Assembly: GCF_020923435.1 (NCBI RefSeq)
Contig: NZ_CP087263.1
Coordinates: forward strand, 1,073,970-1,137,969
Reading direction: 5' to 3'
From: Brevibacillus humidisoli
GTDB taxonomy: Bacteria; Bacillota; Bacilli; Brevibacillales; Brevibacillaceae
Length of the DNA: 64,000 nt
A model generated the notes under the pieces. It searched no databases and was not told where the DNA came from. It saw only the letters and a program-made list of their open reading frames with translations. Below, piece after piece: positions 1 through 64,000 of the stretch. The stretch's first letter is position 1. The number at the start of each line of letters is the position of its first letter. A program made the position numbers and the translations under genes.

Positions 1-1
1 T

Positions 2-1177
2 GCGATGGATCCGAACACAGGAGAGATTTTGGGGATGAGTAGCCGCCCCACTTTTGATCCCAGCAGATACCAGGAGTATCCGAGCGAGATCTACAATCGG
101 AATTTGCCGATCTGGAAAACGTACGAGCCGGGCTCCACCTTCAAGATTGTCACCCTTGCCGCTGCCCTCAACGAAGGAGTGGTTAGCCTAAACGAGACAT
201 TTCACGATCCGGGTTACATAACCGTAGCTGGCGCACGCCTGCGCTGCTGGAAACGGTCAGGGCACGGCCAGGAGACCATGCTTGAGGTAGTGGAGAATTC
301 CTGCAACCCGGGATTTGTCACCATGGGCCAGCGTTTGGGCAAAGAAACCTTATTTGACTATATTCATAAATTTGGGTTCGGCAAAAAGACGGGCATTGAT
401 TTGCTCGGGGAGTCGACCGGACTGCTGTTTAAGTTGGATCGGGTTGGTCCGGTAGAACTTGGAACCACCTCATTCGGACAGGGGGTATCGGTTACCCCGA
501 TTCAGCAGATGGCAGCAGTTGCCGCAGCGATCAATGGCGGCAAGCTCTACAAACCGTATATTGCCAAAGAGTGGCGGAGCAGCATTACCCAGGATGTTGT
601 CGGTCGTGTTGAACCTACACTGGTACGACAGGTGATCAAGCCGGAGACCTCAGAAAAAGTGCGGTATGCTCTGGAAAGCGTGGTGGCCAGGGGAACAGGA
701 CGGAACGCCTTTATCGACGGCTACCGGGTCGGCGGCAAAACGGGCACAGCGCAAAAGGTAAAAGATGGGAAATATTCACAAGGAGAATACATTGTCTCCT
801 TCATCGGCTTTGCCCCTGCCGACGATCCCAAGATCCTCGTCTATGTCGCCATAGACAATCCGAAAGCAACCGCGTTTGGAGGGCTGATTGCCGCACCGAT
901 AGTACGCAACATACTGGAATCGTCCCTGCCGTATCTGGAAGTGCCGAAGCGGAGCAACCAGATTGAGCGGGAATACAAATACGGGGACAAAAAATATGTG
1001 GAAGTGCCCGATCTGACCGGGATGACCATGCGCGAGATTACAGCATCTTACTATACGATGCCGCTAGAGGTGGCGGGATACGGCACTCACGTGATCAAAC
1101 AGTCTCCCGAGCCGGGCAGCAAAGTGGAAGAGGGATCAAAAATTCGCGTATACCTTGGTGACAAAATGGTTAATTAG
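2..1177 (+). CDS. spoVD: Stage V sporulation protein D, 5'-truncated by window edge
   Basis: Class B penicillin-binding protein (transpeptidase) that cross-links peptidoglycan. In the family SpoVD works with SpoVE in making spore cortex. The N-terminal anchor and dimerisation domain lie outside the window; the frame is open from base 2. Counting from the first Met (base 5), the three penicillin-binding motifs are visible: STFK at residues 44-47, SCN at 99-101 and KTG at 245-247. A single PASTA domain follows at about 331-390. One PASTA domain and a position directly before murE favour SpoVD over the vegetative paralogue PBP2B, which usually carries two. First gene seen of the dcw cluster. Confidence 0.9.
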   Translation, partial: AMDPNTGEILGMSSRPTFDPSRYQEYPSEIYNRNLPIWKTYEPGSTFKIVTLAAALNEGVVSLNETFHDPGYITVAGARLRCWKRSGHGQETMLEVVENSCNPGFVTMGQRLGKETLFDYIHKFGFGKKTGIDLLGESTGLLFKLDRVGPVELGTTSFGQGVSVTPIQQMAAVAAAINGGKLYKPYIAKEWRSSITQDVVGRVEPTLVRQVIKPETSEKVRYALESVVARGTGRNAFIDGYRVGGKTGTAQKVKDGKYSQGEYIVSFIGFAPADDPKILVYVAIDNPKATAFGGLIAAPIVRNILESSLPYLEVPKRSNQIEREYKYGDKKYVEVPDLTGMTMREITASYYTMPLEVAGYGTHVIKQSPEPGSKVEEGSKIRVYLGDKMVN

Positions 1178-1238
1178 CTATACAATGGTGTTTCGGAGAG
1201 AAGCGTTGCCGATCTGCTGCACGCTCTCTTCTGCCAGT

Positions 1239-1267
1239 TTTAAAAACAGGCGTGATTCGTCTATACT
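1239..1267 (+). promoter_or_regulatory. Possible sigma-A promoter upstream of murE
   Basis: A TATACT -10 box (1262-1267) lies 17 bp downstream of a weak TTTAAA -35 box (1239-1244), inside the 119-bp gap between spoVD and murE. It could give murE and the genes after it their own transcription. The -35 match is poor. Confidence 0.3.
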
Positions 1268-1296
1268 AGACTTGAGAAAGATGGGGTGCCATTGTC

Positions 1297-2778
1297 ATGC
1301 TGCTCAAGGATTTGCTCGCTCCACTGCTAGTCGTCTCCCTGCATGGGAAGCAACAGTTGGAGATCACCGGACTGACTGCGGATTCACGACGCGTAAAGCC
1401 AGGTGACCTGTTCATCTGTCTGAGCGGATTCACTGTTGATGGACATACATACGCAGCCGAAGCGGTGGAGCGTGGTGCAGTCGCGGTCCTGGCAGAGCGG
1501 GAAGTGGCTGGGGTCGAGGCAGGAACAGTCGCCATCGTCCCCGACACACGCCGGGCAATGGCTATCCTCGCCGACCGTTTTTACGGTTCGCCTACGCATG
1601 AGTTGAAGTTGATTGGGGTGACCGGAACCAACGGGAAAACGACAACCACCCATTTGATCGACAAGATTTTGCGAGACCAGAAGAAGCATACCGGATTGAT
1701 CGGAACCATACACATGCGAATTGGAGAAGAATACGAGGAGATAAAGAACACCACGCCTGACATCCTTGAACTGCAGCGCAGTTTTCGCAGGATGCGCGAT
1801 GTGGATACCGAGTACGGGATCATGGAAGTCTCCTCGCATGCACTTGACATCGGTCGTGTGCACGGATGCAACTTTCACACCGCCGTATTTACCAACTTGA
1901 CCCAGGATCATCTCGACTACCATCAGACGATGGAAAACTATCGGCTTGCAAAGTCGCTGCTTTTTGCGCAGTTGGGCAACAGTTATGACCCGCAGCGGAT
2001 GAAAACAGCGGTATTGAATGTGGACGATCCTGCTTCCACTTTTTTGGCCCGGGTCACGGCGGCGCGGGTTCTTACCTACGGTATTGAGCAGCAGGCTGCG
2101 GTACGGGCCAAAGATATTCGCATCACCAGCCGGGGGACCTCGTTTACGGTTGACACGTATGCTGGTGCGGAGGAACTGAATCTCCGTCTGATCGGCAAGT
2201 TTAATGTGTACAATGCACTGGCCGCGATTGCTGCTACGCTTCCCGAAGGAGTACCTCTCAGCGCAATCAAAAAAAGCTTGGAAGACGTCCGAGGCGTGGA
2301 CGGCCGCTTTGAACCCGTAGACGATGGGCAGCCTTTTACTGTCATTGTGGATTATTCCCATACGCCGGACAGCTTGGAAAATGCCCTGCAAACGGTTCGC
2401 GAGTTTGCCCGTGGCAGAGTTTTCTGCATCATCGGGTGCGGCGGTGACCGGGATAGGAGCAAACGCCCAATTATGGCCCGGATTGCAACAAAATATGCTG
2501 ACATCAGCGTCTTAACTTCAGATAACCCTCGTTCCGAGGATCCCCATGCGATTCTCGCCGACATGGCGGCAGGGCTGACCGATATTGCTGAGAGCCGTTA
2601 CGTTTTGGAAGCAGACCGGCGCGAAGCGATTCGCCACGCCGTCCGCGAGGCCCGGGAACATGATGTGATCCTGATCGCCGGCAAAGGCCACGAGACATAT
2701 CAGACGATTAAAGGCGTCAATCATCCGTTCGATGATCGCATCGTTGCGCGGGAAGCAATTCGTGAGCGTACCTGTTAG
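1297..2778 (+). CDS. murE: UDP-N-acetylmuramoyl-tripeptide synthetase (meso-DAP adding)
   Basis: Cytoplasmic ATP-dependent ligase that adds the third residue to UDP-MurNAc-L-Ala-D-Glu. The 493-residue product has the Mur-ligase P-loop GTNGKTTTT at 110-118. The motif DNPR at 409-412, followed by SEDP, is the known specificity signature for meso-diaminopimelate, whereas lysine-type enzymes have a different residue in place of the Arg. This indicates DAP-type peptidoglycan. The ATG follows a weak purine-rich site (GATGGGGTG). murF does not follow, so the next ligase step must be encoded elsewhere, as in B. subtilis. Confidence 0.95.
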   Translation: MLLKDLLAPLLVVSLHGKQQLEITGLTADSRRVKPGDLFICLSGFTVDGHTYAAEAVERGAVAVLAEREVAGVEAGTVAIVPDTRRAMAILADRFYGSPTHELKLIGVTGTNGKTTTTHLIDKILRDQKKHTGLIGTIHMRIGEEYEEIKNTTPDILELQRSFRRMRDVDTEYGIMEVSSHALDIGRVHGCNFHTAVFTNLTQDHLDYHQTMENYRLAKSLLFAQLGNSYDPQRMKTAVLNVDDPASTFLARVTAARVLTYGIEQQAAVRAKDIRITSRGTSFTVDTYAGAEELNLRLIGKFNVYNALAAIAATLPEGVPLSAIKKSLEDVRGVDGRFEPVDDGQPFTVIVDYSHTPDSLENALQTVREFARGRVFCIIGCGGDRDRSKRPIMARIATKYADISVLTSDNPRSEDPHAILADMAAGLTDIAESRYVLEADRREAIRHAVREAREHDVILIAGKGHETYQTIKGVNHPFDDRIVAREAIRERTC

Positions 2779-2853
2779 TCTGGCAGCCCAGCCTAGGCTT
2801 GATAGAAAGGCAGGATTCACGGAGTACGACGTCGAGGAAAGGAGGGTGGGAGC

Positions 2854-3819
2854 ATGCCGTTTGACAATGTACTATTTATTACGATCATCGCCTCATTTTT
2901 AATCGCCGTACTGATTGGTCCGTTATTCATTCCTGCTCTTCGCCGGCTTAAGTTCGGGCAGAGCATCCGCCAAGAAGGGCCTGAATCCCACCACAAAAAA
3001 GCCGGCACTCCGACAATGGGTGGTACCATCATTATCCTGGCATTGGTTTTTACGGTGCTCAAGTTCGCCAATACGACGGTGGAAGTGCTGTTTTTGCTGT
3101 TGGTGACGCTTGGTTACGGACTTATTGGTTTCTTGGATGATTTTATTAAAATCAGCAAAAAGCGTAATCTTGGCCTGACGGCGAGGCAAAAGTTTTTGGG
3201 CCAAGGAATCTTGGCAGTCCTTGCTTATTACCTGCTGTTGTACATGGGACACGACACAACGCTGCAGTTCCCCGGCACACCTTGGGACATTGAACTGGGC
3301 TGGTTTTATTTCCCGTTTTTGCTCTTTCTGCTGGTGGGAACGACTAATGCTGTCAATATTACGGACGGACTTGACGGACTGCTCGCCGGTACCGGGGCGA
3401 TTGCCTTTGGTGCGTATGCGATCATTGCCTGGCTGTCGAGCATGCCCGATACTGCCATCTTCAGTGCGGCTGTGGTGGGAGCAGTGCTTGGTTTTCTCGT
3501 TTTCAACGCCCATCCAGCCCGCGTGTTCATGGGAGACACCGGCTCGCTAGCCTTGGGCGGTGCTTTGGCCGGAATTGCGATTATGACCAAGACGGAACTG
3601 CTGCTCGCGATTATTGGCGGTGTCTTTGTAGTGGAGACACTGTCAGTGATCATGCAGGTGATATCGTTCAAGACCAGAGGAAAGCGTATCTTTCGGATGA
3701 GTCCTCTGCATCATCACTTTGAGCTGACGGGATGGTCGGAGTGGCGGGTAGTCGTTACGTTCTGGTTGGTGGGCATGGTTTTTGCCGGTGTGGGGGTTTA
3801 TCTGGAGGTGCTACGCTGA
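2854..3819 (+). CDS. mraY: Phospho-N-acetylmuramoyl-pentapeptide transferase
   Basis: Integral membrane enzyme that moves phospho-MurNAc-pentapeptide onto undecaprenyl phosphate to form lipid I. The 321-residue length and multiple hydrophobic segments fit the family. Conserved pieces visible include GTPTMGG near the N-terminus, the cytoplasmic LGFLDD-type loop (here [10 protein letters not shown]), the NITDGLDGL motif with catalytic aspartates, and the terminal HHHFE motif. A strong AAAGGAGG site precedes the ATG. murD starts one base after the stop. Confidence 0.96.
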
Positions 3820-3820
3820 T

Positions 3821-5194
3821 ATGAATCGCTGGAAAGACGAACAAGTGATCGTGCTCGGTATGGCAAAAAGCGGTGTAGCGGTTGCAAAACTGCTGCACCG
3901 CTTTGGTGCTAACGTGATCGTCAATGATAAGAAGCCGCGCGAAGAAGCGAGCGGTGTGGAGGAACTGGAGGCGCTCGGCATCACCGTGCTCACTGGCGGC
4001 CACCCCGACGATCTGATCCATCCCGGTGTCAGTCTGGTCGTGAAGAACCCTGGCATCCCCTACGAGGCGCCGCCAGTGGCCAAAGCAGTTGCACTTGGCA
4101 TACCGGTGATCACAGAAGTAGAACTTGCCTACCATTTGTCTAAAGCACCGATTGTTGGTATCACCGGCTCCAATGGCAAAACAACGACGACAACGCTAGT
4201 GGGTCAGATGCTGAAGGCGGCGGGAATCAGCGTACGGGTGGGAGGAAATATCGGCACGGTCCTGTGTGAGCTGGCCGAGACCGCTCACAGTGATCAATGG
4301 CTGGTTGCAGAGCTGAGCAGCTTTCAATTGATGGGAACGGAACACTTCCGCCCCCGTATTGGCACAATCCTTAATCTCTACCCCGCCCACCTGGATTATC
4401 ACAAGACCCTGGAGAAATACTTTGCAGCCAAACAAAAGCTGTTTGCCAATCAGACAGCAGATGATTACGCTGTGCTTCCATATGACCAACCCGAAGTACG
4501 GGCGCTTGCCGAGAGGCTGCCGAGTCAGGTCTACTACTTCAGCCGCAGGTCAGCGGTGAGACCTGGTGTATTCATCCGGGAAGGAAAGATCGTCTGGGCT
4601 GACGAAGCAGGACGGGAAGAAGTGGTGATGGCCGTTGACGAGGTGGCGCTGCGTGGCGAACACAACCTGGAAAATGCGCTGGCAGCAGCGCTGATCAGTC
4701 GGTTGGCGGGAGCCGATCTTGCGGCGATCGCCAGCGTACTCTCCACTTTTACGGGGCTGGCCCACCGTCTGGAATTCGTGGCCGAGATTCATGGTGTCAA
4801 GTATTACAACGATTCCAAAGCGACTAATCCTGTTGCGGCGATACGCTCGATTGGCGCCTTCGAAGAACCAATCGTGCTCATTGCGGGAGGACTGGACCGG
4901 GGAATCGACTTTCGTGATCTGGTTCCTGTCATGAAGGAGCATGTAAAGGGTCTGGTCGCTTATGGACAGACTGCCGAGATTCTGCTCGCTCGCGCCCGGG
5001 AGGCGGGGATTGACAATTGTATTCGCGTCGATACTGTGGAGGAGGCCGTCTTTGCTGCAGCCAAACTGGCGCAGACAGGTGATGTGGTTCTGCTCAGCCC
5101 AGCCTGTGCCAGTTGGGACATGTTCCCATCCTATGAAGTACGGGGGAGCATGTTTAAGGATGGCGTGCATAGACTGAAAACAAGCCTAGTATAA
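3821..5194 (+). CDS. murD: UDP-N-acetylmuramoylalanine--D-glutamate ligase
   Basis: Cytoplasmic Mur ligase that adds D-Glu to UDP-MurNAc-L-Ala. I chose the ATG at 3821 over an upstream in-frame ATG at 3782 because GGAGGTG (3804-3810) is correctly spaced for it and the upstream start would lie inside mraY. The product is 457 residues, with an N-terminal nucleotide-sugar fold (VLGMAKSG), a P-loop GSNGKTTTT, the central YNDSKATNP motif and a C-terminal LLSPACASWDMF motif, all typical of MurD. Confidence 0.95.
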   Translation: MNRWKDEQVIVLGMAKSGVAVAKLLHRFGANVIVNDKKPREEASGVEELEALGITVLTGGHPDDLIHPGVSLVVKNPGIPYEAPPVAKAVALGIPVITEVELAYHLSKAPIVGITGSNGKTTTTTLVGQMLKAAGISVRVGGNIGTVLCELAETAHSDQWLVAELSSFQLMGTEHFRPRIGTILNLYPAHLDYHKTLEKYFAAKQKLFANQTADDYAVLPYDQPEVRALAERLPSQVYYFSRRSAVRPGVFIREGKIVWADEAGREEVVMAVDEVALRGEHNLENALAAALISRLAGADLAAIASVLSTFTGLAHRLEFVAEIHGVKYYNDSKATNPVAAIRSIGAFEEPIVLIAGGLDRGIDFRDLVPVMKEHVKGLVAYGQTAEILLARAREAGIDNCIRVDTVEEAVFAAAKLAQTGDVVLLSPACASWDMFPSYEVRGSMFKDGVHRLKTSLV

Positions 5195-5317
5195 CGGGCC
5201 GTCCTCTACGGCGACATAAAGGGAACAACGGCTGGACTGTGTGACAGTCGCCAATCGTTCGATAGGAACCAAATGGGTAGGATGTCAGGAGGACGGCGGC
5301 AAGAAAGGATGGCTTGC

Positions 5318-6406
5318 ATGAGTAAAGTACGCTCTGCTCCTGACTTTGTGATCATTTTCTCCACCCTCTTCCTATTGGGATTAGGAATTGTCATGGTCTA
5401 CAGTGCCAGTGCGGTAGTCGCATTGAAACATGGCGATGCCTACTTCTTTACCAAGCGGCAGTTGATTTTTGCCATACTGGGGATAGCCTCGATGTATACG
5501 GTGATGAACATCGACTATTGGGTGTGGAAACGGTGGGCCAAGGCAGCATTCTACACAAGTATCGGCCTGCTGATTCTGGTCCTGGTGATCGGTGTTGAGG
5601 TGAACGGCTCCAAGAGTTGGCTCGGATTGGGCGCGTTTGGCATACAGCCTGGTGAGTTCGCCAAAATTGGCGTCGCCATTTATCTGGCGAAATGGCTGGC
5701 CGATCATCAAAAACAAATCGTCCTGTTTCAAAAAGGACTGCTTCCGGCATTGGCTATACCCGTTGTTTGCTTTGCGCTGATTATGCTGCAGCCTGATTTA
5801 GGGACAGGCACAGTGCTGATGGGGACGGCGATTCTGATGATCTTCGTGGCCGGAGCGCGCATCAGCCATTACATTGCCTTTGGCATTCTCGGCATCGCCA
5901 GTTTTGTTGGCCTCGTCCTGTCAGCGCCTTATCGGATCAAGCGGATCACCGCGTTTATCGATCCTTGGCAGGACCCACTCAACTCCGGCTATCAGATTAT
6001 CCAGTCGTTGTACGCGATTGGACCGGGTGGCCTGCTCGGATTAGGGCTTGGACAGAGCAGACAAAAGCACTTATACTTACCTGAACCGTATAACGACTTC
6101 ATCTTTTCGATCATTGCCGAGGAATTGGGCTTCATCGGAGGCACATTGGTTTTGCTCCTCTTCCTGCTGCTCTTGTGGCGTGGAATGCGGGTTGCCATCA
6201 CTGCCCCAGATCTGTTTGGCAGTCTGCTTGCGGTTGGCATTATCGGCATGATCGCCATCCAAGTTGTGATTAATGTTGGAGTCGTCACCGGCATGTTTCC
6301 CGTAACGGGGATTACGCTGCCGTTTTTAAGTTACGGGGGATCGTCCCTGACCCTGATGCTGACAGCTGTAGGGATCCTCCTGAACATCTCTCGATTTGCC
6401 CGCTGA
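5318..6406 (+). CDS. spoVE: SEDS-family glycosyltransferase, stage V sporulation protein E / FtsW type
   Basis: Polytopic SEDS protein that polymerises lipid II into glycan strands together with a class B PBP. The sequence shows about ten hydrophobic segments, an early GIVMVYSAS segment, QPDLGTG in the middle and the C-terminal GGSS motif. The ATG at 5318 follows an AAAGGA site at 8 nt, and in-frame upstream ATGs are less well placed; this gives 362 residues. Its position between murD and murG, with spoVD in the same cluster, matches spoVE of B. subtilis. An FtsW with vegetative function cannot be excluded from sequence. Confidence 0.85.
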   Translation: MSKVRSAPDFVIIFSTLFLLGLGIVMVYSASAVVALKHGDAYFFTKRQLIFAILGIASMYTVMNIDYWVWKRWAKAAFYTSIGLLILVLVIGVEVNGSKSWLGLGAFGIQPGEFAKIGVAIYLAKWLADHQKQIVLFQKGLLPALAIPVVCFALIMLQPDLGTGTVLMGTAILMIFVAGARISHYIAFGILGIASFVGLVLSAPYRIKRITAFIDPWQDPLNSGYQIIQSLYAIGPGGLLGLGLGQSRQKHLYLPEPYNDFIFSIIAEELGFIGGTLVLLLFLLLLWRGMRVAITAPDLFGSLLAVGIIGMIAIQVVINVGVVTGMFPVTGITLPFLSYGGSSLTLMLTAVGILLNISRFAR

Positions 6407-6459
6407 CTACGGAAGTGCAGAGGGCAAGCGTTCGATAAAGAAAGCAAGGTGATCCATTT

Positions 6460-7554
6460 ATGCGTGTCGTTTTGACTGGAGGAGGAACAGGAGGACATAT
6501 CTATCCGGCGCTGGCGATTGCTGGTGAGCTGAAGCGTCTGGAGCCGGAGGCCTCTTTTCTGTACGTAGGAACAAACAAAGGACTGGAATCATCTCTCGTG
6601 CCTCGACAGGGAATTCCCTTCGAGGCCATTGACATTTCCGGATTCAAACGCAAGTTGACATTTGAAAATGCGCGCACGATCTGGAGGTTCTTGCGGGCGG
6701 TCTCCCGTTCCAAACAGATTTTGCGCGAGTACCGGCCCGATCTGGTTGTCGGGACCGGTGGTTACGTATGCGGTCCGGTTGTCTATGCCGCCAGCCGACT
6801 TGGCATTCCCACGTTGATTCACGAACAAAACGTCGTACCGGGTCTGACCAACCGATTTCTGGCTCGCTTTGCCAGCAAAATCGCCGTTTCATTTGAGGAA
6901 TCGCTTGCTTACTTCCCGAAGCAGAAAACCGTGTTCACCGGCAATCCGCGAGCCACTGAGGTGATCCATGGAGATGCCGAAGCGGCAAGGCGATCGCTCT
7001 CGATCCCAACCGACAAAAAAATTATCCTGCTGGTCGGAGGAAGCCGCGGGGCGAGAGCGATAAACGAAGCCACCCTGGTCTTGTCCGAAGCAATGAGTGA
7101 GTTCACTGATTGCCACTTTGTCTACGTAACAGGTGAAGTACATTACGAAACGATCAAAGCCACGCTGCATGAACGATCAGGCAGCCCGGACAATCTGACG
7201 CTGCTGCCATACGTTCACAATATGCCCGATCTGTTGGCTGCCACCTATGTGAGCGTCAACCGTGCTGGAGCATCTACTTTGGCTGAGCTGACTGCGCTTG
7301 GGATCCCGTCCATTCTCATCCCGTCTCCTTATGTGACCAACAATCATCAGGAAAAAAATGCCCGCGGTTTGGAACGGGCAGGAGCTGCGGTCGTGCTGCT
7401 AGAAAAAGAACTAAGCGGGGCGACGCTGAAGCAGGCACTTGCGTCTATCCTCGGCGACCAAGACAAGTGGTCACAGATGCATGACCAGTCACGTAAGATA
7501 GGGAAACCGGATGCAGCCCGACAGATTGTCCACCTGCTCAGGGGGACACACTGA
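6460..7554 (+). CDS. murG: UDP-GlcNAc--MurNAc-pentapeptide undecaprenol GlcNAc transferase
   Basis: Peripheral membrane GT28 enzyme that converts lipid I to lipid II. The 364-residue protein starts with the glycine-rich GGGTGGHIYP loop at residues 7-16, followed by HEQNVVPG, GGSRGARAIN and NRAGASTLAEL, which together form the UDP-GlcNAc site. AAGGTGAT precedes the ATG. It lies between spoVE and murB in the usual order. Confidence 0.96.
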   Translation: MRVVLTGGGTGGHIYPALAIAGELKRLEPEASFLYVGTNKGLESSLVPRQGIPFEAIDISGFKRKLTFENARTIWRFLRAVSRSKQILREYRPDLVVGTGGYVCGPVVYAASRLGIPTLIHEQNVVPGLTNRFLARFASKIAVSFEESLAYFPKQKTVFTGNPRATEVIHGDAEAARRSLSIPTDKKIILLVGGSRGARAINEATLVLSEAMSEFTDCHFVYVTGEVHYETIKATLHERSGSPDNLTLLPYVHNMPDLLAATYVSVNRAGASTLAELTALGIPSILIPSPYVTNNHQEKNARGLERAGAAVVLLEKELSGATLKQALASILGDQDKWSQMHDQSRKIGKPDAARQIVHLLRGTH

Positions 7555-7662
7555 CTAATGCCCGTTGGGCGTTTGTCACGCTGCCATCTTCCTTCGCATA
7601 GGATGAAGCAAACACGTGATCAGAGCAAGTTCCGACCTAGCATTCGTGTCAGGAGGTTAACC

Positions 7663-8568
7663 ATGAGGCATATCGCAGAAAAGCTAACAGCAGCAGGTAT
7701 CGGAAAAGTGTGGTTGGATGAACCTCTGGCCAATCATACGACTTGGCGAATCGGGGGACCTGCCGACCTGTTAATCCAGCCAAAAGATAAAGCATCGCTG
7801 CTTTACGCTGTCCAGTTGATTCATCGTCACAATATTCCTTGGAGTGTAATTGGGCGCGGTTCCAACCTTCTAGTGAGGGATGGAGGGATTCGAGGAGCTG
7901 TGTTCAAGGTGGCTGAGGGCTTAAGTCACTGTGAGTTTAAGGGCGAAGAGGTGTGTGTTGGTGCCGGGTACTCGATGATCCGTCTGACGGTGGAAGCGGG
8001 AAAACATGGATTAACAGGTTTGGAGTTCGCTGGGGGCATACCTGGCTCGGTTGGTGGTGCCGTCTACATGAATGCAGGGGCGCACGGATCGGATCTGTCA
8101 CGTATTATTAAAGAAGCTGAAGTCCTCTTCGAAGATGGTGAGACAAAGGTGTTAACCAACGAGGAATTGAAGTTCCGTTACCGCACGTCGCTGCTGCAGG
8201 AAAAAAAGGGGATTGTGTTGGAAGCGGTGCTTCAATTGCGCAAGGGTGATCGCAAAGCAATCTCGGCAGCCTTGGCTTCCAACAAAGATCGACGCCGTCA
8301 GACGCAACCTCTGCAGCTGCCCTGTGCTGGCAGTGTGTTCCGTAATCCACCAGGTGACCACGCCGGGAGATTGATCGAGGCGGCCGGTTTGAAGGGATAT
8401 ACCTACGGGGGCGCACAAATCTCGGAGATACACGCCAACTTCATCGTCAATCGTGGAGGTGCCTTGGCTACCGACGTCCTCACCTTGATGGAGCATGTAC
8501 GGACCGTAGTCAAAGAAACATTTGGAGTCGACTTGCATCCTGAAGTATTGGTGGTGGGCGAGGGGTAA
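7663..8568 (+). CDS. murB: UDP-N-acetylenolpyruvoylglucosamine reductase
   Basis: FAD enzyme that reduces UDP-GlcNAc-enolpyruvate to UDP-MurNAc using NADPH. The ATG at 7663 follows AGGAGGTTAACC, a clear ribosome site; the open frame extends 35 codons further upstream without a site. The product is 301 residues. FAD-binding GRGSNLLVRDGG and GAVYMNAGAHG are present. The catalytic serine lies in AGSVFRNP. The length and lack of an extra domain fit type II MurB. The next gene, murA, catalyses the preceding step. Confidence 0.95.
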   Translation: MRHIAEKLTAAGIGKVWLDEPLANHTTWRIGGPADLLIQPKDKASLLYAVQLIHRHNIPWSVIGRGSNLLVRDGGIRGAVFKVAEGLSHCEFKGEEVCVGAGYSMIRLTVEAGKHGLTGLEFAGGIPGSVGGAVYMNAGAHGSDLSRIIKEAEVLFEDGETKVLTNEELKFRYRTSLLQEKKGIVLEAVLQLRKGDRKAISAALASNKDRRRQTQPLQLPCAGSVFRNPPGDHAGRLIEAAGLKGYTYGGAQISEIHANFIVNRGGALATDVLTLMEHVRTVVKETFGVDLHPEVLVVGEG

Positions 8569-8583
8569 CACGGAGGTGAAAGT

Positions 8584-9837
8584 TTGGAGACTTTTACTAT
8601 CGAAGGTGGAAGACCTTTGTCCGGAACTCTTCGAATACAAGGAGCTAAGAACGCTGCCCTGCCCATTCTGGCTGCTGCCGTGTTGGCAGAAGGGCAATTC
8701 CATATCTATGACGCACCTCACCTGAAGGACATCGAAGTGATGATTGAAATCTTGTCGGCGTTAGGTGCAAAGGCGGTTCATGCAGATGGGTGTGTAAGCC
8801 TGGATACCACCTCCATCTCGGTAACCCATGTGCCAGACGACTTGATGGGCCAAATGCGATCTTCCATTTTTTTGATGGGCCCCTTACTCGCACGTTTCGG
8901 TGAAGTAACCATTTCCCGTCCCGGTGGCTGTGCCATTGGCGAACGGCGGATCGATCTACACCTCAGCGGACTCTCCGCGCTGGGGGCAAAGATTGAAGAA
9001 GTGGAAGGATACATCACGTTCCGCGCCACACAACTGCGTGGCACCAACATCTTCCTCTCCTTTCCCAGTGTGGGCGCTACAGAAAACATCATGATGGCGG
9101 CCGTATATGCTAAAGGAACGACACGGATTTGCAATGCAGCGAGGGAGCCGGAAATCGTCGATCTGCAGAACTTTCTCAATGCAATGGGAGCGCGGATCCG
9201 TGGAGCCGGAACCGATACGATTGAGATCGACGGTGTGTCATCCCTGCGTGCCGTCAGTTACCGGGTGATTCCCGACCGGATCGTAACCGGTACTCATATG
9301 CTAGCCGCAGGGATCGCTCAGGGACATATCGAATTAACCAACACCATCCCCGAACATCTTACGGCACTGATTGAAGTGGTGCGAAGCTGCGGTGTTGAAA
9401 TCAAGACCCACCATGATATAATGGAAATAAAAAGTACTGCGCGCCCCAACGCCATTGACAGAATCATCACGTCGCCCTTTCCGGGGTTTCCGACAGATTT
9501 GCAGGCGCAGATGATGGTTTTCCTGGCACAGGCCAGGGGAACAAGTGTGATTAAAGAGACCGTCTTTGAAGGAAGATTCAAACACGTCAATGAATTGGCC
9601 CGAATGGGAGCATCTATTTACGTCGATCTAGGCACAGCCTTTATCCGAGGTGTTGACAGACTAAGCGGTGCTGCCGTGGAAGCGACCGATCTGCGAGCTG
9701 GAGCAGCACTCGTACTTGCTGGATTGGGTGCGGAAGGTACAACTGTTGTGGAAGAGGTTTGCCATATCGACCGCGGCTACGAACGACTGGATTGGCAACT
9801 GCAGCAGTTGGGAGCTAACATCGTTCGCAAAACATGA
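8584..9837 (+). CDS. murA: UDP-N-acetylglucosamine 1-carboxyvinyltransferase
   Basis: Cytoplasmic enzyme of the first committed step of peptidoglycan synthesis: it transfers enolpyruvate from PEP to UDP-GlcNAc and is the fosfomycin target. The start is TTG (8584), set by GGAGGTG 6-8 nt upstream; 417 residues. Two inside-out alpha/beta domains are indicated by internal similarity. The catalytic cysteine of the family is Cys116 in GGCAIGERRID, so the enzyme should be fosfomycin-sensitive at that residue. In B. subtilis murAA lies outside the dcw cluster; here the gene is inside it and ends at a terminator. Confidence 0.95.
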   Translation: METFTIEGGRPLSGTLRIQGAKNAALPILAAAVLAEGQFHIYDAPHLKDIEVMIEILSALGAKAVHADGCVSLDTTSISVTHVPDDLMGQMRSSIFLMGPLLARFGEVTISRPGGCAIGERRIDLHLSGLSALGAKIEEVEGYITFRATQLRGTNIFLSFPSVGATENIMMAAVYAKGTTRICNAAREPEIVDLQNFLNAMGARIRGAGTDTIEIDGVSSLRAVSYRVIPDRIVTGTHMLAAGIAQGHIELTNTIPEHLTALIEVVRSCGVEIKTHHDIMEIKSTARPNAIDRIITSPFPGFPTDLQAQMMVFLAQARGTSVIKETVFEGRFKHVNELARMGASIYVDLGTAFIRGVDRLSGAAVEATDLRAGAALVLAGLGAEGTTVVEEVCHIDRGYERLDWQLQQLGANIVRKT

Positions 9838-9910
9838 TAGTGCGTGTTCGATTCAGGGACTTCCTTGCCGTTTCGTACACCTCTATCGCTATAAAGAAGC
9901 ACGAAGATAG

Positions 9911-9940
9911 AAAGCGGCATATGGATGTATGCCGCTTTTC
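9911..9940 (+). terminator. Hairpin terminator after murA
   Basis: A perfect 10-bp stem (9911-9920 with 9929-9938, AAAGCGGCAT and its complement) with an 8-nt loop ends in TTTT. It separates the mur genes from divIB, so downstream division genes may need readthrough or their own promoter. Confidence 0.65.
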
Positions 9941-9994
9941 AATCGTTACGCCCTGTTGGGCGCCCGTGAACAGAGGGGCTACGGAGGAATAGAG

Positions 9995-10804
9995 ATGGAC
10001 GCGTACGATCAACGTATACCACAGTTGAAACAGCCGAAGCCAAAAAGAAAAGGGAACCGCAAATTGATTACACTGCTTACGTTGTTCTTTCTTGCGCTGC
10101 TGGCTGTCCTCTTTTTTCGCTCTCCGTACAGCAAAGTGGAAGAGATTGTCGTATACGGGAACACTCTCTACACCAAGGAGCAAATCGTGGCGGCATCGGG
10201 TCTTAGCGTCGGTATGCAGTTTTTAAACGTGTGGGAAAGCCGCGTACATGAAAACATGCGCCGATTAAAAGGAGTGGAAAGCGTTTTAGTAACCAGGGAC
10301 TTTCCTGGATTGATCAAGCTGGAGGTTCAGGAATACGATCGAGTTGCCTACTTCCTCTCATTAGAAGATGGAACAAAGGTTTTCCCTCTGCTGGAAAACG
10401 GGTATGTGCTTAATGACACCGCTATGAAGCAACTGGCTGTGGACAGGCCTTTGATTCGTTCGTGGAAGGACCCCGATCTGCTTCCAGCTTTGGCCAAAGC
10501 GCTGGCTCAACTATCACCGGCCGTCCTCGCACAGATTTCCGATATCTCTCTCACTCCGACACCTTACGACAATCAACGAATCACACTTTACATGAGAGAT
10601 GGGAATGAAGTGCGCAGTGTAATTCACCAAGTGGGAAGGAAACTGGCATGGTATCCGTCCATTGTCAACGAGATTCCGAAGGGAGAGAAAGGAATCATTT
10701 ACCTGTTGGAAAGTGCATGGTTTAGCAAGTACAGTAATTCTGAAACGGAGGACGTAGCACCATCCGAAGAAAAAAAGGAGTCAGCAGAGGATGAAAGTGC
10801 GTAA
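9995..10804 (+). CDS. divIB: Cell division protein DivIB/FtsQ
   Basis: Bitopic divisome protein that joins DivIC and FtsL in the septal complex. The ATG at 9995 follows ACGGAGGAATAG. The 269-residue product has a Lys-rich cytoplasmic tail (about 1-23), one membrane helix (about 24-45), a POTRA-type segment starting near VEEIVVYGNTLYT, and an acidic, Glu-rich C-terminal tail. This is the usual DivIB layout. Its end overlaps the next gene by 14 nt, which suggests coupled translation. Confidence 0.88.
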   Translation: MDAYDQRIPQLKQPKPKRKGNRKLITLLTLFFLALLAVLFFRSPYSKVEEIVVYGNTLYTKEQIVAASGLSVGMQFLNVWESRVHENMRRLKGVESVLVTRDFPGLIKLEVQEYDRVAYFLSLEDGTKVFPLLENGYVLNDTAMKQLAVDRPLIRSWKDPDLLPALAKALAQLSPAVLAQISDISLTPTPYDNQRITLYMRDGNEVRSVIHQVGRKLAWYPSIVNEIPKGEKGIIYLLESAWFSKYSNSETEDVAPSEEKKESAEDESA

Positions 10805-11504
10805 AGACTATATTTACCTCTCTATCGTGACACTGACCACCGGCTTTTTAATCTCCCATTCGATTGAGCTGACAAAACTGCGTGCCCTTGAACGGGAGGG
10901 AGATCGGCAGTGGCAGCAAGAAACCAAGTTAAACGAACAGATTGTGAAAGAAAAAGAGCAAAACCGCATTTTGGAAGTACAGTTGCTTGCCTTGCAACGG
11001 CAGGTAGCCAAGGTAGAGGAAGAAGTGGCCGAGCATCAATCGGAAGCGGCAGCGGTACTGGCAGAATTGGAGGCGGCACGGATGATGGCAGGTGTCATTC
11101 CTGTTGAAGGTCCCGGAGTAGTGGTCACCTTGCAGGACAATCCGAATGCCTCGCAGACGGGGGATGTGATGAAGAACATTGTCCACGAGCAGGATGTAAC
11201 GCTCGTTGTCAATGAGCTGCGAGCCGCCGGAGCGGAAGCGATCAGCATCAATGGTCAGAGATTGGTGAGCAATTCCGCCATTCGCTGTGTCGGTCCGACG
11301 ATTATTGTCAACGGAGTGAAGTCCGCCACTCCGTTTGTGATTACGGCGATCGGAGACTCTGCAACCCTGAGTCAGGGATTGCAACTGCCTGGCGGCGTCG
11401 TGGACAGGTTGAAAGACTTTGTCCAGATATCCGTCGAACAGAAAGATCTGCTGCAAGTACCCGCTTTTGTCGGAGACATCTCATTTGATCAAATTTCTTC
11501 CTAA
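10791..11504 (+). CDS. DUF881 protein (YlxW/YlxX type)
   Basis: Membrane-anchored protein of the DUF881 family always found between divIB and ftsA in Bacillales; its molecular role is not established. The 237 residues contain a short cytoplasmic start, one hydrophobic helix (about 8-22), a long heptad-like coiled coil (about 24-85, rich in Glu/Gln/Leu) and a C-terminal globular domain with the family motifs VEGPGVVVTLQDNP, LVVNELRAAGAEAISING and LVSNSAIRCVGPTIIVNG. The start overlaps divIB. Confidence 0.85.
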   Translation: MKVRKDYIYLSIVTLTTGFLISHSIELTKLRALEREGDRQWQQETKLNEQIVKEKEQNRILEVQLLALQRQVAKVEEEVAEHQSEAAAVLAELEAARMMAGVIPVEGPGVVVTLQDNPNASQTGDVMKNIVHEQDVTLVVNELRAAGAEAISINGQRLVSNSAIRCVGPTIIVNGVKSATPFVITAIGDSATLSQGLQLPGGVVDRLKDFVQISVEQKDLLQVPAFVGDISFDQISS

Positions 11505-11569
11505 TCCGGTACTCGTCCAATAGACCTACCTCCCCCACTTTCTTTAGTCAAAAAGAAGGATGCGTTTAT

Positions 11570-12514
11570 ATGACAGGAAACGACCGTAAAATCATGTTTA
11601 TTCTGGCTGCTATTAGTGCTATCATTGGTGTTATGCTGGCAACCCAACTGCGCAGCAACCTCAGTCCGCAAACCACGGAGTCTCGCAGCATTACGGAACT
11701 GCGCAGCACGCTGCAAAAAGAGCTGGAAAAGCATAAAAGTTTGCTAGCTGACATTTCCAAGTACGAGCTGTTGTTTTACCAGTACGAGACCGCTCTGGAT
11801 GAAGGGGAGAGCGTTGAGGTAATGAAGGAAGAGCTGGCGAGGGCCCGAAAGCTCGCCGGGATGGTTAGTCTGACCGGTCCGGGAATTACCGTACGGATTG
11901 TTGATGGGGTACATCCCCAAACGATGCTGCTGCCGGAGCATGGCACTGATACTGGTACAGGAGAGACGGACCTGGACGGTGACTCGAAACAGGAGTTAGA
12001 TGAAGTGGCGGAGGACTCTCCGTTTTCCGTCTCCCAGGACCAGACACCATCTGCACCGAATAATGGTTCAGACTTTACAGATAATGGAGGGATTGCGGCA
12101 ACTGAGATCAGGGGCGATGATGAAGCGTCAGGAGATGCCGAAAATCCCGTAGGAAATCCGCCGCCGCTCTTGATGGGTGAAGATTTGCACTTGTTGGTAA
12201 ACGAACTGCTGGTGAATGGGGCGAAAGCTGTTTCCATCAATGGACATCGGCTCATTGCTACCAGCGCGATCCGAAATGTCGGGAACAGCATACAGGTTAA
12301 CACGAAGTTCATCCAACCTCCCTATGTGATCAAGGCTTTGGGTGATCCTGAGACCCTGATTTCAGGATTGAAATTGGCCAATATCGAGGGATATTTTCAA
12401 TTGGTGAACAAGACAGTGCTGACGGAAAAACATGAGCAGCTCTATATTCCTGCGTATCAGGATGAGCAAAGTGTACGATATATGAGACCTGTGAAAGCAA
12501 AAGGAGATTCGTAG
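11570..12514 (+). CDS. DUF881 protein with acidic insertion
   Basis: Second tandem DUF881 paralogue, 314 residues. It has an N-terminal membrane helix (about 8-24), a shorter coiled-coil stretch and the family core (LTGPGITVRIVDG, LVNELLVNGAKAVSINGHRLI). Between the two halves of the core lies an insertion of roughly 75 residues (about 125-200) rich in Asp, Glu, Gly, Ser and Thr and predicted to be disordered. The first copy lacks it. RBS AGAAGGA precedes the ATG. sbp follows after three bases. Confidence 0.82.
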   Translation: MTGNDRKIMFILAAISAIIGVMLATQLRSNLSPQTTESRSITELRSTLQKELEKHKSLLADISKYELLFYQYETALDEGESVEVMKEELARARKLAGMVSLTGPGITVRIVDGVHPQTMLLPEHGTDTGTGETDLDGDSKQELDEVAEDSPFSVSQDQTPSAPNNGSDFTDNGGIAATEIRGDDEASGDAENPVGNPPPLLMGEDLHLLVNELLVNGAKAVSINGHRLIATSAIRNVGNSIQVNTKFIQPPYVIKALGDPETLISGLKLANIEGYFQLVNKTVLTEKHEQLYIPAYQDEQSVRYMRPVKAKGDS

Positions 12515-12517
12515 CAT

Positions 12518-12865
12518 ATGTGGCTTCCACTCATTGGGCTGATAGCCGGCATTGTTCTCGGGTTTGTGTTGGACCTGCGAGTTCCACAGGAATACAGCAG
12601 TTACGTTTCCATTGCACTTCTGGCCGGATTAGATACGATTTTTGGCGGCATTCGCGCCTATTTGGAACGGATGTTTAACGTCCGTATCTTCATGTCAGGT
12701 TTTTTCTTTAACACGTTGTTCGCCGCAGGATTAGCCTTTTTAGGGGCGTTTCTCGGCATCGACCTGTACATGGCCGCGATTGTAGCATTTGGTGTCAGGC
12801 TGTTTAACAACCTTGCCGTGATTCGCCGGATCATCTTGTCCAAATGGCTTAGCCAGCGGCAGTAA
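12518..12865 (+). CDS. sbp: Small basic membrane protein (DUF1290/Sbp)
   Basis: 115-residue hydrophobic protein with about three to four membrane segments and a basic C-terminus (RRIILSKWLSQRQ). The opening WLPLIGLIAGIVLGFVLDLRVP and the segment LLAGLDTIFGGIRAYLE are typical of the small basic protein encoded just before ftsA in Firmicutes. Its function is unknown. AAAGGAG lies 12 nt before the ATG and the gene is tightly packed behind the DUF881 gene. Confidence 0.88.
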   Translation: MWLPLIGLIAGIVLGFVLDLRVPQEYSSYVSIALLAGLDTIFGGIRAYLERMFNVRIFMSGFFFNTLFAAGLAFLGAFLGIDLYMAAIVAFGVRLFNNLAVIRRIILSKWLSQRQ

Positions 12866-12911
12866 GGTTTTAGTCGAATCGTACTTTTTTTAAAAAAATC
12901 ATAACAGAAAA

Positions 12912-12937
12912 AAGGGAATGGTTGACCTGTGTGGAAT
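12912..12937 (+). promoter_or_regulatory. Possible sigma-H-like promoter before ftsA
   Basis: The sequence AAGGGAATG (12912-12920) and, 10 bp later, GTGGAAT (12931-12937) resemble the sigma-H -35 (AGGAWWW type) and -10 (RNNGAAT) elements, with one mismatch and a spacer about one base short. In B. subtilis ftsAZ has a sigma-H promoter used at sporulation onset, so the position is suggestive. Confidence 0.3.
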
Positions 12938-12996
12938 AGAGTATGCAGGTGTGTTTGTGATCAACAACAAGTCGTAGCAGAGGAGGTGTCAACGGT

Positions 12997-14253
12997 TTGG
13001 TAAACAACCATAATGAGCTGATCGTCAGCTTAGATATCGGAACGTCCAAGGTGCGCATCATGATTGGCGAAATAGACGGCGGGACGATGAACATTATCGG
13101 CGTGGGACAAGCTCATTCCGAAGGGATAAAAAAAGGGGCTATCGTCGATATCGACCAAACCGTGCATGCCATCCGTGAAGCTGTTGACCATGCCGAGCGC
13201 ATGGTGGACGTCTCAGTAAATGAGGTGTTTGTCGGCGTTACCGGCAATCACATAGAGTTATTCGATACACAAGGCGTTGTCGCCGTCTCCAGTGATGACC
13301 GGGAAATCAAAGAAGAGGATATCGAACGGGTGATTCAGGCGGCCAAAGTGGTGGCCATCCCTCCTGACCGGGAAATCATCGAAGTTGTTCCCAAAGAATT
13401 TATTGTCGATGGTTTGGCTGGCATCAAGGATCCCCGGGGCATGATCGGTGTCAGGCTGGAGATGGAAGGGATGATCGTCACTGGCTCCAAGACCGTGATT
13501 CACAACATTGTGCGGTGTGTGGAGCGGGCCAACCTGCGTATTGGCGGCATTTTTCTGCAGCCGCTTGCCGCAAGTCGTGGGGCTCTGACCAAGGATGATA
13601 AAAACATGGGAGTGGCCCTCGTCGACATCGGTGCTGGCTCCACTACCGTAGCGATATTTGAGCAGGGGCATATGGTTGCCACCTCGGTAATCGGGATCGG
13701 TGGAGATCATATCACCAACGACATCGCCCTAGGATTGCGGACTCACACGGAAGCCGCAGAAAAGGTAAAGGTAAAGCACGGCTGTGCATTGGTCGATGAA
13801 GCTTCGGAAGAAGAGAAGTTTAAAGTGAGTCGGATTGGCAGCGAGGTGGAGAAACAGTTTACCCAGGTTGACTTGGCGACGATTATTGAACCGAGAGCTG
13901 CGGAGATTTTTCAACTGATCGAAGAAGAACTACATAGGCTCGGGTTTGATGAGATTGCCGGCGGGTACGTCCTCACTGGTGGTACGGTATCGATGCCAGG
14001 CATGGTGGAGTTGGCCAAGGAAGAGCTAAGCGCTCCGGTGCGGATCGCCATACCGGACTACATCGGCGTACGTGACCCAGCTTACATGACTGGTGTCGGA
14101 TTGATCCAGTATGCGGCGGCCCGTACAGCCAACCGAAGCGAGCGCGCAGCTGCAACCGTAAAGGCAGGCTATAAATCGACAGCATCTAACCGACAAAAAG
14201 AGTCCGGTACACTGCTGGAACGAGTCAAAAACTGGTTTAGCGAGTTTATCTAA
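12997..14253 (+). CDS. ftsA: Cell division protein FtsA
   Basis: Actin-like ATPase that tethers FtsZ filaments to the membrane. The start is TTG at 12997, fixed by GAGGAGGTG ten bases upstream; 418 residues. Visible are the phosphate-1 motif SLDIGTSKVRIMIGE, the 1C domain with VFVGVTGNHI, phosphate-2 LVDIGAGSTTVAIF, the adenosine motif GYVLTGGTVSMPG and a C-terminal amphipathic end (LLERVKNWFSEFI) that fits the membrane-targeting helix. Confidence 0.95.
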   Translation: MVNNHNELIVSLDIGTSKVRIMIGEIDGGTMNIIGVGQAHSEGIKKGAIVDIDQTVHAIREAVDHAERMVDVSVNEVFVGVTGNHIELFDTQGVVAVSSDDREIKEEDIERVIQAAKVVAIPPDREIIEVVPKEFIVDGLAGIKDPRGMIGVRLEMEGMIVTGSKTVIHNIVRCVERANLRIGGIFLQPLAASRGALTKDDKNMGVALVDIGAGSTTVAIFEQGHMVATSVIGIGGDHITNDIALGLRTHTEAAEKVKVKHGCALVDEASEEEKFKVSRIGSEVEKQFTQVDLATIIEPRAAEIFQLIEEELHRLGFDEIAGGYVLTGGTVSMPGMVELAKEELSAPVRIAIPDYIGVRDPAYMTGVGLIQYAAARTANRSERAAATVKAGYKSTASNRQKESGTLLERVKNWFSEFI

Positions 14254-14323
14254 GCTAAGTGATCGCGTTAGATAGGGATACCTGGGGAGCTCTCGTATGC
14301 TCGAGTGAGGAGGAACATGCAGG

Positions 14324-15460
14324 ATGTTGGAGTTTGACTTGGATCTTGAACAATTTGCGCAGATTAAAGTAATCGGCTGCGGCGGCGGCGGCAGCAACGC
14401 TGTTAACCGCATGATCGCCGGCGGCGTACAAGGTGTCGAATTCATTACGGTCAATACGGATGCACAGGCGCTGCAACTGTCCAGTGCCGATATAAAACTG
14501 CAGATCGGTGAAAAGTTGACTCGTGGACTGGGCGCTGGCGCCAATCCTGAAGTCGGCAAAAAGGCAGCGGAAGAAAGTCGCGAGATGATCGAAAACGCAT
14601 TACGCGGTGCCGACATGGTGTTTGTTACGGCGGGTATGGGTGGCGGCACCGGTACCGGTGCTGCGCCGGTGATCGCTGAGATCGCCAAGGAACTAGGTGC
14701 TTTGACGGTTGGAGTGGTCACCCGTCCTTTCTCTTTTGAGGGTCGCAAGCGGTCGCTGCAGGCAGAGGCGGGCATTGCCAATCTAAAGGATAAAGTGGAC
14801 ACACTGATTGTGATCCCCAACGACAGGCTGTTGGAAATCGTCGAGAAAAATACACCAATGCTGGAAGCGTTCCGCCAGGCTGACAATGTCCTCCGACAAG
14901 GTGTACAAGGGATCTCCGATCTGATTGCCACACCAGGGCTGATCAACCTCGATTTTGCCGATGTGAAGACGATCATGACCGAACGCGGATCGGCACTGAT
15001 GGGGATCGGTGTTGCCAGCGGCGAGAGTCGCGCCGCCGAGGCAGCCCGCAAGGCAATCTCCAGCCCGCTGTTGGAGAGTTCGATTGACGGGGCGCGCGGT
15101 GTGTTGATGAACATTACCGGCGGCACCAACCTCAGTTTGTACGAAGTAAACGAAGCAGCTGACATCGTGGCTTCTGCAGCCGATCTCGATGTAAACATGA
15201 TCTTCGGAGCCGTGATTAACGAGGACCTCAAGGATGAGATCGTAGTCACCGTGATCGCTACCGGCTTTGAAGAACATCAGAAGCAAAAAGCGGATGCAGG
15301 ACGTGCGGCACAGCAGAACACCCGTCCGGGGCAGTCCGGAATGGCGGCCCAAACGCCGCGCTCACGGGATGAGGAAGATGTAAAATCAATGCTCTCTATG
15401 AGCAATCTGGATAATCTGGATATCCCGGCATTTCTGCGGAATCGCCGGCGGAAAAAATAA
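14324..15460 (+). CDS. ftsZ: Cell division protein FtsZ
   Basis: Tubulin-like GTPase that forms the Z ring. The 378-residue product has the glycine-rich [12 protein letters not shown] near the N-terminus, the tubulin signature [22 protein letters not shown] and the T7 loop with NLDFADV. A variable linker follows from about 317. The C-terminal peptide [13 protein letters not shown] binds FtsA and SepF in the family, and both partners are encoded in this window. GAGGAGG precedes the ATG; an earlier ATG at 14317 is out of frame. Confidence 0.97.
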
Positions 15461-15511
15461 GCTGAGATTTCCTCAATAAGGATGGGGAAACAAACTAAGT
15501 CGAACAAAAGT

Positions 15512-15549
15512 CCTTATTTGGAGACCAAGCTCCAGGTAGGGATTTTTTT
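15512..15549 (+). terminator. Rho-independent terminator of the dcw operon
   Basis: A 12-bp stem (15512-15523 with 15530-15541, three G-U pairs) and a 6-nt loop are followed by ATTTTTTTC. It ends the division operon after ftsZ. Confidence 0.75.
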
Positions 15550-15579
15550 CTTACATGGAAGCAGATGAGAAAATAATAA

Positions 15580-16011
<432 letters not shown>

Positions 16012-16076
16012 AGAATATCCTACACCAATGTTCTTTCTCCACTGTTAAAAGGCCACCTTCTAAACTAGCATCCACC

Positions 16077-16378
16077 GACCGACACGGTCAGTTTTGCGTG
16101 TAGACAAAACCTCGGTACAGGCGGAGAGTAGCTCTTTTGCGGAAGGAGCGACTCTTGCCAACCAGCTCAGCGGAGCCAGTCCGAAGCGGGGGCTTTCGGG
16201 CGCAACCCTGAGGTACTTCGTAGCGATGACCACTTTTTGCGACCGCCCGCTTCGGACTGGCGCAGCGGACAGTCCCACTTCCTCGCTGGTTGGCAACGAA
16301 GCGACTGGAGGAAAAGAGCTACTCTCCCCCGCCCCGCCCCTTTGTCTACAGGCTGCACTGACCGACACGGTCAGTTTT
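16077..16378. repeat. ~250-bp imperfect hairpin element flanked by 19-bp direct repeats
   Basis: Identical 19-bp sequences (GACCGACACGGTCAGTTTT) occur at 16077-16095 and 16360-16378. Between them are nested inverted-repeat arms: 16100-16108 pairs with 16341-16349 (9 bp), 16123-16138 with 16312-16327 (16 bp, perfect), 16155-16166 with 16285-16296 (12 bp) and 16176-16190 with 16246-16260 (15 bp, perfect). The central loop is 16191-16245. There is no credible coding frame inside. The layout fits a miniature inverted-repeat element with a target-site duplication, or a long structured RNA between two terminator-like hairpins. The family is not recognised. Confidence 0.75.
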
Positions 16379-16382
16379 TTTT
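16358..16382 (+). terminator. Terminator overlapping the right-hand direct repeat
   Basis: CTGACC/GGTCAG stem (16358-16363 with 16369-16374), 5-nt loop, then eight T. The left copy of the repeat (16077) has the same core hairpin but only TTTT. It may be the original terminator of the VOC gene, split off by the element. Confidence 0.65.
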
Positions 16383-16489
16383 ATCTAACGAACCAGCAAT
16401 TGTTGAGTTCTGCTTTGCACCGGGTTTGTCCGATGAAACAGTCTGCATCGGGAATAGCAGTCGGCAAAAAGGCCAAAAACAAGCTCCTC

Positions 16490-16570
16490 TTTCGACATGT
16501 TCGGTTCTACAAAAAAAGTGAAAAAAGCTGTCAAGAAGCGACAGACTTTACATACACATTAAGATATACT
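16490..16570 (+). promoter_or_regulatory. Putative Spo0A-controlled promoter of spoIIGA-sigE
   Basis: Upstream of spoIIGA there is TTTCGACAT (16490-16498), an 8/9 match to the reverse 0A box, and a weaker facing pair of half-sites (TGTCAAG at 16530 and GCGACA at 16538-16543). A good -10 hexamer TATACT lies at 16565-16570 without a normal -35 at 17 bp. In B. subtilis the spoIIG promoter is activated by Spo0A~P and has an abnormally spaced -35, so this arrangement fits; the assignment is inference. Confidence 0.45.
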
Positions 16571-16599
16571 GTTTTTGCCAGGCGGGGGGTGAAGACAGT

Positions 16600-17562
16600 A
16601 TGGTGGTTTACCTTGATATCATCATACTCCTCAACTTTGCAATTGATACCTTGTTGCTGTGGTTTACAGCTTACTTTCGCAAGGCAAGAATCGTCTGGTG
16701 GAGGCTGCTGGCAGCAGCAGCATTTGGGTCTACGTATATCGCTTTCTTTTTTCTGCCGTCATTTGCCGGTATGTATCAGTGGATGGTCAAGCTGCTCTTT
16801 TCTGTCCTGATGCTGTTGATCGCCTTTGGGTTTCCTCGGCTGCTTGCATTTGCCCACCATCTCTGTGTGTTTTACTTTGTGGCATTTGTATTTGGCGGTG
16901 GCGTATTTGGCTTGAACTACTTGTTGGCTTCACAAAGTGAAGTGATGAATGGGATTCTCGTGACCCACAATGATGGATTTGGGGTAGGTTCCAAGCCGAC
17001 GCTTCTGGTGCTGGCAGCCGGCTTTGCTCTGGTCTACATACTCAGCCGCAATAGCTATCGAGCGATTCAAGGTCCCCGACAGATCGAATCGTTTCTGGTA
17101 GAAGTATGCGTGAAGGTAAACGGTGAGAGTGTGATCTGCCGTGGTTTAGTCGATACCGGCAACCAACTGCAGGAGCCGATTACCCGTATACCGGTGATGA
17201 TTATGGAGAGCAAGTTGTTGGCTCATCTATTGCCTGCGGGGCTATCCGACCGCTTGGCTCAGTTGAATGGTATGCTGGACGGATTAGACGATCTGTTTGA
17301 TTCCATGCGGGATGAGTGGCAAGCCCGTTTGCGGGTGATTCCCTACCGCAGTGTCTCACGAGGAATGGATTTTCTCTTAGCGGTGAAACCGGATGTCGTG
17401 GTTATCGTCCAGCAGGGAGAGCGGTTTGAGTGCCGACGTGTTCTGCTGGGTTTAAATCCACACCCATTGTCAGCGGACCAGACCTATCAGGCGATTGTCC
17501 ATCCCGCCTTGGTGCAGCAGGATCCGGAAGGGACTGCCAAATCTATCAAACAGGAGGGTTAG
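16600..17562 (+). CDS. spoIIGA: Sigma-E processing peptidase SpoIIGA
   Basis: Membrane-embedded aspartic protease that cleaves pro-sigma-E in the mother cell after a signal from the forespore. The 320 residues contain five N-terminal hydrophobic segments (to about residue 150) and a cytoplasmic protease domain. The catalytic aspartate is Asp185 in the motif DTG (185-187), within GLVDTGNQLQEP. GGGGGTGA precedes the ATG. It lies immediately before its substrate gene sigE, the conserved arrangement. Confidence 0.95.
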   Translation: MVVYLDIIILLNFAIDTLLLWFTAYFRKARIVWWRLLAAAAFGSTYIAFFFLPSFAGMYQWMVKLLFSVLMLLIAFGFPRLLAFAHHLCVFYFVAFVFGGGVFGLNYLLASQSEVMNGILVTHNDGFGVGSKPTLLVLAAGFALVYILSRNSYRAIQGPRQIESFLVEVCVKVNGESVICRGLVDTGNQLQEPITRIPVMIMESKLLAHLLPAGLSDRLAQLNGMLDGLDDLFDSMRDEWQARLRVIPYRSVSRGMDFLLAVKPDVVVIVQQGERFECRRVLLGLNPHPLSADQTYQAIVHPALVQQDPEGTAKSIKQEG

Positions 17563-17565
17563 CAA

Positions 17566-18288
17566 TTGTTCGTTAAATTCCGTCTCCAACTGCAGCTGCT
17601 ATGGTATCGTATCTTGATCGCTATCGGGGCACGTGCCGAGGAAATCTACTACATTGGGGGCAGCGAGGCACTGCCGCCACCCCTTACAAGAGAAGAAGAA
17701 GAGCTCCTGCTCGCCCGCCTTCCGTCCGGAGATGCTGCCGTTCGCAGTATGCTGATTGAACGCAATCTGCGTCTGGTGGTCTATATTGCCAGGAAGTTTG
17801 AGAATACCGGGATCAACATCGAAGATTTGGTCAGCATCGGAACAATCGGCTTGATTAAAGCAGTCAATACGTTTGATCCGCAAAAAAACATCAAGCTGGC
17901 TACGTATGCTTCCCGCTGTATCGAAAACGAGATCCTGATGTACCTGAGGAGAAATAACAAAATCCGTTCTGAAGTTTCGTTTGACGAGCCTTTGAATATC
18001 GATTGGGATGGCAACGAGCTGCTGCTCTCTGATGTACTAGGTACCGAGAACGATACGATTTACCGCAACATCGAAGATCAGGTGGATCGCAAGCTGCTGA
18101 AAAAAGCGCTGGATAAGCTGTCTGATCGTGAGCGGACGATCATGGAGCTGCGGTTCGGATTACGAGGTGAAGAAGAGAAAACGCAAAAGGATGTGGCCGA
18201 CCTGTTGGGAATCTCTCAATCGTATATTTCCCGATTGGAAAAGCGAATTATCAAACGGTTGCGCAAAGAATTCAACAAAATGGTCTGA
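17566..18288 (+). CDS. sigE: RNA polymerase sigma-E factor precursor
   Basis: Mother-cell sporulation sigma factor made as an inactive precursor. The start is TTG at 17566 after CAGGAGGG; 240 residues, the usual length. An amphipathic pro-region (about 1-28) precedes the cleavage area near [16 protein letters not shown]. Region 2 ([37 protein letters not shown]) and region 4 with helix-turn-helix ([18 protein letters not shown]) are nearly identical to B. subtilis sigma-E. Three bases separate it from spoIIGA, so the two are co-expressed. Confidence 0.97.
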
Positions 18289-18289
18289 C

Positions 18290-18317
18290 GCATATTTTCC
18301 CCATCCGAGGAGATACT
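18290..18317 (+). promoter_or_regulatory. Possible forespore (sigma-F/sigma-G) promoter of sigG
   Basis: GCATA (18290-18294) followed after 14 bp by GGAGATACT (18309-18317) matches the forespore consensus GYWTA / GGNNANANT at each fixed base, with a spacer one or two bases short. It lies between sigE and sigG, where B. subtilis has its sigma-F-dependent sigG promoter. Confidence 0.4.
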
Positions 18318-18414
18318 GTTCCTAAACCGTACCAGAAAGTGGATGCCGTTACCGGCTCCCTTCCTGCGTTTTAAGGAGACGGAAGCTTTTCATACTCCAG
18401 AGGAGGGGAAGGAC

Positions 18415-19194
18415 ATGACGCGCAACAAGGTGGAGATCTGTGGAGTAGATACGTCGAAGCTTCCTGTATTGACCAACAAGGAGATGAGGGAACTCTTCGA
18501 ACGACTGCAAGGAGGCGAGCATTCGGCACGAGAGAAACTGGTCAACGGAAACCTGCGGCTGGTCTTGAGTGTGATCCAGCGGTTCAACAACCGGGGCGAA
18601 TATGTTGATGATCTGTTCCAAGTTGGGTGTATCGGTTTAATGAAGGCGATCGACAACTTTGACCTCAGCCAGAACGTCAAATTCTCAACGTATGCCGTTC
18701 CGATGATTATCGGAGAAATCCGGCGTTATCTGCGTGACAACAACCCGATCAGGGTCTCCCGCTCCCTGCGTGACATCGCGTACAAAGCGCTGCAGGTACG
18801 GGACAACCTGACCAATCGGCATTCGCGCGAACCAACTATTACCGAGATATCCGACGAGTTAAACGTCCCAAAAGAGGATGTTGTGTTTGCCCTCGATGCA
18901 ATCCAGGATCCGGTCTCGTTATTCGAGCCGATTTATCAGGACGGCGGGGATCCGATCTATGTGATGGATCAGATCAGTGACGAGAAAAACAGAGATGCCC
19001 TGTGGGTAGAGGAGATCGCCCTGCGTGAAGGAATGCACCGCCTTGGCGAGCGTGAAAAAATGATCTTGTCGATGCGTTTTTACGAGGGCAAGACACAGAT
19101 GGAGGTAGCCGAGGAGATCGGGATCTCGCAGGCGCAGGTGTCGCGTCTGGAAAAAGCGGCAATCGCCCACATGCAGAAACACGTGCAATCATGA
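18415..19194 (+). CDS. sigG: RNA polymerase sigma-G factor
   Basis: Late forespore sigma factor. The ATG at 18415 follows AGGAGGGG and gives a 259-residue protein beginning MTRNKVEICGVDTSKLP, the conserved sigma-G N-terminus; the frame extends upstream only by chance. Regions 2, 3 and 4 are intact (FSTYAVPMIIGEIRRYLRD, SRSLRDIAYKALQVRD, VAEEIGISQAQVSRLEKAAI). The linkage spoIIGA-sigE-sigG is conserved in Bacilli and many Clostridia. Confidence 0.97.
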   Translation: MTRNKVEICGVDTSKLPVLTNKEMRELFERLQGGEHSAREKLVNGNLRLVLSVIQRFNNRGEYVDDLFQVGCIGLMKAIDNFDLSQNVKFSTYAVPMIIGEIRRYLRDNNPIRVSRSLRDIAYKALQVRDNLTNRHSREPTITEISDELNVPKEDVVFALDAIQDPVSLFEPIYQDGGDPIYVMDQISDEKNRDALWVEEIALREGMHRLGEREKMILSMRFYEGKTQMEVAEEIGISQAQVSRLEKAAIAHMQKHVQS

Positions 19195-19198
19195 CCAT

Positions 19199-19223
19199 AA
19201 GCTTCCCGATGGGGAAGCTTTTT
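19199..19223 (+). terminator. Terminator after sigG
   Basis: Perfect 9-bp stem (AAGCTTCCC at 19199-19207 with GGGAAGCTT at 19212-19220), 4-nt loop and a run of T to 19223. Confidence 0.85.
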
Positions 19224-19302
19224 GTATGGTCGAATGGACATAAACCCGGTTATCCACATATACATAAGAGTAGGGGAGGCCAAAAAAAGTGGGTGAGCAG
19301 GT

Positions 19303-19587
19303 GTGGTGAAAATCTCGGACTTCCAGACGAAGGAAGTAGTCAATATTCTGGATGGACGCAGACTGGGACAAATCAGTGATCTGGAGATTGACCTGAGGCT
19401 AGGGCGGGTAGACGCCATTATCGTTCCTGGGTCGGGGCGGTTTCTCGGATTATTCGGCTCAGGCAACGATCATGTAATTCCCTGGCGAAACATTGTGAAG
19501 ATTGGTAAAGACGTAGTACTGGTCCGGTTGGAGGAACCGGTGCGGATAGAAGGAAAACAGACGAACGAAGAGGATTATACCTCTTGA
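19303..19587 (+). CDS. ylmC: YlmC/YmxH family sporulation protein
   Basis: Small PRC-barrel protein, 94 residues, of the YlmC/YmxH family found in endospore formers; its exact role is unknown. The typical core is visible: VVNILDGRRLGQISDLEID, GRVDAIIVPG and the C-terminal IPWRNIVKIGKDVVLV. The start is one of several overlapping GTG codons (19301-19306); GTG 19303 is in frame. It lies between sigG and ylmD as in B. subtilis. Confidence 0.8.
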   Translation: MVKISDFQTKEVVNILDGRRLGQISDLEIDLRLGRVDAIIVPGSGRFLGLFGSGNDHVIPWRNIVKIGKDVVLVRLEEPVRIEGKQTNEEDYTS

Positions 19588-19709
19588 TGGCTCCTTTGCG
19601 GGCGATACAGATAAGATGCGCATGGCGTGTCTTTTTTTCTTGCAGTTGCCCCGCAAGGGAAAAACCCGGTAAGATGGGTGTAGCGGAAAGCAGAGAGGGA
19701 GAGAAGCTG

Positions 19710-20540
19710 ATGGAACCGTTTCAAATCGTTGCACAGACAGATACGCTCCGACTCAACGGATGGGAACAGCGCTGCCCTGGTCTTGTCGCCGGATTTACCC
19801 TGCGCAGCGGCGGGCTTAGCGAAGTGCCGTACGACTCTCTTAATCTGGGGCTGCATGTAGGGGACAACCCTGACCATGTCAGAAAAAACCGGCAAGTCGT
19901 CTGCCGACAGGTCGGGTTTGATTTTGAGGCCTGGACATGCGGCGAACAGGTACACGGCACGGCTGTAGAACAGGTGACCGATGCGCAGCGGGGGTCAGGT
20001 CGCGAGCGGGCAGATAGAGCGATCCCGGCTGTAGATGGTCTCTATACAGATAAAGCGGAGATTTTGCTGACATCGTATTATGCTGATTGTATCCCGCTGT
20101 ACGTCCTGGACCCGCAGAAGCGAGTAATCGGCCTCGCGCATGCCGGCTGGAAAGGGACGGTAGGACGGATCGCTGCGGTTATGTTGAGAGCGCTGGAGGA
20201 GAGTTACGGCTGCAAGCCGGATGAACTGTTAGTGGCTATTGGCCCCTCGATCAGGGGGTGCTGCTATGAAGTGGACGAAAAAGTGATGGAGCACGTGCGA
20301 GGTTCCACGGCCAACTGGAAACAAAGCGTGCAGCCGGGCGGCGATGGTCGCTATATGCTGGATCTGGCAGAGCTTAATCAGCAAATTCTGATCGAATCAG
20401 GTGTACCTTCCAGCCATATCAGTCGGTCCAACTATTGTACAGCCTGCAACGGTAAACTCTTTTTCTCCCACCGCCGGGATAAGGGACGTACGGGACGGAT
20501 GGCATCATTTATTGGCTGGAAAGCGAAAGGAGTAGAGTGA
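19710..20540 (+). CDS. ylmD: Laccase-domain purine nucleoside phosphorylase / peptidoglycan editing factor
   Basis: YfiH/PgeF family zinc protein. Members have purine nucleoside phosphorylase and adenosine deaminase activity, and in E. coli PgeF helps to keep wrong residues out of peptidoglycan. ATG 19710 follows GAGAGGGAGAG; 276 residues. Family motifs: GEQVHGT, SYYADCIPLYVLDP, LAHAGWKGTVGRI and GPSIRGCCYEV, which carry the His and Cys metal ligands. It overlaps the ylmE start by four bases (GTGA). Confidence 0.87.
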   Translation: MEPFQIVAQTDTLRLNGWEQRCPGLVAGFTLRSGGLSEVPYDSLNLGLHVGDNPDHVRKNRQVVCRQVGFDFEAWTCGEQVHGTAVEQVTDAQRGSGRERADRAIPAVDGLYTDKAEILLTSYYADCIPLYVLDPQKRVIGLAHAGWKGTVGRIAAVMLRALEESYGCKPDELLVAIGPSIRGCCYEVDEKVMEHVRGSTANWKQSVQPGGDGRYMLDLAELNQQILIESGVPSSHISRSNYCTACNGKLFFSHRRDKGRTGRMASFIGWKAKGVE

Positions 20541-21256
20541 CAGTGGTGAAATCAAGCATATCACAGGAACAAATCCGCCAACAGTTGGAGAAAGTGGAGC
20601 AACGGATCCAAGCGGCTTGTCAGCATAGTGGGCGCCAGCGCGACGACGTACGCATCATCGCCGTCACAAAATACGTAGATACGGAAACAGTTGGCCAGAT
20701 TCTGTCGTGCGGCCTTACCCATATCGGCGAGAACCGTGTGCAAGATGCGCTGCCCAAGTATGAGGCTTATCAAGGACAGGCTACCTGGCACTTCATCGGC
20801 CATCTCCAGACCAATAAAGTAAAAGAGGTGGTCGGTCGCTTTCACTATATACATTCCCTCGATCGTCTGTCGCTGGCACAGGAGATCGAGAAGCGGGCGG
20901 CTGCTCTGGGGATCGTCGTGCCCTGCCTTTTGCAAGTCAATATCTCCGGTGAAGAGACAAAATTTGGGCTAAATCCCGATGATGTCTTGGCTTTTGTCCA
21001 TGAAACAAGTAATATGAAACATATAAGGATAGCCGGATTGATGACGATGGCACCAGTTGTCGAAGATCCGGAGCAGGCACGTCCAGTGTTTCGCGAGCTA
21101 CGAGCATGGCAGAAACGACTGCAGGAACTCTCCCTGCCCAACGTTACTGCCGAAGAGCTGTCGATGGGAATGTCGGGCGACTTTGATGTGGCGATTGAAG
21201 AGGGAGCCACCTTCGTGCGCTTGGGATCCGTTTTAGTGAAACCAGAGATGACGTAG
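20537..21256 (+). CDS. ylmE: PLP homeostasis protein, YggS/YlmE family
   Basis: Single-domain alanine-racemase-fold protein that binds pyridoxal phosphate and buffers the free cofactor; it is not a racemase. The PLP lysine lies in IIAVTKYVD, followed by IGENRVQDA, WHFIGHLQTNK and the phosphate-binding LSMGMSGDFDVAIEEGATFVRLGS. The frame opens with GTG at 20537, overlapping the ylmD stop; GTG 20543 is better spaced from GGAG (20529-20532) and may be the true start. Confidence 0.9.
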   Translation: MTVVKSSISQEQIRQQLEKVEQRIQAACQHSGRQRDDVRIIAVTKYVDTETVGQILSCGLTHIGENRVQDALPKYEAYQGQATWHFIGHLQTNKVKEVVGRFHYIHSLDRLSLAQEIEKRAAALGIVVPCLLQVNISGEETKFGLNPDDVLAFVHETSNMKHIRIAGLMTMAPVVEDPEQARPVFRELRAWQKRLQELSLPNVTAEELSMGMSGDFDVAIEEGATFVRLGSVLVKPEMT

Positions 21257-21303
21257 AGCCGGACTGGATGATACCCGCTGGCAACCAAGGAGGGTGATAA
21301 ACA

Positions 21304-21729
21304 ATGGGTGTAATGAATAAACTAGCTGGTTTTTTCGGCTTCGACAACGAAGAAATCATTGAGGAAATGGTCGAGGAGACACACGACGACGAAGAGGAGA
21401 ATCATTCCAGACGGCGCAACGCAACTAGGGCCAACAATGTCGTCAGTCTGCACACTGCACGTGAGCAGACCGGTATTCGACTGATGCTGTTTGAACCTCG
21501 TGGTTACAACGATGCTCAGGATATCGCCGACAACCTGTGTCACCGCCGTCCGGTTGTGATCAACCTGCAGCGTGTCGAAAAAGATCAGGCGAAGCGGATT
21601 GTCGACTTTTTGAGCGGCACCGTGTATGCATTAAACGGCGACATTCAAAAGGTGGGAGAACATATTTTTGTTTGCACGCCCGAGCATGTTGACATTCAGG
21701 GAACTATATCCAGCGTGGTGGAAGAATAG
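21304..21729 (+). CDS. sepF: Cell division protein SepF
   Basis: Membrane-binding Z-ring assembly factor that binds the FtsZ C-terminal peptide. The 141 residues start with an amphipathic membrane helix ([10 protein letters not shown]), then an acidic/basic linker (about 17-45), then the SepF core with [39 protein letters not shown] split around residue 100. AAGGAGGGTGAT is a very strong RBS. It sits in the ylm gene set as in B. subtilis. Confidence 0.93.
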
Positions 21730-21755
21730 CCGCCTGCGTTTTGTTGAGGTGAATC

Positions 21756-22025
21756 ATGTATTATTACTTGACGTTGATCATCGGATACGTATTTAAAGTT
21801 TATCAGTTTATGATCATTGCCTATGTACTGATGTCATGGGTACCGCAAATGCGTGAAACCTCGATCGGCCAATTGCTGGAGCGGTTGGTGGAACCGTACC
21901 TGGCACCATTTCGGCGGTTTATCCCGCCGCTCGGCTTTATTGACATTTCGCCGATCGTCGCGTTGTTTGCGCTCTACTTTGCTCAACTGGGACTGATGTC
22001 CTTACTTCGAATGATCTTTACATGA
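21756..22025 (+). CDS. ylmG: YggT family membrane protein YlmG
   Basis: 89-residue protein with two hydrophobic segments and the YggT motif around YVLMSWVPQMRETSIGQLLERLVEPYLAPFRRFIPP (read as separate pieces). The family is linked to cell division and membrane organisation in bacteria and plastids, with no known biochemical activity. RBS TTGAGGTGAATC precedes the ATG. Confidence 0.88.
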   Translation: MYYYLTLIIGYVFKVYQFMIIAYVLMSWVPQMRETSIGQLLERLVEPYLAPFRRFIPPLGFIDISPIVALFALYFAQLGLMSLLRMIFT

Positions 22026-22044
22026 TTGAGGCGATTTAGGCGAG

Positions 22045-22818
22045 ATGAGTTTATTCGATCACTTTCGTAAAGAAGAGCATCCTTTTGTTGAGCGGGCGCT
22101 GGAAATGCTGCTGCTAGTAGAGCAGCGGCAAACCATGCGCCTGACTGATTTTCTGGACCCTCGCCAGTTTTCCATCTTTCAAAGCCTAACTTCCCAAGTG
22201 GCAGATGTCCGGGTCGACGGTCGGGGCGGGTATGACGGTGCAGAACGCGTACGTGCTCTGTTGTATCCTGGCTACATCGTACCTGAGCAGGATGACTTCA
22301 AGCTTGTCCTCGTGCAGATCAAAGGAGACCAGCGCTTCGTCCAGCTCTCTCACCGCGACGTCCTCGGTGCGCTGCTGCATATCGGATTGAAGCGGGAAAA
22401 GTTTGGCGACATCTTGATGGACGGACAGGGTTGTCAGGTCATTGTGGCTCAAGAAGTCTTTGAGTATGTTCGGATGCAGGTAACGCAGATCCACCGCATA
22501 CCGGTAGAGCTGGTCAGCGTGGGCTGGGATCAGCTGCGCATACCCGCAGAGCAGCGGGCGGAAAAAAACTTTACCGTTTCATCACCACGTCTTGATGCAG
22601 TCGTGGGGGAAGTGTACCGTCTTTCACGTTCCAAAGCACTGCTGCCAATCCGAGCCGGCAGGGCGAAGGTAAACTGGAAAGTGGTTGACGATCCTGCCTA
22701 CATGCTGGCACCAGGAGATGTCGTATCGCTGACTGGTTTTGGGCGGTTTGAAGTGTATGAAATGGCGCCGACCGCGCGAAGCGGACGAATAAGAATCATA
22801 GTTGGCGAATACATGTAG
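22045..22818 (+). CDS. ylmH: RNA-binding S4-domain protein YlmH
   Basis: 257-residue protein with an N-terminal domain (to about 170) and a C-terminal S4 RNA-binding domain (about 180-257, LDAVVGEVYRLSRSKA, GRAKVNWKVVDD, PGDVVSLTGFGRFEV). In B. subtilis YlmH is linked to ribosome-associated quality control, where it binds peptidyl-tRNA complexes on split 50S subunits. Part of the ylm gene run ahead of divIVA. Confidence 0.9.
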   Translation: MSLFDHFRKEEHPFVERALEMLLLVEQRQTMRLTDFLDPRQFSIFQSLTSQVADVRVDGRGGYDGAERVRALLYPGYIVPEQDDFKLVLVQIKGDQRFVQLSHRDVLGALLHIGLKREKFGDILMDGQGCQVIVAQEVFEYVRMQVTQIHRIPVELVSVGWDQLRIPAEQRAEKNFTVSSPRLDAVVGEVYRLSRSKALLPIRAGRAKVNWKVVDDPAYMLAPGDVVSLTGFGRFEVYEMAPTARSGRIRIIVGEYM

Positions 22819-22910
22819 AACAGACGATTTTTTTTGCGGAAAATGGCAGGAAAAGCGGTCAACCTGTCGAATTTTCAAAAAAACGACTTGGAATAAGGTG
22901 GGGTGTTCTC

Positions 22911-23396
22911 GTGCCGTTAACGCCGTTAGACATACACAACAAGGAATTCAGTACGGGATTTAGAGGGTACAATGTCGATGAAGTAAACGAGTTTCTCGAT
23001 CAGATCATCAAGGATATGGAGCTTCTGATCAAGGAAAAGAAAGACCTCGAAGAGCGGGTAGCCATGCTCAATGAACGGGTCGACCATTATAAAAACATGG
23101 AAGAAAACCTGAGTAAGTCGATTCTTGTGGCGCAGGAGACGGCCGAAGAAGTGAAGTCAAATGCGCGCAAGGAAGCCCAGCTAATCCTGAAAGAAGCAGA
23201 GAAGAACGCTGACCGGATTGTGAACGAGGCGCTGGCCAAGTCACGCAAGGTGGCCATTGAGATCGAGGAATTGAAGAAAAGGGCTTCTGTTTACCGCATG
23301 CGTTTCCGTACCCTGCTGGAAGCGCAGATGGAAATGTTGGAAAACGGCGGTTGGGATGACTTGGAACCTGCCGACTCCGAGTTGGAAACGGTTTAG
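22911..23396 (+). CDS. divIVA: Septum-site/pole protein DivIVA
   Basis: Coiled-coil protein that marks curved membrane at poles and septa. The start is GTG at 22911 after AAGGTGGGG; 161 residues. The N-terminal membrane-binding motif PLTPLDIHNKEFSTGFRGYN includes the exposed Phe and Arg known to contact lipid. Heptad coiled coils run over about 30-70 and 75-145. In the family it links MinCDJ and the sporulation chromosome anchor RacA. Confidence 0.94.
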   Translation: MPLTPLDIHNKEFSTGFRGYNVDEVNEFLDQIIKDMELLIKEKKDLEERVAMLNERVDHYKNMEENLSKSILVAQETAEEVKSNARKEAQLILKEAEKNADRIVNEALAKSRKVAIEIEELKKRASVYRMRFRTLLEAQMEMLENGGWDDLEPADSELETV

Positions 23397-23444
23397 TAAG
23401 GTATTGAGATGGGGACGAGAATGGTTAAGCCGTTCTTGCGTTTG

Positions 23445-23474
23445 TTGACGAACGGGTCCGGATGGCTTTATAAT
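23445..23474 (+). promoter_or_regulatory. Sigma-A promoter of the ileS leader
   Basis: TTGACG (23445-23450), 18-bp spacer, perfect TATAAT (23469-23474). Transcription would begin near 23481, just upstream of the T-box. Confidence 0.8.
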
Positions 23475-23504
23475 AAATAGCAATCTTTTTATTTCCCAAC
23501 TGTA

Positions 23505-23793
23505 CATGACGACGATGAGCGGGACGAGTACGTGAACAGGTGAACTGCCTAGCGAGCCGGGGAGGGTGGAAGCCCGGTGAGTGCCGTCACGGAAAATCAC
23601 CCGTGAGTCCAATAGCTGAACACAGTTTGGCGACCCAACTGTCAGTAAGTGAGCGTTTCATTCACGTTACGAATGACAAAGGCGGATAAATGGCAGGTGT
23701 ATGTCCCGGCCACGGGATGTGCCGTGCGTTTTTCCAATAGGGTGGTACCGCGGGAGCTCCTCTCGTCCCTACAGGGATGAGTGGAGCTTTTTT
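23505..23793 (+). promoter_or_regulatory. T-box riboswitch controlling ileS (tRNA-Ile specific)
   Basis: The leader contains the T-box core TGGTACCGCGG at 23743-23753. A terminator follows: AGCTCC (23755-23760) pairs with GGAGCT (23783-23788), then T to 23793. The ATC at 23596-23598, in the context GAAAATCACCC, is a fitting isoleucine specifier codon in the Stem I internal loop. Uncharged tRNA-Ile binding would favour the antiterminator and expression of ileS. This explains most of the 429-base gap between divIVA and ileS. Confidence 0.93.
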
Positions 23794-23825
23794 GTGATTT
23801 AGATCATAGTCGAGGTGAATCAAAC

Positions 23826-26618
23826 ATGACGATGGATTACAGCAAGACGCTGAACCTGCCAAAAACGGAGTTTCCGATGCGCGGCAATCTGCCGCAGCGT
23901 GAACCGGAAATCCAGAAGTGGTGGGATGAGGTAGGGATTTATCAGCGGGTACAGGAGCGGACAGAGGGACGCCCTTCTTTTATCCTGCATGACGGTCCGC
24001 CGTACGCCAACGGCGATATCCACATCGGGCACGCACTGAACAAGATTCTCAAGGATATGATCGTTCGCTACAAATCGATGGCCGGCTTTCACGCCCCGTA
24101 TGTACCGGGATGGGACACGCACGGTCTGCCAATCGAGCAAGCGATCATTAATGCGCAGCAGCTTGATCGTCGGTCGATCGAAGTGAACGATTTCCGGGCT
24201 CGCTGTGAGGAGTACGCCTGGAGTTTCATCGACAAGCAGCGAGCGCAATTCAAGCGACTTGGGGTACGTGGCGACTGGGAAAACCCCTACGTCACACTGA
24301 AGCCGGAGTACGAAGCGCGTCAGATCCAGGTGTTTGGAGAAATGGCCAAAAAGGGGTACATCTACAAAGGACTGCGCAGTGTGTACTGGTCGCCTTCCTC
24401 GGAAACCGCTCTGGCTGACGCCGAAATCGAATACAAGGATAAACGCTCCCCGTCCATCTACGTCTCCTTTCAGGTGCAGGACGGGAAAGGGAAGTTGGAT
24501 ACCGATACCGGTGTGGTTATCTGGACGACCACTCCCTGGACGATTCCGGCCAACCTGGCGATCTGTCTGCATCCGGAACTGGAGTATAGCGTAGTACGAG
24601 CCGATGGTGCCAAGTACCTGCTGGCTTCCGGGTTGTTGGAGACGGCTGTCAAAGAGATCGGTTGGGAAAACACGGAAGTTCTTGCCACTTTCCAGGGAGC
24701 AGAGTTGGAAGGCGTGGTCACCAAGCATCCTTTTTATGACCGGGAATCGCCGATCCTGCTGGGAGAGCACGTCACACTGGACGCCGGTACCGGTTGTGTC
24801 CACACGGCACCGGGACACGGGGAGGACGACTTCCAGATCGGCATGAAGTACGGCATCGGTGTTCTCTGTCCGGTGGACGGAGAAGGGAAGATGACCAGTG
24901 AAGCCCCTGGATTTGAAGGATTGTTTTACGACGACGCCAACAAAGTGGTTACCGAGAGACTGCAGGAGACGGGTGCGTTGCTTAAGCTGACTTTTATCAC
25001 TCACTCGTATCCGCACGACTGGCGTACCAAAAAGCCGGTTATCTATCGTGCGACGGAACAGTGGTTCGCTTCGATTGACGGCTTCCGGGATAAGCTGCTG
25101 GAGGCGATTAAAGAGGTGAAATGGATTCCCCACTGGGGAGAAGTGAGACTCTCCAACATGGTGGCAGATCGTGGCGACTGGTGCATATCCCGTCAGCGCG
25201 TATGGGGTGTGCCAATCCCGATCTTTTACTGTAAATCCTGCGGGGAAGCGATCATCAACGACACCACGATTCAACATATCGCTGAGCTCGTTCGCCAGGA
25301 GGGCTCCAAAGTATGGTTCTCCCGCGAAGCGGATGAACTGATGCCGGCAGGTCTCTCCTGTCCAAAGTGCAGCCACACCGAATTCCGCAAAGAGACGGAT
25401 ACGATGGACGTCTGGTTTGACTCCGGCTCCAGTCATGCAGCTGTGCTGCGGGAGCGGGATGACCTGAGCTGGCCGGCCGACATGTATCTGGAAGGATCCG
25501 ATCAATACCGTGGCTGGTTTAACTCCTCGCTCACCACTTCTGTCGCAGTGAATGGCAAAGCACCGTATAAAGCGGTATTGAGCCACGGCTTTACGCTGGA
25601 CGGAGAAGGGCGGAAGATGTCCAAGTCACTGGGCAATGTGATCGAGCCGCAGAAGGTGATGGATAAGCTGGGTGCCGACATCCTCCGCCTCTGGGTAGCT
25701 TCGGTCGACTACCAGGCAGACCAACGGATTTCTGATGCGATCCTCAATCAGATCGCCGAAGTATACCGCAAGATCCGCAATACGTTCCGTTTTCTGCTGG
25801 GCAATCTGGACAACTTTGACCCTGCTCGCGATCAGGTGCCTTACGAACAGTTGGGCGAGTTGGACCGCTACATCTTGTTTAAAGAGGCGCAGGTCGTATC
25901 ACGGGTACGGAAGGCTTACGATGACTATCAGTTCCACACCGTCTTCCATACCGTGCATAATTTCTGCACCATTGATCTGTCCGCTTTTTATCTCGATATT
26001 TGCAAAGACCGTCTGTATGTGGAAGCGGCGGACAGTGCAAAACGTCGCGCCGCACAGACCGTGATGTACGCCTGCCTGTTGGATCTGGTTCGTCTGGTAG
26101 CGCCAATCATTCCGCATACGGCTGACGAGGTCTGGCGGTTTGTCCCCGGTGTAGTGGAACAAAGTGTGCAGCTGACCGATATGCCGGAAGCCAATGAGCA
26201 GTACGTCGCCTTTGACTCTGAGGCAAAGGCGAAGTGGGAAGCATTTCTCGAAGTGCGTGACGAAGTGCTGAAGGCGATGGAAGAAGCGCGCCGGAACAAG
26301 GTATTTGGCAATTCGGTTGATGCCAAGCTCTCCTTGTACCCAGGTGAGCAAGCTTACCAGGCATTGATGAAGATGGATGATCTGGCCGACCTGTTCATCG
26401 TCGCCAACGTCGATCTGCACGCACCGGAGGAAACCAAGCCGGCAGAAGCGGTTGAGCTGGAGGGCATCGCCGTTGTGGTCACTCCTGCCGACGGCCAAAA
26501 ATGTGAACGATGCCGCGTGGTCAGGACCGACGTTGGCGTAAACGAGCATTATCCGCAGATCTGTGGACGCTGTGCGTCGATTGTGAGTGAGCATTACGCC
26601 GATGCAGTGGAATCCTGA
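23826..26618 (+). CDS. ileS: Isoleucyl-tRNA synthetase
   Basis: Class I synthetase, 930 residues, charging tRNA-Ile. HIGH motif present as HIGHALNK after [13 protein letters not shown] present in [10 protein letters not shown]. The large editing (CP1) domain lies between, with the threonine-rich [14 protein letters not shown]-terminal zinc finger is formed by CERCRV and CGRC. This architecture is the bacterial, mupirocin-sensitive type. ATG 23826 follows AGGTGA; an in-frame ATG at 23781 lies inside the T-box terminator and is rejected. Confidence 0.97.
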
Positions 26619-26667
26619 TCAAAACAACTGGAAATGACTGATCGTGCGTGATATGCACGAGACTTAT

Positions 26668-26713
26668 GACCTTGCCCGTTGGCTGTAACAACCAGCGGTT
26701 AAGGTCTTTTTTT
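26668..26713 (+). terminator. Terminator after ileS
   Basis: GACCTT at 26668-26673 pairs with AAGGTC at 26701-26706, extended by a partly paired inner stem (GTTGGCTG/CCAGC), followed by seven T. Confidence 0.75.
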
Positions 26714-26769
26714 GTCATCCACTTGTGGCATACTAGCTACTGCGACAGCAAGGGGAGGTGCATATTTAC

Positions 26770-27537
26770 GTGGATCAGCAGATGCTTGCCCAGTTGAAGC
26801 AGCGGTTGCTGGAGGAGAAAAACAGCATTGAACAACGGCTCAAGGATAATGATCACTACAGCTTGATGGATCAGATGAGTGATTCGTTTGCTGAGTTTTC
26901 CATGTACGACAATCATCCGGCCGATGTCGGCAGTGAAATGTTTGAACGCGAAAAGGATTTGTCCTTGTACAACCTCGATCGGGAAACACTGCGTGAGATC
27001 GATCAGGCCTTGCAGAGAATGGCCGAAGGGACGTACGGGATCTGTACCGTCTGCGGTCAACCGATCGCCATGGAGCGGCTGCAAGCCAGACCACAAGCCC
27101 TCACCTGCAAGGAACATGCACCATCACGCATCATCAACCAACAACGGCCGGTGGAAGAAGATTTTCTCCAACCGCCATACGGGCGTACCTCGATGGACGA
27201 GCAGGAAGACAAAAACGCCTTTGACGGAGAGGACGCTTGGCAGATCGTAGAAGCGTGGGGTACCTCCAGTACACCGTTTTCCTACGTAGACAATGACAAA
27301 ACCGACTACAATGAGATGTTCATCGAGTCGGACGAGCCGGACGGCTTTGTCGAACCGGTGGAACAGATAGGCTACACCGATATAGATGGGCTAACCGGAC
27401 CGGACAGCATTCACTTTATGCGCAGTGGTACTTACGAGGAGTACATGCGCAAGGGAGAAGGAGTGGGCAATTTCCTCGATTATGAGGAGTATGAGGATGA
27501 ACGGGCGGAGAGGGAAGGCAGGGATGATTTGCTGTAG
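26770..27537 (+). CDS. yteA: YteA family regulatory protein (TraR/DksA zinc-finger type)
   Basis: DksA/TraR-like protein, 255 residues with GTG 26770 as start (GGGGAGGTG nine bases upstream; an in-frame GTG at 26758 overlaps the RBS). An N-terminal coiled coil (about 1-40) is followed by the zinc-finger region GTYGICTVCGQPIAMERL ... ALTCKEH. Only three of the four usual cysteines are visible, with His as the possible fourth ligand, a feature of YteA proteins. The C-terminal 120 residues are acidic. Related proteins are made during sporulation in Bacilli. Confidence 0.8.
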   Translation: MDQQMLAQLKQRLLEEKNSIEQRLKDNDHYSLMDQMSDSFAEFSMYDNHPADVGSEMFEREKDLSLYNLDRETLREIDQALQRMAEGTYGICTVCGQPIAMERLQARPQALTCKEHAPSRIINQQRPVEEDFLQPPYGRTSMDEQEDKNAFDGEDAWQIVEAWGTSSTPFSYVDNDKTDYNEMFIESDEPDGFVEPVEQIGYTDIDGLTGPDSIHFMRSGTYEEYMRKGEGVGNFLDYEEYEDERAEREGRDDLL

Positions 27538-27546
27538 GAGGGAACC

Positions 27547-28668
27547 GTGTTGGAGATTGAACGTATCGAGCTCTACCCCCTGCTGCACGTACTTGCGCGG
27601 CCGTATGGGGATGCCAATGGGTACAAAAAGTATCGAACCTGTTTTCTGTTTCGCATCATCACCCGCTCCGGCCTTGATGGCTGGGGGGAGTGTATCGATT
27701 GGCTGCCTACGCTGATGCTCGGTTTTGAGCAGCGGATCATCCCCTTTCTCATCGGCAAGCAGGCAACAAATCGACTGCAGTTGGTCAAAATAATAAACAA
27801 ATGGCACCAGCGGGCTGCTGCAGGTGTCAGTATGGCTCTGACCGAAATCCTCGCCAAGAAAGCGGCGGTCTCCATCAGTGAATTGTGGGGAGGACGTCAG
27901 CACCAAACCATCCCGGTTTATGCATCCTTTCAGTCCTATACCGATGCCGCCGACTGGAAAAACATCTCGCTTCAGCGGATCGAACAAGCCGTCTCGGACG
28001 GATTCCGTCACTTGAAGGTAAAGATCGGCGGTCGAACGATCCGCGAAGATCAGGATCATATCATCGAGTTGCAAAAGTTTTATCAGGATACCGTACAGCT
28101 GGCTCTGGATGCCAATCAGAGCTATGATGCGGCTGCTGCCTTTCAATGGGAACGCCTCTTCCGTGAATGGCCCAATCTGATGTGGTTGGAGGAACCGCTG
28201 CCGATGGATCGCTGGGCGGACTACAAACTGCTGCGGACAACCCTCTCTGTCCCGCTTGCTGGCGGGGAAAACCTGAAAAACGCTCGGCAGTTCCTTCCGC
28301 TGCTGATGGAAGGGGCATTGGACATGATACAACCGGACACGATGCATCATGACGGGCTGGATTCTTACCGGGACTCGCTCCAGTTGGCCCGACAGTTCGG
28401 CGTACGTGCATCGTCTCACGCATTTGATGGAGCTTTGTCTCGTCTGTACGCCATTTTCGCCCAGGCTTGTCTGCCCCCCTGGAGCAAGATGGAGGAAAGT
28501 GGGATCGAACCGGTTGAGTGGGATGTCATGGAAAATCCGTTTACCAGACTGTTCTCCCTGCGACCTGTCAAGGGGGCTGTACAGGTGCCGGATGGGATTG
28601 GTTTGGGAGTTGAAGTGGATCAAGAGATGTTGAAAGCGTTTCGTTGGGACGGTCGCATTTATAAATAG
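27547..28668 (+). CDS. Enolase-superfamily enzyme, mandelate racemase/muconate lactonizing subgroup
   Basis: 373-residue TIM-barrel enzyme. The expected catalytic set is visible: KVK in the second strand (HLKVKIGG), metal ligands Asp (ALDANQSY), Glu (LEEPLPM) and Glu (AGGENL), then PDTMHHDGL. The KxK motif fits the MLE/dipeptide epimerase/o-succinylbenzoate synthase branch. No menaquinone genes are nearby, so the substrate is unknown. GTG start after TAGGAGGGA. It is followed after 14 bases by an MFS gene, and the two may serve one uptake and conversion pathway (inference). Confidence 0.75.
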
Positions 28669-28682
28669 GAGACGAGGAGACG

Positions 28683-30086
28683 ATGGCTCAAAACACGAAA
28701 AACCTGATCGGTTTGACTGGCGTTCCATTGGTCATGGTGCTGGGGAACTCCATGTTGATTCCCGTCCTGCCGACGATGAAGGCAAAACTTGATTTGACGG
28801 CATTTCAAACTAGTTTTGTCATAACGGCTTTTTCCATTGCAGCCGGTTTGGTGATACCTTTTGCCGGCTACCTGTCAGACCGCTTCAGTCGCAAACTGGT
28901 TATCTCGATCGCCCTCTCGCTGTATGGATTCGGCGGCTTGGTGGCTGGATTGGCGGCGCTCTGGTGGGATGATGCCTACATGATGATCTTGTTTGGCAGG
29001 ATCTTGCAAGGGATTGGGGCCGCTGGCACAGCACCGATTGCGATGGCCCTGGTGGGCGACTTGTTTAGCGGTGCATCGGAAAGCAGGGGGCTCGGCTTGT
29101 TGGAGACGTCCAACGGTCTTGGTAAAGTGCTCAGTCCGATTATCGGCTCCTTGCTCGGCTTGATCGTCTGGTACGCCGTGTTTCTTGCCTTTCCAATCAT
29201 CTGCGGCGTCGTCCTGCTGATTTTCCTGTTTTTGGTCAGGGAGAAAAAGCGGAAGAGGGAACCGCTCCCGGTGAAGCAGTATGTGAAATCGATTTCCAAC
29301 GTGTTTCGCAAGCACGGCAGGTGGCTGGTTCCAGCCTTTTTCATCGGCAGTATCTGTTTATTTACCTTGTTTGGCGTGTTGTTTTACCTGTCAGACCTGC
29401 TTGAGGAAACGTACAAGATCGATGGTGTCTTCAAGGGTGGATTTCTGGCGATTCCACTGCTTGCCATGAGCATTACGGCCTACATCACGGGAGCGATCAT
29501 CAAGAAAAGGCTGCTGCTGATGCGGATCTTCATCATCATCGGGCTGCTCCTATTGACCACGTCCTATGTGCTGGCCAGCTTCAGCGGCAATGTCTACGTA
29601 CTAATCGCCATCCTGGTGATTGGCAGCATAGGCACGGGGTTGATTCTGCCCTGTCTGAACAGCATGATTATCGGCGCGGTCAAGAAATCAGAGCGCGGTA
29701 TGATCACGTCCCTTTACAACGGAGTACGGTTCATTGGCGTAGCAGTCGGCCCCCCTGTGTTTACCTGGCTGCTCGACTTTTCCACTGATGTGATGTTTTA
29801 CTCGATCGCGGGACTCACTGGTCTGTTTGCTGTGATTGCGTTTTTGCTGATTAGACCAGAAAGCAAGCAGAAACAAACGGGAGCTGCCGACAAGCAGAAG
29901 CAGGTCGAAGACAACGAAGCGCTGCAGCAAATGCTGGAGGCATCAGAGGAGAAGGAAGAGGAGACTCCCGCAGCTGAGGAAGAGGATGAGGAGAAGCAGA
30001 AGCAGCGAGAAATGAAAGAGATACTGGGATTTGATCCGGAAAAGCCGATCAGCACCTTTCTGCGGCGTGGCCGTGCAAAAGGGTAA
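28683..30086 (+). CDS. MFS transporter with charged C-terminal tail
   Basis: 467-residue major facilitator with about 12 membrane helices; the loop 2-3 signature is present as GYLSDRFSRKLV and a motif-C-like region lies in GIGAAGTAPIAMALVGD. The last ~75 residues are soluble and very rich in Glu, Lys and Gln (about 395-465), which is unusual for this family and may form a coiled coil or binding tail. The substrate is unknown; it resembles drug or metabolite exporters. RBS GAGGAGACG. Co-directional with the enolase-superfamily gene. Confidence 0.8.
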   Translation: MAQNTKNLIGLTGVPLVMVLGNSMLIPVLPTMKAKLDLTAFQTSFVITAFSIAAGLVIPFAGYLSDRFSRKLVISIALSLYGFGGLVAGLAALWWDDAYMMILFGRILQGIGAAGTAPIAMALVGDLFSGASESRGLGLLETSNGLGKVLSPIIGSLLGLIVWYAVFLAFPIICGVVLLIFLFLVREKKRKREPLPVKQYVKSISNVFRKHGRWLVPAFFIGSICLFTLFGVLFYLSDLLEETYKIDGVFKGGFLAIPLLAMSITAYITGAIIKKRLLLMRIFIIIGLLLLTTSYVLASFSGNVYVLIAILVIGSIGTGLILPCLNSMIIGAVKKSERGMITSLYNGVRFIGVAVGPPVFTWLLDFSTDVMFYSIAGLTGLFAVIAFLLIRPESKQKQTGAADKQKQVEDNEALQQMLEASEEKEEETPAAEEEDEEKQKQREMKEILGFDPEKPISTFLRRGRAKG

Positions 30087-30117
30087 GCCAGGCCATGAAA
30101 ACATTCAGGGCCTGGCT
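30086..30117. terminator. Inverted repeat between convergent genes
   Basis: 9-bp stem AGCCAGGCC (30086-30094) with GGCCTGGCT (30109-30117), in the gap between the MFS gene and the convergent Nudix gene, overlapping both stop codons. There is no T-run on either side, so termination strength is uncertain. Confidence 0.45.
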
Positions 30118-30593
30118 GCATGTGCAGGGATCAAGTTGTGGGAGCGCAGATACGAGAGCGTCAGCGGGTAGACATCATCGTAGAGAAAGCGGCTGAAACG
30201 GGGATCGCCTTTGACATCTTCCGGAATCTCATCAAACATGACGGTCCCGCCAACCGTGCCTTCCCTCATCTCCGCTACTTTTTCTTCTACCCTGGCCACA
30301 AAAATGTCTTTTACCAAGGTATGGTCGACCACGTATTGACCGATCTTTTCAATCGCTGTCAGCGTGCAGCCCGTTTCTTCGTAAGTCTCCCGGACAGCAG
30401 CGGCCATGCTCGTCTCACCGGGTTCAACCTTCCCGCCAGGCAATTCGATTCCTCGCAGCGTATGAACGGTAAACAGCAGCTTGCCATTGTGAAATGGGAA
30501 GATCAGCACGTGCTGAGCGGGGCGCTGACGATAGATTTCTTCATCGAAGGTAAGCGACACCGGCTTGCCGAAGTCGTCTTCAAAGAAGTACAT
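30105..30593 (-). CDS. ytkD: Nudix hydrolase, YtkD-like
   Basis: 162-residue Nudix enzyme. The Nudix box GX5EX7REUXEEXGU is visible as G-GKVEP-G-E ... RETYEETG within [17 protein letters not shown]. The flanking [19 protein letters not shown] and the start [16 protein letters not shown] resemble YtkD, a nucleoside triphosphate pyrophosphatase with RNA 5'-pyrophosphohydrolase and antimutator roles. The start at 30593 is set by GGAGGGA eight bases before; the open frame upstream overlaps the next gene. The preceding gene ends five bases away, so they form an operon. Confidence 0.72.
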
Positions 30594-30597
30594 TCGC

Positions 30598-31527
30598 TTA
30601 TCCCTCCATCTTTCGTATTGAAATGTGCTTGGCAGCACGCATCGCTTGTCCGGCAGCAAGTGCGAGGCTAGCGTAAGCAGCGCCGTTTGTGACGTCCCCG
30701 ATCGCGTAGATCCAGTCCGTACTGGTCAGCTGACAGGAATCTACCTCGATGAAGTTTTCACTGCACCGTTTCAGGAAAGAGACGGGATCACTATTGCCCC
30801 GTACACCAATCCGTGGCAAAATCCAGTCAACAGCGAGAAATTGTTCTCTCGAATCTCCTGTCTGACGTAAGTAAACCCCTTTTGGTTCCTGTGCTTCACT
30901 GGTCCTCACAACTTCGGTATTCATCCGAACGGTTACGTTGTCACACGCGGACAGACGCTTCACCCATTCCGGACGGGCGCGCAGCCGGTCTGATCGTACC
31001 ACAACCCAGATATGGCGGGCATAGGCAGCCAGATTGTAGCCGCTCTCCATCGCCCGGTCTCCGCCTCCAATGATCAGTACCTGCTTATCATGCAGCAGGT
31101 CGCCCTGCGATGTAGTAGAAAACCACGGTGCAAGCACCATTCCTGAGTGACGGAGAAAAGGGAGTGAATTGGGCCTCACACCAGTACACAAAATCACATA
31201 ATCGGCCTGGTAGCTGTTTTTATCGGTTTCAATTCGGTGGGTTGTTTCTTCGATGGAATGGAGCCTTTCGCTCAGTCGACAGTCCAGATCTGCCACCTTT
31301 GGGTTCTGCAAAAGAGCATTGAGCAGTGCCTTGCCGTTATCGTAGATATGTGGTGGGAAGTCCCAGATCTCGTTTTTGATCTGGAGTAGTTGCCCCCCAA
31401 TCTGTGTGTTCTGTTCGACAACAACAGCGTGAAGTCCCAGTCGTTTGCACCAAATGGCGGCAGTCAGCCCAGCCAGGCCAGCGCCGACGATTAGCACCTG
31501 TACCTTTTCCACGCTTGGTTTCCCCAT
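30598..31527 (-). CDS. Thioredoxin-reductase-like FAD/NAD(P) oxidoreductase without CxxC
   Basis: 309-residue two-dinucleotide-fold flavoprotein. FAD motif [13 protein letters not shown] near residue 12, NAD(P) motif IGGGDRAME in the middle, and the C-terminal [23 protein letters not shown] that contacts FAD. The redox-active CxxC of thioredoxin reductase is absent, so it should act like ferredoxin/flavodoxin-NADP reductases or another electron carrier reductase. Starts after GGAGACAGAA. First gene of a minus-strand pair with ytkD, perhaps cotranscribed with terC upstream. Confidence 0.72.
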
Positions 31528-31593
31528 TTCTGTCTCCGTTTATCGTAAAGGTATTCCATAGTGAACATCGATATTCCTGCCCCGGTTAACCAG

Positions 31594-32277
31594 TCAACCT
31601 TGTTCGCGGATAGCAGAATGGGTCCGCTGCCACCACCCGGTCAGAAGTACCCCGACGACTACGGCGATTTGGAAGCTCCAGATGAGCCAAGGAAACGGTG
31701 CCAGATAGGGACGAAGCCTGGGCTCGTCCGCGATCATGCCGGATGCGGTCCAGGACAACACCCCAGCCCCTAGATAGCTGATCTGCGGATAGCGTCTCAA
31801 TAGCTTGACGATGAGCGTACTGCTCCAGACCATGATCGGCACGCTGACTAGCAGACCGAGCACGACCAGCAGCATAGAGCCGTGTGAAACTCCCGCAATA
31901 GCCAGTACGTTGTCCAAACCCATCACCACATCGGCAACCACGATCGTGCGGATCGCTTCCATCAGCGAGCGTGTGTGGTACGCTTCTTCCTTTTCTGTGT
32001 TCTTTTCGGTGAGCAGGTTATATGCAATCCAAATCAGGATCAAGCCGCCCATCAGCAGCAGAAACGGAATCTTCAACAGCCAGAAAACGACCAACGTCAG
32101 CAGAGCGCGGACGACGATCGCTGCAAGTGTACCAAAGAGTATGGCTCTTTTCTGCAAATGATCCGGCAGACTGCGGGCGGCCATGCCGATAACCAGTGCA
32201 TTGTCACCAGCCAATACGAGGTCAACGATGATGATGCTTGCCAGCGAAGCAAAAAATGCAGGAGAAAACCAGTCCAC
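31594..32277 (-). CDS. TerC family integral membrane protein (YjbE-like)
   Basis: 227-residue membrane protein with about seven helices. Start is GTG at 32277 (VDWFSPAFFASL) after AGGAGGTGATCAG; the longer open frame has no RBS. Motifs LVLAGDNALVIG and VVADVVMGLDNVLAIAG carry the conserved intramembrane aspartates of TerC. Members are implicated in manganese export or metalation of exported proteins. The Mn-sensing yybP-ykoY RNA, often found ahead of such genes, is not recognisable upstream. Confidence 0.83.
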   Translation of the reverse strand: MDWFSPAFFASLASIIIVDLVLAGDNALVIGMAARSLPDHLQKRAILFGTLAAIVVRALLTLVVFWLLKIPFLLLMGGLILIWIAYNLLTEKNTEKEEAYHTRSLMEAIRTIVVADVVMGLDNVLAIAGVSHGSMLLVVLGLLVSVPIMVWSSTLIVKLLRRYPQISYLGAGVLSWTASGMIADEPRLRPYLAPFPWLIWSFQIAVVVGVLLTGWWQRTHSAIREQG

Positions 32278-32340
32278 GATCTGATCACCTCCTGTATAGC
32301 ATCCCCAAAGCAGCATGTTTTTTGAGTGTGATGCGGCTTT

Positions 32341-32452
32341 TTTGCCAACTTCCCGGTCCTGTGCAGTTGGCAAACGTAGCAGCGGTGGCACCGCCGGGCA
32401 CCCTGGGGTCCGAGGAGTGTCGGGGGAGGATTGGCAGGACCCGGCGGTCGCC
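32341..32452. other. GC-rich structured noncoding stretch between terC and the Arg-rich gene
   Basis: Two clear inverted repeats: TTTGCCAACT (32341-32350) with AGTTGGCAAA (32365-32374), 10 bp perfect; and ACCGCCGGG (32390-32398) with CCCGGCGGT (32440-32448), 9 bp perfect, extended by GGC (32387-32389) with GCC (32450-32452). It lies in the 216-base gap upstream of terC on the minus strand. Neither hairpin is followed by a T-run on either strand. It could be a terC leader RNA or a small RNA; no known class was recognised. Confidence 0.45.
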
Positions 32453-32493
32453 GTGGGAGACAAATACAAGAAGTGATTATCCTTATTGGGCAG

Positions 32494-33411
32494 TTATACG
32501 GAATCGGGGTTGAGCGGTTCCACTTGTCCGCTGAGGTGGGCGTTTACCACTTCTGACTGCGCTTGTTCCAGACGGCTGGTAAAGTTGGAATCGGGAATGA
32601 TGTATCCTTGCGGCAGGCTGCCCATCACCATTGACCAGAGACCGGGATCAAATGGATGACTGTCGGAAAATGTGAAAATGTTGTTTACCTTTTGCGTTTC
32701 CGCTGCTGAGGAACTGACTTCCTCGGTAAGCGGCGCAGGCTGATTGATGTCGAGATAGGGGATCAGAGGTGTGGCTGCTGCTGGCCGAGGAGTCTCGTTT
32801 GGCTCCACAGGTGTCAGGGTGGATGGCGATGCAAGGAGTTCGTCCGGTTCACTCCATCTTCTCTTTGCCCATAACCGTTGGCGTATTCTAGATCGGCGGG
32901 ACCTCTTTGCTGATCGGGCAGGCCGTTTGACGACAGTTCGTACTGTTGTGACAGATGGTTGCCCTGTCTTTGCCAACCCTTCTTCTGTCGTCGGGGTGAA
33001 TGCTCCTGACTGTGCCTCGCTCGAGCGGAAAACCCGTTTAAGCGGCATGTATCTGGCGATTACTTCTGGAGAGAAATGATCTCGAACATACGATAACGAT
33101 TCCTTCAGCGGGACTCGTTTCAACTGCCCGATCGTTACCTGATACCCTTTTCGCAACATCATCTTTTGAATCGGACGATAGTATCTTGCGATCAGGATTC
33201 GTTCTCGTTGCTTTCTGCGGCGGACTTGAACGCCACTGCGGATTCGCGTTACCTGTCTCCTGCGTCGAGCTTGATTGGCTCTGCGGGGTGACGCTGCTCG
33301 CCTTCTGCGGCGACCTGCGCGTGCTCGGGCCCGCTCACGACTCCTTTTTCTTCTGGTTGCATCGATACTGCGCCAGCGTGAGCGATGGCGTCGGCGTGCT
33401 CTCCTCTTCAT
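32494..33411 (-). CDS. Arginine-rich protein of unknown function
   Basis: Not recognised. 305 residues with three parts: a protamine-like N-terminus with about 33 Arg in the first 71 residues; a middle segment that looks folded (about 72-120, ILIARYYRPIQKMMLRKG, LKESLSYVRDHFSPEVIARYMP); and, after a second basic patch (about 158-190), a Pro/Thr/Ser/Glu-rich acidic C-terminal half. AAAGGAGG precedes the ATG, so it is a real gene. It starts 11 bases after a glycosyltransferase gene and is surely cotranscribed with it. It may be a spore-surface or DNA-binding protein, or a target of the local glycan system (inference). Confidence 0.7.
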   Translation of the reverse strand: MKRRARRRHRSRWRSIDATRRKRSRERARARAGRRRRRAASPRRANQARRRRQVTRIRSGVQVRRRKQRERILIARYYRPIQKMMLRKGYQVTIGQLKRVPLKESLSYVRDHFSPEVIARYMPLKRVFRSSEAQSGAFTPTTEEGLAKTGQPSVTTVRTVVKRPARSAKRSRRSRIRQRLWAKRRWSEPDELLASPSTLTPVEPNETPRPAAATPLIPYLDINQPAPLTEEVSSSAAETQKVNNIFTFSDSHPFDPGLWSMVMGSLPQGYIIPDSNFTSRLEQAQSEVVNAHLSGQVEPLNPDSV

Positions 33412-33422
33412 GGTTTCCTCCT

Positions 33423-34652
33423 TTATGAAGTCGTTATTTTACGCTGGCCTGCTTCGTATACGGCATACGTCTTAGCAAACAACGTTTGCGGCGACCACTG
33501 TTTTAATCCCCATCTCTGTCCCAGGGCCGCAATCTCTTTGCGACGAATCGGATTGGATAAAGCGTAGTTCAGCTTTTCGGCCAAATCGTCACTGCTTCTG
33601 TTGGCGAACAGCAGACCTGTCTTGCGATCACTCACCATTTCCGGGATACCGCCAGCATTGGAGGCGACCACCAGTTTGCCGGCTACCTGTGCCTCCATGA
33701 TCGAAAACGGATGATTATCCTGTACCGATGGAAGGACCAGGATATCACTTTTTTTCAGCAGCTGGGGGACGTCGCTGCGGTCGCCGAGGAAGTGCACGAT
33801 GTTCCCCAACTGCAGTGCATGGCTTAGCGAGAGCAACTCCTGAAACAGTTTCCCGCTGCCAACCAGCCAGCAGACGAAATCGTTTCGTTTCTGTTTTAAT
33901 TTGCTGAGAGCTTCCAGCAGGTAGCGGTGTCCTTTTACCGGTACCATTCGAGCGGGGCAAATCAAGACGGTTTTGTCTGGTTCGGTAAATGGTACGTAAT
34001 TTGTGGTTGGGGAATGGTAACGACCCAAAAAGTGATCGATATCCATACCGTACGGAATCGTCTTTAGCAAGTGCTTGGGAACGCCAAACGATTTCTGGTT
34101 CAGTTTGCTTTTGAGCCAATTGGTCGGTACGATCGTTTGGTCTGCTGATGTAGAACCGTAATATTCTTCGGCAGAAACGTATTTCCAGGCAATCGACTGC
34201 TTCGAAGTCACGTCACCGGCGATGATATGTTCCGTAGCCAATAGACCATGGATCGTAGAGACGAGCGGCACGTGTGCTGGCTTCACCCTTGCCAGGGCAC
34301 GGGTGGAGACGATGTCCTGGGTATGGATCAAGTCGTATTGGTTGAGGTTGAAGGAAGTGGCAACCAGTTCGAACGTGTATCGCTCGATTTCCCGCCAGCG
34401 CACCCAGGGTTCGACATACGGCTGATTTTTTTCGTAATAGTCAAATACCTTGTCATACACGATTTTTTTAATCTTTTGTTTCTCTACATAGCGCCCGTTG
34501 TTGACCATGTAAATCTTCTCCATGTCAGGATGGTGGGCCAACACGTCTACTTGATGTCCCGCCAGGATCAGTTCTTTTCGCAGCACGTTGATATAGGTAT
34601 TCACACCTCCTACGTGCGGAAGGTACCAGTAGGTAGCCATTAGGATACGCAA
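33423..34652 (-). CDS. GT4-family glycosyltransferase
   Basis: 409-residue retaining glycosyltransferase with two Rossmann domains. The opening ILMATYWYLPHVGGVNTYI has the GG loop; the C-terminal half shows the GT4 donor site: ICPARMVPVKGHRYLLEAL, SDILVLPSVQDNHPFSIMEA with the E of the EX7E motif, and GGIPEMV. Acceptor and donor are unknown. It is similar in style to the enzyme at 38074 (HTQDI, IPYGMDI in both), so the two are likely diverged copies. It is divergent from a nucleotide-sugar gene set and upstream of the Arg-rich gene. Confidence 0.87.
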   Translation of the reverse strand: MRILMATYWYLPHVGGVNTYINVLRKELILAGHQVDVLAHHPDMEKIYMVNNGRYVEKQKIKKIVYDKVFDYYEKNQPYVEPWVRWREIERYTFELVATSFNLNQYDLIHTQDIVSTRALARVKPAHVPLVSTIHGLLATEHIIAGDVTSKQSIAWKYVSAEEYYGSTSADQTIVPTNWLKSKLNQKSFGVPKHLLKTIPYGMDIDHFLGRYHSPTTNYVPFTEPDKTVLICPARMVPVKGHRYLLEALSKLKQKRNDFVCWLVGSGKLFQELLSLSHALQLGNIVHFLGDRSDVPQLLKKSDILVLPSVQDNHPFSIMEAQVAGKLVVASNAGGIPEMVSDRKTGLLFANRSSDDLAEKLNYALSNPIRRKEIAALGQRWGLKQWSPQTLFAKTYAVYEAGQRKITTS

Positions 34653-34865
34653 CGAGCAACCTCTCCTTCTGTTTGGGTTATTTGATCATCACTGCATTAT
34701 CCTATGCGGTTCACCTATCACGAGGAAGGGGATGAAAGACTATTTCTGTGCCGTGTTGTTTGTGCATGATCACTTAATCTATTTTTCCTGAAGATAGTTT
34801 ATGTGACCATGCCGGGAACTATGGCTTTCACATACTGTAGCAGGGAGATCAGGAAAGGAGGAACC

Positions 34866-36152
34866 ATGTTGAAAGCACCGGTAGAGAAAGCCGAGACGAA
34901 GGTCGGTATTGTCGGCCTGGGATACGTCGGTTTGCCTCTTGCCATGCTCTTCGTTTCAAAGGGCGTTTATATCAGGGGCATAGACATAGATAAACAAAAA
35001 ATAGAAAGCATTCGGAAGGGAATGAGCTATCTGACAGATATAACAGATGAAGAAGTACGTCAGCTCGTCGCTTCCGGACGCTTCGAGCCGACTTGGGAGT
35101 ATGCGGCAGTACGAGACGTTGATGCAGTCATCCTATGTGTCCCCACACCGCTTCGAGATCATGCCTATCCCGATCTCAGTTACATCCAATCGGCTGCATC
35201 CTCGATTGCTTCTTATATGAAACCAGGACAATTGATCGTCTTGGAAAGCTCCACGTTCCCGGGAACGACGGAGGAAGTGCTCCAGCCGATCCTGGAGAAG
35301 CATGGGAAACAAGCAGGCATCGATTTTTATCTCGGTTATTCGCCGGAGAGAATCGACCCCGGCAACAAGGATGTCAGATTGGAGTCCATTCCCAAGGTAG
35401 TCAGCGGAATCACGGAGGCATGCTTGCAAAAATTGACATTCCTCTACGGGCAGGTTTTCGACCGATTGGTGCCGGTCACTTCGCCCCGTGCAGCGGAAAT
35501 GACCAAACTGCTGGAGAACTGCCAACGGTTTGTCAATATCTCGTTTGTCAACGAGATTGCCATGGTCTGCGAAGCGATGGGGATCGACATATGGGAAGTA
35601 ATCGAAGCGGCCAAAACCAAGCCGTACGGGTTTACCCCATACTATCCCGGACCGGGGGTTGGCGGACACTGCATTCCGGTAGATCCGCTCTACCTAGAGT
35701 GGAAGGCAAAGCAGTATCAGTTGGAGACGAAGTTTATCCACCTGGCCAAACTGATAAACGATCAGATGCAGGACTATGTGGTGGAACGGATCAGCAAGCA
35801 CCTGCCTGCAACCAAAACGCTTGCCAACACTCGTCTCCTGCTGATCGGCATCACGTACAAGCGAGACGTCAACGACGTACGTGAATCAACACCGCTTGCT
35901 ATTTTTGAAAAACTGCTGGCAATGGGCGTAGACGTCTCGTTCTACGATCCACTGGTGTCGCAATTCGAGCTGAACGGACAGACGTATGCCAGTGTCGACT
36001 TGACAGCTGATACGCTGAAGAACAGTGACTATGTCGTTTTGCTGACTGACCATACACAGCTTCCCTATGATCTGATCGTAACCCATTCGCCGCTTCTCTT
36101 TGATACACGTGGTGCGATAAAACAATCGCATCCACATGTTGTGCGGTTGTAA
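34866..36152 (+). CDS. Nucleotide-sugar dehydrogenase (UDP-GlcNAc/UDP-glucose 6-dehydrogenase family)
   Basis: 428-residue enzyme that oxidises the C6 alcohol of a UDP-sugar to a uronic acid with two NAD+. NAD motif VGIVGLGYVGLPLA at the N-terminus; ESSTFPGTTEEVL and YSPERIDPGN are typical; the catalytic cysteine lies in GVGGHCIPVDPLYL. These features fit the WbpA-like UDP-N-acetylglucosamine branch slightly better than classical UDP-glucose dehydrogenases. ATG 34866 follows AAAGGAGG. First gene of a plus-strand sugar operon that resembles ytcA of B. subtilis by layout. Confidence 0.85.
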   Translation: MLKAPVEKAETKVGIVGLGYVGLPLAMLFVSKGVYIRGIDIDKQKIESIRKGMSYLTDITDEEVRQLVASGRFEPTWEYAAVRDVDAVILCVPTPLRDHAYPDLSYIQSAASSIASYMKPGQLIVLESSTFPGTTEEVLQPILEKHGKQAGIDFYLGYSPERIDPGNKDVRLESIPKVVSGITEACLQKLTFLYGQVFDRLVPVTSPRAAEMTKLLENCQRFVNISFVNEIAMVCEAMGIDIWEVIEAAKTKPYGFTPYYPGPGVGGHCIPVDPLYLEWKAKQYQLETKFIHLAKLINDQMQDYVVERISKHLPATKTLANTRLLLIGITYKRDVNDVRESTPLAIFEKLLAMGVDVSFYDPLVSQFELNGQTYASVDLTADTLKNSDYVVLLTDHTQLPYDLIVTHSPLLFDTRGAIKQSHPHVVRL

Positions 36153-36164
36153 CAGGGAGGTGAC

Positions 36165-37151
36165 ATGATGAAGATTCTCGTTACAGGCGGGGCCGGATTC
36201 ATCGGTTCGCACCTAGTGGAGCGGCTACTCCGGGAAGGTCACGAAGTGTGGACGATAGACGATCTGTCAACTGGAAAGAAAGAGTTCCTCCAAGCGACGC
36301 TTACCCATCCGCGGCACCGCTTTCTCAAGGGCACAGTACTAGACCGGGCTCTGCTCAAGGAGACGATTCAGCAGGTGGATCTCATCTACCACTTGGCAGC
36401 CGTACTCGGTGTCAAAAACTGTGTGGAACACCCACTTAAGGTGATCGAAGGCAATATCGATGGTACTCGAAATGTACTGGAACTGGCTTATCCGGAACGG
36501 AAAAAAGTGATCTTTGCTTCCACGTCAGAAGTGTACGGAAAAAACAGCCGTTTGCCGTTTCACGAGGATGACGAGCGTATCCTCGGCTCCACGGCCATCC
36601 ACCGCTGGTGCTATGCAACAGCGAAAGCATTGGATGAACATCTCTGTTTTGCCTATGCCAAGCAGGGGCTGCCGGTAACGGTGCTAAGGTACTTTAACGC
36701 ATATGGTCCTCGGGCCACAGCGACAGCTTATGGTGGTGTGATTCCTCGGTTTATTACTGCTGCGTTGAAAGGAGAACCGCTCGAGGTATACGGCACAGGG
36801 GAGCAGACGAGATGCTTCACTTACATTGAGGATACGGTAGAGGGTACGTATCGGGCGATGAACGAAAAAGCTGACGGGGTTGTGATCAACATCGGCAACA
36901 ACCAGCCGGAATCAATCATGAAGGCGGCTCAACTGGTGAAGCAGTTGACCGGATCCGACTCTCCCATCGTCAAGGTGCCATACGAAAAGGCATACGGTCG
37001 TGGGTATGAGGACATGATGAAGCGTCAGCCTGACCTTACGCGTGCCCGTCAGCTGCTCGATTACCTGCCGACAATCGACTTCACGACCGGTCTGTCCAGG
37101 ACGATTGACTGGTATCGGCAGCAATTGACAACTGGAGGGACAGAGCAATGA
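36165..37151 (+). CDS. NAD-dependent epimerase/dehydratase (extended SDR)
   Basis: 328-residue extended short-chain dehydrogenase acting on nucleotide sugars. GGAGFIGSHL is the NAD loop, STSEVYG carries the Ser/Thr, and the catalytic Tyr-Lys pair is in WCYATAKALDE. The sequence fits UDP-glucuronate decarboxylase or GDP/UDP-sugar epimerase-dehydratases, and acting on the uronic acid made by the preceding gene would be logical (inference). RBS GGGAGGTG; the next gene overlaps by ATGA. Confidence 0.83.
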   Translation: MMKILVTGGAGFIGSHLVERLLREGHEVWTIDDLSTGKKEFLQATLTHPRHRFLKGTVLDRALLKETIQQVDLIYHLAAVLGVKNCVEHPLKVIEGNIDGTRNVLELAYPERKKVIFASTSEVYGKNSRLPFHEDDERILGSTAIHRWCYATAKALDEHLCFAYAKQGLPVTVLRYFNAYGPRATATAYGGVIPRFITAALKGEPLEVYGTGEQTRCFTYIEDTVEGTYRAMNEKADGVVINIGNNQPESIMKAAQLVKQLTGSDSPIVKVPYEKAYGRGYEDMMKRQPDLTRARQLLDYLPTIDFTTGLSRTIDWYRQQLTTGGTEQ

Positions 37152-38065
37152 GAGTTGCGGTAACCGGAGGAGCCGGCTTTATCGGCTCACACATCGTCGA
37201 GATGCTGATTGAGCAAGGAGACGATGTGGAAGTGGTGGATAACTTCTCCACTGGTGATCCCAATCATGTGCACCGGCAGGCAAGCGTGGTTGAACTCGAT
37301 GTGGTAAGCAAAAGCCTGGAGCAGGTATTCCAGCAATTCAAGCCTGAGGTTGTGATCCACCAAGCGGCGCAGGTCGATGTCCCCAAATCGTTGGCCGATC
37401 CGCTCTCTGATGGCATGGCAAATGTGATGGGGACGTTAAATGTACTGGAAGCGGCGAGGCGAAGCGGGGTGCGCAAGGTCGTCTACGCTTCTTCCTGCGC
37501 TGTATACGGTGAGCCGCAATCGGCAAAAATCTCCGAGTTTCATCCGCCAGAGCCTATCTCCCTGTACGGTGCTTCCAAATGGCTTGGTGAATCCTATGTA
37601 CGTCTGTACCATCGGTTGTTTCAGCTGGACTATACCATTCTTCGCTATTCCAACGTATACGGTCCGAGACAAGGTATGAAGGGAGAGGGGGGAGTGGTCT
37701 CCTCCTTTATTCACAACCTGCTTGCCGGAGTGCCACCGGTTATTTATGGTGACGGAAAGCAGACGAGGGATTTCGTCTACGTAAAAGATGTGGCTCGAGC
37801 CAACCTGTTGGCTGTGAAATGGGCATCGACGCAGGTTTTGAACATCAGCACCGGGGTGCAGACATCGATTGAGACGCTGTGCGACCAACTAATCAGCCGT
37901 ACAGACCACGTCTTGAAGGCAGACTACAAGCCAGCCCGGCCAGGTGATATCCGACATAGTTGTCTGGACCCGTTCCGGGCTGAGATGCATCTTGGATGGG
38001 AGGCTGCGTATACACTGGCAGAAGGATTGGACGAAACCATCCAATATGCCCGGGAGAGAAGGTGA
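37148..38065 (+). CDS. NAD-dependent epimerase, GalE-like (extended SDR)
   Basis: 305-residue extended SDR with GGAGFIGSHIVE, ASSCAVYG and the catalytic YGASK (SLYGASKWLGESYV). The pattern is closest to UDP-glucose/UDP-GlcNAc 4-epimerases. It overlaps the preceding SDR by four bases and the next glycosyltransferase begins at or just after its stop, so the set is translated as one operon. Two different SDRs plus a dehydrogenase suggest production of an unusual uronic or epimerised sugar. Confidence 0.84.
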   Translation: MRVAVTGGAGFIGSHIVEMLIEQGDDVEVVDNFSTGDPNHVHRQASVVELDVVSKSLEQVFQQFKPEVVIHQAAQVDVPKSLADPLSDGMANVMGTLNVLEAARRSGVRKVVYASSCAVYGEPQSAKISEFHPPEPISLYGASKWLGESYVRLYHRLFQLDYTILRYSNVYGPRQGMKGEGGVVSSFIHNLLAGVPPVIYGDGKQTRDFVYVKDVARANLLAVKWASTQVLNISTGVQTSIETLCDQLISRTDHVLKADYKPARPGDIRHSCLDPFRAEMHLGWEAAYTLAEGLDETIQYARERR

Positions 38066-38073
38066 ACTTCACA

Positions 38074-39606
38074 GTGAATATCTTACTTGTAACCTACTCA
38101 GCCTACCCTCGCATCGGTGGTCGCAGCACCTACATCTCCATCCTGAAACATTTGCTTGAACAGCACGGGCACACAGTGGACATTCTGGCACATGCTTCTG
38201 GTCTAAACGACGTCTATATCGTGGGCGGAAGACGGGTGAAGAAGGCTCCCCTCCGGAAGAGGGTGGCAGAATGGGTCGTGCCGCTGCTAAACAAACGATA
38301 CCCGAACTTGCCTCGCTGGATCGTCTGGCGAGAGACAGAACGCTGCTTTTTTGAAGAGGCGATTCGACAGTTTGACCTATCCCGCTATGACGTGATTCAT
38401 ACTCAAGATATTTTTTCATCGCTGGCCTGCCAGAGAGCGATTCGAGACAAACCGATTGTTGCTTCCTTCCACAATTGCAAGGTGGAGGAATGGCAAGTGA
38501 ATGAGGAGGCAGGAAAGAAACTGCCGATTGAGATGGCTTATGTGTCGCGAGAAGAATTGCTTAGTGTAGAGAGGCAGAAGCGGGTGATTGTTCCCAGCAG
38601 GTGGCTAAAAGATGCCTTTGTTCGTCTGGGAGCTTCAGCGGAAAAGTTTACCGTGATTCCATATGGAATGGACATCCCGCAGTTTCAGCAGAAAATGCGG
38701 CTGCCCACAGACGTGAAGAGGCCCGACTCTCCGCTGATCCTCTGTCCGGCTCGGCTGGTGCCGATCAAAGGACATACATTCTTGTTCGAGGCACTCCAGC
38801 GGTTGAAGGAAGTGGAATGCCGTTTCGTCTGCTGGGTAGCCGGAAGCGGGGTCCTGGAGCAGAAGTTGAAGCGGGAGGTAATCAACCGGGGCATCGACGA
38901 TGTGGTGCAGTTTATCGGCGGCAGGAGTGACCTGCCGGCGATTATGGCGTTTTCCGATATCGTGGTTTTGCCGACCCTGCATGATACGCTGCCGCTGGTG
39001 ATTATGGAAGCGCAGATCGCCGGAGTCCCTGTGGTATCAACTCATATCGGTGGAGTAACGGAGATGATTCAACACGATCGGACTGGATTCATTGGTCCCC
39101 CTCGCGACCCGGGCTACCTCTATCGGTCGCTTCGCTATCTGATCGAGAACAAACGGGAGCGGGAGAGATTGGCTGGCAACGCCTTGCAAGAAGCACTGGC
39201 CACCTATAGCGATGCACATATGATGAAACAAACATATACTCTCTACACGGAAGCCATTCATTCTCCCCCGACGATGGTTGAGCCTGCTGATTACACCAGT
39301 ATTGACGAGCAGTTGCTGGATCCTGTCCATCAGTTGGGGACTCGGTCCTTGTGTGAGGCGACTGGAACCCTTGTCGGTACAGTCCGTTCCTCAGATGGCC
39401 GCCCACTCCCGCATGCTGCCGTCCATCTTATGGATATATCCTGGGTGACGCTATCCGTCACACAATGTGATCAGGAAGGGCGGTTTGCGATTGCAGGGAT
39501 TCCCTCCGGCAAGTATGCAATCATCACTTCCGTTGGGGAACACTGGAATTCCTGTGACCTGGTGATTAGGGAGAACGAGGTGACTCTCTGTCATGCCCAA
39601 TTGTGA
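38074..39606 (+). CDS. GT4 glycosyltransferase fused to a carboxypeptidase-regulatory-like domain
   Basis: 510 residues from GTG 38074 (GTG 38062, overlapping the previous stop, is an alternative). The N-terminal 400 residues form a GT4 enzyme: ILLVTYSAYPRIGGRSTYI, FTVIPYGMDIPQF, LCPARLVPIKGHTFLFEAL, SDIVVLPTLHDTLPLVIMEA and GGVTEMI. Residues about 430-510 (GTVRSSDGRPLPHAAVHLMD, QEGRFAIAGIPSGKYAIITS) look like a CarboxypepD_reg beta-sandwich, a fold used for carbohydrate or protein contacts. The other GT4 at 33423 lacks it. The fusion is unusual in my knowledge. Confidence 0.82.
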   Translation: MNILLVTYSAYPRIGGRSTYISILKHLLEQHGHTVDILAHASGLNDVYIVGGRRVKKAPLRKRVAEWVVPLLNKRYPNLPRWIVWRETERCFFEEAIRQFDLSRYDVIHTQDIFSSLACQRAIRDKPIVASFHNCKVEEWQVNEEAGKKLPIEMAYVSREELLSVERQKRVIVPSRWLKDAFVRLGASAEKFTVIPYGMDIPQFQQKMRLPTDVKRPDSPLILCPARLVPIKGHTFLFEALQRLKEVECRFVCWVAGSGVLEQKLKREVINRGIDDVVQFIGGRSDLPAIMAFSDIVVLPTLHDTLPLVIMEAQIAGVPVVSTHIGGVTEMIQHDRTGFIGPPRDPGYLYRSLRYLIENKRERERLAGNALQEALATYSDAHMMKQTYTLYTEAIHSPPTMVEPADYTSIDEQLLDPVHQLGTRSLCEATGTLVGTVRSSDGRPLPHAAVHLMDISWVTLSVTQCDQEGRFAIAGIPSGKYAIITSVGEHWNSCDLVIRENEVTLCHAQL

Positions 39607-40444
39607 CCAGCCGCAACGGCAAACTACGATCTACCTGATTAGACACGGTGAGACTGATTGGAACCGGCAGTACCGCCTGCAGGGGCAAACCGATGTTCCG
39701 TTGAACAAAAAGGGGCGCGCACAGGCATGGCGAGTGGGGGGTAATCTTGCGATGTGTCAGGTGGATGCGATCTACTGCTCAGACCTGAAACGGGCGCAGC
39801 AGACAGCCAGCGTAATCTGTCAACGATTGAATGGTGTCCCGCTGTTCTGTACATCTAAGCTGCGGGAACGCGGGTTCGGTCCATGGGAAGGCCTGACCAG
39901 AGCAGAGATTCGCAAACGGGCTGGTCGTTTTAGGGCACTTAATCGGCTTCCGGGCGTCGAACCGTTGTCAGAGCTGCGATCACGCGCTTTACGCTGGCTA
40001 AAACAGATGGGCAGCATACATGAAGGACAGTGTATAGCTGCCGTGACTCATGGCGCCTTGATCAGGGCGCTGCTGGCGTATCTGGAACCGTCACCCATAC
40101 CCAGCATTTCGATCACCAATGGAAGTTGCATCAAGCTGCTTTACCGTGATGGACGCTGGCTGTGGAAAGGCTTCTGTTTCCATCCACCTTCACATATAAA
40201 ACATGAACAATCAAGACAAAGGAGGGATAAGATGAAGAAGCGGAGAAGACGATTGGTTCGTGGACTTCCACCAGAATTACGCGAAAAAAGAAATAGTATT
40301 TTCTTTGAGTCGCCGGAAGAGGAGAGCAAGCCGACGGGGCTTGGGACCGCTCCCAATACAGGTCCGGGAACGGCTCCCAATACAGGCCCCGGAACCGGCC
40401 CCGGGACCGGCCCGGGAACCAACCCATTTGCTGCCCAGGACTGA
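39593..40444 (+). CDS. Histidine-phosphatase (phosphoglycerate-mutase-like) with basic Gly/Pro/Thr-rich C-terminal extension
   Basis: 283 residues. The first ~205 form a histidine phosphatase: YLIRHGETDWN with phospho-acceptor His18, LQGQTDVPLNKKG, SDLKRAQQTA, ERGFGPWEG and the second catalytic His153 in THGAL. Such enzymes dephosphorylate sugar phosphates, alpha-ribazole phosphate or other small molecules. Without any stop, the frame then enters a basic stretch (KKRRRRLVRG) and tandem GTAPNTGPGT repeats. A strong RBS and ATG lie at that junction (40232), so two products are possible. The start overlaps the GT4 gene by 14 nt. Confidence 0.75.
   Translation: MPNCDQPQRQTTIYLIRHGETDWNRQYRLQGQTDVPLNKKGRAQAWRVGGNLAMCQVDAIYCSDLKRAQQTASVICQRLNGVPLFCTSKLRERGFGPWEGLTRAEIRKRAGRFRALNRLPGVEPLSELRSRALRWLKQMGSIHEGQCIAAVTHGALIRALLAYLEPSPIPSISITNGSCIKLLYRDGRWLWKGFCFHPPSHIKHEQSRQRRDKMKKRRRRLVRGLPPELREKRNSIFFESPEEESKPTGLGTAPNTGPGTAPNTGPGTGPGTGPGTNPFAAQD
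40232..40444 (+). CDS. Possible separately translated small basic Gly/Pro/Thr-repeat protein
   Basis: Within the phosphatase frame, AAAGGAGGG (40218-40226) lies six bases before ATG 40232, giving a 70-residue product in the same frame. It starts MKKRRRRLVRGLPPELREKR, continues with an acidic segment and ends in repeats of GTAPNTGP and GTGP. The RBS is stronger than that of the phosphatase itself. Either the phosphatase lost its stop codon and fused with this gene, or both full-length and short forms are made. No family was recognised; the composition is like small coat or surface proteins (inference). Confidence 0.5.
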   Translation: MKKRRRRLVRGLPPELREKRNSIFFESPEEESKPTGLGTAPNTGPGTAPNTGPGTGPGTGPGTNPFAAQD

Positions 40445-40482
40445 GGTAAAGACATTACAATCAAAAGCAAGCCAACAGTGAA

Positions 40483-40506
40483 GCCCTTTACGTACCCGTA
40501 AAGGGC
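40483..40506 (+). terminator. Hairpin after the glycan operon
   Basis: Perfect 10-bp stem GCCCTTTACG (40483-40492) with CGTAAAGGGC (40497-40506), 4-nt loop. The following CGTTCCT is only weakly T-rich, so it may be a modest terminator. Confidence 0.6.
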
Positions 40507-40591
40507 CGTTCCTGCTCGATCATAAAATCTAGTGTGAAAACAAATCTTAAGCAGTGATAGACGATCATCAATAGATAAAGGAGTTGCTGGG

Positions 40592-42481
40592 ATGAAAGCT
40601 GGCAGATGGTTCGCCTTTTCGCTGCTGGGCTTATTTGTGTTGGCGGCGGTGCTGGCCAACCTACTGAAGCCGGAATACGCCTACCTGCCGCCTACGGAAA
40701 AGGTGCTGAAAGCAGATAAGCCTGCCGGACAAGCAGTGGCAGCCAATCGCAGAGACGATGGACAAGTGGCGCTAGGAAGGCAAATGTTTTACCAGGAGAC
40801 ATTTGGAAATGAAGTGTTTCTTACAGACGTCATGGGACTTGTTGATGGTCCCTTCACCATTGCCAATGTGGCGAAAGCGATTGCAGGGCTTAGGGGTGAA
40901 GGGACAACCAACTTACAGGTCGAGTTGGCTGAAACCGTAACAGTGGGGGGGGAAACGTACCACAAGGGAACGAAAATCGACACAGGTATCGATGTACCAA
41001 AGGGAGCGTACGTTCCACTCGGGTTGCCGGTCAAATATGCCGAAGGTAAAGTAAAGGTAGGGATTAGCTGTGCTGCCTGTCACGCTACCGTCGACCCCAC
41101 GACTAAGCTGGTTGTAGAAGGGGCACCAAACACCGATCTGAATGCAGGCTTGCTGCTGGCGCTGGCGACCAATTCTGCCGCTTACTTCACGCATGCTGAT
41201 ATTGACAACCTGAAGAAGTACATGGGTCGCTCGAAGCGGGACGTGGCAACGGCTGACGGTAGAACTGACTCGCTTCCCGACCCTGACTTGCTGGAGCAGG
41301 CGGTTGATTCCGCGTTTGCTAGTTGGGCGCCAGGAAACTTCGATTCCACGATCGATCTCGTTGCCAATCCCTCTCAGATTCCGGATTCTTTTACACGCGG
41401 GGATCACCCGTACGGCTGGAGCGGCTTTGCCGCAGCGGGACCGTTCAAGGGATTAAGTTCGTTTTCCAGCAATGTCCACGCCCAGAACTCTGATCCATTA
41501 GCCCAGGTAGAGGCAAGTCGTCCTTTATTCGGATTGGATAAAGAAGTGTATTTTGGGACAATCCTGCAGAGAGCTGCCAATCCGAAGTATCGGTTCGATC
41601 CGAACAGTGGCCAGAAACCATCCGTGTTTTTTGCTGCTGTCGATCCTACACCAGGTGTACCTGGAATAAACGAGATGATCAAACCACCTACATTCCCCAA
41701 AGTTTCAGCAGTTGCTCCAGACGGTTTATACGTCAGTTCACCTGGCTATCGCGTCGGCGAGCAAGTGAATGCAATGGCTGCTTGGCAGAACACGCTCGAT
41801 CCACCCGCACCAAAAAGGAGTGGACAAGAGAAGGCGATTGCTCACGGCAGACAAGTATTCATCCGCGCTGGCTGCATTCGCTGTCACGCCGGGGGAGCGT
41901 TTACCAACAATCGGGTGATCCCGGCACCGGAGATCAAAACAGAACCGTCACGCGCCAAGGCTCTCAAAAAGACCGGTCTGATCTTTGCGAAAGAACCCAT
42001 GCTGTATTCGACTGATACCCCCGTACCAGTCCCGGACAATGCGCGGGCAGTGAGGGTTCCTGTTGCCCATGCTGACCAAGAGCAGGCGAAGCTCTCCTTT
42101 GCCCATGGTGATTCTCCGGGAGGTTACAAGGTCCCGGGCTTGTTAGGACTCTACTGGACAGCACCGTATCTGCACGATGGCGGGGTAGCCGTCGGTCCCG
42201 ACGCAAAACAGCATCTGGGCCTGTCCGGCACCATGCTAAAAGGGATTCAGCCTGATCCAGCCAACAGCTTGCGCGCATTAGTCGACAAACAGCTCCGCCA
42301 GCAAGTCGTCCAGGCCAACCGACGCTCTCCCCAGCTGCAAAAGACACATGCGCAGGGGATCGGACACGAGTTTTGGGTGGACGCCACGACTGGTTTCACC
42401 AGTGATGATCAGCAGGCACTGGTTCAATACCTGCTTTCACTTTCCGCAGTTGAGGAGGAAGGACAACGAAGTGGAAAATGA
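40592..42481 (+). CDS. Membrane-anchored di-haem c-type cytochrome
   Basis: 629 residues. One N-terminal hydrophobic helix (about 6-25) anchors or exports it; the rest would be outside the membrane. Two haem-binding motifs: CAACH at 160-164 and CIRCH at 428-432. The later GLLGLYWTAPYLHDGGVAVG segment is typical of MauG/cytochrome c peroxidase-type proteins, and the overall size is near that of RoxA-like di-haem oxygenases. Substrate and partner are unknown. A CcdC-like biogenesis protein is encoded at 57344. It has its own unit, with a terminator on each side. Confidence 0.8.
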   Translation: MKAGRWFAFSLLGLFVLAAVLANLLKPEYAYLPPTEKVLKADKPAGQAVAANRRDDGQVALGRQMFYQETFGNEVFLTDVMGLVDGPFTIANVAKAIAGLRGEGTTNLQVELAETVTVGGETYHKGTKIDTGIDVPKGAYVPLGLPVKYAEGKVKVGISCAACHATVDPTTKLVVEGAPNTDLNAGLLLALATNSAAYFTHADIDNLKKYMGRSKRDVATADGRTDSLPDPDLLEQAVDSAFASWAPGNFDSTIDLVANPSQIPDSFTRGDHPYGWSGFAAAGPFKGLSSFSSNVHAQNSDPLAQVEASRPLFGLDKEVYFGTILQRAANPKYRFDPNSGQKPSVFFAAVDPTPGVPGINEMIKPPTFPKVSAVAPDGLYVSSPGYRVGEQVNAMAAWQNTLDPPAPKRSGQEKAIAHGRQVFIRAGCIRCHAGGAFTNNRVIPAPEIKTEPSRAKALKKTGLIFAKEPMLYSTDTPVPVPDNARAVRVPVAHADQEQAKLSFAHGDSPGGYKVPGLLGLYWTAPYLHDGGVAVGPDAKQHLGLSGTMLKGIQPDPANSLRALVDKQLRQQVVQANRRSPQLQKTHAQGIGHEFWVDATTGFTSDDQQALVQYLLSLSAVEEEGQRSGK

Positions 42482-42566
42482 TCGGACGATCGAATGTGCT
42501 ACCTTGTCTCAACCGGTCAAACGGCAATTGGACGAGCAAGGTAGGAGCCGGAAGTTTTTTACGGAT

Positions 42567-42594
42567 GCCCCTTTTTTAAAAGGGGTGTTTTTTT
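42567..42594 (+). terminator. Terminator after the cytochrome gene
   Basis: CCCCTTTT (42568-42575) pairs with AAAAGGGG (42578-42585); the downstream run TGTTTTTTT reaches 42594. Confidence 0.8.
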
Positions 42595-42602
42595 GCTTGA
42601 AG

Positions 42603-42632
42603 TTGTTCGATCGATTATCATGGAAATATTAT
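42603..42632 (+). promoter_or_regulatory. Possible sigma-A promoter of the EamA gene
   Basis: TTGTTC (42603-42608), 18-bp spacer, TATTAT (42627-42632), 57 bp ahead of the ATG and just after the terminator. Confidence 0.4.
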
Positions 42633-42688
42633 CCTTGTCGCAACAGGTAGTAAAGAGAAGGGTGCAGGGGAGATAGGAGGAGAGTCTG

Positions 42689-43588
42689 ATGATTGGGGCG
42701 TACATGCAACTGGCGCTTTCGATGGCCTTTGTTGGCGGCAATATAGCGATCGGCAAGATGATTGTGGAAGAAGTGCCGGTTTTCTTGTTTTCAGAGATCA
42801 GGTTTTTGATTGCATCAGCGATCTTGCTTCCGCTGTTGATGGCCCGGGGAGAGGGGCGATTCAAACTACCGCTGTCCGGATGGAAAGAGATGGGGTTGCA
42901 GGCCTTTTTCGGAGTGTTTTTGTTTAGCCTGTTTATGCTGTACGGGGTGCAGTATACCACAGCAACGGCAGCCGGGATTATCACCAGTACGGTACCTGCC
43001 TTTATCGCCCTGTTTTCGTTGTGGCTGCTGCGAGAGAAATTGACCCGAAATCGGATGTTTGCGATCTTGTTTTCCGTGCTCGGCATTGCCTTGATCACGT
43101 TTCAGGCAGGTGGAGTGGTACTGGATGCCGCTCAGATGCTGGGTAATCTCCTCGTGCTGCTCGCTGTGGCAGCGGAGGCGCTGTTTACCATATTCGCCAA
43201 ACGGTTAGCCGGACAGGTGACGCCGTTCCAACTGGCGGCAGGGGTGAACCTGTTTGGACTGCTTTTCTTTTTGCCATTCGCTGTCTGGGAGTTTGTTTGG
43301 TTTGATCTCGGCAGTATTTCGGCGGCTGTCTGGGGAATGATTGCCTTTTACGCCGTTACAGCCAGTGTGCTCTCGTTTGTCCTGTGGTACTTTGGCGTAG
43401 GAAAAGTACCTGCATCCGTCGCCGGCCTGTTTACCGGAGTGATGCCGATCAGTGCTGCGCTAGTCTCTATTCTGTTTCTTGGGGAGCAGTTCCACTGGTT
43501 CCACGGAATCGGGATGATCCTTGTGCTGGCCGCTATTGTTGTCGGGACCCGGCAAAACGATCAGAGGGCATCGGTGGAGATGAGCTAA
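42689..43588 (+). CDS. EamA-family (DMT) transporter
   Basis: 299-residue protein with ten hydrophobic segments in two homologous EamA halves (1-150 and 155-290); each half has the typical pattern, for example FSEIRFLIASAILLPLL early and YTTATAAGIITSTVPAFIALFSLWLLREKL at the end of repeat one. Members export amino acids, nucleosides or other metabolites; the substrate is unknown here. AGGAGGAGAG precedes the ATG. Monocistronic by context. Confidence 0.85.
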   Translation: MIGAYMQLALSMAFVGGNIAIGKMIVEEVPVFLFSEIRFLIASAILLPLLMARGEGRFKLPLSGWKEMGLQAFFGVFLFSLFMLYGVQYTTATAAGIITSTVPAFIALFSLWLLREKLTRNRMFAILFSVLGIALITFQAGGVVLDAAQMLGNLLVLLAVAAEALFTIFAKRLAGQVTPFQLAAGVNLFGLLFFLPFAVWEFVWFDLGSISAAVWGMIAFYAVTASVLSFVLWYFGVGKVPASVAGLFTGVMPISAALVSILFLGEQFHWFHGIGMILVLAAIVVGTRQNDQRASVEMS

Positions 43589-43693
43589 TTCTCTATTTCC
43601 GCATGCGGGGGTAACGCAGCATGCTCGTGTCGTATAAAACCAAGCGGGATGGCTAATGGTAAAAGTGATACCTGATACCCGGAGGGAATAATC

Positions 43694-43846
43694 ATGCCAA
43701 GACCAAACAACAAACGTCCCAACGATCAGCAGCGGTTGTCACAGGAATATCTTGCCAAGCAGCCGCAACCGGTGGAGGCTGGCAAAGAGATGTACACGGA
43801 ACAAGTGAAGCCGATCGCTTCTGTTCAACGGAAAGAGACCACATAG
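43694..43846 (+). CDS. Small hydrophilic protein, 50 residues, unknown
   Basis: ATG 43694 follows CCGGAGGGAATAATC and the frame ends at TAG 43846, just before a strong terminator, so this is a convincing short gene. The product starts MPRPNNKRPNDQQRLSQEYL and is rich in Gln, Lys, Pro and Asn with no hydrophobic segment. It is likely disordered. Small hydrophilic proteins of this sort are common in spores, but I recognise no family. Confidence 0.6.
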   Translation: MPRPNNKRPNDQQRLSQEYLAKQPQPVEAGKEMYTEQVKPIASVQRKETT

Positions 43847-43857
43847 CCTAAGCCCCC

Positions 43858-43890
43858 CGAAAAAGGACGCACTCTAGGCGTCCTTTTTCG
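43858..43890. terminator. Strong bidirectional terminator
   Basis: Perfect 13-bp stem CGAAAAAGGACGC (43858-43870) with GCGTCCTTTTTCG (43878-43890), 7-nt loop, A-run on one side and T-run on the other. Confidence 0.88.
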
Positions 43891-44082
43891 TGCTATTGCC
43901 GGATTTTTTACAACTGCCTGCCTATCTTGCAGGGAAGAGGAGAATGGTATGCGTGAAATCATGCCGTTATGTTGGCTTCAGCTCGGGATTACGCAGGTTT
44001 TGGTTTAGTTGCCTCCCACTCTTTGTTACAATGGTGAGGCAAGCGAACGTTTGCCGAGCCAAGCGAGAAAGTGAGAGGCTGT

Positions 44083-44727
44083 ATGAGAATCGATCCACAA
44101 ATATTGGAAGCATTCCTGCGTGAGGTTCAACTGGAAAGCCCGTCGCCAGACGATCCGGTGATTGTTCGGCACACACCGGAGCCATGGGAACTGGTTGGTA
44201 CCGGCAACTACGCTGGTGTATTCGGTCACCCCGATTACCCGGATGTAGTAGTGAAACTGTACGCTCCCGGTCGCCCGGGGATTGAGCAGGAGCGCGAAGT
44301 GTACCGAAAACTGGGTGAGTCACGCTACTTTCCTGTCTGCTATCAGACAGGTGACGATTACCTGGTGATCAAACGGATGAGGGGCATCTCCCTTTACGAG
44401 TGTGTTCTATACGGAATTCCGATTCCGCCACAGGTGATTCAGGATGTGGAGGATGCTCTGGATGAGGCACGCTCAAAAGGCTTGTTTCCCCACGATGTTC
44501 ACGGTAAAAACGTGCTGATGTACCAGGGACGAGGCTATTTAATAGACGTCTCTGACTACTACAAACAGCAGGTGGATACCAAGTGGCGTGATCTTCGGCG
44601 GGCGTACTACAAGATCTACCTGCCGTTTTTAAAAGACCGCGGGTGGAAAATACGCCCTTGGCTGTTGGAAGCCGTTCGAAAAGGGTACCGCTACTACAGC
44701 AAGTTGAAGAGATGGTTGAAAAAGTAG
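44083..44727 (+). CDS. Minimal protein-kinase-like protein (YrzF/YbdM type)
   Basis: 214-residue protein with a shortened kinase fold. Gly loop LVGTGNYAGVFG, a candidate ATP-binding Lys in DVVVKLYAPG, a Glu in the EQEREVY helix, catalytic-loop-like HDVHGKNVLM (in place of HRD..N) and a metal-site DVSDY (in place of DFG). The C-lobe is small and ends in a basic tail. It resembles the short YrzF/YbdM kinases of B. subtilis, some of which are linked to sporulation. ATG 44083 is preferred over GTG 44071 on RBS spacing. Confidence 0.65.
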   Translation: MRIDPQILEAFLREVQLESPSPDDPVIVRHTPEPWELVGTGNYAGVFGHPDYPDVVVKLYAPGRPGIEQEREVYRKLGESRYFPVCYQTGDDYLVIKRMRGISLYECVLYGIPIPPQVIQDVEDALDEARSKGLFPHDVHGKNVLMYQGRGYLIDVSDYYKQQVDTKWRDLRRAYYKIYLPFLKDRGWKIRPWLLEAVRKGYRYYSKLKRWLKK

Positions 44728-44751
44728 GAAATCGGCGAAAAACCGCCTTGG

Positions 44752-44781
44752 TTGCCTGCGTCAGACGAGCTGTGATACAAT
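44752..44781 (+). promoter_or_regulatory. Sigma-A promoter upstream of lspA
   Basis: TTGCCT (44752-44757), 18-bp spacer, TACAAT (44776-44781), about 75 bp before the lspA start. Confidence 0.6.
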
Positions 44782-44855
44782 GGCGGGTGTTCTTAGATTG
44801 GTAGAGATTAGGCAGCACATACGTTACAAACCGTGTGTGGAGGAGGACCAATAAT

Positions 44856-45314
44856 TTGTACTACTACTTGATTGCTCTTGTTATCGTGGCTCTTGATCAA
44901 TGGACCAAGTATCTGGTAGTCAGCAGAATGGAGTTAGGAGAATCAATCCCGCTGCTCCCTGACATCTTCCACCTCACCTCGCATCGCAATATGGGGGGCG
45001 CATTCGGCATCTTGCAGAATCAGCGAACGTTGTTCATCGTCATTACAGTAGTGGTGGTGATCGGCATCGTCGTCGCCCTTTACCGGATTGGCCGTAAACA
45101 GCCGCGCGTCTCGACGGCATTGGCCTTGGTGCTCGGAGGAGCAGTCGGCAACTTCATCGACCGTGTCACTACGGGAAAAGTGGTTGACTTCCTGGACTTT
45201 ACCTTGATTAAGTTTCCGATCTTCAACATCGCTGATGCAGCGATCACGATCGGGGTTGCTCTGCTGTTGCTGGACGTCTTTCTCGATTCGCGGCGTACCC
45301 GGCGAGAAGCTTAA
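44856..45314 (+). CDS. lspA: Lipoprotein signal peptidase (signal peptidase II)
   Basis: Four-helix membrane aspartyl protease that removes the signal peptide of prolipoproteins after diacylglyceryl addition. The start is TTG 44856, because GGAGGAGG (44839-44846) lies ten bases upstream; a GTG at 44835 would put the RBS inside the gene. 152 residues. Catalytic aspartates lie in GGAVGNFIDRV and FNIADAAITIG; VALDQWTKYLV and NMGGAFGIL are conserved. Followed by the rluD-type gene, a common pairing. Confidence 0.94.
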   Translation: MYYYLIALVIVALDQWTKYLVVSRMELGESIPLLPDIFHLTSHRNMGGAFGILQNQRTLFIVITVVVVIGIVVALYRIGRKQPRVSTALALVLGGAVGNFIDRVTTGKVVDFLDFTLIKFPIFNIADAAITIGVALLLLDVFLDSRRTRREA

Positions 45315-45341
45315 AAAACGTGAGACGACAGGAGTATGACC

Positions 45342-46268
45342 ATGAGCGAACAAGCCTTGTTTGAACGACATGACTGGACCGTGGAGCGGACGAATCAGGG
45401 GGAGAGGATCGACAAGTTTATTACCGGGCAGCAGGAGGATTGGTCACGTTCCCAGGTACAGGCTTGGATCAAAGAAGGACGGGTAACTGTAAACGGCGAT
45501 ACCGTGAAAAGCAACTACAAGGTGGCAGAGGACGATGAAGTGACGCTGCGCGTCCCCCCACCGCGGGAGTTGGCGATTGAACCGGAGGCCATCCCTCTGC
45601 ATATCGCCTACGAGGACAGCGATGTGATCGTCGTCAACAAACCGCGGGGGCTTGTGGTTCATCCGGCACCAGGACACTACAGCGGGACGCTGGTGAACGG
45701 ACTATTGTACCACTGCAAGGATTTGTCGGGAATCAATGGTGTGCTCCGACCGGGTATTGTCCACCGCATCGACAAAGACACCTCCGGATTGTTGATGGCA
45801 GCCAAAAATGACAAAGCTCACCTCAGTTTGGCTGAGCAGTTAAAAGAACATACGGTGAACCGCAAGTATGTGGCTGTTGTTCACGGAGTGATTCCGCACG
45901 AGATGGGAACCATCGATGCCCCGATTGGCCGTGATCCCAAGAACCGGCAGCAGATGGCTGTTGTCTTTGAAAACAGCAAATCGGCTGTCACTCACTTTGT
46001 CGTACAGCACCGCTTCAAACAGCACACCTTGGTGGAGCTGAAGCTGGAAACGGGCCGTACCCACCAGATTCGCGTACATATGAAATACATCGGCTATCCG
46101 CTGGTGGGCGATCCCAAGTATGGACCGAAAAGCGATCTTGACTTTCCGGGACAGGCCCTGCACGCGGCAACACTTGGTTTTCGCCATCCACGCAGCGGTG
46201 AGTACCTCGAGTTTGAGGCACCGCTGCCCGATGATATGAAAAAATTGATCGCTGTTCTCAATCAATAA
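45342..46268 (+). CDS. rluD: RluD-family 23S rRNA pseudouridine synthase (YlyB)
   Basis: 308-residue pseudouridine synthase with an N-terminal S4 domain (about 15-75, RIDKFITGQQEDWSRSQVQAWIKEG) and the catalytic core. The catalytic Asp lies in GIVHRIDKDTSGLLM. GRTHQIRVHMKYIGYPLVGD is the usual closing motif. ATG 45342 has AGGAG seven bases upstream; an ATG six bases earlier is too close. It precedes pyrR, as ylyB does in B. subtilis. Confidence 0.92.
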   Translation: MSEQALFERHDWTVERTNQGERIDKFITGQQEDWSRSQVQAWIKEGRVTVNGDTVKSNYKVAEDDEVTLRVPPPRELAIEPEAIPLHIAYEDSDVIVVNKPRGLVVHPAPGHYSGTLVNGLLYHCKDLSGINGVLRPGIVHRIDKDTSGLLMAAKNDKAHLSLAEQLKEHTVNRKYVAVVHGVIPHEMGTIDAPIGRDPKNRQQMAVVFENSKSAVTHFVVQHRFKQHTLVELKLETGRTHQIRVHMKYIGYPLVGDPKYGPKSDLDFPGQALHAATLGFRHPRSGEYLEFEAPLPDDMKKLIAVLNQ

Positions 46269-46272
46269 ACAA

Positions 46273-46301
46273 TTGACAGTGGTGTCGAAGCATGTCATAA
46301 T
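46273..46301 (+). promoter_or_regulatory. Sigma-A promoter of the pyr operon
   Basis: Perfect -35 TTGACA (46273-46278), 17-bp spacer, -10 CATAAT (46296-46301). It lies immediately after the rluD stop and before the first PyrR attenuator. Confidence 0.82.
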
Positions 46302-46329
46302 GTCTGAAGGTGAATAGGTGCCTTTAAAT

Positions 46330-46448
46330 CCAGTCCCGTGAGGCTGGCAAGGAGTACGGATACATGACGTAAGGATAAGGGAGACCTCTCTCTTTTTTTG
46401 CAAACCAAACGTCACAAGCTTCTTGTCGGTGGGCAGGAAGCTTTTTTT
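46330..46448 (+). promoter_or_regulatory. PyrR-dependent attenuator 1 (before pyrR)
   Basis: The PyrR binding loop is seen at 46330-46352, with the conserved GTGAGGCTGGCAAGG core, preceded by CCTTTAAA. The terminator follows: stem 46416-46423 with 46436-46443 (AAGCTTCT-type), then seven T. When UMP is plentiful, PyrR bound to the loop blocks the antiterminator and the terminator forms. Confidence 0.88.
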
Positions 46449-46500
46449 GTACCGGAATAGGGAACTCACCTCTGCAGAATGACTCCTGGTTCCGCATTGA

Positions 46501-47076
<576 letters not shown>

Positions 47077-47107
47077 ATGATGAAATGACCCATATATCCT
47101 CTTTAAC

Positions 47108-47210
47108 GCTGATCCCGTGAGGTCGGCAAGGGGAATCTTCTTTCTGACGGTCAGGGGACTGCCGCCGGGAAGAAGTGTGCCTCTTTGCGGACCCGCGAAG
47201 AGGCTTTTTT
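47108..47210 (+). promoter_or_regulatory. PyrR-dependent attenuator 2 (pyrR-pyrP gap)
   Basis: PyrR loop at 47108-47131 (core GTGAGGTCGGCAAGG, preceded by CTTTAA). Terminator stem GCCTCTTTGCGG (47179-47190) with CCGCGAAGAGGC (47193-47204, one G-U), then T to 47210. Confidence 0.88.
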
Positions 47211-47254
47211 GTACGCAGCTTGCCAAAACATGAGATATGGAAAGAAGGGGTAAT

Positions 47255-48616
47255 ATGAAACAAAAGAACTTTATCGATGTTCATGAAGTGCCACCGATTC
47301 ACCGCTTGCTGCCGCTTGGTGTCCAGCACTTGTTCGCAATGTTTGGAGCGACTGTCCTGGTGCCGATCCTGACTGGTCTGGACGTAGCTGTCGCTCTTCT
47401 TTCCAGCGGGCTGGGTACGCTTCTGTTCCTCTTTCTGACCAAAGGGAAAATCCCCAATTACGTTGGCTCTTCGTTTGCCTTTATCGGTCCGATCCTGACC
47501 GTAAGTGCCAGTCACGGAGTGGGCACGGCACTGCTTGGCTGCCTGCTGGCCGGCCTAGTCTACGTATTAGTCGCGGCGATTGTGATGAAAAGCGGCGTCA
47601 ACTGGCTCAATCGCTTGCTGCCGCCAGTTGTCATCGCCTCTGTAATCGTGGTGATCGGGCTCAGCCTGGCGGGTACGGCTGTGGAAATGGCCACCATCGT
47701 CAAAGTTGACGGCAACCCGGTGATCTCACTCACTTCGGTCGAAATCTCACTGGTTACGATGCTGGTGACGGTGTTAGCCGCTGTTGTGCTGCGTGGCTTT
47801 TTCTCCCTGATTCCGATCCTGATCGGGATCGTCAGCGGTTACTTGTACGCACTGATCCGACATCCGGAACTGATCGACTGGGCTAGCGTAGTGAAGGCTG
47901 ATTGGTTCATCTCGCCGATGGAGATGTGGAATCAACACCTCATGACAGGGGAGCTGCTGCATGCGATGAGCAGTCCCGGCGCCTGGCTGACTGCGTTGAT
48001 TCTGGCACCGGTCGCGTTTGTGACATTGGCCGAACACCTGGGTCACCTGTTGGTCACCGGTCGGGTAATGGACCGCGATCTGCTGAAAGAGCCTGGTCTG
48101 CACCGCAGCCTGTTGGGTGATGGACTGGCTACCTCGTTGGCAGCTTTTCTTGGCGGACCTCCCAACACCACGTACGGAGAAAACATCGGTGTGCTGGCGA
48201 TTACGCGTGTATACAGCCGAGCGGTCATCGCGCTGGCAGCAGTGCTCGCCATCTTGTTCGCCTTTGTCGGGAAAATCAGCGCCTTCTTGATGACGATTCC
48301 CACCCCTGTGCTTGGCGGTGTCTCGATCATCTTGTTTGGGATTATTGCGGCACAGGGTCTGCGCATGTACGTGGAAAACGGCGTCGACTTCGCTGACAAA
48401 CGAAACATGATCATCGCCGCCGTAATCCTCGTAACCGGGATTGGCGGCTACAAGATCAGCTTCCAGGAAGCGACGATCTGGCAGTCTTTCCTGCCGAATC
48501 TAACGATTGACAACATCGCCCTCTCCACGTTTCTCGGGATGCTGCTGCATGCCGTGCTGCCAGGGAAGCAAATCCCGGCTGCCGAAGCGACACAATCGGA
48601 ACGGCAAACGGCTTGA
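47255..48616 (+). CDS. pyrP: Uracil permease
   Basis: Membrane proton/uracil symporter of the NCS2 (UraA) family, 453 residues and about 14 helices. VPPIHRLLPLGVQHLFAMFGATVLVP split over the N-terminus, NYVGSSFAFIGP, AEHLGHL with the substrate-binding Glu, and GGPPNTTYGENIGVLA are characteristic. ATG 47255 follows AAGAAGGGG. Bracketed by attenuators 2 and 3, so it is regulated separately from pyrB. Confidence 0.94.
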   Translation: MKQKNFIDVHEVPPIHRLLPLGVQHLFAMFGATVLVPILTGLDVAVALLSSGLGTLLFLFLTKGKIPNYVGSSFAFIGPILTVSASHGVGTALLGCLLAGLVYVLVAAIVMKSGVNWLNRLLPPVVIASVIVVIGLSLAGTAVEMATIVKVDGNPVISLTSVEISLVTMLVTVLAAVVLRGFFSLIPILIGIVSGYLYALIRHPELIDWASVVKADWFISPMEMWNQHLMTGELLHAMSSPGAWLTALILAPVAFVTLAEHLGHLLVTGRVMDRDLLKEPGLHRSLLGDGLATSLAAFLGGPPNTTYGENIGVLAITRVYSRAVIALAAVLAILFAFVGKISAFLMTIPTPVLGGVSIILFGIIAAQGLRMYVENGVDFADKRNMIIAAVILVTGIGGYKISFQEATIWQSFLPNLTIDNIALSTFLGMLLHAVLPGKQIPAAEATQSERQTA

Positions 48617-48636
48617 TCTGATACAAACCTTTAAAA

Positions 48637-48777
48637 CAGCCCTGCGAGGATGGCAAGGTTTGAGCGGGTTTACTCTGTTAGGCTGATGGCCACCAACATC
48701 GTGTCGGTGGCGAATGACACGCCCAACGGAACAAGCTTCTCATCCTTTGCCCCCGCGGCTGGATGAGAAGCTTTTTT
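48637..48777 (+). promoter_or_regulatory. PyrR-dependent attenuator 3 (pyrP-pyrB gap)
   Basis: PyrR loop at 48637-48658 (GCGAGGATGGCAAGG core, preceded by CCTTTAAAA); it differs from the other two at the G before AGG and at the CT pair. Terminator with a perfect 13-bp stem AAGCTTCTCATCC (48733-48745) and GGATGAGAAGCTT (48761-48773), then T to 48777. Confidence 0.87.
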
Positions 48778-48873
48778 CACCCAAACCAAAAGACCATCCT
48801 GGCATTCACCCGCCAGCCGAGCTGACGGGCAGCTCTAGACAGATCGATCACAGTACGGAAGGCGGAGGAAAAA

Positions 48874-49821
48874 ATGGGGAATCACGTTCACTTGACCGGG
48901 ATCAAAGAAATGACAGCAGAGAAAATCGAGAGCATCCTGCATCGCGCGGATCACTGGGCCCGGAAACCGGGAGAGCAGTCTGGCGCGTTGCGGGGACGAT
49001 TTGTGGCCAACCTGTTTTTCGAACCAAGTACCCGTACCCGTTTCTCGTTTGAAGTAGCGGAAAAACGCCTGGGTGCCCATGTGCTCAACTTCGCTGCAGA
49101 GGCTTCTTCCACAACCAAAGGAGAGACGATCTACGACACCCTGCACACATTGGAAGCGATGGGTGTCGAGGCCGCCGTTATCCGCACCAGACACGACGGG
49201 CTGGTGCAGCATCTCTCCGACCAGGTAGGCATGTGCCTGATCAACGCGGGTGACGGTACGAACGAACACCCCACCCAGTGCCTGCTTGATCTTTTGACGA
49301 TGAAGCAGCGATTTGACCGCATCGACGGTCTGCGTGTGGCGATCATCGGTGATATCCGACATAGTCGTGTCGCCGGATCCCACCTGCATGCCCTGCCGAG
49401 ACTGGGAGCGGAACTGCTGCTGGCAGGGCCACCGTCCATGATGCCAAGTCAGGATCTCCTTCCAGCAGGAGTCAGGCAGGTTGAACTGGAGCAAGCAGTG
49501 GAGGAGGCCGATGTGGTGATGATGCTGCGGGTGCAACTGGAGAGGCACACCCATTCGCTGTTCACCAATGCTGATACGTACCATCAAGCGTATGGTCTTA
49601 CCTTGGAACGGGCAGCGCGGATGAAGCCAGAAGCAGTAATCATGCACCCCGCACCGGTCAATCGGGGCGTCGAGATTCACAGTGACCTAGTAGAGTCGGA
49701 AAAGTCGCTGATCACCGCGCAAGTTAGCAACGGAGTGGCGGTCCGCATGGCTGTCCTGGAATACGTACTGAATGGGGGAGAGAAATCATGGGAATCTTGC
49801 TTGCAAACGGCCAACTTTTAG
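48874..49821 (+). CDS. pyrB: Aspartate carbamoyltransferase catalytic subunit
   Basis: Forms N-carbamoyl-L-aspartate from carbamoyl phosphate and Asp. 315 residues. Carbamoyl-phosphate loop FFEPSTRTRFSFE, HPTQCLLDLLT and HPAPVNRGVE are diagnostic. No pyrI regulatory subunit follows, as expected for Gram-positive enzymes. GGCGGAGG precedes the ATG; the end overlaps pyrC by 34 nt. Confidence 0.95.
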   Translation: MGNHVHLTGIKEMTAEKIESILHRADHWARKPGEQSGALRGRFVANLFFEPSTRTRFSFEVAEKRLGAHVLNFAAEASSTTKGETIYDTLHTLEAMGVEAAVIRTRHDGLVQHLSDQVGMCLINAGDGTNEHPTQCLLDLLTMKQRFDRIDGLRVAIIGDIRHSRVAGSHLHALPRLGAELLLAGPPSMMPSQDLLPAGVRQVELEQAVEEADVVMMLRVQLERHTHSLFTNADTYHQAYGLTLERAARMKPEAVIMHPAPVNRGVEIHSDLVESEKSLITAQVSNGVAVRMAVLEYVLNGGEKSWESCLQTANF

Positions 49822-51068
49822 ATGAATTCGGCAAGCTGATAAAAAAGGATGTCCTGGTTGAAGCAAATCGGATCGTACGGATTGCCGAGCGGATAGAGCC
49901 GGACGGACATGAGCAAATCGATCTGGACGGTCTGTTCCTGTCTGCCGGTTTGATCGATATGCACGTCCACCTGCGTGAACCTGGGTTTGAGGAGAAAGAG
50001 ACGATCGCAACCGGTGCCGACGCTGCCGTGCGCGGTGGTTTTACCACGGTCGCCTGCATGCCCAATACCCGACCGGTCATCGACAACGTAGAAACGGTCC
50101 AGTATATCCTGCAACAGGCAAAAGCGGCGAAAAAAGCGCGTGTGCTGCCATACGGCGCGATTACCGTGCGTCAGTTGGGCCGAGAGTTGACCGACTTTGC
50201 TGCACTAAAAGAGACCGGGATCGCCGGTGTCACAGATGACGGAGTCGGGGTGCAGACCAGCGGAATGATGAAACAGGCGATGCTGCGAGCCAAAGAATGG
50301 GGGCTGCCGGTGATTGCTCACTGTGAGGACGAGTCGCTGCTCCCCGGTGGTGCTGCGCTGCACGACGGTGAGGTAGCGGCCCGCCATGGGCTGCCAGGCA
50401 TCCCCTCTGAGTCGGAGTCGATTCACGTCGGGCGTGACATCTTGCTGGCTGAACAGACCGGTGTCCACTATCACGTCTGTCACATCAGTGCCAAGGAATC
50501 GGTTCGCTTGGTCCGCGACGGCAAACGGGCAGGCGTAAACGTGACGGCAGAGGTAACGCCTCATCACCTGCTGCTGTGTGACGAAGACATTCCGGACAGT
50601 CTGGATGCCCGGTGGAAGATGAATCCACCGCTTCGTTCGCGGGCAGATCGGGCTGCCCTGCTGGCTGGATTGAAGGACGGAACGATTGACATCATCGCGA
50701 CCGACCACGCCCCTCACACGGAAGCAGAGAAAGCGAACAGCATCGACCGGGCGCCGTTTGGCATCGTCGGTTTGGAAACGGCTTTTCCGCTGCTGTATAC
50801 CTATCTAGTGTTGAGTGGAGAGTTGACATTGGCGGAGCTGATTGACAAGATGACGGCCAAACCGGCTCGATTGTTTGGACTGCCGTATGGACGGCTTGCC
50901 GAAGGGGAAGTAGCTGATCTGGTAGCGATTGATCTTGAAAAGGAACGAGCCATTGATCCAGATTCATTTGCCAGCAAGGGGCGCAATACCCCGTTTGCCG
51001 GCTGGAAGTGCAAGGGCTGGCCAATGCTGACCATGGTAGACGGTGAGGTTGTCTGGCGACAATCATAA
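49788..51068 (+). CDS. pyrC: Dihydroorotase
   Basis: Type I zinc amidohydrolase that closes carbamoyl-aspartate to dihydroorotate; 426 residues. Zinc ligands in DMHVHLREPGFEEKE, HCED, HYHVCHIS and the catalytic Asp in IIATDHAPHT. Its start lies inside the end of pyrB, giving tight translational coupling. Confidence 0.95.
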   Translation: MGILLANGQLLDEFGKLIKKDVLVEANRIVRIAERIEPDGHEQIDLDGLFLSAGLIDMHVHLREPGFEEKETIATGADAAVRGGFTTVACMPNTRPVIDNVETVQYILQQAKAAKKARVLPYGAITVRQLGRELTDFAALKETGIAGVTDDGVGVQTSGMMKQAMLRAKEWGLPVIAHCEDESLLPGGAALHDGEVAARHGLPGIPSESESIHVGRDILLAEQTGVHYHVCHISAKESVRLVRDGKRAGVNVTAEVTPHHLLLCDEDIPDSLDARWKMNPPLRSRADRAALLAGLKDGTIDIIATDHAPHTEAEKANSIDRAPFGIVGLETAFPLLYTYLVLSGELTLAELIDKMTAKPARLFGLPYGRLAEGEVADLVAIDLEKERAIDPDSFASKGRNTPFAGWKCKGWPMLTMVDGEVVWRQS

Positions 51069-51093
51069 GCGATAGAAAAGAGGAGGAATCCCT

Positions 51094-52191
51094 ATGCGTG
51101 CTAGATTACTACTCGAAGACGGGACAGAATGTGTGGGAACGGCCCTGGGGGCGGCTAGCGAACAGTTTGGCGAAGTGGTCTTCAACACCGGGCTCACAGG
51201 TTACCAGGAAGTGCTGTCCGATCCCTCCTACTGCGGTCAAATCGTGGTCATGACCTATCCATTGATCGGCAACTACGGGATCAACCGCGATGACTTTGAA
51301 GCAGTGCGGCCGTTCATCCACGGATTTGTCGTGCGCGAGCATTGCGACCTGCCGAGCAACTGGCGCAGTGCCAGCACGCTGGACGAACTGCTGAGGGAAT
51401 ATGAGATTCCCGGCATCGCCGGTGTCGATACTCGAATGCTGACGCGCAAGATCCGGCATCATGGAACGCTGCGCGGCCTGATTACAACGGCGGACACGCC
51501 AGCGGATGAACTTATCCATCAGATCAGACGTACGCCGCTGCTTACCGACCAGGTATCACGTGTCTCTACCAAGAGCGTCTTTAGCTGCCCGGGAAACGGG
51601 CCACGCGTTGTATTGGTTGACTTCGGGTCGAAGCACGGCATTTTGCGAGAGTTGACCAAACGCGGCTGCGACGTCGTCGTTGTCCCTTACGATGTGACGG
51701 CAGAAGAGATACGGCGGATTCGGCCAGATGGCGTCCTGCTCTCCAATGGCCCCGGCGACCCGAAAGACGTGCCGGAAGCGATCCATATGATACGCGACCT
51801 GCTTGGCGAATACCCGCTGTTTGGCATCTGCCTGGGGCATCAGCTGTTTGCGCTGGCGTCTGGAGCCAACACCGAGAAGATGAAGTTCGGCCATCGCGGC
51901 GGCAATCATCCGGTGAAAGAGCTGACCAGCGGACGGACGTACATCACATCGCAAAACCATGGCTATGCAGTCACAAGTGAATCGATCGTCGGAACCGGAT
52001 TGGAGATCACGCACATCGCGCTGAACGATGGAACCATCGAAGGACTGCGTGACCTGAACAGACGCGCCTTTTCCGTCCAGTATCATCCAGAAGCAGCACC
52101 CGGTCCGTACGATTCCGGATACCTGTTCGACCAGTTTTTAGAGTTAATTGCAAGCACAAAGGGGGCAAACGCGTATGCCAAAACAACCTGA
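51094..52191 (+). CDS. carA: Carbamoyl-phosphate synthase small (glutaminase) subunit
   Basis: Class I glutamine amidotransferase subunit that feeds ammonia to the large subunit. 365 residues; nucleophile Cys in [13 protein letters not shown], with His and Glu in [24 protein letters not shown] precedes the ATG. Called pyrAA in B. subtilis. Overlaps carB by 17 nt. Confidence 0.95.
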
Positions 52192-55100
52192 TCTGAAAAA
52201 AATTCTCGTCATCGGCTCCGGGCCGATCGTGATCGGGCAGGCGGCTGAGTTCGACTACGCCGGGACGCAGGCCTGCCAGGCGCTGAAAGAAGAGGGATTG
52301 GAAGTCGTGCTGATCAATTCTAATCCGGCGACGATCATGACCGATACCAACATGGCCGACAAAGTGTACATCGAACCGATCACGCCTGAGTTTGTAGCAC
52401 GGGTGATCCGTCAGGAGAAACCGGATGGGCTGCTCCCGACGCTTGGCGGGCAGACTGGGTTGAACATGGCCGTACAATTGGCTGAAGCTGGTGTGCTGGA
52501 AGCGGAAAACGTCCGACTGCTCGGGACCAATCTCGATTCAATCAAACAGGCGGAAGACCGTGACCTGTTCCGTGCCCTGATGAACGAGCTGGGAGAACCG
52601 ACCCCTGAATCGACCATTGTCACCACGGTAGATGAGGCGGTTCAGTTTGCCCAGGAGATAGGGTATCCAGTCATTGTGCGTCCTGCCTACACACTAGGAG
52701 GGACCGGCGGCGGGATCTGTGACGACGAGGAGAGCCTGCGGGAGATTGTGGCCAATGGATTAAAGTACTCGCCGATCACCCAGTGCCTGATCGAGAAAAG
52801 CATCGCCGGCATGAAAGAGGTCGAATACGAAGTGATGCGCGACGCCAACGATAACTGCATCGTCGTCTGCAATATGGAAAATATCGACCCCGTCGGTGTT
52901 CACACCGGGGACAGCATCGTCGTAGCTCCCAGTCAGACGCTGTCTGACCGCGAGTACCAGATGCTTCGCTCTTCGGCGCTCAACATCATCCGTGCGCTTG
53001 AGATTGAGGGCGGCTGCAACGTGCAGTACGCACTCGACCCGCACAGCTTCCAATACTACGTGATCGAAGTAAACCCGCGTGTCAGCCGTTCCTCCGCCCT
53101 GGCTTCCAAAGCAACCGGCTACCCGATCGCCAAGATGGCGGCCAAGATCGCGATCGGTTATACTCTGGATGAGTTGAAAAACCCGGTGACCGGACAAACG
53201 TATGCTTGCTTTGAGCCGACGCTTGATTATGTGGTCAGCAAAATCCCGCGCTGGCCGTTTGACAAGTTCCACGCTGCCAATCGCCGCCTGGGCACACAGA
53301 TGAAGGCGACAGGGGAAGTGATGGCAATTGGCCGCACGTTTGAAGAGTCGCTGATGAAAGCGGTCCGTTCATTGGAGGTAGGAACCTACCATCTGGAGTT
53401 GGATACGGCGGCAGCGCTACCTGACGAGGCATTGGATCACCGCCTGAAAGTACCGGACGACGAGCGACTGTTCTTGGTCGCAGAAGCGCTTCGACGAGGC
53501 CGCACAATCGAGCAGTTGCACGAATTAACCCGGATTGACCTGTTTTTCCTGCACAAGCTGGAGAAAATCGTCCATTTGGAGCAAGAGCTGGCGTCGGAGG
53601 GGTTTTCGCCGGAGCGCCTGTACGAAGCAAAACGGATCGGCTTTACAGATCGCAAAGTGGCCGAGTTGAGCGGACGGACAGAAGAGGAGATTCGCCGTCT
53701 GCGTAAAGAAAACGGCTTGGTGCCGGTCTATAAAATGGTGGATACCTGCGCAGCCGAGTTCGAGGCCCAGACACCCTACTATTACTCCACCTACGAGCAA
53801 GAAGATGAACGGATGGAAACGGGTAAAAAACGAATCATCGTACTAGGCTCAGGACCGATTCGGATCGGTCAGGGAATCGAGTTTGACTACGCCACCGTTC
53901 ACGCCGTCTGGGCGATCAAGGAAGCGGGATATGAGGCAGTGATTATCAACAACAACCCGGAGACGGTTTCTACTGACTTCAGCACTTCTGACCGACTCTA
54001 TTTCGAACCGCTCTACCTGGAAGATGTGATGAACATCATCGACAAGGAGCAGCCAGAGGGTGTCATCGTCCAGTTTGGCGGTCAAACGGCGATCAATCTG
54101 GCCGACAAACTGGCTCAGCGCGGTGTGCGTATCCTTGGCACCAGTCTGGAAAATATCGATGCTGCCGAGAATCGTGAAAAGTTTGAGGCGCTGCTGCGCA
54201 GTCTCGACCTGGCTCAGCCCCCTGGCAAAACCGTTACCTCTGTGAAAGAGGCGGTGGGGGCAGCGGAGCAACTCGGTTTCCCTGTCCTGGTTCGGCCTTC
54301 TTACGTCCTGGGCGGCCGGGCGATGGAGATCGTCTACAATCAGGAGGAACTGCTCGCCTATATGGAGCAGGCAGTCAAGGTAAATCCGGAGCATCCGGTC
54401 CTGATCGATCGGTATATGCTTGGCGTTGAAGCGGAAGTGGATGCGATCTGTGACGGTGAAAACGTGCTGATCCCGGGCATTATGGAGCACATCGAACGGG
54501 CCGGGGTCCACTCTGGCGACTCGATCGCCGTCTACCCGCCGCAGACGCTGACGGAAGCGATCAAGCGGGAACTGGTGGAGATGACGACCAAGCTGGCTCT
54601 TGCACTGGAAATCAACGGGCTTCTCAACATCCAGTTCGTCATCTACAACAATCGACCGTACGTGATCGAGGTCAATCCACGCTCCTCACGCACCGTTCCG
54701 TTTTTATCCAAGGTAACCGGGATTCCAATGGCTAACATTGCAACCAAAGCCATTCTTGGACACACCATCACCGAACAAGGTTTCCAGCCCGGGTTGCATC
54801 CGGAAGAAGCGATGGTCTCGGTAAAAGTTCCTGTCTTCTCCTTTACCAAACTGCGCCGCCTCGACATTACCTTAGGCCCGGAGATGAAATCGACTGGTGA
54901 GGTGATGGGACGCGAGCGTACGCTGGCCAAAGCATTGTACAAAGGACTGGTTGCCGCCGGAATGAACATTCCAACTCACGGCAGGCTGCTGGTCACCGTA
55001 GCGGACAAGGACAAGGCGGAGACCCTGGAGATTGTCAGTCGCTTCCATAGCCTTGGATTCAAGCTGGTCGCCACATCCGGTACAGCCGATTACTTGGAAA

Positions 55101-55390
55101 AGGCCGGATTTAGCGTTGACCGCGTGCAGAAATTGTCAGAGGGTACACCAAACCTGTTGGACGAGATCCGCACCGGCAAGGTAAATATCGTGCTTAACAC
55201 GCTGACCAAGGGCAAGACACCAGCGCGTGACGGGTTCCGCATACGCCGGGAAGCAGTAGAGAACGGCGCTGTCTGTCTCACCTCGCTGGATACGGCCAAG
55301 GCGCTGCTGCACGTGCTGGAGACGATTACCTTTTCCACGGAATCCATGCCTGAACAGCGAACTGGCAAGCTGGTTGTGACCAGTTCTTAA
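52175..55390 (+). CDS. carB: Carbamoyl-phosphate synthase large subunit
   Basis: 1071 residues, the same length as B. subtilis PyrAB. It has two tandem ATP-grasp synthetase halves, each opened by a repeat of the motif [20 protein letters not shown] or [18 protein letters not shown], an oligomerisation region between them and a C-terminal MGS-like regulatory domain (about 935-1071) where UMP or IMP bind in related enzymes. ATG 52175 follows AAAGGGGG; a GTG-type start 27 bases earlier is less likely. Confidence 0.96.
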
Positions 55391-55485
55391 AATAGGGCGA
55401 AAAACACTCAGGATAGTGGGGGTGCTCGACACAGCCCGCACCTGGGTTCCGTTTTCAAGACATAGAAAGAAGAGGTGGTCAGCCG

Positions 55486-56241
55486 ATGGAGAATGTAAAA
55501 AGCCGCATCATCCTCGCTCTGGACTTTCCTGCCGAAGATGAGATGAACCGCTGCCTGTCTGCTCTGCAGGGCGAGCTCGAATACGTAAAGGTGGGCATGG
55601 AGTTGTTTTATGCAGCCGGCCCTAGCATTGTCTACGCGTTAAAGGAACGAGGGCTCAAAGTGTTTGTCGACTTGAAGGTGCATGACATCCCCAACACGGC
55701 GCGAGGAGCAATGAACAGCTTGGCCCGCCTGGGTGCTGACATGGTTAATGTGCACGTCGCCGGAGGACGGGCGATGATGGAAGCAGCACGCGAAGGACTG
55801 GAGGCGGGAGCGCCTGCAGGCTCCACCCGCCCGCTCTTGATTGGGGTGACGATGCTGACCAGTACCAGCAGGCAGACGATGAACGAGCAGCTGTTGATTC
55901 CTGGACAGGTGGAAGAGGTCGTTGTCGGATATGCCCAACTGGCAAAAGAGGCAGGAATGGACGGGGTCGTGGCCTCACCGTTGGAAGTGCCGCTGGTTAA
56001 GCAGGCAGCCGGCACCGCATTTCAGACGGTAACCCCGGGGATTCGACCGTCCGGCTCTGCACGCGGCGACCAGACACGGGTAACGACGCCGGAGGAAGCG
56101 TTTCGACTGGGCAGTGATTACATCGTCGTCGGCCGAGCGGTCACGGCTGCAGAGGAGCCTCGTGCCGCCTGGCAAGCCATGCTGACCGCACTGCAGAACA
56201 GCACCACAGAGCAGGGGACACCAACAGGAGGGAAACGATGA
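55486..56241 (+). CDS. pyrF: Orotidine 5'-phosphate decarboxylase
   Basis: TIM-barrel enzyme that makes UMP from OMP. 251 residues. Catalytic DxKxxD motif present as FVDLKVHDIPNT; phosphate site TPGIRPSGSARGDQTRV. It follows carB after 95 bases with no pyrK or pyrD in between, unlike B. subtilis. RBS AAGAAGAGGTGG. It overlaps pyrE by ATGA. Confidence 0.95.
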   Translation: MENVKSRIILALDFPAEDEMNRCLSALQGELEYVKVGMELFYAAGPSIVYALKERGLKVFVDLKVHDIPNTARGAMNSLARLGADMVNVHVAGGRAMMEAAREGLEAGAPAGSTRPLLIGVTMLTSTSRQTMNEQLLIPGQVEEVVVGYAQLAKEAGMDGVVASPLEVPLVKQAAGTAFQTVTPGIRPSGSARGDQTRVTTPEEAFRLGSDYIVVGRAVTAAEEPRAAWQAMLTALQNSTTEQGTPTGGKR

Positions 56242-56882
56242 ACAAAGAGACGATATCTTTAGCCAAACAGATTGCCGCTGAGCTGCTGCGGATTGGGGCG
56301 GTTCACTTGCGTCCGGATCAGCCGTTTGTCTGGACATCGGGGCTAAAATCACCGATCTACTGTGATAATCGGATCACGATGTCCCATCCTGATGTGCGTC
56401 GCCAGATCACAGACGGGTTCGTCAGGGTGATCCGTTCTCGCTACCCGCAGGCTGACCTGGTTGCCGGGACTGCTACTGCCGGTATCCCGCATGCAGCCTG
56501 GGTGGCGGATCGGATGGAACTGCCGATGATTTATGTACGTGACAAGGCAAAAGGACACGGCCGGCAAAATCAGATCGAAGGGGAACTGACGCCTGGAAAA
56601 AAAGTAGTCGTGATCGAGGATCTGATCTCCACCGGCGGCAGTTCGCTAAAGGCCGCCCAAGCCGTTCAAGCTGAGGGTGGGGTTGTGCTGGGAGTGGTGG
56701 CGATCTTTTCCTATCAATTCCCCAAGGCTGAGGCCTTGTTTCGCGACGCGGGGATTGAGATGACGACACTCTCCGGATATACCGCATTGCTTGAAGCAGC
56801 CAAGGAACAGCAGGTGATTACGGCAGAACAAGAGAGGCTGCTTGCCGCCTGGAGGGAAACTCCCGAGACGTTTTTCTCCTAA
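56238..56882 (+). CDS. pyrE: Orotate phosphoribosyltransferase
   Basis: Adds ribose-5-phosphate from PRPP to orotate; 214 residues. PRPP motif VVVIEDLISTGGSSLKAA and the flexible-loop segment DKAKGHGRQNQIEG are conserved. Last gene of the operon, followed by a strong terminator. Confidence 0.94.
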   Translation: MNKETISLAKQIAAELLRIGAVHLRPDQPFVWTSGLKSPIYCDNRITMSHPDVRRQITDGFVRVIRSRYPQADLVAGTATAGIPHAAWVADRMELPMIYVRDKAKGHGRQNQIEGELTPGKKVVVIEDLISTGGSSLKAAQAVQAEGGVVLGVVAIFSYQFPKAEALFRDAGIEMTTLSGYTALLEAAKEQQVITAEQERLLAAWRETPETFFS

Positions 56883-56886
56883 ATGG

Positions 56887-56930
56887 AAATCCCTCGGACT
56901 ACCGGTTTCGGTAGTCCGAGGGATTTTTAG
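56887..56930 (+). terminator. Terminator of the pyr operon
   Basis: Perfect 17-bp stem (56887-56903 with 56910-56926) containing CCCTCGGACTACC, 6-nt loop GGTTTC, then T. Very strong. Confidence 0.93.
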
Positions 56931-57096
56931 AAAACAATCTCCTTGTCGTCTGGAGATGCCAATAGTCGATACGTGTCAAACTCAAGTAAAGCGAGATAGG
57001 TGCAAACCACAGCGAAGCAATCAGCATGCCATAACCTCTATATAAAAATAGGCAAATCAGAAACAAGCAAGCGTAGAAGCAGCAACCCTTTTTCAA
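56899..57096 (-). other. Possible small hydrophobic ORF or gene remnant in the pyrE-ccdC gap
   Basis: The 413 bases after the pyr terminator hold no convincing gene. One minus-strand frame (TTG at 57096) would encode 65 residues with a Cys-rich hydrophobic N-terminus (MKKGCCFYACLFLICLFLY) and a second apolar stretch. It lacks a ribosome site and ends inside the pyr terminator hairpin, so it is more likely a decayed fragment or chance. The stretch 57100-57343 shows nothing I can assign. Confidence 0.2.
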
Positions 57097-57343
57097 CCAT
57101 AAAAGTGACTGGGCACAATGTCAATCATATAGCGAGACTTTGGTCAGCCACGTAAACATCCCCAGTGTTGCTACGTCCAGCAGTTTATCAACAGGGACAA
57201 CCTAATCAGGGAATCCCAGGATTACCTCCCCTGGTTTATCATGATTTCCCTCGACAGACATCTTCAAGGTGCTGCAAAACTGAGCTGATGTAAAAATGCC
57301 TCAACGTGCACATTCAGGCGTGTTCCTCTCACGGCGTGGCTTC

Positions 57344-57823
57344 TTACACCGGGCGATTCTTCACGATCTGACGGTACATGATATAGACTGCGATCCGCCA
57401 GGGCAGAATCATGCCGTAGGCTAGGACGAAGAAAAGGCCGGCCGTCTGCATCGGGGTAAACAAATCGCCTACTTCCACTTTCACGATCAAACGGATGACG
57501 AAAAGAGCGAGCAGGACGCCGATAAATGCTTTTGACCGTTTTAAATAGACATGTTCCCCTACAACCTCAAAACGGGAAGAGAGAATCAGCGGGATCGAGA
57601 ACAGCATACCAGCTAGAAACGCGACCAAGTCGTACGAGATGGGTGTAAGTACTTCCGGAAAGTGAAACATGCTGAACCCCGTCGTCATCATCAACGGAGG
57701 CAGCAGGATTTTTTTGGATGATACAGGTCGCTCTGCCGCCCTCAGGCGAATCAGAATAATGACGGCAGCCAGGATCAGAGCAGCAATTGTTCCCACAACG
57801 GCAGGTGTAAAAAGCTGACTCAT
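57344..57823 (-). CDS. CcdC-like membrane protein (DUF1453)
   Basis: 159 residues with five hydrophobic segments. The start SQLFTPAVVGTIAALILAAVIILIRLRAAERPVSSKKI and the central LPPLMMTTGFSMFHFPE match the CcdC/YneJ family, encoded near cytochrome c maturation genes in Bacilli but not strictly needed for it. Here it stands alone on the minus strand. A c-type cytochrome is encoded at 40592, too far for an operon. Confidence 0.75.
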   Translation of the reverse strand: MSQLFTPAVVGTIAALILAAVIILIRLRAAERPVSSKKILLPPLMMTTGFSMFHFPEVLTPISYDLVAFLAGMLFSIPLILSSRFEVVGEHVYLKRSKAFIGVLLALFVIRLIVKVEVGDLFTPMQTAGLFFVLAYGMILPWRIAVYIMYRQIVKNRPV

Positions 57824-57956
57824 CGCACTACTCCTTCTCTCAATATCGATAGTTGATCAATCGTTGCTTCCATCTTAGTTTACCTCACAATAGCTGCAGT
57901 GTTCAATGCAAAACGGCTATGTCTATGCGGATAGCCAATGACCACACTGCTTACCC

Positions 57957-59138
57957 TTAACCTGCCGCAGAGCGCCGATCACTCAAGGAGCTCCCTTGCT
58001 GTGCTCGTCTGCGGATGAACAGTAGGGTCAGCAAGGCGCTAAAAGCAGTCAGCGAGGCTAACAACAGCATGTACCAGGAGAGGCCAAACAAGTCCAGACC
58101 AGCACCAGTGATCAACAACGCCAATTGGAACAACACCCGATCCAGCATCCCCTTAAACGAAAAGAAACGTCCGTGAGCTTCATCGGGCAGTCTCCTTTGG
58201 AAAATGGTCGTCACCATGGGGAAGAAGAAGGCAACGGTAAAGCCGAACAGAGCAAATGATAAGAGCACCGCCATACGGTGTTCGGCAAACGACATCCCAA
58301 GCTGTGAAAAAGCAAAGACAAAGATCAGCAGGGTGGAGGTGGTCAACAGATTGCGTGTACCGGTCCACCGCTTCGCCAACAGACCGCCCAACAGGATGCT
58401 CGTGCCTTCTACCGTATAGATCCAGCCCATCAATCCGGGATCCTGCTGTATCTCGCTATACGAGAGAACAAGCAGGTTAAAGCCGCCGAGAAATAGGGTG
58501 ATGATCCCCATATTGATGATCCCGACCAGCACGCCCGGCTCCCCGCGAATCATCGAGAATACTTCAACGAAGCGAGGTTTTTCCGGCAGCATGGCGCCAG
58601 CGCGCTCCGTCTGTGGAATACGGTTGTACCAGGAGAGCGCGACAAGCAGACCGAACGACAGTATTGCCAACAGATACAGCGTCCAGAGGTCCATCGTTGC
58701 GACCATGATCCCGCCAAGTGCGGTTCCGCCAATCCGCGACAAAGTGGAGATATTGAGATAGACGGCATTGGCTTGCAGTAGTTCCTCAGAGGAGACAACG
58801 GAAGGGACCGCTGCTTGAATTGTCGGTAAGTAAAAGGCGTTGGCCGACTGCAGGATGACGAGGGAGAGGATCATCCAGGCGATAGAGTCGGATGCGAGCG
58901 CGGGAAACATGCAGAGCGGTGCAGCACAACGGACCAGGCTGGAGATGATGAGGATCGTCCGTCTATCATGTCGGTCGATCATTACACCGGCGGTTGGTGA
59001 CAGCACCACGCTGGCCGTTAATCCAACCATCAACACCAGGCTCTTGAGAAAATCAGAAGAAATCAGATGCTGCATGAACTGCAGATTGGCTATGATCGCC
59101 ACCCACATGCCCGTTCCGGCAATGATTTCCCCGATCAT
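57957..59138 (-). CDS. MFS transporter, N-terminal start unclear
   Basis: 393 residues from ATG 59138, about 12 helices, with the MFS loop motif GVMIDRHDRRTIL after helix 2. Homologous transporters (MFS-3 type) normally start a few residues earlier; upstream in frame the codons read LSPILLRNRSFLFL, which looks like native N-terminal coding sequence, but no ATG, GTG or TTG exists before the stop. A CTG at 59168 (MLRNRSFLFL), 12 nt after GGGAGG, could be the start; ATG 59138 has no ribosome site. A TATAAT -10 box lies upstream on the minus strand (59223-59228). Confidence 0.75.
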   Translation of the reverse strand: MIGEIIAGTGMWVAIIANLQFMQHLISSDFLKSLVLMVGLTASVVLSPTAGVMIDRHDRRTILIISSLVRCAAPLCMFPALASDSIAWMILSLVILQSANAFYLPTIQAAVPSVVSSEELLQANAVYLNISTLSRIGGTALGGIMVATMDLWTLYLLAILSFGLLVALSWYNRIPQTERAGAMLPEKPRFVEVFSMIRGEPGVLVGIINMGIITLFLGGFNLLVLSYSEIQQDPGLMGWIYTVEGTSILLGGLLAKRWTGTRNLLTTSTLLIFVFAFSQLGMSFAEHRMAVLLSFALFGFTVAFFFPMVTTIFQRRLPDEAHGRFFSFKGMLDRVLFQLALLITGAGLDLFGLSWYMLLLASLTAFSALLTLLFIRRRAQQGSSLSDRRSAAG

Positions 59139-59412
59139 TAGGAATAGAAACGAACGATTCCGTAACAGGATGGGACTCAGCCTCCCTCATCGATCAATAC
59201 TTTTTTATCGAGAACAGCTACTATTATAGCAGGTTTTCAATAAAGCCAACATAATATTTTCGCGTCGCATCGACTAGCTGTGAGGGGGTAAAGATCCCTT
59301 GAACGAATGACTTCAAGCAGGATCGCTCTTAGTCGGACAGAGGCGAGTGGTCGCATCGGCCGATCGTGATGGGGGAATAATAAAGCCGGTTTGATAAAGG
59401 AGGGGGAAAGAA

Positions 59413-60105
59413 ATGCGGCTTGCAGGTGAGCAGATCAGGCTGCTCCTCATCTGTTACGGGTTTTCAGCCAGTCTGGCTGTTTACTACGGTTTGATCTGGA
59501 GGCAAAGCCTGCTGGTCACCTTCCTGTGGTTTCATCTGGTCGTCTGCTTCGGTATCCCTCTCGCTCACGCCCTGTGGGAGGGCGGGCTTCGAAAAGGCTG
59601 GCGAGCTTTATGGCGGGGCGACGATTTGAAGCGACCGGAGGCTGTGTTTGTTGGCCTCGCTAGTGGTGTGCCGCTATTTGCGGCTGCTCTGGCTGGAATC
59701 TGGCTGATGATGTACAGCGGTGCAGACCTATCCGCTGTCCGTTTCTTGCTGGACAGTTGGGGGCTTGCCCCAGAGTGGGTAGTTCTGTTTGGGCTTTATC
59801 TTGGCGTGGTCAATTCGTTTTTGGAGGAACTGCTGTGGCGGGGATTTGTGCTCGATCGGTTGGTCGCTTGGGGACGCCGCCAAGCGATTCTCATCAACAG
59901 CTTTTTTTATTCGCTGTATCATCTGCTGGTAGCCACTGCCTTGTTTGGTCAGCAGTGAGGATGGCTGATTACCGGGCTGGTTTTTCTGGCCGGTGTGTTG
60001 TGGAGTTTGTTAAAACTGCGCTACGATACGCTTTATGCTTCTTGGCTAAGTCACTTACTGGCAGACTTTGGGTTGGCAGTCGCACTGATCAGTTGGGTTT
60101 ACTAA
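59413..60105 (+). pseudogene. CPBP intramembrane metalloprotease gene interrupted by in-frame TGA
   Basis: The frame starts well (AAAGGAGGGGG before ATG) and encodes a CPBP/Abi membrane protein. Motif 1 is E138-E139 ... R143 in FLEELLWRGF, motif 2 ends at His170 in FYSLYH. Codon 182 (59956-59958) is TGA, then the same frame stays open to TAA 60105 and encodes a hydrophobic tail with the third motif His214 (SWLSHLLAD). A single TGG-to-TGA change (Trp) explains this. The stop removes a catalytic His, so the 181-residue product should be inactive unless TGA is read through. It could also be a sequencing error. Confidence 0.75.
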
Positions 60106-60164
60106 GCAGTGATGGAAAGAGGACGATCAGTTTTTGCAGAAGACAGGCAGAGAGGATGGAATTC

Positions 60165-60692
60165 TTACCTGTTCTTCTTTCTGCGCAAGCTCTCCAGCCG
60201 CTCCTGGATGACATCACTGCGATCACGCAGGGTATGCTTATGCAGCAAAAACAGATTGTCCAGCTGACTAGGTTGGCCAAAGCGAACTCCCTGCATGTCA
60301 CAGCACTGCTCGCATTGCTTCTGCAGCCCAGGATCGCTGATTGGCAGATTGAGGCTGGTATAGGCGGCTCCTTCTTTGATTTGTGCAAGCCGTTGCTGAA
60401 GCATGTCTACGAGTGCGGTGTGGTCTAAGCCCAATGCATGTACCTGTTCTGTCCGGTTAACAACGATCCGGATCGCACTCTCCATCATCTTGGCGGCACC
60501 GGCCATGTTGCCGCGCCGCTGATGGTACAAGGAGACAGCGATTTGAATCAGCCCTACCCACACCGCTTCTCGCGGTTGTGGTTTGCTTTTCCAGTACTCC
60601 TCCAGGATTTCATGACATTCAAAATAATCACGGTCTCCGTGAAAGTGGCAGAGGTACTGTACATATGCTTCGGGATACAGATTATCTGACAT
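60165..60692 (-). CDS. DUF309 family protein (YpuF-like)
   Basis: 175-residue alpha-helical protein. The DUF309 motif is clear: HGDRDYFECHEILEEYWK followed by WVGLIQIAVSLYHQRRGNMAGA, with conserved His, Glu and Trp that may bind metal. Function unknown; B. subtilis YpuF is a relative. The start at 60692 follows AGGAGAT. Convergent with the broken CPBP gene. Confidence 0.83.
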   Translation of the reverse strand: MSDNLYPEAYVQYLCHFHGDRDYFECHEILEEYWKSKPQPREAVWVGLIQIAVSLYHQRRGNMAGAAKMMESAIRIVVNRTEQVHALGLDHTALVDMLQQRLAQIKEGAAYTSLNLPISDPGLQKQCEQCCDMQGVRFGQPSQLDNLFLLHKHTLRDRSDVIQERLESLRRKKNR

Positions 60693-60812
60693 GTTTTAAA
60701 TCTCCTGTTCGTTTTTACGGACATGGGAATGGACGTCCCTGTTCGCTTTTCTATATTATAAAGGGTGGACAGCAGAAAATGGAACCAGGCAGTAATGAGA
60801 GGTGACGACACG

Positions 60813-61040
60813 ATGGAAAAAAATCAACTTCTCGAGCTGTTGCGACAGAAACAGCTAACGGATGTGATTGAATTGATCGAAGATGCCGAAGCAGGCGATC
60901 TGGAGGAATTGGAACTGGTGGAACATCTAGGGCTGCTCGCAGACGAAGCGTTGAATCGGGAAGTGCTGCGGCTGCTGCAAGATCTGGGAGTGACGATCAT
61001 CTATGTAACCGACGATGAAGGAGATGCCGAGGCTGAGTAG
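60813..61040 (+). CDS. Small acidic helical protein resembling sigma-70 region 1.1
   Basis: 75 residues, strongly acidic, Leu-rich, with predicted helices throughout. The order of helices and the segment LRLLQDLGVTIIYVTDDEGD recall the end of sigma-A region 1.1 (a helix, then a Gly-hydrophobic strand, then acidic residues). Region 1.1 mimics DNA in the polymerase channel, so this could be a stand-alone mimic (inference, weak). ATG 60813 follows GAGAGGTGACG. A possible promoter is TGGACG with TATTAT 18 bp on, ending near 60760. Confidence 0.6.
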   Translation: MEKNQLLELLRQKQLTDVIELIEDAEAGDLEELELVEHLGLLADEALNREVLRLLQDLGVTIIYVTDDEGDAEAE

Positions 61041-61063
61041 GGATGGGCCACTGGAAAATAGGG

Positions 61064-61094
61064 AGCGCCAAGCGGTGGACGCTTGGCGCTTCTT
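61064..61094 (+). terminator. Terminator between the acidic gene and yjzC
   Basis: 11-bp perfect stem AGCGCCAAGCG (61064-61074) with CGCTTGGCGCT (61080-61090), 5-nt loop, then TCTTCC. Convergent genes flank it. Confidence 0.7.
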
Positions 61095-61102
61095 CCTGAT
61101 GG

Positions 61103-61276
61103 TCACTTTTGTGTCCAGACGCGGTTTTGATTGCGTGTGGCAGGAAACCGCTCCCCTTTTTTCAATTCCACCATCATCGGATCTTCCACTCCTGCACCCG
61201 TCTCGCCGATTTCCATGTAGACCGCGTTTTTCGGCGACTTTTCCCCGGGTTTAAAGCGACTGGGTTCGCCCAACAC
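61103..61276 (-). CDS. yjzC: YjzC-like small protein
   Basis: A 57-residue minus-strand gene starting at GTG 61276 after GCGAGGTGAATC and ending at 61103. The product reads LGEPSRFKPGEKSPKNA, then VYMEIGETGAGVED, VELKKGERFPAT and NRVWTQK. This matches the YjzC family (GEKAPNNGVYVEIGETG ... NRLWTYK pattern in B. subtilis), a small conserved Bacillales protein of unknown function. Good RBS and full-length agreement make it convincing. Confidence 0.78.
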   Translation of the reverse strand: MLGEPSRFKPGEKSPKNAVYMEIGETGAGVEDPMMVELKKGERFPATRNQNRVWTQK

Positions 61277-61465
61277 GATTCACCTCGCTTTCAACCAGAC
61301 CTGAGACACTGCATAGTATGCCCCATCAGCCGAGAATCGATCACGGGACGCCAACCTTCAGCGGGTCAGGGGTCTATTTTCCCAACGGATAGACAAGTGT
61401 ACCGTTCCAAAGACCCTCCTACATCATACCCTGTAACTGTACCTGAATAGAGGGGGTGAGTGAGA

Positions 61466-61699
61466 ATGGGATGCAAATGCAAACGCAGACACTACAGCCA
61501 TAAGTCGCACTGCAAGACCTGCTGCAAGAAAAAGTATTACAAAAAATATTGCTACTACAAACCTTACTACAAGAAACATTGCTATCATCACCATGGAAGC
61601 CATCATGGAAGCCATCATGGAAGCCGCCACTACTATGACTCCTCTTCTTCGATGTACGACTCTAGCCATTCCGGCTATATGTACGACAGCAGATATTGA
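61466..61699 (+). CDS. Cys/His/Tyr/Lys-rich protein, probable spore coat protein
   Basis: 77 residues of extreme composition: MGCKCKRRHYSHKSHCKTCC at the N-terminus, then KKYCYYKPYYKKHCYHHH, three copies of GSHH-type repeats and a Ser/Tyr tail (SSSMYDSSHSGYMYD). The DNA encoding GSHHGSHHGS is a 12-bp tandem repeat around 61593-61625. Such Cys/Tyr/His/Lys-rich small proteins occur in the cross-linked spore coat (CotC/CotD/CotU-like); the assignment is by composition. AGGGGGTGAG precedes the ATG. A weak sigma-K-like CATACCCTG lies at 61425-61433. Confidence 0.65.
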   Translation: MGCKCKRRHYSHKSHCKTCCKKKYYKKYCYYKPYYKKHCYHHHGSHHGSHHGSRHYYDSSSSMYDSSHSGYMYDSRY

Positions 61700-61704
61700 T
61701 ATGG

Positions 61705-61732
61705 AAAAAAGCGCCCCTGCCAGGCGCTTTTT
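61705..61732 (+). terminator. Terminator after the coat-like gene
   Basis: AAAAAGCGCC (61706-61715) pairs with GGCGCTTTTT (61723-61732), 7-nt loop, T-run included in the stem. Confidence 0.82.
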
Positions 61733-61897
61733 CCGCTTCATCACAACTTTTTGCAACCTGTCGATTCCGTTGTCAGTCTCTCAACTGACTCGTCAGAGAC
61801 GGACACTTTTAGCAGCAATTTTCTGAATAAATGGAGGATATGAGCAGTTTGCAAAGAATCTAGAACAAAAAGCAGCCTCAACACAGGGGGGATAGGA

Positions 61898-63088
61898 GTG
61901 CTGTCGGGAACAACGGTCGTCGATTTTACCCGTCACCTTCCAGGACTGTACTGTACGATGCGGCTGGCTGATATGGGTGCAGAAGTGATCAAGATCGAGG
62001 CGTATCCGCCAGGAGAAGCCGGGCGTACAGGAGGGCCGAGAGTAGATAACACTGGTTTGTGTTATCCCAGTACCAATCGGAACAAGCGCAGTGTGGCACT
62101 TAATTTGCGCACGGCTGCGGGCAGAGAGTTGGCATTTGCGCTGGCTGCCCAGGCAGACGTGGTAGTTGAGAGCTTTCGCCCCGGAGTGATGAGCCACCTC
62201 GGGCTGGATTACGAGGCACTTGTCGAAGCCAAACCTGACCTGATTTACTGTTCGTTGACAGGCTATGGCCAGTCCGGCACGATGTATCAGTTGGGAGGGC
62301 ATGATCTTAATTATCAAGCGGTCAGCGGCTTCTCTGCTGCAAACCGTGACAGCGAAGGACGCCCCGTTATCCCGGAAGTTCCACTGGCTGATTTTGCAGG
62401 AGGATTGTACGCTGCTGAGCAGATTTGTGCCGCATTGGTCCAGAAGGAGAGGACTGGAAGGGGAGTCTTTCTGGATGTCGCTTCCGTCGATGTGATGGCT
62501 TCCTGGACGGCACTGCACATGCTGCTGCTTGGCCACACCCGACAGGAGGCGACGATCGGCCAGTATTTATTCGGCCTCATCAACTACAATGTATATGAGA
62601 CCTCGGACGGTCGTTTTGTAGCATTAGCTGCCCTGGAGGAAAAATTCTGGCACAATTTCTGCCACGCGGTGGGACGGGAGGATTGGGAGCCGTATATCGG
62701 ACGGAGTGTGCTCGACCAGTCGGACGTGTACGAGGAGATGAAAGCACTGTTCCTCACCCGGACACAAACTGAGTGGAATGATCTGGGGATGGAAGTAGAC
62801 TGTTGTTTGACAGCCGTAGAGGAGATCGATACCTGGCTTGCTAGCCCGTACGTTACAAGCCGCCTATCCCCCTTTGTTGTTCGACATGCACTGGAGACAC
62901 ACGGGGCGCCCGCCAAGCTGCAGGAAGCGACGGAGCCAGTCCCGCCCACTGGAGGCGATACCTATGATGTGCTCCGTTCACGGTTGTCCGTAAATGACGG
63001 GCAGTTGCAGCGCTATGCCATGTTGGGAATCATTCCGAAAGGAGTCATGAATGATGAATCAACCGATGATCGATACCGTACTGACTAA
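61898..63088 (+). CDS. CaiB/BaiF-family CoA transferase or acyl-CoA racemase
   Basis: 396-residue class III CoA-transferase fold. The opening LSGTTVVDFTRHLPGLYCTMRLADMGAEVIKIE split over residues 2-35 is typical; the catalytic Asp is in GGHDLNYQAVSG; FRPGVMSHLGLDYEAL and ADFAGGLYAA are conserved. The family includes alpha-methylacyl-CoA racemase and formyl- or carnitinyl-CoA transferases; the HDLNY context slightly favours the racemase branch. GTG start after GGGGGGATAGGA. The next gene, an enoyl-CoA hydratase, overlaps by 38 nt, so both act in one acyl-CoA pathway. Confidence 0.82.
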   Translation: MLSGTTVVDFTRHLPGLYCTMRLADMGAEVIKIEAYPPGEAGRTGGPRVDNTGLCYPSTNRNKRSVALNLRTAAGRELAFALAAQADVVVESFRPGVMSHLGLDYEALVEAKPDLIYCSLTGYGQSGTMYQLGGHDLNYQAVSGFSAANRDSEGRPVIPEVPLADFAGGLYAAEQICAALVQKERTGRGVFLDVASVDVMASWTALHMLLLGHTRQEATIGQYLFGLINYNVYETSDGRFVALAALEEKFWHNFCHAVGREDWEPYIGRSVLDQSDVYEEMKALFLTRTQTEWNDLGMEVDCCLTAVEEIDTWLASPYVTSRLSPFVVRHALETHGAPAKLQEATEPVPPTGGDTYDVLRSRLSVNDGQLQRYAMLGIIPKGVMNDESTDDRYRTD

Positions 63089-63824
63089 CCTCACTGACGA
63101 TGTTTATACGATTACCCTTAACAGGCCGCATGTGATGAATGCGATGGACATGTCGATGTTTACAGGATTGTCCGAGGCGATCAGCCAGGCGGCACATGAC
63201 CAGACAATCCGTGTGGTGGTGCTACGTGGCGCGGGCGGCCATTTTTGCTCAGGCGCTGATCTCAACGCACTGAAAAAGATGTCTGATCCGCGAGAAGTTG
63301 ATTCGCTGCTGGTGATGATTAATGGATTCCTCAGCCAGCTTGCTGCGATAGACAAGCCTACCGTTGCTGTGTTGGAAGGTGCAGCGGTAGGAGCCGGGCT
63401 GAACTTGGCCTTACATGCTGACTTCGTCATCGCCAGGGAAGATGCACTGCTGCAGGAGCCTTTCGTACAGATTGGGTTGACTACCGATTTTGGAGGAACC
63501 TATCTGCTGCCACGACTCGTCGGGATGCCCCAAGCCAAGCGACTGGCACTGCTCGGTGAGCGGTTGACAGGGGCGGAAGCGGAGCGAATCGGGCTGATTT
63601 ACAAGGCCGTCCCTGAGGCCGGCCTGCAGCAGGCTTTCGAACAGCTTATTGGCGTGCTGCGACGCTTGCCGCGAAAGGCGTATGCCGTCACCAAAGATGG
63701 CTTTGCCAAAGGGCTGACTGCCAGTCTGGCCGATATGCTGGTGTGGGAAAAAGAGCAGCAGCCGCGACTTATCGCCTCTCCAGAGTTTCAGGAGTTGATA
63801 GCAGCGAAGACGAAGCGAGGATAG
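63051..63824 (+). CDS. Enoyl-CoA hydratase/isomerase family protein
   Basis: 257-residue crotonase-fold enzyme for acyl-CoA hydration or isomerisation. Oxyanion-hole residues lie in HFCSGADLNAL and AAVGAGLNLALHADFV; the second acidic position is Asp in GLTTDFGGTYLLPRLVG. The Glu usually present in the first catalytic loop is replaced (GAGLN), so it is more like PaaG-type isomerases or hydrolases than a classic hydratase. AAAGGAG precedes ATG 63051. Confidence 0.83.
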   Translation: MMNQPMIDTVLTNLTDDVYTITLNRPHVMNAMDMSMFTGLSEAISQAAHDQTIRVVVLRGAGGHFCSGADLNALKKMSDPREVDSLLVMINGFLSQLAAIDKPTVAVLEGAAVGAGLNLALHADFVIAREDALLQEPFVQIGLTTDFGGTYLLPRLVGMPQAKRLALLGERLTGAEAERIGLIYKAVPEAGLQQAFEQLIGVLRRLPRKAYAVTKDGFAKGLTASLADMLVWEKEQQPRLIASPEFQELIAAKTKRG

Positions 63825-63881
63825 CTCGGAGATGCGGTTCCTGTCAATGGCGGAAGCAGGATACAGTGGAAACAATTCACG

Positions 63882-63945
63882 TTGCGTTCGCGATCGCTCT
63901 GTGCTAGGATAAAAACGTACATAGAACGATCCTGCGATGTACGTT
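63882..63945 (+). promoter_or_regulatory. Possible promoter and hairpin leader at the window end
   Basis: TTGCGT (63882-63887), 17-bp spacer, TAGGAT (63905-63910), followed by a 9-bp inverted repeat AACGTACAT (63914-63922) / ATGTACGTT (63937-63945) in what would be the leader. The gene it serves lies beyond the window. Confidence 0.4.
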
Positions 63946-64000
63946 CGGCCGTATATGTTTTTAACCTTGAGTGTTTCGAGGGAGACAGAACTCTGCGAGG

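Follow-up and report, generated by a model that had tools for sequence, protein, structure and literature searches.

A non-autonomous IS1182-type element with a structured core, flanked by a duplicated terminator hairpin in Brevibacillus humidisoli

A mobile element of 262 bp lies between a VOC gene and spoIIGA in Brevibacillus humidisoli, at positions 16094-16355 (plus strand) of the window, by which we mean the whole 64,000-nucleotide stretch of DNA that was analysed. We give a probability of about 0.9 to the reading that it is a non-autonomous, MITE-type member of the IS1182 family with a structured core, mobilised by the transposase of one of two full-length insertion sequences (ISA or ISB) into an intrinsic-terminator hairpin, with duplication of the whole hairpin. 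As is characteristic of MITEs, it is short and multicopy, has no transposase gene (the window's list of open reading frames holds none inside it), shares its terminal repeats with an autonomous insertion sequence and stands within a target-site duplication. A sequence-only reading of the region had already put forward a mobile element as one of two options, and copies elsewhere, duplications specific to each site and a sister locus that lacks the element bear this out.

The element and its host locus

The limits of the element are those at which the matches of its two closest other copies stop exactly (query bases 1-262). Its left terminal repeat, TTGCGTGTAGACAAAA, occupies 16094-16109 and its right terminal repeat, CTTTGTCTACAGGCTG, occupies 16340-16355, both on the plus strand, with inverted arms of 10 bp (TGTAGACAAA/TTTGTCTACA) at 16099-16108 and 16341-16350. 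A point against the MITE reading is that the left end (TTGCG) deviates from the CAG consensus. Structurally, the body is built of nested inverted arms: stem P0, of 19 bp at 95% (5' arm 16120-16138, plus strand; 3' arm 16312-16330), stem P1, of 12 bp exact (16155-16166/16285-16296), and arms of 24 bp at 88%, including a 16-bp exact part (16167-16190/16246-16269), which enclose a loop of 55 nt (16191-16245). The hairpin fold has a minimum free energy (MFE) of -161.5 kcal/mol, whereas shuffled sequences average -113.2 (z = -9.0), and chance is excluded because none of 100 shuffles reaches it; the minus strand gives z = -9.1 in the shuffle test.

The sequence-only reading had described the nested arms, the 55-base loop and the 19-bp direct repeats, all of which are present, but its span for the hairpin element, 16077-16378, was too wide. 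The direct repeats belong to the target and not to the element; 19 bp of them are indeed identical, but in full length they span 23 bp (16073-16095 and 16356-16378) and differ at one position. Phage and plasmid records searched with the element gave no match, and a search of the Brevibacillus literature for an earlier description, with most subscription papers outside its reach, yielded nothing relevant.

The insertion target is the terminator of a VOC/glyoxalase-superfamily gene (15634..16011, plus strand; PF00903, E=5.6e-11; start of the open reading frame picked by eye). That terminator hairpin is now found as a left copy at 16073..16093 and a right copy at 16356..16376, both on the plus strand, and the right copy runs on into the T-run. 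The duplication at this site is 21 bp with one mismatch, and it is exact at several other copies. Both repeats had been credited with a terminator-like stem, and a terminator scan does call both; the right copy scores better, its stem being 8 bp and its T-run long, but in the left one the single base difference cuts the stem to only 5 pairs, and the tail is weak. The proposal that the element entered the VOC terminator, making the target itself a terminator hairpin, was right, and describes a rule for the transposon group. Since a hairpin and T-run persist on the far side, the VOC gene is probably still terminated, and the insertion probably came at little cost.

The downstream neighbour is spoIIGA (16600..17562, plus strand; Brevibacillus relatives at 58-78% identity). 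The closeness to this gene, which had been pointed out earlier, looks incidental because copies lie at many unrelated hairpins, and there is no evidence for any effect of the element on spoIIGA. Just upstream of this gene, the terminator scan also gives a terminator-like minus-strand site (window 16528-16544). In a sister species, represented by a Brevibacillus metagenome assembly with a SpoIIGA 78% identical to that of the window, the order is VOC gene, one hairpin and spoIIGA. The empty site that the sequence-only reading had suggested looking for is found in part: the element is absent and a single hairpin stands in its place, but since this hairpin has another sequence, the comparison indicates absence of the element rather than the exact pre-insertion sequence.

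Copies and candidate partner transposons

Other genomic copies, also named as a check, were found. A sequence search gave 46 matching places for the element across its own 4.9-Mb genome, with 13 substantial copies, including the one in the window, plus many partial matches. The 12 others are 84-98% identical to it: the two closest, at 98% and 97% identity, cover element bases 1-262 exactly, and ten further ones are at 84 to 91%. Internal shortening is seen in several other copies. Each intact copy sits between its own pair of hairpins, whose sequence differs from site to site, whereas at several old copies (e.g., L006, L007, L009, L012, L032 and L033) a hairpin, or the pair, is decayed or mismatched, which counts against the main reading. 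In another Brevibacillaceae genome, a copy upstream of a 16S rRNA gene (L167, core at 1439-1580) has a hairpin duplication of its own.

The genome of the window carries two groups of full-length insertion sequences: ISA, of 1537 bp, in 5 copies, and ISB, of 1545 bp, in 9 copies with 98-100% protein identity. Both have intact transposases, ends in common with the element and flanks with hairpin duplications alike. Their transposases contain DUF772 and DDE domains and, at 478.5 and 491.7 bits, lie well above the cut-off of 270 for NCBI's IS1182 equivalog NF033551, which places them in the IS1182 family. The last 16 bp of the element are those of ISB, and near the left end of the element 13 bp correspond, in inverted form, to the right end of ISA; only about 16 bp are common at each end, and no internal sequence is shared. 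From ends and flanks, we infer that ISA or ISB mobilises the element in trans. The earlier impression that no known family applied thus holds for the core, which Rfam does not match, but not for the ends, which are of the IS1182 family. A third IS1182-family insertion sequence in this genome (L036-L040; 557-aa transposase, ends GAGGGTGTCCC) has no evident hairpin duplication in the flanks inspected, by eye only.

The structured core

Within the element lies a conserved structured core at 16154..16297 on the plus strand (model R1, 155.8 bits). It consists of P1, P2 (16175-16190/16246-16261), P3 (16197-16205/16237-16245) and a conserved 3' internal loop (16262-16284), and its covariance model was built on the inner 142 positions. 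Searches with this model find it in 35 of the 39 Brevibacillaceae genomes, a single one of which can hold as many as 66 copies, and 17 Bacilli genomes from other families have it as well. No core, taken from 16 loci in several genera, matches any Rfam 15 covariance model at E up to 0.1. The core may be a new structured family, a candidate present in tens of copies in many genomes. Going further, one can tentatively propose, at somewhat less than even odds, that it represents a hitherto undescribed class of repeats in Bacilli, structured and dispersing, which acts as RNA or single-stranded DNA, reaches up to 66 copies per genome as single, inverted-pair or tandem units, and is packaged in this genus between IS1182-type ends and so delivered into terminators.

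Among known repeats, the core resembles REP/BIME sequences in being a high-copy, palindromic, intergenic repeat, sometimes in alternating orientation, but it measures about 140-200 nt, against 20-40 bp for REPs (PMC3733652). REPs are also marked by a conserved tetranucleotide foot and a RAYT transposase; the core has other motifs. Bacterial MITEs such as RUP, BOX and SPRITE (reviewed in PMC10969869) are likewise short, non-coding and multicopy, with terminal inverted repeats and possibly structured transcripts. Unlike them, the present element has a whole terminator hairpin as its target duplication, and its body covaries across several Bacilli families.

That the core drives the spread, as an independently mobile structured repeat which gained IS1182 ends in this lineage, is an unlikely but serious alternative. 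It would account for the cores that occur in tens of copies in lineages G018, f12 and f30 (the last two being families), where neither IS1182 ends nor hairpin duplications turned up around the cores of G018 and the other-family genomes, and it agrees with their occurrence in inverted pairs and tandem arrays. Against it, the limits of intact copies in the element's own genome and in G002 coincide exactly with IS1182-type ends that hairpin duplications flank, and no protein partner of the core turned up in an unsystematic look. Divergent inverted pairs are frequent and lie a few hundred nucleotides apart (L166, L181, L187, L198, L211, L213, L225, L258 and L259), weaker partners of this kind occur in the element's own genome at C1:3228699/3229019 and 2808533/2808890, and three to five cores form tandem arrays in the same orientation at L216 (spacing about 295), L208 and L251.

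Covariation had been suggested as a check, and the core does covary. In an alignment of 90 matches, compensatory changes are seen in 35 of 36 pairs, and the covariation score is 0.683, compared with 0.174 for shuffled alignments and less than 0.1 for slid partners, in a model-fitted alignment that favours the modelled structure. Additionally, distant copies such as L168 fold by themselves into the same architecture with different stem sequences. Compensatory change alone does not prove an RNA, because arm-to-arm correction in a DNA palindrome can also give it. At paired positions, G-U exceeds A-C by 79 to 16, and by 10 to 3 in an alignment that was not model-fitted. The strand that the G-U pairs suggest is not supported by per-strand MFE, as the opposite, minus strand folds better by 2.5 kcal/mol on average. 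Gene orientation around the cores is noisy.

These data bear on the second option of the sequence-only reading, a structured RNA enclosed by two terminators. In its full form, an immobile host RNA gene (a regulatory RNA or 3' UTR element) would lie between terminators that arose by local duplication, and the strong covariation and the G-U excess speak for such an RNA. The better-folding minus strand does not, and as an account of the whole feature the idea is contradicted by copies 97-98% identical at unrelated sites, each between a pair of hairpins specific to it, and by the sister species without the element at the locus. We regard a host RNA gene as very improbable; the idea survives for the core only, which covaries as a structured family, whereas the feature that contains it is mobile.

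The hairpin as target

The target rule can be followed well beyond one genome. Fourteen relatives in other Bacilli genomes (45-75% amino acid identity) have an exact duplication of a whole hairpin abutting the ends CAG..TG.AGACAAA; these 14 are the loci with a detectable duplication, and about as many are without one, through truncation, decay or a position at a contig end. A hairpin duplication is likewise seen at six of seven plasmid-borne IS1182 elements, among them ISEfa7 and ISBspe1, which are annotated, and one from Rhizobium; the seventh, from S. simulans (L285), is flanked by two different hairpins. IS1182 elements that show the duplication come from Lactococcus, Sutcliffiella, E. faecium and Rhizobium.

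Element sets for the following statistics were limited to elements with intact duplications, decayed copies existing beside them. Perfect hairpins make up 27 of 28 duplications from intact elements of many genomes, picked without regard to palindromy. This count uses a strict criterion, under which random segments pass at a rate of 3.2% and shuffled duplications at 2.6%; a looser one is passed by 17.5% of random segments. Over 36 elements, which include ISEfa7, ISBspe1 and one Rhizobium element, the duplication is 18-47 bp long and tracks stem length (r = 0.94). It is placed symmetrically on the hairpin, with a mean asymmetry of its ends near 0 nt; the boundary is therefore set by the feet of the hairpin. 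A T-run of at least 4 stands beside the hairpin at 29 of 39 elements, against 6% of random places, and most targets therefore look like intrinsic terminators. By these sequence comparisons, the hairpin-duplicating branch of IS1182 appears to cut at the feet of a hairpin and to duplicate it.

Such a rule suggests the following course. The transposase of a full-length ISA or ISB elsewhere in the genome would recognise the common ends, and the element would be inserted at an intrinsic-terminator hairpin. Two strand transfers would occur at the two 5' feet of this hairpin, or of a cruciform that the transposase may recognise, instead of at a fixed stagger, and gap repair would then leave the entire stem-loop on both sides of the element. 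The body of the element is itself a member of a structured repeat family (P0-P3) that is found across the Brevibacillaceae.

IS1272 and TnSha1, also of the IS1182 family, insert into hairpins, often terminators, independently of sequence, with the hairpin deleted or replaced (PMC5678879, PMC4923244). Duplication of the whole stem-loop is a hypothetical pathway (b) of the model in PMC5678879, if the 3' ends of the element join at the 5' feet, and according to a 2025 paper (PMC12056078), IS1182-type transposases can work both with and without a duplication, and target structure may be what they recognise. No paper stating whole-hairpin duplication as a rule was found, in a search that left most subscription papers outside. 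ISEfa7 and ISBspe1 (transposase about 450-500 aa) are closest to the present system in family, end type and exact whole-hairpin duplication, but they encode a transposase and are not seen with the structured core, whereas the 262-bp element encodes none. IS1272 and TnSha1 (transposase about 550 aa) share hairpin or terminator insertion with it, but leave no duplication. A stem-loop replacement of their kind, with the flanking hairpins as parts of the element, would fit the common family and hairpin preference, but can be dismissed, as the hairpins vary by site around a constant element, both copies at a site are alike, and a whole hairpin is duplicated here where, in published IS1272/TnSha1 insertions, it is lost partly or entirely. 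REP-targeting insertion sequences (ISPsy8, ISPpu9 and ISRm22) are similar in that some insertion sequences insert at palindromes, yet they make duplications of 0-6 bp at a fixed place (PMC1525189), as opposed to whole hairpins of any sequence.

Insertion of a non-autonomous IS1182-type element with whole-hairpin duplication is one of many natural examples, mostly from Firmicutes plus one from Rhizobium, of a target rule only listed as possible in a published model. Under this rule, the target duplication of a DDE transposase would be exactly one hairpin and not a fixed stagger, and structure-guided target choice becomes directly testable. The rule also offers a possible reason why insertions of this kind may do almost no harm, the terminator being kept.

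Two pairs of insertion sequences in the B. humidisoli genome, L034/L035 (C1:3.275-3.278 Mb) and L044/L045 (2.311-2.317 Mb), have outer hairpins that appear, by eye, to match, an arrangement resembling composite transposons. The outer hairpins of L034/L035 differ by an inverted loop (gattc / gaatc).
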